This document shows positions 1-23,365 of a DNA stretch of 23,365 nt, in pieces. Source of the stretch: a virus; the IMG/VR virus record IMGVR_UViG_3300027801_000171, positions 1 through 23,365 of that record. The stretch is one strand, 5' to 3'. A program made the position numbers and the translations under genes. The notes below the pieces were generated by a model, which was not told the DNA's origin, did not search any database, and saw only the letters and a list, made by a program, of their open reading frames with translations. The stretch's first letter is position 1. Every line of letters begins with the position of its first letter.

Positions 1-1706
1 ATAGTATTTGACACGTTATGTCGCACTCCCTTGTCAGCACACAATTCCACGTTAGTACCAGCATTGACCCAATATTCCTGTACAAGTTTTACCTTTTCCA
101 GATGGTCAACACCAATAAGATCTTCTTTTACGTAAGACCCTTTCTTTGGAATGATAGGAAACGATACAACTACATCCGTACCGTTTGCACTCCATACACT
201 GTCTTCTACCATGTATGGGTTCGCTTTTTGGATTGCCTGAGTTACCTCAGAATCCTTTGTCATCTGTACGTTGCGAATGTACATTTCTGAATGCTCTGCA
301 TGTATCCCAGATGCGGTTTGTAACAGTACACTTGCATTGCCCGAAGGTTTAACACAAGTAGTACGAGCAGCAGGGTTAATGCCAAGTAAGGTAGCAACTT
401 CACGATTGACCTCCTTCACTATTTTTGCACCTTTTTGCAGAACTTTCTTATCGAACAATACGGTAGGATTATTCATCCATCCAGTTATCGAACAACCGAT
501 AAGTGCTTCTCTGTCAAAGATGTCTTTTGATATTTTATCAAGGAATTTGAAATCTGTATAACCCGCCTGTAGAGTTCCCAGTATTGCAGCCGCACGACAC
601 GCCTTATAGAAGTCTTCTGGAGTATGACACATACCACCATTGATCTCTGTTAGGTTACATCCTTGCCAACCAGACTTACCTTTTATCTGTGGAAACATTC
701 CTATCTCAACACAAGGGTTTGTCGTGTGTTCTGTACTCTCAACGAAAACAAATCCTGGTTCACCGAACTCGCGTACTGATTCCATGATGTGGCCGAACTG
801 TTCTTTCGTCGTACTATCACGCACGATAACCGCACTGTTGTTTGATCTACCCCGTTGTGGGTTGTCTACAAACCAGTTGCCAGTCTTTGCAGTCATCATT
901 TCTTCATCATTTGGTGAGAACAAACAAATAGTCGCAGAACGTCTAACACCACCAGACAATACTGCGTCTGCGGCATGCATACAAATATCATATACATTGA
1001 TTGGTTTTAGAGGTGTGGGATTGGTGTTATTCAGAACAATGTCCTGTAACATATGTTCAATCTTGTCTAGTGCAAGTCTTAGTCCGTCAGGGCCAGGTGC
1101 TTTGAATCCACCAGATATTTTTGCACCCCGTGGTCGCACTTGGGTGAGATCGAAGTATATCCGTCGTCCCTCATAGTCTGGATGTTTTGATTTGGAAACA
1201 AAATAGGAAGACATCAGAACGTCTACAGAAGTTGCCCATCCTTCAATGGAATCTTCTACCACATGTGTTTTAGGCTGTTTGTTTCTAACAGTTATCTTAG
1301 GTAGTTTTTTAACGTGATGTGCCTGTACAGAAAAACCTGCACCAGCACCACACAATAACATATAGAATATCTCACCAAAGAACTCTGCACGATCCGCATA
1401 TGTGGACGTACAATTATACATTCTCATTTGGTGTTTTAGAATCTGTTCTCCACCGAACTGTAATGCACGTTGGGCCCCAAGGACTCTTTGTTCCTTGTAT
1501 GCAGAACGTGCTTCGTCTACGTATAGTTGTAATCCATTCTGTCCGTCATTTTTGTCTGCATAGTAACCTTCATGCATTCCCATTACGCGATCTACCGCTT
1601 CATCCCATGTTTCGTATCTTCCCAATTCATCGTTAAAACGTGAATATCCATCGTAAAATTTTGCTTCCGACAAAAGTTTCCTAGTGTCAACATGTGATGT
1701 TGCCAT
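1..1706 (-). CDS. nrdJ: Adenosylcobalamin-dependent (class II) ribonucleotide reductase, C-terminus cut by the window
   Basis: Reduces ribonucleotides to deoxyribonucleotides for phage DNA synthesis, using coenzyme B12 to make the thiyl radical. 568 codons are present; the monomeric Lactobacillus-type enzyme is about 740 residues, so the C-terminal redox cysteines should lie beyond position 1. Seen: MYNC at residues 96-99 (likely one half of the active-site disulfide), a LSGGVRRSATICLFSP block, N330-P-C332-V-E334 matching the catalytic Asn/thiyl-Cys/Glu motif, C350 in CNLTEIN (likely disulfide partner), and TCVKPSGNASVLLQTASGIH. The Cys332-Cys350 spacing of 18 is longer than in the Lactobacillus enzyme (about 11 from memory). 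The ATG follows AAGGA at good spacing and a sigma70-like promoter lies just upstream, so the gene is probably transcribed separately from the late operon before it. The monomeric RTPR type seems likelier than the dimeric NrdJ type, but this is from motif reading only. Confidence 0.9.
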   Translation of the reverse strand, partial: MATSHVDTRKLLSEAKFYDGYSRFNDELGRYETWDEAVDRVMGMHEGYYADKNDGQNGLQLYVDEARSAYKEQRVLGAQRALQFGGEQILKHQMRMYNCTSTYADRAEFFGEIFYMLLCGAGAGFSVQAHHVKKLPKITVRNKQPKTHVVEDSIEGWATSVDVLMSSYFVSKSKHPDYEGRRIYFDLTQVRPRGAKISGGFKAPGPDGLRLALDKIEHMLQDIVLNNTNPTPLKPINVYDICMHAADAVLSGGVRRSATICLFSPNDEEMMTAKTGNWFVDNPQRGRSNNSAVIVRDSTTKEQFGHIMESVREFGEPGFVFVESTEHTTNPCVEIGMFPQIKGKSGWQGCNLTEINGGMCHTPEDFYKACRAAAILGTLQAGYTDFKFLDKISKDIFDREALIGCSITGWMNNPTVLFDKKVLQKGAKIVKEVNREVATLLGINPAARTTCVKPSGNASVLLQTASGIHAEHSEMYIRNVQMTKDSEVTQAIQKANPYMVEDSVWSANGTDVVVSFPIIPKKGSYVKEDLIGVDHLEKVKLVQEYWVNAGTNVELCADKGVRHNVSNT

Positions 1707-1750
1707 GCGTTTTCCTTACTATATGTTGTATATTGATTTGATTTCTTTGT

Positions 1751-1779
1751 ATTATATAGTATATCAGGGTTTTTGTAAA
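1751..1779 (-). promoter_or_regulatory. Sigma70-type promoter for the ribonucleotide reductase
   Basis: On the minus strand, TTTACA (1779-1774), a 17-base spacer and TATAAT (1756-1751) match the bacterial housekeeping consensus almost perfectly. The start codon is about 45 bases downstream. A 6-bp hairpin, GGGTTT/AAACCC (1767-1772 with 1777-1782), overlaps the -35 region and might modulate access. Activity is inferred from sequence only. Confidence 0.75.
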
Positions 1780-1838
1780 CCCCTAATACTGTGACAAAGA
1801 TGCGACATTCTGACCCATTATAAGAATAAAATAAATTA

Positions 1839-2234
1839 TTATTCTAGAGGTAAACCAGCGTCATCGGGTGCGTTGGTTAAACTTTCCTCATAATAGAGTA
1901 TGATGTCTTTCTGTTGAAGAATATATCTACGCATATCAGCAATGTCCATCGCAAGGTTTTCATACCCCTGTGCGGATATTGCCATGAATGCAAGTAGGCC
2001 TTCTTCTTCTTTAAACTTGGCTAGGAATTCTTCAAGGTTTGCCTCAGATACAACATACCATCTAACATCAGTTAATTGTAACTGTTTAGGTCTTGCCTGT
2101 ATTGGTATATTCTGTTTGATAATCTGTGGTTGAGTAACAACAATTGGTTCACTCTTCCTTAGACTCCCCAGACACCCTGTTAGCGTTAGGATCAGTATCA
2201 TTCCTAAGACCGATGAGTAAATCTTTGACTGCAT
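1839..2234 (-). CDS. Outer-membrane spanin (Rz1-like lipoprotein) with an extra folded domain
   Basis: 131 residues. The N-terminus is a lipoprotein signal: a hydrophobic stretch to residue 17, then lipobox LTGC with the lipidated cysteine at residue 21. The remaining 110 residues would lie in the periplasm. The start lies inside the preceding membrane-anchored coiled-coil gene in another frame, the overlapping layout typical of inner/outer spanin pairs that fuse the two membranes in the last step of lysis. AAGGAAG precedes the ATG. Classical Rz1 proteins are short and proline-rich; this one instead has a longer, apparently folded C-terminal part (RPKQLQLTDVRWYVV onward) of a type I recall beside Rz-like genes in marine T4-like phages. 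The lipoprotein call is strong; the spanin role rests on context. Confidence 0.75.
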   Translation of the reverse strand: MQSKIYSSVLGMILILTLTGCLGSLRKSEPIVVTQPQIIKQNIPIQARPKQLQLTDVRWYVVSEANLEEFLAKFKEEEGLLAFMAISAQGYENLAMDIADMRRYILQQKDIILYYEESLTNAPDDAGLPLE

Positions 2235-2562
2235 TATTTATTCTTCCTTCTAGTTCATATGGTTCTTCGAGTGCTAATTTTAAGATGTTAATCTTCGCAA
2301 ACTTCGAACGTAAAGTATCACTGTACGCCTCGGCTTTCTGTAAACTCAACGTCAATTGTTGGTTAAGTTCTTGTGCCCTGTTTTGAGTAGCAAGCATTTC
2401 TTTTATTGTCGCATCCTTTGCTTCGTTTGTGACAATAAGTTTCGCATTATTTTCTCTTAGTATTCCCATTCTCTCTTGTGTATCTATATAGTACATATAA
2501 CCACCATATCCTACAGCACCGAGAATACCCATTATTAATAAGAATATGTAAATTTTTAACAT
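2149..2562 (-). CDS. Inner-membrane spanin (Rz-like)
   Basis: 137 residues. One N-terminal membrane segment (about residues 3-25, with a GYGGYMYY end) is followed by a long heptad-like coiled coil (about 30-85) and a charged tail. This is the expected topology of an i-spanin: anchored in the inner membrane with a periplasmic coil reaching the outer-membrane lipoprotein. The last 86 bases overlap the start of the outer spanin in a different frame. The start overlaps the previous stop as TAATG. No catalytic motif is visible. Other single-pass coiled-coil proteins would look similar; the overlapping lipoprotein gene is what makes the spanin call likely. Confidence 0.75.
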   Translation of the reverse strand: MLKIYIFLLIMGILGAVGYGGYMYYIDTQERMGILRENNAKLIVTNEAKDATIKEMLATQNRAQELNQQLTLSLQKAEAYSDTLRSKFAKINILKLALEEPYELEGRINNAVKDLLIGLRNDTDPNANRVSGESKEE

Positions 2563-3437
2563 TAAGTATCCATAACTGATCTGAAACGTTTTAACAATAC
2601 TGGTTTACCAGCTTCTTTGGTAAACCGTTTATCTATCGCAACGATCTCTTTTATTTTTTTGTCTTTTCTTTTCTTCTTGAGAGTCTTTCTCCAACCCATA
2701 TCAGGCGCCATGTCTACACCACCTTGTGCGACTGCGTTTGCTGGTGCGTCTTCTTTAATGAATTCTTCTTTCATACCCTTCATCCTTTTTATCCATGCAG
2801 ATGCACCTTTAGACTTGGGTGGTACTTTGACCCATTTCATCATTGCTTTATAGACACGCATAGATTCTCTGTCCCACGATGCACCTTCTGAATTATCCAC
2901 GATATACATTCTTGTCTTAAATATACCTTGGAATGCACCTATGTTCTTCTGCACGTCTGCCCATGCTTTTGCAACCATTTTGTCTGGTAGTTTCCTTGGT
3001 CTTGCTCGGTTTCTATCCATTGCAGTTTCTTTATCAGTATTGACAAATATCATAGCAACCTCATAACCCAGTCTCTTCAGATCATTTGCCTGTGTCTTAA
3101 TCTTATTGAAGTCTTTACCCGTACCATCGACAACAAGTCCAAGTCTCCCTTTGATTGCAAGACCCATTTTCTTTACTGTCAAGGCAGATGTACTCTTACG
3201 TATCTCTTGACCCTTCGGTGAGAATATGTTGTCAGGTGTCATTTCAAGTCCTGCTTTTTTGAGTGCCGCTTCGAATGCATCGTCTGAGTTGATTACTTTA
3301 AATCCGAGTGGTGTTAATCCTGTCTTTCCTACTATAAACGATTTGCCTGATCCTGGCCCACCAGCAAGGAACACTGCCTTGAAAATTGCAGGATCGTTGA
3401 CACCTTCGTCGATGTGTACAAATTCAGAGTTATTCAT
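2562..3437 (-). CDS. P-loop kinase-like protein (zeta-toxin / polynucleotide kinase type)
   Basis: 291 residues. A Walker A loop, GGPGSGKS, sits at residues 26-33, followed by a probable second-strand acidic site (VINSDDAF, 48-55), VVDGTGKD (102-109) and an arginine-rich lid-like stretch RNRARPRKLP (142-151). This order fits small kinases of the zeta-toxin, polynucleotide-kinase and shikimate-kinase group, which transfer phosphate from ATP to a small molecule or nucleic-acid end. The substrate cannot be told. The C-terminal third (from about 200) is lysine-rich (KKKRKDKKIK) and may bind nucleic acid or be disordered. It overlaps its upstream neighbour by ATGA and its downstream neighbour by TAATG, so it is translated with late structural and lysis genes rather than with replication genes. 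Confidence 0.7.
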   Translation of the reverse strand: MNNSEFVHIDEGVNDPAIFKAVFLAGGPGSGKSFIVGKTGLTPLGFKVINSDDAFEAALKKAGLEMTPDNIFSPKGQEIRKSTSALTVKKMGLAIKGRLGLVVDGTGKDFNKIKTQANDLKRLGYEVAMIFVNTDKETAMDRNRARPRKLPDKMVAKAWADVQKNIGAFQGIFKTRMYIVDNSEGASWDRESMRVYKAMMKWVKVPPKSKGASAWIKRMKGMKEEFIKEDAPANAVAQGGVDMAPDMGWRKTLKKKRKDKKIKEIVAIDKRFTKEAGKPVLLKRFRSVMDT

Positions 3438-4033
3438 CTTAGTAGTTCTTCCGCAGTTATATACACTTTTTGTTGCGATCTCATGTGTGTTGCTTCATAT
3501 ATGTTTAAACCAAAGATGTCTCCCACTGGAAAACATTCCTCAGATATTCTGACTTTATCTTTTGCGTTTACAATATCATCACAGGTGGTGTTTAATACTT
3601 TCTCATACTTGAGAGAATACACGCCTGGCGATAGTTGTTCGTCTTCTAACATAAACCACTTACTTTCTTCTGCAAGTAGATCACCCTGATCAAATCCACA
3701 TTCAAGTAAAGACTTCTCAATCTTTGTCTCACTCACACTAAACTTTTCTTTGATTAGATATAAAGCAGCCGCATATGACGCAATCCGTGAAGAACCGCCT
3801 GGCGCCTTTGCCATAAGTTTCTTTACATTGAATACAAGTCTGATAAATGGGGTGTAGAAACTCGCATAGTTCTCGCGATCTTCTATTTTACTAAAAGGCG
3901 GTTTGACTAGTCTTTTACCTTTTTCATCAATAATACCTTTATCGAACGCTTTCGTTTTATTAAACGGCGTTACAAGTAGGGCTAGAAATCTAAATGTGTA
4001 GACTAAATCGCCTGCTGACTTTAAAAATCCCAT
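3434..4033 (-). CDS. Conserved marine T4-like phage protein of unknown function
   Basis: 199 residues, no motif that fixes a function. The N-terminal part (GDLVYTFRFLALLVTPFNKTKAFDKGIID) and a later block (RLVFNVKKLMAKAPGGSSRIASYAAALYLIKE, split by the K-rich stretch) resemble proteins I recall from cyanophage and pelagiphage structural regions. The centre is helical and the C-terminus is a mixed alpha/beta tail (QQKVYITAEELLR). The start follows AAGGA and overlaps the previous stop as TAATG. Position in the late operon suggests a virion or assembly role, but nothing in the sequence proves it. Confidence 0.6.
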   Translation of the reverse strand: MGFLKSAGDLVYTFRFLALLVTPFNKTKAFDKGIIDEKGKRLVKPPFSKIEDRENYASFYTPFIRLVFNVKKLMAKAPGGSSRIASYAAALYLIKEKFSVSETKIEKSLLECGFDQGDLLAEESKWFMLEDEQLSPGVYSLKYEKVLNTTCDDIVNAKDKVRISEECFPVGDIFGLNIYEATHMRSQQKVYITAEELLR

Positions 4034-4413
4034 TATATTTTCCTTAGTATCTCTATAACATGTTTGTCTTGGACTACACCAGTGTATTGGCTATTGGTAA
4101 TATATTTTAGATAGATCAAAAACGGTTTAACTACCGTCCAGTGATGTTCATCTAACTTTAGATCCAATAACCGCAACGCTGCGTACATTCCAAAGACATT
4201 AAAAACTATAATCAAATGGTTTAGTATTAACCGTTCGCTTAGTAACCCCTGATCGACATATCTATTGACCAGACGTTTAATATACTTAAATCGTTTCAGA
4301 TCACCATAAAATTCTTCACTATCAATCCCCATCGGGGTGTAGTAATGTTTCACCGCAAACCTAACGATATCTTCCTTTAAAAGAAAGTCGTCTTCCACAA
4401 TATCATCTTGCAT
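4033..4413 (-). CDS. Conserved phage protein (DUF7207-like, unknown function)
   Basis: 126 residues, mostly helical and rich in aromatic and leucine residues. The block EEFYGDLKRFKYIKRL, then RLILNHLIIVFNVFG, is a pattern I recall as widespread in marine T4-like phages, always small and uncharacterised. No catalytic or membrane motif stands out; the hydrophobic run near residue 65 is part of an amphipathic helix rather than a clear membrane span. The ribosome site is weak (GGA about 6 bases before ATG). The DUF number is from memory and should be treated as tentative. Confidence 0.6.
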   Translation of the reverse strand: MQDDIVEDDFLLKEDIVRFAVKHYYTPMGIDSEEFYGDLKRFKYIKRLVNRYVDQGLLSERLILNHLIIVFNVFGMYAALRLLDLKLDEHHWTVVKPFLIYLKYITNSQYTGVVQDKHVIEILRKI

Positions 4414-4426
4414 AATTATTCCATTA

Positions 4427-4792
4427 TTATTTTAACATCTTCGCTATTTGTTTTGCTTCTGATGCTGGTATGATTATATAGTCACCTGCTGTCGCTGCGG
4501 ATTGGCTTCTTAATTGTACTAATTGAAATGCCTCTTCGCCTCTAATATCAGTGTATTTTCTTACAGAGATATATTTGGATTTACCTACCTGTGTTGATAA
4601 TGGTGGATTAATAGCTTCACCTAGACCTTCTGCGTCAGCAGTAGAATGACCAGTACCTTCTGGGCCTTCTCTATGACTTTGATCACCGCATTGGCATGGA
4701 TCACAGTTGCAATCCACGCATTCACAGTTTGGATTCACTTCCTCTTTCACCTGATACATATTCTGATAGGCAGTTGAGAGTTGTTTCCACAT
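4427..4792 (-). CDS. Small protein with a dense CxC cysteine cluster, unknown function
   Basis: 121 residues. Residues 20-36 hold six cysteines (C23, C25, C28, C30, C33, C35) in NPNCECVDCNCDPCQCG, which looks like a metal-binding knot. An acidic, glycine-rich linker follows (about 37-60), then a beta-rich C-terminal domain (KYISVRKYTDIRGEEAFQLVQLRS ... DYIIIPASEAKQIAKML, interrupted) that may be a small folded module. The 724-residue protein in the same operon has a related PNCDC cluster. AAAGGA precedes the ATG at 8 bases. Function not recognised. Confidence 0.6.
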   Translation of the reverse strand: MWKQLSTAYQNMYQVKEEVNPNCECVDCNCDPCQCGDQSHREGPEGTGHSTADAEGLGEAINPPLSTQVGKSKYISVRKYTDIRGEEAFQLVQLRSQSAATAGDYIIIPASEAKQIAKMLK

Positions 4793-4793
4793 T

Positions 4794-5567
4794 TTAGTTA
4801 TCCTTTGATTTCTTAGTCATTTTCTTAAATGATGCGAAGTTTAACTTGTTGGATTTTTCAGCATCGACTGCTGGTTCTTTTACCGCTTTATCAAGTTGAT
4901 CTTTTGCATTGGGCGCAAGACCTTCACCAGGAGGTGATGATGGGTTGTCAGAATTTTTACCTTTTCCAGTAGATGCCGCTTCTTCAACATTACCTTCTTT
5001 TTGTTGCCTCAATTCATCACGCGGTTTCGCGTTACCTGATGTCTTTGCTTTAGGTTTACCAATTGAATTTGTTGCCATAGAACGAGTCTTTTCCATATCA
5101 GACATTTCAGAAGTTTGAACTTCAGTTTCTTTTTTGTTGCCTTTGGACTCAGAGTTCTTACTGATTGCTTTTCTACGTTTGTGTAGATACTCATCAGAAT
5201 CGTCTGTATCACCATCATTGTCGATGTCTTTATCTTTACGATCAGCAAACTTTTTCTTTGCCGCTTTTTTATCGACTTTATCCATGCCATCACCATCATC
5301 TGATTTGTCGTTAGACGCATCATTGTTTTGTTGAGCATATTTGTCAGCTGCTTTAGCAATACCTTTAACTGACGCATCTTTGCCTTTTACAATTTTAGGG
5401 CCTTTCTCGTCAATTTTCTTGCTTTCTTCCATCTGATCTCGCATAGCAGCTAATTTCTCTGCTTCAAATTTTAACATTGCTTCTGCACGATCTGCATTTT
5501 CTTGACGCATCTTTTCTTGCACTTGGGCATACGCCTCACCCATTTTTTTTATTTCGTCGTAGTTCAT
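4794..5567 (-). CDS. Charged, mostly disordered late protein with an EF-hand-like calcium loop
   Basis: 257 residues from the chosen start. The N-terminus (to about 50) is a charged helix; the rest is Lys/Asp/Ser-rich and low in hydrophobics. One ordered island, residues 114-125, reads DIDNDGDTDDSD with acidic residues at loop positions 1, 3, 5, 9 and 12 and glycine at 6, as in EF-hand or dockerin calcium loops. It is followed by EYLHKRRKAISK. I recall this EF-hand-plus-HKRRKAI block in several marine T4-like phage late proteins. An upstream in-frame ATG at 5591 would add 8 residues and overlap the previous gene; the ATG at 5567 has AAGGAAG in front and is preferred. A scaffold or internal virion role is plausible but not shown. 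Confidence 0.6.
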   Translation of the reverse strand: MNYDEIKKMGEAYAQVQEKMRQENADRAEAMLKFEAEKLAAMRDQMEESKKIDEKGPKIVKGKDASVKGIAKAADKYAQQNNDASNDKSDDGDGMDKVDKKAAKKKFADRKDKDIDNDGDTDDSDEYLHKRRKAISKNSESKGNKKETEVQTSEMSDMEKTRSMATNSIGKPKAKTSGNAKPRDELRQQKEGNVEEAASTGKGKNSDNPSSPPGEGLAPNAKDQLDKAVKEPAVDAEKSNKLNFASFKKMTKKSKDN

Positions 5568-5581
5568 TTGTTTCTTCCTTA

Positions 5582-5854
5582 TTACATCCATATTTGGGTT
5601 GCGACTGCCCCAGCGAACGCTATTATAGCGACCCAGAACAATTTGTTTATTAATCCCACTGTGTGAGCATTATCATCTACTTTCTTCTCAATTCTATCTA
5701 ACTTCTCCGAGAAACGATTCATACGAGACCAAGATTCATCTCTATATTTCTCGTAATTACCTAACTTCTCTTCGAACCTTGCCATCTCTACCATAGCATC
5801 GGCAATCTTATCGACTTTTTGTTCGATACGATTTAATCTTTCTGACTCTGCCAT
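5582..5854 (-). CDS. Coiled-coil protein with C-terminal membrane anchor (XhlA-like)
   Basis: 90 residues. About 65 residues of heptad-pattern coiled coil (LNRIEQKVDKIADAMVEMA ... LDRIEKKVDD) are followed by one membrane helix at about 72-88 (LFWVAIIAFAGAVATQIW) at the very C-terminus. This is the layout of the XhlA family, small phage proteins linked to lysis that act with holins. An in-frame GTG at 5866 would add four residues, but the ATG at 5854 overlaps the previous stop as TAATG and has GGAAG in front, so it is preferred. In this operon it could help lysis with the spanins or be a virion membrane protein. Confidence 0.65.
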   Translation of the reverse strand: MAESERLNRIEQKVDKIADAMVEMARFEEKLGNYEKYRDESWSRMNRFSEKLDRIEKKVDDNAHTVGLINKLFWVAIIAFAGAVATQIWM

Positions 5855-6126
5855 TAGCACTTCCACCTTCTACGTGCCGCCTTGCCACGTTCGCCTGTCC
5901 ATCCTTTGCTTCGGGCACAGAATGATTTACGTCTACCAGCATCTTTACTGCCAGGCTTTGCCTTACCAGTGACAGCGGTCTTTAACTTACTGCCAGGATT
6001 CTTAGCTCGATATGCTTTGACTCCTTTGGCGGTCATGCCTGCACCATCATCAGTATCTAGAAAGTTACCAGACTTTTTTGATGTAGATATGTCTTTATCT
6101 TCAATATATGATTTAAACTTAATCAT
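5854..6126 (-). CDS. Small basic protein, DUF6321-like, with possible capsid-targeting N-terminus
   Basis: 90 residues, strongly basic. The core reads AGMTAKGVKAYRAKNPGSKL, then RRKSFCARSKGWTGERGKAA and RRRWKC at the end, with cysteines at 70 and 90. I recall this pattern as DUF6321, a small phage protein of unknown function. The first residues, MIKFKSYIEDKD, resemble the start of several neighbouring proteins. A basic protein of this size in the late operon could bind DNA inside the head. It overlaps the previous gene by four bases (ATGA). Confidence 0.7.
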   Translation of the reverse strand: MIKFKSYIEDKDISTSKKSGNFLDTDDGAGMTAKGVKAYRAKNPGSKLKTAVTGKAKPGSKDAGRRKSFCARSKGWTGERGKAARRRWKC

Positions 6127-8297
6127 ACCATTACTTTGTCGATCATTTTACCAGCAACATAGTCTGGTAATATTTTTTCTAATGACTTACGTATATCTAG
6201 AGATTTCATTGCATCTTTTTTAAACTTATCAGCAAAGGGTTTCATTATCCGATCTTTTTTCATATTTGATACAACGTTATCAATCTTCATTGCAAGATCT
6301 TTCATTTTACCCTCATCAATATCTAGGGTTTTTGGATAGTTCTTATCTCCTGGTTTTGCTTTTGGTTTACCTGCGGCACGTCGTTTGCGAATGTTATCCC
6401 ACAGTCCAGGTTTTGCACCTTCTTTGATACCAGAGGTTTTGAGTAAACTTGTAATTGAATCTGCTGACATACTAGGATATTTACTTTTGATTTGTTTTAT
6501 TGCTTTGGGCATTGGTGTTTTTGATTTAACCAATTTCTTGGCCAAGTTCTTTGCCTTTGGAGAAACAAACCCTTTTACGACGTCCGTATCCTGATCAAAG
6601 TCATATCCTTTTGCCCAGTCTCTTCTATTCCCACCAGTGTATTTCTCTTCAACTTCTTCTTTAGGCAATCGGAAGTTTTTTAGTTTTACTTGTCGGTCTT
6701 TAAGTTTAATCGGTTTTACACCATACTTCTTTGCAACTTTATCATATCCACTCATTGGTTTACCGCTACCTTGACGATCTTTTTTAACAATCGCTTTAGC
6801 TTCGTCACGCAATCTTGGTTCTCTGCGATTCTCTGATGGTTCTTCCATCTGTAGATTACTAGGATCATTGTTAAGTGGATTGTTGTCTTTATGTCCAACG
6901 TCCATACCCTTAATCGCATCGTCACCCATTATTCTACGTGCAGAGTTCCTTGAAGATCTATTTGCGATCTGTTCTGGTTTTCCCTGATAGTTATCATATT
7001 CCTTACGATAGTTACGTTCGTCAAGTTTGCCCGATTTTCTCCACATAGAGTTTGCCTGACCAGCATCCATAACCTTTTTACCAAGTTTGGTAAGTTTACC
7101 TTTCTTATCGTACATCAGATTAATAAGTTTCTTATCCGCTGCTGATAATTCATTGATGTTTTCAACAGATTCATTTTTCTTGTCTTTGTTGTTGTCAACT
7201 CTGGAAGGTGCGTTTAGTGCTTTCTTTGCGGCAGGAGATGCTTTGGCCATTTTAGCAAGTTTGCTTAATCGATTTAAATTCATTGCTTCCTCTACACTAG
7301 AGTTAACTTTCTTTGCAGTAGCAGGAACAGTTCTTTTCTTCAATTTTACTACATTGTTTGTTGATGTCGGACTTGATGATGGTGTTGTCGAACTTGATGA
7401 TGGTGTTTTTTTCTTTGGTTGCCCGCTATTGCTTTTCATTGCCTTATAGTCAGCTTTTTTCTTTACGTTTGCTTGCTTTGTTTTATGAAGAGCCATTTTA
7501 TTGTCGAGTTTTGTACTTTTCTTTTTTGCTCTGGCCAATCTACCTGCTACACTAGGATTAATTCCTCTTCCTATCGCTCTTGCGACTCCTCCTAAGGCTT
7601 TGCCGATAATGCCTTCATCAGTCTCTGTTTCTGTAATAAATTGATTAAACTTCATAAAATTTTCTTTTAGGTAAGGTTGTTGAACATTTTCTGCTTGTAC
7701 ATAACCTCTTTTCTTAAACTGTGGCCAGTCTTTTGCATCAATGGTTTTTACTCCACCTTTTTTGTTTGGTAAAGTAACCATCATCTCTGTGTCTTTATTT
7801 TTCATCTGACGTGCTTCGTTTGTACCACTAACCCAGTGTTCTGCTGTTGCTGGAGCACTTCCGTCATTTGTACAATCACAGTTTGGATCGATGTTACCCT
7901 TTTCACAACCACAATCTTTGCAATGCATTTCATTCACTGATTCGTTATTAGATGAAGAAGAAGATGCTGCTTTTTTTACTGCTGAACCAACTGCTTTTCT
8001 AGCTACCGCTCTAACGATGATCCCACCTACGGCAGCTGCAGGATTTTCTTTTATATTTTCTTCCGTATGGAGCATAACATTAGGCATATTACTTAATAGT
8101 TTTTTTGCTTTATCATAATCTTTATCTGACACTCCAACCATTGTTTTATTCTTTTTGAACGCTGATTGATTATGACTGTGTTTTATGTTTGCTTTTGTTA
8201 ATGCAGGAATAGGCGCTAATGGTTTATTTTTTACTCTGCCACTTGCAGCTTCCGTTACCACAATCTTGCCTGCTATAAATGTACTGAAAGTTTCCAT
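6123..8297 (-). CDS. 724-residue multidomain late protein with HNH-like module; possible polyprotein
   Basis: No single known family covers it. In order: an N-terminal segment METFSTFIAGKIVVTEA; an alanine/glycine-rich stretch (87-112) and poly-Ser; a cysteine cluster (C126, C129, C131, C140, C142); an internal start-like segment MKFNQFITETETDEG (215-229); a basic Lys/Ser/Thr-rich linker (255-335); and helical linkers. An HNH-like region follows at about 440-495: IANRSSRNSARRIM, VGHKDNNPLNNDPSNLQ and a late Asn-Arg. Its first HNH position is VGH where VDH is common, so activity is doubtful. The end is a basic C-terminal unit (660-724) with PFADKFKKDAMKSLDIRK and LPDYVAGKMIDKVM. Hydrophobic-x-Glu tripeptides recur between segments. 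AAAGGA precedes the ATG. A packaged internal protein that is cleaved during head maturation is an inference. Confidence 0.65.
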   Translation of the reverse strand: METFSTFIAGKIVVTEAASGRVKNKPLAPIPALTKANIKHSHNQSAFKKNKTMVGVSDKDYDKAKKLLSNMPNVMLHTEENIKENPAAAVGGIIVRAVARKAVGSAVKKAASSSSSNNESVNEMHCKDCGCEKGNIDPNCDCTNDGSAPATAEHWVSGTNEARQMKNKDTEMMVTLPNKKGGVKTIDAKDWPQFKKRGYVQAENVQQPYLKENFMKFNQFITETETDEGIIGKALGGVARAIGRGINPSVAGRLARAKKKSTKLDNKMALHKTKQANVKKKADYKAMKSNSGQPKKKTPSSSSTTPSSSPTSTNNVVKLKKRTVPATAKKVNSSVEEAMNLNRLSKLAKMAKASPAAKKALNAPSRVDNNKDKKNESVENINELSAADKKLINLMYDKKGKLTKLGKKVMDAGQANSMWRKSGKLDERNYRKEYDNYQGKPEQIANRSSRNSARRIMGDDAIKGMDVGHKDNNPLNNDPSNLQMEEPSENRREPRLRDEAKAIVKKDRQGSGKPMSGYDKVAKKYGVKPIKLKDRQVKLKNFRLPKEEVEEKYTGGNRRDWAKGYDFDQDTDVVKGFVSPKAKNLAKKLVKSKTPMPKAIKQIKSKYPSMSADSITSLLKTSGIKEGAKPGLWDNIRKRRAAGKPKAKPGDKNYPKTLDIDEGKMKDLAMKIDNVVSNMKKDRIMKPFADKFKKDAMKSLDIRKSLEKILPDYVAGKMIDKVMV

Positions 8298-9376
8298 TAA
8301 CTTAATCCTTTGTTTGCTCTTTTTGTGTCTGTGGTTCTTGCTCTATCCAACATACGATCATGTTTTTTAGCATCTCTACCTTTTTCTCGATCGATCTTTG
8401 TCTTTACGAGTTTTTGTGCTCTTTGTGCTTCTGATTCCTTGAATGCTTTGAAAGAAGTATATTTCTCTTCTTTTTGACCAGGCGTGTTTTTCTTCATCCA
8501 CTTTACACCGTCGTCTTTGCCCCATTCGTATTTGTATTCTTCTTGGGTTGATTTCTCTACTAATTCTACTGCGTCCAACCACTTACGTACCTGTTGACCA
8601 GTGTGTAGTTCTACCACGAGATAGTTTGATGCACAATACTTAACTGTTCCTACTTCTTCCGTTTCTTTGATAACAACTTTATCATCAACGCCATATAGAT
8701 CCCCTGATACATATGCTTCCCTAGTTTCACCAATAGATTCTAATTTGATGTGACTGTGGAATACCTTAGTCTCTTTTAGACCCATAGAATTTCTTATTGT
8801 ATTGAATAGTTTCTTACTATCTTTGTCACCATATGTTTTAGGTAAACCCAATACAAAGTTTGCGTATTCGTTGTCTGCCGCTGCTTTACGCATCTTAGAC
8901 GCAGACATACCCTCAACACCTTCTGCATCTGGATCACGTTGACCAGCAGAAATGACTTTAATATCTTGGAAATTGTAGAATCCGTGACGTGCTTTCTTGC
9001 CGTTGTACTTGTTTAATAGAACGTCAAACTCTCGAAGTCTGTCTTGTCCTACAACCATAACAACCTTCACAAAACCTTCTTTGTAAAGTGCAGATGCGAT
9101 CTCCATTGCATTACGGAGTTTTGGTGCCATTATAATTGATCTCGCATGTTTTGGAAACATCTTACGTGAGATCTTAACTTTTTCTTTATATCCTAATGGA
9201 TTTTTCTTTGCGTCCTGAGACTGAGATAGGTACATACGATATGGATTAGACCCTGCCAATGATGACAGTTTGTCTAACACTTTACCGTGTCCAATTGTGG
9301 GTGGGTTCATTCTTCCAAAAGAAAAATATACTGCACGATCTTCCTCTACAAGATAGTTTTTAAACGAATGCATCAT
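8297..9376 (-). CDS. Cytidylyltransferase/NMNAT-fold nucleotidyltransferase with C-terminal SH3-like tail
   Basis: 359 residues. Residues 21-30 (GRMNPPTIGH) carry the T-x-G-H signature of the HIGH nucleotidyltransferase superfamily, and 157-163 (MSASKMR) match the second, ISSTKIR-like, motif. Enzymes of this fold adenylylate or cytidylylate small molecules such as NMN, FMN or pantetheine phosphate; the substrate here is not fixed. A beta-rich segment at about 225-275 (DLYGVDDKVVIKETEEVGTVKY and on) looks like an SH3-type barrel, followed by a lysine-rich helix. The first residues, MMHSFKNYLVEED, fit the operon's shared leader, so the enzyme might be carried in the virion. The start overlaps the previous stop as TAATG. 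Confidence 0.75.
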   Translation of the reverse strand: MMHSFKNYLVEEDRAVYFSFGRMNPPTIGHGKVLDKLSSLAGSNPYRMYLSQSQDAKKNPLGYKEKVKISRKMFPKHARSIIMAPKLRNAMEIASALYKEGFVKVVMVVGQDRLREFDVLLNKYNGKKARHGFYNFQDIKVISAGQRDPDAEGVEGMSASKMRKAAADNEYANFVLGLPKTYGDKDSKKLFNTIRNSMGLKETKVFHSHIKLESIGETREAYVSGDLYGVDDKVVIKETEEVGTVKYCASNYLVVELHTGQQVRKWLDAVELVEKSTQEEYKYEWGKDDGVKWMKKNTPGQKEEKYTSFKAFKESEAQRAQKLVKTKIDREKGRDAKKHDRMLDRARTTDTKRANKGLS

Positions 9377-9792
9377 TATCCAGTTCTTCTCTTCCCAGCA
9401 CCGCCCTGTTTGCGAGCCATATCACGTCTACGTGCAGTTTTAACACCCAGTTTCGCAGTCCTACCCATTCTTGATTGGAATGATTTACCCGCTAGTCTTT
9501 TCTTTATCACGTTCTTTTGACCTACACTAGTAGGTGCTGATCCGCCTCCTGCCTTCTTAGTAAAAGCTCTACGTGCTGATCTTCTTGCACGTTTCTTTAA
9601 CCTTCCAAGTGAAGCGATTTTCTTCTTTTGAATCTTCGAACCAATCTTACGACGATTGCGATACTTGATCGCATTCCGACGCATCTTCGCACGTGTTGCA
9701 AATGAGAGAGTTTTGGCTGCTTCAGACTGTTCGTCATCTTCTTCTAACTCGAAGTTTTCTACGTCTTCCACATATTGTTTAAATTTAAACAT
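9376..9792 (-). CDS. Very basic Arg/Lys-rich late protein, unknown function
   Basis: 138 residues from the chosen start. After an acidic leader (MFKFKQYVEDVENFELEEDDE) the protein becomes extremely basic, with runs such as KMRRNAIKYRNRRKIGSK and RLKKRARRSARRAFTKK, and ends KRRTG. Such composition suggests binding to packaged DNA or RNA, like a histone-like or internal head protein. The opposite charges of leader and body, with a possible boundary near residues 15-25, fit a leader removed by the prohead protease. An in-frame ATG at 9816 lies inside the previous gene; the ATG at 9792 has GGAAGG five bases upstream and is preferred. Confidence 0.65.
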   Translation of the reverse strand: MFKFKQYVEDVENFELEEDDEQSEAAKTLSFATRAKMRRNAIKYRNRRKIGSKIQKKKIASLGRLKKRARRSARRAFTKKAGGGSAPTSVGQKNVIKKRLAGKSFQSRMGRTAKLGVKTARRRDMARKQGGAGKRRTG

Positions 9793-9794
9793 CG

Positions 9795-11021
9795 TTACCT
9801 TCCTGGTTTGTCCCATCCTTTAAGTATATCAGGCGAAAAGTTGTTGTACGAGAATTCCATCCTGTCAACGATCTTTACCGCATCACCACCAAGTCTATCT
9901 ATTGCAACGTATCCTTCAGGCCCAGTTGTCTTATAACCAGTTTTTGTCTTCACGAAGGTATCTACATTAGATAGTCTATTGAGTATATTTATCAGTTTTA
10001 ATTTCGCTAAAACTATTAATTTCTGTAAATCGAACATCATTTTAAGACTTTTCTTGTTTTGTTTTGAAAAGAACTTCAACATTTCGTTACGTTTTCCAAT
10101 TTGTACTGACTTACCCTTTTCAGTTTTTCTTTTATCGGCTTCTTTACCAAACAGTTCGTTGATGTGTCGTATCAATCCATCTACGTGTCTATTAGTATCT
10201 TTAATGATCTCACCCTTACGAACAAACTTATTACCATAGGTTTCTATAGTCTGTGCAAGTGTCTGATCTTTTTCTAACTGTCTCAGTGTAGTTCCTGATA
10301 TCTTATTAAACATCTTACCCATTTCAGATATGTATCCGTCTACTAACTCCGTATCACTAGCACTCATTGTATACTTTGTCAAGTCTCTTAACATTGCGTC
10401 CTGAGACCATACATTACTTACTTTCTTGAGTTTAGATACATCTACACCGTATGATGCCCTCATTGTTTCGAAGGTTTTTCCTTCGTAGGTGGTGTGCCAG
10501 ACAATCCCCAGTTTCGCCTTTTTGATTTCTTTGGCAGCAGAAGTCCCATCGGGAATAGCATATATAATAGTATTAGGGTGAAAGGTGACATATGATTTTC
10601 CTTTTATTTTTGATTTACCCACATCAGACTTACTGAAGAGAAAGTCTCCTTGAATGACCCCCTTGATTCCAATAGAAGGGAGATATCTGAGTGCATCTTT
10701 GAGCTTATCAGCAAGATCACCAGAAGTATCAGCATCGACGTCACTTGCAGACTTGTAGATCTTAGGATTTTTGTTGAAGATCCCTTTTTTTGCCACAAAA
10801 AACTGACCATCACTCGGATCAGTACCAGCAAAAATAGCAGGAGCGCCATCCCATTTAACACTGACATTTCCATCTTTCTCTCCTCCGAGCATTTTTCTTA
10901 ATTCACGCAGAGCGAGTATGGCTTGTCGTGTGCCTTTAACTCCACCATAGAGAACCTTGTCCTCAATGTGAGTCATGTGTGTATTCTTTTGTTCTGTTAT
11001 AAAGTCTGCAAAGTTATCCAT
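9795..11021 (-). CDS. Ligase/nucleotidyltransferase-fold protein (DUF6267-like)
   Basis: 408 residues. Residues 56-61 read KWDGAP, matching motif I (K-x-D-G) of the covalent nucleotidyltransferases (DNA/RNA ligases, capping enzymes), where the lysine accepts AMP or GMP. FFVAKKG (74-80) fits motif III, GVIQGDFLF (121-129) fits motif IV, and KKAKLGIVWH (167-176) fits motif V. The whole N-terminal half matches a marine phage family I recall as DUF6267. The C-terminal half (about 220-408) is helical and not recognised. The N-terminus MDNFADFITEQ fits the shared leader of this operon. Enzymatic activity and substrate are unknown; a DNA- or RNA-end sealing enzyme is the simplest guess. Confidence 0.7.
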   Translation of the reverse strand: MDNFADFITEQKNTHMTHIEDKVLYGGVKGTRQAILALRELRKMLGGEKDGNVSVKWDGAPAIFAGTDPSDGQFFVAKKGIFNKNPKIYKSASDVDADTSGDLADKLKDALRYLPSIGIKGVIQGDFLFSKSDVGKSKIKGKSYVTFHPNTIIYAIPDGTSAAKEIKKAKLGIVWHTTYEGKTFETMRASYGVDVSKLKKVSNVWSQDAMLRDLTKYTMSASDTELVDGYISEMGKMFNKISGTTLRQLEKDQTLAQTIETYGNKFVRKGEIIKDTNRHVDGLIRHINELFGKEADKRKTEKGKSVQIGKRNEMLKFFSKQNKKSLKMMFDLQKLIVLAKLKLINILNRLSNVDTFVKTKTGYKTTGPEGYVAIDRLGGDAVKIVDRMEFSYNNFSPDILKGWDKPGR

Positions 11022-12124
11022 TATGCTAATGACTTTCCTCTTGGGTTGGGTACATAATCACACATAATATGTGACGGTGTTAGACCACCCTGTTTGTTTC
11101 TTATATTGAATTTAAATATGTACAATGGTGAAACTACTCTGATATCAATCCTTTTGGCTGTGCCAGGTTTAGGATATAATATTTCAATACTTTCAATCTT
11201 TGCCGCTTGTCTCAATCTACCAGCAGTCATTTCATAAAATTCTACTTTGTTCTTCTTACGATGCACCATGTAGTAACCCATGCCTATACCTGTAAGAAGT
11301 AGTCTTTTCAGTGCAGCTTTATTTGCATTAGTCGGTATCACAACATTCTTAGGTGCGTTTCTTTTTGCAGTCTTTTTATCGTATTTGGTAAAGATCTCTA
11401 TAAACCTTTTTTCGTCTATACCAAACATTTTTAAAAGTTTCTTACCATCTGCATTATTGATTTTACCATCTTCAAAGTCTTTGGCTGGAAATATTTTTCC
11501 CACACCAGCATTAAAGAATGTTACAGTTCCACCAAATTTTGCAGACAAATATATTTTTCTATTACCGTTTATGGTCACTGTTACGTCTGTAACTTTGTGT
11601 CCAATATTTAATTCTCTGCCACCGATTACTGCCTTGGCATCACCGAATACTAAAGGTCTTTTTGTGTTTGCAGTACCATCTAATTGTACTTGGATTGTCT
11701 TCGCGTCCTTTAAAAAATCGTCGTGCATTGCTTTCATCATATCTGGAAATTTAAAGTCTGCATCTGCACCTTGTGCAATATACAATTGTATATCTTTGAC
11801 GATCTGGTGTTCAAACGCAAATCCTTTTGATTTAGATCCACCACCACCTCGTGAACCATTACCAGCAGATAATTTAAATCCAGATTGTTTTGATAAGGCA
11901 TCAGCATCTATATCATCAAAGGCAACCCTTTGAATTTTTATTCCTTTTTCACTAGAACTTGGAGATAGTGCTAAAGGATCTTTTTTACCAGATTTTTTCT
12001 TTACGGTAGATAAAAGTTCTTTTACCTTTTCCTTCTGATTATCATCTAGATGTTTTATTGCATCAACATCTTCATCATTCTTAGGAATAATGTCATATGC
12101 TTCTGAAAATATTTTAAATCTCAT
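11021..12124 (-). CDS. Late protein with possible PD-(D/E)xK-like nuclease core
   Basis: 367 residues from the preferred ATG, which has GGAG six bases upstream and a late promoter 23 bases further up. A further 21 upstream codons are open but would run through the promoter. After a charged linker and a Gly/Ser hinge (87-99), the core begins GFAFEHQIVKDIQ (E105), then DVTVTINGNRKIYLSAKFGG, with D180 and K196 placed as in restriction-endonuclease-like folds; the usual (D/E)xK is SxK here, so the assignment is weak. The rest (210-367) ends in a beta-rich region with RIDIRVVSPLYIFKFNIRNK. First gene of the long late operon; the leader MRFKIFSEAYD partly fits the shared pattern. Family not recognised with certainty. 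Confidence 0.55.
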   Translation of the reverse strand: MRFKIFSEAYDIIPKNDEDVDAIKHLDDNQKEKVKELLSTVKKKSGKKDPLALSPSSSEKGIKIQRVAFDDIDADALSKQSGFKLSAGNGSRGGGGSKSKGFAFEHQIVKDIQLYIAQGADADFKFPDMMKAMHDDFLKDAKTIQVQLDGTANTKRPLVFGDAKAVIGGRELNIGHKVTDVTVTINGNRKIYLSAKFGGTVTFFNAGVGKIFPAKDFEDGKINNADGKKLLKMFGIDEKRFIEIFTKYDKKTAKRNAPKNVVIPTNANKAALKRLLLTGIGMGYYMVHRKKNKVEFYEMTAGRLRQAAKIESIEILYPKPGTAKRIDIRVVSPLYIFKFNIRNKQGGLTPSHIMCDYVPNPRGKSLA

Positions 12125-12147
12125 TATAGTCTCCGAATCGTTACATC

Positions 12148-12155
12148 TATTTATA
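12148..12155 (-). promoter_or_regulatory. T4-type late promoter for the long structural operon
   Basis: Exact TATAAATA on the minus strand, the -10 element used by the T4 late sigma factor gp55 with the sliding clamp. It lies 23 bases before the ATG of the first late gene, directly downstream of a terminator. No long gap or second strong terminator is visible from there to about 1839, so it probably drives the whole block. Confidence 0.8.
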
Positions 12156-12157
12156 AT

Positions 12158-12189
12158 AAAAAAAAGGTGGAGAGTCAACCCCCCCACCT
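12158..12189 (-). terminator. Rho-independent terminator before the late operon
   Basis: Minus-strand stem AGGTGG (12189-12184) pairs with CCACCT (12170-12165), extendable inward by G-C and G-U pairs, and is followed by an eight-T run (12165-12158, the first T also closing the stem). It ends transcription of the small-ORF cluster. The T-run abuts the late promoter almost directly. Confidence 0.85.
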
Positions 12190-12215
12190 CTTTCCTCAGA
12201 GAAACTTTTTATTTA

Positions 12216-12413
12216 TTAAACCCAGTCTAATATAGTTCCAAACTGGTCTACTTCTTTTAGTGCAAAAACCTTAAACAAACTCTTCGGGTTTCCGTTGGTA
12301 TTCTTGCCCCATCTATGTGCTTCTTCTTTCGAGTCGAAGAACTTAACTTCTCTGGTTCTCAGATCAACGTCATTCATTGCTTCTGTGCATTTAATATACT
12401 CTATTCTAACCAT
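12216..12413 (-). CDS. Small protein of unknown function
   Basis: 65 residues from ATG 12413; an in-frame TTG at 12443 would add 10. AAGGA sits nine bases before the ATG. The sequence has a beta-alpha feel: MVRIEYIKCTEAM, then REVKFFDSKEEAHRWGK, then LFKVFALKEVDQFG. Phage proteins with this kind of strand-helix-strand layout are common and uncharacterised. It overlaps the end of the previous small gene by eight bases and is the last gene before the terminator. Confidence 0.6.
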   Translation of the reverse strand: MVRIEYIKCTEAMNDVDLRTREVKFFDSKEEAHRWGKNTNGNPKSLFKVFALKEVDQFGTILDWV

Positions 12414-12591
12414 GTAACTGATTCCTTCCAGTACCCTCTTCAAGTGCAGATCTTTCTGATTCTAACTGTGAAATTTTCTCACTTGTTATTTTATTCTGCA
12501 TTTCACCAAGTTCACCTTTTGCTTCATACAATCCTATCAACTGTTCAGTGATCGCAATAATTCTATCAACTCTTTCGTCGTGGTTATACAT
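12406..12591 (-). CDS. Small helical protein of unknown function
   Basis: 61 residues, almost entirely charged helix (DERVDRIIAITEQLIGLYEAK, EKISQLESERSALEE), likely a short coiled coil. GAGAG lies four bases before the ATG. It overlaps a tiny upstream ORF and the next gene, consistent with translational coupling in one transcript. No motif suggests a function. Confidence 0.55.
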   Translation of the reverse strand: MYNHDERVDRIIAITEQLIGLYEAKGELGEMQNKITSEKISQLESERSALEEGTGRNQLHG

Positions 12592-12685
12592 GACACTCTC
12601 TTCTGGCCCACATATCTGACACCATCATCATTGCAACACCACTACAGTACCCAATCGCCAACATTATAATCATTTCTATACTCAT
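12584..12685 (-). CDS. 33-residue putative membrane miniprotein
   Basis: ATG at 12685 to TAA at 12584. The product begins MSIEMIIMLAIGYCSGVAMM and ends with a charged WARRECHV tail, so it is one short hydrophobic helix with a basic end. AAGGA stands seven bases before the ATG, a good ribosome site, and its stop overlaps the start of the next gene. The strong ribosome site and coupling argue for a real gene; the length makes proof from sequence impossible. Confidence 0.5.
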   Translation of the reverse strand: MSIEMIIMLAIGYCSGVAMMMVSDMWARRECHV

Positions 12686-12688
12686 ACT

Positions 12689-12760
12689 CTATTCCTTTTT
12701 CTCTAAGTGCGAGAGAACCACTACTTCAACTATCAAACCTCGTTCGAGGAACTTTAACAT
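12689..12760 (-). CDS. 23-residue possible leader or miniprotein
   Basis: ATG at 12760 to TAG at 12689, product MLKFLERGLIVEVVVLSHLE then KKE. It is the first ORF after a near-consensus promoter, and its last codons contain the AAGGA ribosome site of the next miniprotein, so its translation could couple to that ORF. GGATGGAT upstream is a weak ribosome site. It may be a leader peptide rather than a functional protein. Confidence 0.35.
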   Translation of the reverse strand: MLKFLERGLIVEVVVLSHLEKKE

Positions 12761-12798
12761 GATCTATCCATCCTAAAAGTGATTCTCTCTATGCTACT

Positions 12799-12827
12799 AA
12801 TATACCATATACAACTAGTATTGTCAA
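12799..12827 (-). promoter_or_regulatory. Near-consensus sigma70 promoter for the small-ORF cluster
   Basis: Minus strand: TTGACA (12827-12822), 17-base spacer, TATATT (12804-12799). The -35 overlaps the stop codon of the preceding gene. It should be read by host RNA polymerase, suggesting early expression of the four small ORFs that follow. Confidence 0.8.
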
Positions 12828-13111
12828 ATGATTTTTGCATCTTTTAACTCTTTACGTAGCATATAAGTTTCATATGATGCATATATGTCACTCTTTGGTT
12901 TCTGACTATTTGCCATATCAACCAAACTTTTCAATTCTTCTGCACGTTGTTTCAATTGTGACAGATGCATAACGGGCCAGTGTGGTGACCCATTTACTGC
13001 TTCATCTAAACAGATTTTTACCTCGTCTTGTAAAAGATCTATTACACGTTCAAGGCGACTCCACGTCGCCTCAAACTCAACCATATCAACCATTTCATGC
13101 GACATTTGCAT
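12824..13111 (-). CDS. Small helical protein of unknown function
   Basis: 95 residues if the ATG at 13111 is used; ATGs at 13105 and 13093 are alternatives, and none has a strong ribosome site. It overlaps the end of the DUF932 gene in another frame and is probably co-translated with it. The protein is helical and charged (WSRLERVIDLLQDEVKICLDEA, split before LKQRAEELKSL). A perfect 7-bp hairpin (13053-13059 with 13065-13071, five-base loop) lies near its start. No family recognised. Confidence 0.5.
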   Translation of the reverse strand: MQMSHEMVDMVEFEATWSRLERVIDLLQDEVKICLDEAVNGSPHWPVMHLSQLKQRAEELKSLVDMANSQKPKSDIYASYETYMLRKELKDAKII

Positions 13112-14051
13112 ACTCAACCGCTTTTTCAGCAGCTTTGATTTTACGTTGTTGGTTCGCACCAAACCACTGACTGTGAAGTCTAGTATCTTTGTTACGTCCT
13201 TGAACGTGATCTGTATGATACGTCACAGAGTTAAGTGCTTGCCACCAAGAACCTTCTGCAAAGTTAGATCCAGGTTGTGTTTCAATCACATCGTGTGCCG
13301 CTTTTGCCATACGAGATAAACTGTCGTATGTTGCTTGTTTTGGTAGATCATCTCCACCTGATGTTAATGGGAATACTTCACTGTAGTAGTTAAGTAACTG
13401 ATCAGCAGTAAATCTCTTGTTACCAAGGAACTCTGCCATATCTCTATATTTACCGAACTTCTCGTGTGCAAGACCCAGTGTTTCTTTCACTGTATCCGCA
13501 TTAAACTCTGATCTGTGAGATAGTTTAGTTCCAACTGTCACATCTTGTTCTAGTGACATTGTTAGTGTATTGTTACATACAACACGGATTGGAGTAAATC
13601 GTATATCGATTGACTTACCGTATGTGTGTGGGTTTGAGAATAGTAGATATGAATCTACCTGATCACCACCAAATAGGTCAAATGATTCTTTAACCTTTGC
13701 AAGTGCCCATACCATTTCTCCACCTTTCAGTGAACCAGCAGTATGCATTTCCATATCACCAGAGTTAACAAAATCTGAGAAGAACTCAAATGCTGTTTCA
13801 TTCTGTACAGGATGCCAGTTTTCACCTACATTGGTAAGTATCTTACCGTCTGTAGAACGTACTAACGACTTCTGTCCTGTTTTGATTTTCTCACCGTTGT
13901 GTTCGATGAATGATTCGCGTTCGTGAACTGTCCAGTCACAACCAGACTTCTCCATCATCATCATTGGTGTTAATTCGTTGGAGACTTCCACTCCTAGGCC
14001 GTGCCAAGGTGTTTCACCCGCATATGCCATTGTTTCTAATTCATGTGCCAT
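13095..14051 (-). CDS. DUF932 / phage-plasmid-like protein (TIGR03299 type)
   Basis: 318 residues. The start MAHELETMAYAGETPWHGLG is the hallmark N-terminus of this family, found on many phages and plasmids; RFTPIRVVCNNTLTMSL and the later GSWWQALNSVTYHTDH also fit. The biochemical role is not established; the family is usually found near replication or defence-related genes. AGGAG stands seven bases before the ATG at 14051, favouring it over an upstream in-frame ATG at 14108 that lies on the promoter. A strong sigma70-type promoter stands in front. Confidence 0.85.
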   Translation of the reverse strand: MAHELETMAYAGETPWHGLGVEVSNELTPMMMMEKSGCDWTVHERESFIEHNGEKIKTGQKSLVRSTDGKILTNVGENWHPVQNETAFEFFSDFVNSGDMEMHTAGSLKGGEMVWALAKVKESFDLFGGDQVDSYLLFSNPHTYGKSIDIRFTPIRVVCNNTLTMSLEQDVTVGTKLSHRSEFNADTVKETLGLAHEKFGKYRDMAEFLGNKRFTADQLLNYYSEVFPLTSGGDDLPKQATYDSLSRMAKAAHDVIETQPGSNFAEGSWWQALNSVTYHTDHVQGRNKDTRLHSQWFGANQQRKIKAAEKAVEYANVA

Positions 14052-14079
14052 TATATGACTCCTCTTATCTAATATATAC

Positions 14080-14108
14080 AGTATATATGTATTCAAAACA
14101 AAAGTCAA
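14080..14108 (-). promoter_or_regulatory. Sigma70-type promoter for the DUF932 gene
   Basis: Minus strand: TTGACT (14108-14103), 17-base spacer, TATACT (14085-14080), about 30 bases before the start codon. It lies in an 86-base gene-free gap after the dehydrogenase gene. Nearby TATA repeats make the exact -10 slightly uncertain. Confidence 0.8.
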
Positions 14109-14137
14109 GTTGTTTTGTAATTAAAATAAAAGTGTGT

Positions 14138-15007
14138 CTATTCTGTCACAGTTGAGTTATATGTGATGTTTTGTTCTTTTTCCCTGTCGTCTAACATGTA
14201 CTGAGATCTGTATAGATTGTTTACATCCATTACCTCTTCTAGAACTGTAAGACTTCCTTGTGCAAAATTGGCAATTGCAGCGGTATCCTTGGGGAAACAC
14301 GATCCACCAAATCCTTTTTTACCATCAAAGCCAGGCACCTTGGTGTGTCCATTACCAATACGTTTGTCATATCCGACCGCATTTGCAACTACTGAGTACC
14401 TACTATCATATCTGTCGAGAAGATCTTTGAACTGATTGAACCAGAGAACTTTTGTTGCAAGGAATGAGTTGATTCCATACTTGACGAAACTTGCTTCCAT
14501 TGGTGTCATATAGAACACCTTGCATGGACTACACTGGCTGTACTGTTGATATACACGTTTTAATTGTTTGGTGTATTCGTATTCTCCACCCATGATATGA
14601 AACTTGGGGTTGATAAACTCTTCGAGTGCCGCTCTCTCGGTAAGGAACTCTGGATTGTATACAATACGTTCACTACCTATATGTCTAGTTGTGAGTTCGT
14701 CTATAACGTCTGGTGTGACTGTAGATTTGATTACAACCATCCCAGTGGGCATCTCCATAACCTCTGCAACAACCGATTGAATGATTCTGTCATCTATTGT
14801 ACCATCTTCACTCATAGGTGTAGGAACTGAGATAAAGGTAACGTCTGGTGCAAATGCTTCTAGATCACTGACGTGAGTACCATATTGTGGATCGATAATC
14901 ATCAATTCAACGTCATTAGTATTGAATCCATACTCTATTGCTTTACCGACAAATCCATGTCCAACTATCGCAATCTTTTGTTTACCTTTTAACCTATGTT
15001 CGCTCAT
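14138..15007 (-). CDS. UDP-glucose/GDP-mannose dehydrogenase family protein, shortened C-terminus
   Basis: 289 residues. It should oxidise a nucleotide sugar to the uronic acid in two NAD-dependent steps. The NAD-binding loop GHGFVG is at 16-21, a NPEFLTE block at 119-125, and the catalytic cysteine C237 sits in GFGGSCFPKD. Typical UDP-glucose dehydrogenases are 390-450 residues; the protein stops about 50 residues after the catalytic cysteine, so most of the C-terminal UDP-binding domain is absent. There is no sign of a frameshift inside the read part. An in-frame ATG at 15037 is possible, but the ATG at 15007 overlaps the previous stop (ATGA) and has AAGGA upstream. It may alter host surface sugar or supply a virion or DNA modification. 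Confidence 0.8.
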   Translation of the reverse strand: MSEHRLKGKQKIAIVGHGFVGKAIEYGFNTNDVELMIIDPQYGTHVSDLEAFAPDVTFISVPTPMSEDGTIDDRIIQSVVAEVMEMPTGMVVIKSTVTPDVIDELTTRHIGSERIVYNPEFLTERAALEEFINPKFHIMGGEYEYTKQLKRVYQQYSQCSPCKVFYMTPMEASFVKYGINSFLATKVLWFNQFKDLLDRYDSRYSVVANAVGYDKRIGNGHTKVPGFDGKKGFGGSCFPKDTAAIANFAQGSLTVLEEVMDVNNLYRSQYMLDDREKEQNITYNSTVTE

Positions 15008-15555
15008 TCCCAAGTCCTTGTGTTTAATGGTAGACATCCTACGATATGCAATCTTCGTATAAAGTTATGACAATTAAATGCGGTGTGTCTCTTAGTTGTA
15101 TTAGTGAAGTAAATTTTACCCTCTTCTAGATGATATGCTTTATCACGCAAAAGCATCATGCAATCTTCGTTTGTATCTATGGGCAAGTGAATCCGTTGTG
15201 ACCAATCCTTGTGATATGTCAGTACACTCCGTGGTTCCTGTATCATAAGTCTGGTTCTATGTAATTTAAAATGTTCCATAAAAGAATTGATTATGGGTGC
15301 ATCAAACAATGGATATACAAAAGAACATTCCCATTCTTCCGCACCTTTACCCTTTGCTTTTCCAGCTGCTTCTTGACTATATTTGATGCCCTTCTTATCA
15401 GGAGAATCGCTTTGTAAAGAAAACTGTGTCCAATTGATCAGGTTTTTCTGTTCAGATCGATACTTGGTTATTTCCTGTATCTCTTCTTTTAGTTCGGCTA
15501 AATCAAACTCAAAATTATGTATTTGAAATATATCATTTAGAAATGTAGCGTTCAC
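15004..15555 (-). CDS. Aspartyl/asparaginyl beta-hydroxylase-like Fe(II)/2-oxoglutarate oxygenase
   Basis: 183 residues. The iron-binding pattern is seen: YHKDWSQRIHLPI gives H115-x-D117 and R121, then about 40 residues later GKIYFTNTTKRHTAFN (distal H157) and NFIRRLHIVGC. This spacing and the RIHLPI strand match the AspH family (PF05118), cupin-fold enzymes that hydroxylate Asp or Asn side chains or related molecules. The start is GTG (15555), since no ATG is suitably placed; GGGGGA lies about nine bases upstream and the gene overlaps its neighbour by 23 bases. Substrate unknown; it sits among sugar-related genes. Confidence 0.7.
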   Translation of the reverse strand: MNATFLNDIFQIHNFEFDLAELKEEIQEITKYRSEQKNLINWTQFSLQSDSPDKKGIKYSQEAAGKAKGKGAEEWECSFVYPLFDAPIINSFMEHFKLHRTRLMIQEPRSVLTYHKDWSQRIHLPIDTNEDCMMLLRDKAYHLEEGKIYFTNTTKRHTAFNCHNFIRRLHIVGCLPLNTRTWE

Positions 15556-16255
15556 TTTTTAATATCCCCCATGTTTCTTTCCAATGTGCAACTTGGAATG
15601 TGTATCCGTTAGTCAACATTTGCACTCTTTGACCAATCTCAAAATCGTTTCCACCCATCATAGTCATATCCCCAAAGAACAGTATTTTTGCGTGTGGTTC
15701 AAAGTCGTCAATGATTTGTTCCTTACCCTTACCGACTGGCATAATGTCCATACCAGTTTCGCCTGCTACTTGGGATACTATACCATATTTGTCACCATAA
15801 ATCAAGTTAAATTCTTCAGAAATTTTCTTTCTTTCATTCATAAGGTAATCGTGTTTTACATAACGTTGACGTTGATCAGTAGTTGCTTTTCTACCAAGGA
15901 TACTGAAGTTTAGTAATCCTGGTCGTTCATCAAAGTGCCACCCTGTAAACGGCCTCCATGCACTTTGGTTTAATTTACTTTCAAGGTATTTCCAAGGTTC
16001 TTCTGGTAACGTCCAATCGTTGTTATAGACGTTCCTACCGTTCTGCCATACAGAATTGCCTGCACAGTTGTACACTCGGTTTACACCTTTGAATAAGGTC
16101 TCTCCAATTTGTTCGATTGTTTTGGGAGCATCACTGCCTGTTGCGAGGTAGACATCATTGATTAATATAAAATTGCAGAACCATTCGTGGAATGATTCGT
16201 CCATTTTACTTCTACTTGGTGTTAATGTACCATCTACGTCGAATATAAACTTCAT
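15533..16255 (-). CDS. Phosphomannomutase-like HAD enzyme (eukaryote-type PMM family)
   Basis: 240 residues. FDVDGTLTPSR holds the two HAD aspartates (D6, D8), ATGSD (38-42) fits the second motif, ERPGLLNFSILGR (110-122) matches the sugar-phosphate cap region of PMM, and GDMTMMGGNDFEIG (195-208) is close to the GDKTxPGGND(Y/F)EI signature. These enzymes convert mannose-6-phosphate and mannose-1-phosphate, feeding GDP-mannose. The length is near the usual 245. The preferred ATG at 16255 overlaps the previous stop (ATGA); a GTG at 16264 is also in frame. With the dehydrogenase two genes on, it suggests nucleotide-sugar remodelling. A phosphatase role in place of a mutase cannot be excluded. Confidence 0.8.
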   Translation of the reverse strand: MKFIFDVDGTLTPSRSKMDESFHEWFCNFILINDVYLATGSDAPKTIEQIGETLFKGVNRVYNCAGNSVWQNGRNVYNNDWTLPEEPWKYLESKLNQSAWRPFTGWHFDERPGLLNFSILGRKATTDQRQRYVKHDYLMNERKKISEEFNLIYGDKYGIVSQVAGETGMDIMPVGKGKEQIIDDFEPHAKILFFGDMTMMGGNDFEIGQRVQMLTNGYTFQVAHWKETWGILKSERYISK

Positions 16256-17070
16256 TCTAACCACCAGTTTCCATCTATTGTATTCTGAATAAACTTTGTA
16301 TACTTTTTGTTAACTCTGATACTTTTGTCTTCTACCCAATGACCTTCTGTCAACATAAAATCGTCAATGTAGTAATCTACAAAAACAATACCATTTTCTG
16401 CTTCTATGTCTACTTCTATTGTACGTGGTATCCAACTATTTATACTCACCTCATAACTGCCTATCAATTGGCCACTTGGATAGGAGACTCCATCATACGT
16501 GATTGTATCCTTTTCTTTCCATAGATCCTTTAATACTTCTAAGTATGTTTCATCTAACCATTCGCAACCTGTCGAATTATTCTCCAATGATGGTTTAGGA
16601 TCGGTAGATCCTTTGAACAGCCTGATATTACAGGTCAGAACATTTGGCACAATTTTAGTTGTCGCACCTCTAAAGGTAAGACTAATATCTTCTTTCCAGA
16701 TATTTCTTCCTATGATTTCGTGAAAGATCAATTCTATGTCTAGATGCCTATGATCTAGAGATGTGTATTTTTCATTTACAAAGGTAACTCTGTCAGAGAA
16801 TCCCATTTCTTCTATAATATACTTTCCTAGTTCAAATATACTAGGATCTTTTTCGTATGCATATATGTGTTTTGCTCCATGATGTAATGCCATGAGAGTT
16901 AGAATACCTGTACCGAAACCAACATCGACACATACTTTATTTTTTGATTGTTTTAGTAGTTCCCAATACCATTGATTTCGAGGTTTGTCGAATATCATTT
17001 TTGGATAGTGACCTATTTTCCAAGGTGCCATCCAAGGGTGCAACTGTTGTATTTTATTCTTCATTATCAT
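16252..17070 (-). CDS. SAM-dependent methyltransferase (PRMT-like Rossmann type)
   Basis: 272 residues. VDVGFGTGILTL (48-59) is motif I for S-adenosylmethionine, with acidic E73 at the end of the next strand (IYAYEKD). HEIIGRNIWKED (117-128) sits where protein arginine methyltransferases carry the SExxG double-E region. The C-terminal half (about 150-272) is beta-rich, like the PRMT barrel. The substrate (protein, sugar or small molecule) is not known. ATGs at 17070 and 17064 are both possible; neither has a ribosome site, and a promoter -10 lies only five bases before the first ATG, so the message may be leaderless. It overlaps the next gene as ATGA. Confidence 0.7.
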   Translation of the reverse strand: MIMKNKIQQLHPWMAPWKIGHYPKMIFDKPRNQWYWELLKQSKNKVCVDVGFGTGILTLMALHHGAKHIYAYEKDPSIFELGKYIIEEMGFSDRVTFVNEKYTSLDHRHLDIELIFHEIIGRNIWKEDISLTFRGATTKIVPNVLTCNIRLFKGSTDPKPSLENNSTGCEWLDETYLEVLKDLWKEKDTITYDGVSYPSGQLIGSYEVSINSWIPRTIEVDIEAENGIVFVDYYIDDFMLTEGHWVEDKSIRVNKKYTKFIQNTIDGNWWLE

Positions 17071-17074
17071 AAGT

Positions 17075-17103
17075 AGTATATAGGTCGTGAAAATAGGGGT
17101 TAA
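17075..17103 (-). promoter_or_regulatory. Possible promoter for a leaderless methyltransferase message
   Basis: Minus strand: TTAACC (17103-17098, four of six consensus bases), 17-base spacer, TATACT (17080-17075). Transcription would start at or just before the start codon. Its -35 overlaps the stem of the preceding hairpin. Confidence 0.5.
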
Positions 17104-17113
17104 CCAAGACCCC
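17096..17113 (-). terminator. Weak hairpin terminator after the 31-codon ORF
   Basis: Minus-strand stem GGGGT (17113-17109) pairs with ACCCC (17100-17096) around an eight-base loop and is followed by TATTTT. The stem is short and the T-run imperfect, so read-through into the methyltransferase is likely. Confidence 0.45.
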
Positions 17114-17121
17114 CGACGCGA

Positions 17122-17217
17122 CTATTCAGTGTCGAACTTTTTTCCAGATAGATATTTTACCTGTGGTTTTGGTTTTATTTTGAATAACTTCATAAGTATT
17201 TCAGTGATTTTATCCAT
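17122..17217 (-). CDS. 31-residue small basic ORF
   Basis: ATG at 17217 to TAG at 17122, product beginning MDKITEILMKLFKIKPKPQV and ending LSGKKFDTE. AAAGG lies nine bases before the ATG. It fills the space between the outer-membrane protein gene and a hairpin terminator, which argues that it is expressed. The N-terminal half is a short amphipathic helix; the rest is basic and proline-containing. No family recognised. Confidence 0.45.
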   Translation of the reverse strand: MDKITEILMKLFKIKPKPQVKYLSGKKFDTE

Positions 17218-17237
17218 AATAATAAACCTTTACTTTT

Positions 17238-17585
17238 TTAGAAACTAAATGCCATTCCAATGGTAACGTCACTGTATTCGAACTTGCTAGTTAAAGATAG
17301 TTTTGAATAAGCAGATAATCCACCTGAGATTGGCATAGTGCCTTTGATTGAAGATCCTGAGATCGCAATTGAGTTACCACTTGAGTAAGACCAATCCATT
17401 GCTGGACGAACTGTGATACCCATTACTGATGCAGTTACTCCTACGTCACCTGACCATGCTTTTGCTTTTACCGCATACTCTACTGATGCGTCTGGTTTGA
17501 TTGATGACAGTAATCCGCCACCTTCTGCTTGTGCGGAAACTGCTGTTACTGCAACTAATGCACTTGCTAAAATTAAACTTTTCAT
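17238..17585 (-). CDS. Small secreted outer-membrane beta-barrel-like protein
   Basis: 115 residues. A classical signal peptide (MKSLILASALVAVTAVSAQA, cleavage after residue 20) leads to a 95-residue mature part with alternating polar and hydrophobic residues in short strands (SVEYAVKAKAWSGDVGVTAS, FEYSDVTIGMAFSF) and a C-terminal phenylalanine, the usual recognition signal for outer-membrane barrel insertion. It lacks cysteines. The ATG at 17585 has AAGGAA upstream; a longer in-frame version to 17645 would run into tmRNA structure. It follows the tmRNA gene with no separate promoter visible. It may coat or alter the host outer membrane, for example to block further phage adsorption; a virion part is an alternative. 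Confidence 0.7.
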   Translation of the reverse strand: MKSLILASALVAVTAVSAQAEGGGLLSSIKPDASVEYAVKAKAWSGDVGVTASVMGITVRPAMDWSYSSGNSIAISGSSIKGTMPISGGLSAYSKLSLTSKFEYSDVTIGMAFSF

Positions 17586-17655
17586 GTTTTTTTCCTTGTT
17601 ATGAAAATGATTGTACGACTTTTCTGTTGCCAAGTAAGTCGTCAACTCCGTTAAA

Positions 17656-17700
17656 TTAAGCTGCTAGAGCGAATTCACGTGGTGCAAAGTTATCGTTTGC
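17656..17700 (-). other. tmRNA proteolysis-tag reading frame
   Basis: The resume codon GCA at 17700-17698 opens 14 codons for ANDNFAPREFALAA, then TAA. The ALAA end is the usual degron for ClpXP-type proteases; the first alanine comes from the charged tmRNA itself in addition to this frame. The ANDNF start matches alphaproteobacterial tags I recall; the PRE centre is less familiar. Confidence 0.9.
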
Positions 17701-17786
17701 ATTTGTAGTTTTGTTCCAATTACGGAGAACAACCGATAGTCTCCACTTCCCTACAACGTATGTCGATTCTATTTCTCCCCCATCAA

Positions 17787-17874
17787 ATACACTTCCAATC
17801 ATCCGACCCCAGTGTTCCAGTGTCGTCTTTTGGTGTTACAGCACCACGCACCTGTAAGTACGATGGAAGTGTAT
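17787..17874 (-). repeat. Inverted repeat closing the tmRNA intervening segment
   Basis: ATACACTTCCA (17874-17864) right after the CCA end pairs perfectly over 11 bases with TGGAAGTGTAT (17797-17787) just before the coding piece. It would extend the acceptor stem in the precursor and present both mature ends for cutting by host RNase P and 3' processing enzymes. A TGGTG/CACCA hairpin lies inside the loop. Confidence 0.85.
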
Positions 17875-17958
17875 ATGGTGGAGGAGATGGGTACTGCCCC
17901 CATGTCCATTCCGTTTTCAAGTTGTTTCGTCAACTATGTTAATACGACTATTTAACCA

Positions 17959-18037
17959 TAAATAATCGTCTGTGTCCAGTATATAAATCTTTTTTAAATA
18001 CACTGTGATAAAATAGTTACACTAAATTATCGTCTGT
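17959..18037 (-). repeat. Near-identical 15-base direct repeats upstream of the tmRNA
   Basis: ACAGACGATAATTTA (18037-18023), which spans the stop codon of the small membrane protein, recurs with one change as ACAGACGATTATTTA (17973-17959) just ahead of the tmRNA acceptor piece. The segment between them is AT-rich and contains a TATACT (17983-17978) without a good -35. The repeats may mark a past insertion or duplication, or be a binding site. Confidence 0.5.
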
Positions 18038-18257
18038 TCCATATTGAATATAGAACCCATACGGCAACTAATCCCATTAGCCCTTCTGAACCAATGCCTG
18101 CCATTATGCTTGACACGTTACTTATCACGCTCATGTCACCCATGAATGGGATTGCACCCATACCGAGGACTTCTACAATGATTGCTAACGCAGCAATGCT
18201 AACACCGAGGTCTGCTAATCCAGACGCCCATGCTTTTACATTTGCTATTACTTCCAT
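18027..18257 (-). CDS. Small two-helix membrane protein, holin candidate
   Basis: 76 residues. Two hydrophobic helices at about 16-37 and 58-73 are joined by a short loop containing GDMSVISN; the tail is WNRR. This fits the topology of class II holins, but similar small membrane proteins with other roles are common in marine T4-like phages. AAAGGA stands six bases before the ATG at 18257; an ATG at 18272 lies upstream in frame but lacks a ribosome site. An exact late promoter is 33 bases upstream, so it is expressed late, which suits lysis or virion assembly. Confidence 0.65.
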   Translation of the reverse strand: MEVIANVKAWASGLADLGVSIAALAIIVEVLGMGAIPFMGDMSVISNVSSIMAGIGSEGLMGLVAVWVLYSIWNRR

Positions 18258-18289
18258 ACTAAATCCTTTCATGATAGTTAGTATGAGAT

Positions 18290-18297
18290 TATTTATA
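18290..18297 (-). promoter_or_regulatory. T4-type late promoter for the membrane protein and possibly tmRNA
   Basis: Exact TATAAATA on the minus strand, 33 bases before the chosen start codon and just downstream of a terminator hairpin. No terminator is seen before the tmRNA, so late transcripts could include tmRNA and the outer-membrane protein. Confidence 0.8.
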
Positions 18298-18310
18298 TAA
18301 AATATCGCCT

Positions 18311-18330
18311 ATACGCGGAAATCCGCGTAT
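18311..18330 (-). terminator. Hairpin terminator at the end of the nucleotide/replication block
   Basis: Perfect 8-bp stem ATACGCGG/CCGCGTAT around a four-base loop, beginning within the stop codon of the TauD-like gene. The following tract (AGGCGATATTTT) has few Ts, so termination may be partial. Confidence 0.7.
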
Positions 18331-19205
18331 TATTCTGTTGCAATTATGTTACTATAATCACATGCGATTCTGTGTAAAACTCTGTTGGGCATTCCTTCGA
18401 ATTCCCATCTTTTGTGTATACTCAACCACTGTTCTGAGAGAACTACATCACCATCTTCCCAGTCGTGGTGGTATGCAAACTTTGGTTTCAATACATGTTT
18501 CTTGACTTCTTCAATCAAGTCTTTGAAGTCCACATCTGACATACCGTCAATACCAAACATTTGTAGGAATGGAAAGTATATACCTTCTAGTCCAGCCGCA
18601 TTCTCCATGACTATTGGAAATAGGTTTTCTTTGTTCACATGTTCGTTAAAGAATTTACTTGTACTGTATTTACCACTCTCATATCCAAAGTATGCCTTCT
18701 TACCCTTTAATCTATCTCTGAGTTTCTCGGGCATCTTCCTATACGCTTCGATCATATTGATCCAAGACGTCCTAGAACCCTCTGTACCTTTCTTACCGTA
18801 CAACCATATCAATGGCATACGTTTCTTATTCGATGGTTGATTTGCATGCCAGTCTAATGCACTGACGTGGCCAAACAAGCCTTCTTCTCCGTGTTTATCC
18901 TTCTCCCCAGTTACTCTGAGTATTCCATCCTGTAGGGATATGTGTTTGGTGCGTTCGTGAGTTGTACTCTGAACCTTACCTAACTTTCTACAGAATGCAA
19001 GTTCCTCATCTGGTGTTAAATCTTGGTCTTTGAAGACAACAACCATCTGTGTCATTACAGCCGATCCAATTTTTGTTATCTCATAATCAGTTAGATCTTG
19101 TATCCTACCCCTGACAATAACAGTCCATTGGTTGGGGTGGTATTCCCATCCCCATCTTTCTATAAGCGTCATACTGCCACCAACCCATCTTTCTACATGC
19201 GTCAT
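18330..19205 (-). CDS. TauD/TfdA-like Fe(II)/2-oxoglutarate dioxygenase with altered metal site
   Basis: 291 residues. LDWHANQPS (118-125) aligns with the metal motif H-x-D of TauD but reads H120-A-N122. The distal part matches well: WEDGDVVLSEQWLSIHKR (H264) and NRVLHRIACDYS with R275 as the likely 2-oxoglutarate contact. Asparagine for aspartate could change metal binding or open a site for another ligand, or be normal in this phage subfamily. The first 22 codons contain an imperfect 33-base tandem duplication (MTHVERW / MTLIERW), so the true start may be 19205 or 19172; GGTGG precedes the second. It overlaps the previous stop. Substrate unknown. Confidence 0.7.
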   Translation of the reverse strand: MTHVERWVGGSMTLIERWGWEYHPNQWTVIVRGRIQDLTDYEITKIGSAVMTQMVVVFKDQDLTPDEELAFCRKLGKVQSTTHERTKHISLQDGILRVTGEKDKHGEEGLFGHVSALDWHANQPSNKKRMPLIWLYGKKGTEGSRTSWINMIEAYRKMPEKLRDRLKGKKAYFGYESGKYSTSKFFNEHVNKENLFPIVMENAAGLEGIYFPFLQMFGIDGMSDVDFKDLIEEVKKHVLKPKFAYHHDWEDGDVVLSEQWLSIHKRWEFEGMPNRVLHRIACDYSNIIATE

Positions 19206-19783
19206 ACTAATCTATGTGTTATTAAAGTCTTTACATTGTACTCTAGATCTGCTATTGTACCATTGTTATCGATGAGATAATCTGCCATCCAAGGTTGCAT
19301 ACTATTACTAGTTTCATCTTCCTTTTCTAGATAGTCTGATCTGTCTACCCAGATTGCATAGTCATAAACACCTTCGTTCTTCATAGAAGACCATTCGCGT
19401 TTATTTCTCAATCCACAGTATATGTCAAACTTCTGGAATATCTCTCTGCCTAGTCGTGCAAGATCCGAACCACAATACCCTGATATCATTTCATACCATT
19501 CTTGTCTGTGGTTATGTCTGTCTGCATAACATTCCTCGACAGTCTTGTATCCATACTTTTTGGATAATACTGGAAACATCACGTGGCCAGCACAGAACTC
19601 ACTGGAAGACTGGTAGTGCAAATCCATCTCTTTGCATAGAATCTCTGACACAGTATCCTTACCATGTCTCCCGTGACCTATGACAAGTAGTTTAGGTTTG
19701 GGTATCTCAATACTCAGATTGTAACTACTAGAACCATCTGCGTTATACCATTCCCTACTTGCTCTGGAATCATCGTCAAGCAT
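19202..19783 (-). CDS. Deoxynucleoside monophosphate kinase-like protein
   Basis: 193 residues. The P-loop GHGRHGKDT (36-44) is the GxxxxGKDT type of T4 gp1-like dNMP kinases, which raise dNMPs to dNDPs. Further blocks, TVEECYADRHNHRQEWYEMI, DLARLGREIFQKFDIYCGLR and YAIWVDRSDYLEKEDE, fit marine phage versions of this enzyme I recall. AGGTGA lies eight bases before the ATG, and the gene overlaps its upstream neighbour by eight bases. With ThyX and ribonucleotide reductase it completes a dNTP supply route. Confidence 0.75.
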   Translation of the reverse strand: MLDDDSRASREWYNADGSSSYNLSIEIPKPKLLVIGHGRHGKDTVSEILCKEMDLHYQSSSEFCAGHVMFPVLSKKYGYKTVEECYADRHNHRQEWYEMISGYCGSDLARLGREIFQKFDIYCGLRNKREWSSMKNEGVYDYAIWVDRSDYLEKEDETSNSMQPWMADYLIDNNGTIADLEYNVKTLITHRLV

Positions 19784-20021
19784 GTGTCAATTCACCTGTC
19801 AGTTCTTCTACTCTTCTTTCAAGAGAAGAAATTGTAGTGTGTATGTGACCCGTTGCAGTAGGTCTTATTTTCGTTTTAAAATGCTCTATCGTTTCGTTTA
19901 GAACACGAATAGTAGCAACTAACGCCAGAGTTGTTTCGTCTTTCATTGCATCTTCCTTTTGCTTATAAATGTCTGATAGAACCATTGTAACATGTTCGTC
20001 TGGATCTGTCAACCCACTCAT
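19776..20021 (-). CDS. Small helical protein of unknown function
   Basis: 81 residues, charged and helical, with coiled-coil-like segments (VLSDIYKQKEDAMKDE, TISSLERRVEELTGEL). GGGAG is six bases before the ATG. It overlaps its neighbours on both sides, so it is probably translated with the dNMP kinase that follows. No motif recognised. Confidence 0.55.
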   Translation of the reverse strand: MSGLTDPDEHVTMVLSDIYKQKEDAMKDETTLALVATIRVLNETIEHFKTKIRPTATGHIHTTISSLERRVEELTGELTHA

Positions 20022-20254
20022 AACAAACTCCCCTGTTTCATTTTACCATCCAATTTCTTTATTCCCAATGCCCAATTCTCTGCGGCATCTTCAATAAAAT
20101 GTACAGACTTACCTTCAAAGAATTCAGTGTAAAATACGTTTTGATTTTTATCATAATAATCTACATAAAACTCTGTGGTTTCTGTGTCAAATTTAACCAC
20201 CGCTCTTTCTTTAAGATCTTCGTTTTTGTAATAAATTGATATTTCTTTTATCAT
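20018..20254 (-). CDS. Small conserved-looking phage protein of unknown function
   Basis: 78 residues. The first two thirds are beta-rich (IKEISIYYKNEDLKERAVVK, TTEFYVDYYDKNQNVFYTEF), followed by a helix FIEDAAENWALGIKK that I recall from small cyanophage proteins. GAGGAAG precedes the ATG, and the gene overlaps both neighbours by four bases (ATGA). No catalytic residues are evident. Confidence 0.6.
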   Translation of the reverse strand: MIKEISIYYKNEDLKERAVVKFDTETTEFYVDYYDKNQNVFYTEFFEGKSVHFIEDAAENWALGIKKLDGKMKQGSLL

Positions 20255-20946
20255 GATTCTTCCTCTATTTCATATATTAAATCATCTCTCAAGTCTCGGG
20301 CGAGTTGATCTTTTGCGGTTCCCTTACCACTTGTTTGGCCGTCTGGGCCACTGTGAAATTTGTATGCAAGTGTAATACGATCACAACCTGCGTATGCCGC
20401 ATGCCAACAATGATATTCTGGTTCTGCTTTTGCACCGAAGTAATAGTGTCTACACGCCCAACCTTTTGTATCCTGTACTGTAACAATCTCATCTTTGACA
20501 GGATCGTGATATCTGAAATATCCATCACCAGTCCTAGACCATGTGAATAGAATTTGATATGCTGGAGCGTTCCAGTTTGTGTGCCAACCCACGTGGCCAC
20601 CTGTTGGATAGTAGTTAAACAATGCAGCTGAGTGTACACCCAAAGTTTCCGCGAATCTCATTCTAACTAGATCACGAATACCACTCCATTTTTTTGGATC
20701 TTTATCTGCCATTCTAGATACTGGTTGAGAGAAATGTTGTTCTGGAAAACCTGAGTGTACATCACCCATTGCCATTTGTTTCTTCAAGTATTCATCACTA
20801 CAATATAACTCACCGTTAGTTACCGCGTCAGCAGGATCACGAACCCAATATTTTTTATCGTCATATCCATCTATACCAAAAAATATATCAGTAAATTGAT
20901 CAAGTTGTTTTAATAGTTTCTTATTTTTTATTACAACTTCAGTCAT
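20251..20946 (-). CDS. Prolyl-4-hydroxylase-like 2-oxoglutarate oxygenase with H-x-N metal site
   Basis: 231 residues. The double-stranded beta-helix core is visible: NYYPTGGHVGWHTNWNAPAY gives H122-T-N124 at the metal position, HCWHAAYAGCDRITLAYKF gives distal H182 and R190 for 2-oxoglutarate. The rest matches phage oxygenases related to prolyl hydroxylases. As in the TauD-like protein nearby, the usual aspartate is asparagine. The gene starts as TAATG on the stop of thyX, with AAAGGAG in front. Possible targets are a phage or host protein, or a modified base; the sequence does not say. Confidence 0.7.
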   Translation of the reverse strand: MTEVVIKNKKLLKQLDQFTDIFFGIDGYDDKKYWVRDPADAVTNGELYCSDEYLKKQMAMGDVHSGFPEQHFSQPVSRMADKDPKKWSGIRDLVRMRFAETLGVHSAALFNYYPTGGHVGWHTNWNAPAYQILFTWSRTGDGYFRYHDPVKDEIVTVQDTKGWACRHYYFGAKAEPEYHCWHAAYAGCDRITLAYKFHSGPDGQTSGKGTAKDQLARDLRDDLIYEIEEES

Positions 20947-21599
20947 TATAACTCCTTTACCAATGGAAATATTTCTGCAATTGCTTTACCGCATTCTATT
21001 GCAAGTTCCATATGTTCTTTCTGTGTTCCATTTGCAGAACGTAATTCTATGTAATGTACCCACGAACGTAACGTACCGTTAACATACAATGTAGACTTGG
21101 TATTACCTTCTGGTAGAACTGATCTAGCCTGTTCCTTTGCGATACCATTATCTATCGCCCATTGATATGCTTCCTTTGCAGCAGTGATTACTTTGTTCTG
21201 TTGTGCAGACCACAACATTTGCAGTCTGCTATCATGCGTTTCAACACTGTTTTGCCTGTTGGTTTTATCCTGTAGTCTTGCTTCACGTAATACAAATGCG
21301 TCATCCATTTCCTTGGTAGGATCTGCGTATCTCTGTGAGAACTCTTGAAACGAGAATGATCTGTGACGTAGTAACTGACGTGCAATATCACGTGTAGTCT
21401 CTACTTCCATAGTCGCACTTGCCATCTCTAGAGGTGACCAGTGTTTGTGTTTAATCAAATACTTGATTAGTTTCTCACTAGTTTCTGTATTCATTTGATT
21501 GGCTGGATTGGATACCCTTGCACAGTATGCAATTAAATCCTGTGCGGATTCTAGTCCTAACTGTTGTGTGCGTGTAAATGCAATTAGTCGTGCTTTCAT
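20946..21599 (-). CDS. thyX: Flavin-dependent thymidylate synthase ThyX
   Basis: 217 residues, the usual ThyX size. It methylates dUMP to dTMP using methylene-tetrahydrofolate, FAD and NADPH. The family signature RHRx7S is present as R78-H-R80 followed by S88 (RHRSFSFQEFSQRY), along with HKHWSPLEMAS (51-61) for flavin contacts and RSVLPEGNTKSTLYVNGTLR (residues in the C-terminal half) containing the catalytic serine/arginine region. It overlaps the helicase stop as ATGA. This and the class II reductase are typical of marine phages whose hosts use ThyX and B12. Confidence 0.95.
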   Translation of the reverse strand: MKARLIAFTRTQQLGLESAQDLIAYCARVSNPANQMNTETSEKLIKYLIKHKHWSPLEMASATMEVETTRDIARQLLRHRSFSFQEFSQRYADPTKEMDDAFVLREARLQDKTNRQNSVETHDSRLQMLWSAQQNKVITAAKEAYQWAIDNGIAKEQARSVLPEGNTKSTLYVNGTLRSWVHYIELRSANGTQKEHMELAIECGKAIAEIFPLVKEL

Positions 21600-22984
21600 A
21601 GTTTGAAATCCCTAAATTTGTCGTCTTCTGCTTCTTGACCCTGACCAAAGTCAGACTTGTCAAACGCTGGTTTATCTTCTACTAAGTTCTGTTGACTTTC
21701 ATCTGCGTCAACCAGTCGCATCTTAGATCTATCTACCCCGACAACAAAACGTTTATATGTGTTTAAGTCATTGTATCTATTCTTCAATTGTTTGACCATT
21801 ATTTGACCTAGAGAATCTAGTTCTTCTGATGATACGAGTGCGAACATGAAATCGGCTGTTGCGGGTAATCCAAAAGACTCACTCGTGTCTTCAAGGCCAG
21901 GATCGCTCGAAGAGAAACCACTCCTCGTCGTCTGCGTTGCAGAGAAGATCGGTAAGTCAAACTCGACTGCCAGTCCTCGCATTTCTTCCGCAATTGCTTT
22001 AATGTACGTGTATGAATTGATCGATCCCCCCATCGCTTTCATCCTTGCAGATGAACAGATATTTAGGTAGTCAATATAGATGACATCTGGAACAAACGAC
22101 TTCTTCAGTTTCAATTCATTTAATAACGCACGAAAATGATTAGCGTTTGCAGCTCCAGTGGGATACTCTTTAATGATCAGTTGACCATTAGTTTTTGTTT
22201 TGATTTCATTTACTTTCTCAGCGAACATGTTCTTTGAGAGGTTTTCTATCTGATCTATGGGTATGTTCAATAGGTTTGCGTCAATGCGTTCTGCAATGCG
22301 TTCCTCTGCCATCTCCATAGTGATGTACAAGACGTTTTTATTGTCTGTAAGGTTTGCAGCCGCACAGTGACACATGAACAACGACTTACCAACACCAGTA
22401 CCAGCAAGTGCAATATTGAGTGTTTTCTTAGGCACTCCACCCTTGGTTATCTTGTTGAAATAGTCTAGATCAAATGCAACACGTTCTTCTGTTCTGTGAT
22501 AGAACTCATACCGTTCTTCTGCACTTGCGATATAGTCGTGTCCTACATTCGTATCGAACGAAACACCCAGTGCCTTTGTCAAGATATCTGGTAGTGCATT
22601 CTTACTCAGATCCTTGTGTTTACCCTCAATGATGGTTATAGACTCCATCACCGCATTGAACAACGCACGATCCTGACACCACTGTTCAGTAGTATCAAGT
22701 AACCAAGCTAGATCTGATTCATCCCCCTTGAACAGTTCAGGCAATACTTCTTGAGCATGTCTGAACTGTTCGTCGGAGAGGGAATCTGTTTCGTCAAGTT
22801 GTACCTTGAACGCATCTATAGTCGGAAGTGAATTATACTTGTGTACATATTTTGCAACCTGTTTAAAGAGTTGTGTATATACGCCTTCGAAATATTCTGG
22901 TTGTATAAACGGTAGTACACGACGAGTGTATTCTTCATTATTCAGAATATTCCTGATAACAAGTTGATTAAGATTGCTTGACAT
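21596..22984 (-). CDS. Replicative DNA helicase (T4 gp41 / DnaB type)
   Basis: 462 residues, near T4 gp41 (475). It should be the hexameric helicase that unwinds DNA at the phage replication fork. The N-terminal helical domain is followed by a RecA-like core: Walker A AGTGVGKS (194-201), KNVLYITMEMAEERIAERID with the catalytic glutamate (H1a), Walker B VIYIDYLNI, FDLPIFSATQTTRSG (H3, sensor), and a C-terminal RYNDLNTYKRFVVGVDRSKMR (H4 arginine finger region). It starts 17 bases inside the previous gene's end in another frame, after AAGGA. The acidic tail (QEAEDDKFRDFKL) is typical for loader or polymerase contacts. Confidence 0.92.
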   Translation of the reverse strand: MSSNLNQLVIRNILNNEEYTRRVLPFIQPEYFEGVYTQLFKQVAKYVHKYNSLPTIDAFKVQLDETDSLSDEQFRHAQEVLPELFKGDESDLAWLLDTTEQWCQDRALFNAVMESITIIEGKHKDLSKNALPDILTKALGVSFDTNVGHDYIASAEERYEFYHRTEERVAFDLDYFNKITKGGVPKKTLNIALAGTGVGKSLFMCHCAAANLTDNKNVLYITMEMAEERIAERIDANLLNIPIDQIENLSKNMFAEKVNEIKTKTNGQLIIKEYPTGAANANHFRALLNELKLKKSFVPDVIYIDYLNICSSARMKAMGGSINSYTYIKAIAEEMRGLAVEFDLPIFSATQTTRSGFSSSDPGLEDTSESFGLPATADFMFALVSSEELDSLGQIMVKQLKNRYNDLNTYKRFVVGVDRSKMRLVDADESQQNLVEDKPAFDKSDFGQGQEAEDDKFRDFKL

Positions 22985-23243
22985 TCTTTTCCTTCGAATC
23001 AGATGTTTCTATTATGTTATATAATACATCACCTGCAAACATTTGTAAAGCGGTATTTTCGGTTGTTAGAAAAGAATCTGGTGTAGATACTATTTCAAAG
23101 GAGAATTTGACATTATCCGTGGTGGTGTCTGGGGCCAATGCCCCATACTTTATAACCGTTTCGGGAAACTCACCTTCCAGAAATCTTACGTGCCATGCGT
23201 CTTCTCCTGTTGGAACTAACTCATAATCGACATTTTCTTTCAT
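22968..23243 (-). CDS. Small conserved-looking phage protein of unknown function
   Basis: 91 residues, beta-rich then helical: [51 protein letters not shown], then [15 protein letters not shown] recall similar short proteins next to replication genes in T4-like cyanophages. It overlaps the preceding GMP-reductase-like gene as ATGA, and its last 17 bases overlap the helicase. Function unknown. Confidence 0.6.
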
Positions 23244-23365
23244 TCTTCATTTCCATAAACAACGTTATGTGTATTATTCACACGAATAAAGGTTGTACAT
23301 TTAGACAATGATTTTAAATTCTTTGCACCTACATAAGTACACGCAGAACGAATTCCACTTAAAAT
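23240..23365 (-). CDS. GMP reductase-like protein, C-terminal end only
   Basis: The last 41 codons before TGA at 23240; the rest lies beyond the window. The tail [20 protein letters not shown], then [15 protein letters not shown], closely follows the C-terminus of GMP reductases as I remember them (GGLRSTCTYVGAAKLKEL and TFIRV), more closely than IMP dehydrogenase. The enzyme turns GMP into IMP, shifting purines toward adenine nucleotides, which suits an AT-rich phage. Distinguishing it fully from IMP dehydrogenase needs the missing part. Confidence 0.75.

Follow-up and report, generated by a model that had tools for sequence, protein, structure and literature searches.

A predicted two-piece tmRNA gene in a phage genome fragment and its viral and bacterial relatives

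The window analysed here is a whole virus record of 23.4 kb (23,365 nt), in which family searches identified genes for a DnaB-type helicase, a flavin-dependent thymidylate synthase, a cytidyltransferase and a DUF932 protein. Since these four genes fit such a genome, the window would represent a fragment of a T4-like (Kyanoviridae-type) marine phage; the nearest named record is phage C48C1 (Kyanoviridae; 67.5% in the helicase). No permuted tmRNA was found in C48C1, and related phages can therefore do without the gene described below. Its neighbours on the minus strand encode a small membrane-like protein (18272–18027) and a small secreted-looking protein (17588–17238), neither of which has a family match in PHROGs or Pfam. 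Also near it, at 18330–19205 and 15007–15555 on the minus strand, are genes for a TauD-type dioxygenase and an aspartyl/asparaginyl hydroxylase-like protein. The family searches of the window, itself a fragment, detected no lysogeny genes, and a promoter scan returned sites no more frequently than in shuffled sequences. The virus appears to be one of marine-type bacteria. As a clue to the host, the tag sequence of the window was sought in 84,980 genomes and gave no match; a second pattern matched one contig only, which is placed in a Rhodobacteraceae bin, yet carries a phage-type DNA polymerase as judged from its ORFs.

An earlier note, made from the sequence alone, had proposed a phage-encoded, circularly permuted tmRNA at 17615–17950, and this reading is borne out by the models RF01849 and RF04321 and by ARAGORN. 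Using cmscan, alpha_tmRNA (RF01849) matched the minus strand at 17991–17612 over 355 of 355 model positions (141 bits, E 6.3e-39; curated cut-off 50 bits), and tmRNA_permuted (RF04321) matched it at 17938–17656 (120 bits, E 2.5e-23; cut-off 47 bits). ARAGORN independently called a permuted tmRNA at 17971–17565 with the tag ANDNFAPREFALAA closed by a stop codon. The locus proposed in the note thus stands, except that the gene is slightly longer, extending over about 17991–17612. The folding energy of the whole region lies 4.8 sd below that of dinucleotide shuffles, none of 100 being as low, and in the minimum-energy structure of the precursor the acceptor stem is prolonged by a long helix within the spacer. 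Together, the cmscan and ARAGORN matches and the fold rule out a chance match. Judged by these features, the minus strand encodes a complete permuted (two-piece) tmRNA, an uncommon split version of the RNA with which bacteria rescue stalled ribosomes.

Within the precursor, delimited at 17612–17991 (minus strand, as are all features below) by the alpha_tmRNA model, the parts follow in the permuted order: T arm and CCA end, spacer, then the 5′ acceptor strand and the mRNA-like part. The piece transcribed first (17876–17941), recognised from the sequence, comparison with the related viral contig L110 and T-stem pairing, is the 3′ part of the tRNA-like domain. It comprises the 5′ strand of the helix joining the two pieces, GGAC and the T arm ATGGG-GGCAGTA-CCCAT (17887–17907; sequence and covariation), and the 3′ acceptor strand CTCCTCC followed by A and CCA (17876–17886). 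The intervening spacer of 94 nt (17782–17875), which diverges in L110 and varies in length among viral relatives, is predicted to be removed. It contains both strands of a precursor helix, AUACACUUCCA at 17864–17874, supported by pairing in viral spacers and by a compensatory change relative to L110, and UGGAAGUGUAU at 17787–17797, the latter separated by UUGAU from the predicted mature 5′ end. The 5′ acceptor strand GGGGGAG (17775–17781) forms seven of seven pairs with CTCCTCC, including G3-U70, and the CCA end is present. G3-U70 is the identity element for alanine. The spacing and pairing of the acceptor strands are as the earlier note had claimed, the mature ends that it predicted, 17876 and 17781, are likewise recovered from the sequence, and every other detail of it that could be checked proved correct. 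Downstream follow a D-loop-like segment AAATAGAATCGAC (17762–17774; alpha_tmRNA alignment and sequence), the tag frame and a terminal hairpin ACGACTT..AAGTCGT with the conserved loop UGGCAACAGAA (17612–17646; alpha_tmRNA alignment and fold). The tag frame (17656–17700; ARAGORN and sequence) runs from the alanine resume codon GCA to GCT TAA, and its product has a hydrophobic Ala-Ala end.

Several lines of evidence point to selection on this gene. Contig L110 is 92.7% identical to the window across 6.2 kb surrounding the tmRNA; within the gene, 1 of 66 nt is changed in the tRNA-like piece versus 11 of 94 nt in the spacer, and the single difference in the tag frame is synonymous. Among 106 non-identical viral tmRNAs, the T stem is paired in all, with between two and four kinds of pair at its outer positions; covariation is also seen in the helix that links the pieces, and two acceptor pairs vary with compensation. 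Because sequence gathering required at least six acceptor pairs but did not require T-stem pairing, covariation is tested more cleanly by the T stem. G3-U70 is found in 173 of 173 viral and 89 of 89 chromosomal genes, although G-C would also have been accepted. The last two tag alanines are present in 92 of 92 recognised viral tags, with all four codons in use; an Ala-Ala-type end helped to define these tags, so that only the codon variety counts as evidence. Since this end varies only in synonymous codons, the gene appears to be kept for its function. Overall, G3-U70, the CCA end, the resume codon and the degradation-type tag, which ends in ALAA, are all intact and selected for.

The spacer sets viral genes apart from chromosomal ones. 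It ranges from 8 to 294 nt among viral relatives, with a median of 80 nt versus 23 nt in chromosomal genes. Sinorhizobium phage Phosso (L339) has a spacer of 410 nt, the longest seen, which may hold an insert. In viral spacers of at least 36 nt, positions 2–9 after CCA pair with positions 6–13 upstream of the second piece, counted from its 5′ end. Pairing reaches 94–98% of 81 such spacers, with many pair types, and is lower in registers shifted by one; a second, separately gathered viral sample gave 92–100% (48 sequences). By comparison, pairing in this register amounts to 52–77% in chromosomal genes whose spacers reach the same length (31 sequences). Comparison of the window with L110 reveals a compensatory change from C-G to T-A in this helix. 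The SAR11-like chromosomal sequences examined, presumed to be SAR11 from order, tag and genome size, have spacers of 7–12 nt, whereas in HTVC008M, a phage of SAR11, the spacer measures 49 nt and contains the precursor helix. Viral genes with spacers of at least 36 nt thus share a covarying helix that extends the acceptor stem and is much weaker in bacteria; it would hold both halves together until processing. We found no description of this helix, or of a split between viral and chromosomal lineages, in the literature consulted, which did not cover the founding papers on two-piece tmRNAs.

Viral permuted tmRNAs are abundant, with at least 120 in each of two pattern scans of viral contigs, and 45 of 49 re-scored viral contigs exceed the curated cut-off. 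The long BLAST matches of the window are to other viral copies (75–77% over 170–370 nt), whereas chromosomal genes match it in pieces of 30–70 nt only. A first tree of 107 viral and 90 chromosomal genes, whose viral sample was collected with a pattern that lies within the gene and may therefore be biased, gave a clean single-branch split between the two (support 100/99); when the pattern columns and T arm are left out, this split needs two changes, a single change being found in 16% of bootstrap trees. To avoid the pattern bias, a second viral sample was gathered by T arm and acceptor alone. In the resulting unrooted tree of 261 tmRNAs and 154 columns, a branch with support 97/88 has 171 of the 172 viral genes on one side and 87 of the 89 chromosomal alphaproteobacterial genes on the other. 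The window is on the viral side, and SAR11-like genes are among the chromosomal genes set apart. The exceptions are Mesorhizobium phage Cp1R7A-A1, which groups with the chromosomes, and chromosomal L194 and L207, which fall on the viral side; long branches lead to L336 and L194, and HTVC008M was left out since its TTTGAC segment lies outside the extraction rule. One further observation concerns Rhodobacteraceae bacterium Water_Bin34 (G094; L125–L133), which has eight tmRNA matches, one of them chromosomal (284 bits) and seven weaker (six above the cut-off). Contig L125, the one contig read, contains a phage-type DNA polymerase, and several viral contigs are therefore probably binned with this bacterium.

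The earlier note had taken the permuted form as a sign of transfer from an alphaproteobacterium. As a matter of type this holds, the alpha model fitting best; as a recent capture it does not, given the tree of 261 tmRNAs and the short BLAST pieces. The window is not nested among chromosomal alphaproteobacterial tmRNAs, and a recent copy of a host ssrA was rejected on this basis. The split between viral and chromosomal tmRNAs argues against recent transfer from host to phage, and which side is older is not given by an unrooted tree. A chance pick-up of host ssrA that is now decaying, for instance through integration at this gene, would draw on the fact that ssrA is a common integration site whose fragments occur in prophages (PMC9004378). 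The gene of the window, however, is complete, with covariation and a conserved tag that indicate purifying selection, on the tree it lies among numerous viral copies and apart from those of hosts, and the family searches made found no integrase; such a pick-up is thus extremely unlikely. An old phage-borne lineage is suggested instead because viral genes stand apart on the tree and the long BLAST matches are only viral. We see about an even chance that viral permuted tmRNAs form such an old, separate lineage with its own precursor architecture, namely a long spacer and a covarying helix beyond the acceptor, which would have passed between phages infecting Alphaproteobacteria and methylotrophs and been retained as a dedicated tool for ribosome rescue or counter-defence, rather than being borrowed from hosts time and again.

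Phage permuted tmRNAs are already known and the window gene is a further example: a phage database of 2021 contained 53 two-piece tmRNAs, of which 50 were marine or aquatic (PMC9004378). Among the closest parallels described is Melnitz, a Methylophilales phage (MZ577095, PMC9004378) that, like the window, combines a Kyanoviridae-type phage with a permuted alpha-type tmRNA. The two are alike in layout, T arm, GGGGG acceptor and precursor helix, and the Melnitz tag, ANDNYVPVDYALAA, also has 14 residues ending in ALAA. They differ in tag sequence, neighbouring genes and spacer length (142 nt in Melnitz, 94 nt in the window); moreover, in Melnitz the tmRNA is closely followed by a glutamine riboswitch, whereas the window gave no match to one under permissive thresholds, even at E 5. 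Buchholz et al. placed Melnitz ssrA with Alphaproteobacteria, using a smaller sample (PMC9004378), a placement that the viral/chromosomal split would refine. Chromosomal alphaproteobacterial ssrA (RF01849) shares with the window the permuted order, the tRNA-like domain, G3-U70, the TCGAC segment, an ANDN-type tag start and the terminal UGGCAACAGAA hairpin. In most genomes searched, chromosomal genes score 143–313 bits with alpha_tmRNA, compared with 141 for the window, and viral genes differ from them in their separate grouping, longer spacers and regular precursor helix.

Matches to tmRNA_permuted above the cut-off were also obtained in eight isolates with hosts in Alphaproteobacteria, HTVC008M (L341), RcSimone-Hastad (L003), RcXuper (L335), RcRudolph, DSS3P8 (L337), MD18 (L340), Phosso and Cp1R7A-A1, which are diverse in phage type and tag; only Cp1R7A-A1 groups with chromosomal genes. 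None of their deposited records has a tmRNA annotated in the regions examined. Tags have a median length of 14 residues in viral and 12 in bacterial genes, and ALAA is the commonest end in both. Further viral ends are RLAA, AQAA, KVAA and LEAA, and the tag frames of contigs L044, L079, L095, L115 and L118 are odd or exceptionally long, e.g. ANDNVSNVFSFVDFGSLKNYVNEDYALAA. Other phages, such as mycobacteriophages and the tag-less DS6A, also carry tmRNA. Neither form is permuted, the tmRNAs of mycobacteriophages being one-piece.

We consider it probable that this permuted tmRNA (ssrA) gene of the phage is functional and supplements trans-translation by the host. By its sequence, a single precursor holds the tRNA-like 3′ half, the spacer and the mRNA-like half, with the acceptor strands and the further spacer helix paired within it. 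By analogy with known tmRNA biology, RNase P, acting before G17781, and 3′ maturation at CCA 17876 would remove the spacer, so that two RNAs joined by base pairs remain. Host AlaRS would charge the RNA with alanine, and host SmpB and EF-Tu would deliver it to ribosomes that have stalled at the end of a broken mRNA, where translation would restart at GCA, append ANDNFAPREFALAA and free the ribosome, the tagged fragment being degraded. SmpB was found neither in the window nor in 49 other viral records, many of them fragments, although control genomes were positive; with none in the 50 viral records searched, host SmpB would have to serve. Without an SmpB of its own the window does not hold a self-contained trans-translation system, which leaves the identity of the tmRNA unaffected. 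The likely benefit would be that ribosomes are kept circulating while mRNA is destroyed during infection. In T4-infected E. coli, host tmRNA is stable and host tRNAs are degraded (PMC9697503), consistent with a continuing need for ribosome rescue, and the same functional reading was given for Bradyrhizobium elkanii phages with tmRNA genes (PMC12656738).

The phage RNA might instead act as a competitor that weakens trans-translation in the host by tying up AlaRS, SmpB or ribosomes, as the tmRNA of DS6A, which has no tag frame, was reported to inhibit endogenous tmRNA in E. coli (PMC11915505). A pure competitor needs no tag frame, whereas that of the window is complete, as in most viral relatives, and has only a synonymous change relative to L110, making competition very improbable. 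Alternatively, the phage version might mark chosen host proteins for degradation, supplying amino acids or removing host factors, as Buchholz et al. proposed for Melnitz (PMC9004378). The ALAA end, as for proteolysis, and the slightly longer viral tags would agree with such redirected tagging. On the other hand, tmRNA targets ribosomes stalled on broken mRNA and not particular proteins, nothing in the window RNA suggests a selection among proteins, and viral tags end like bacterial ones, so we regard it as very unlikely. The anatomy suits equally a counter-defence role, in which a spare tmRNA sustains rescue when mRNA or the host tmRNA is cleaved by a nuclease or toxin of the host's defences; the viral sequence, being far from host tmRNA, could resist a nuclease aimed at the host version. 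To our knowledge, however, no defence aimed at tmRNA exists in these hosts, and this role too seems very improbable. Because the degradation tag is intact and the RNA has alanine identity, ordinary trans-translation would be favoured.

From its sequence relationships, the gene of the window would belong to a large phage-borne branch clearly diverged from bacterial copies. The separate viral lineage and the precursor helix together provide a simple marker for separating phage from host ssrA in metagenomes. Moreover, a permuted tmRNA is present in several isolates whose hosts (Rhodobacter, Ruegeria) are laboratory organisms, which makes the reason for its carriage readily testable. The presence of a full trans-translation RNA in many phages implies that infections are limited by ribosome rescue frequently enough for selection to act.
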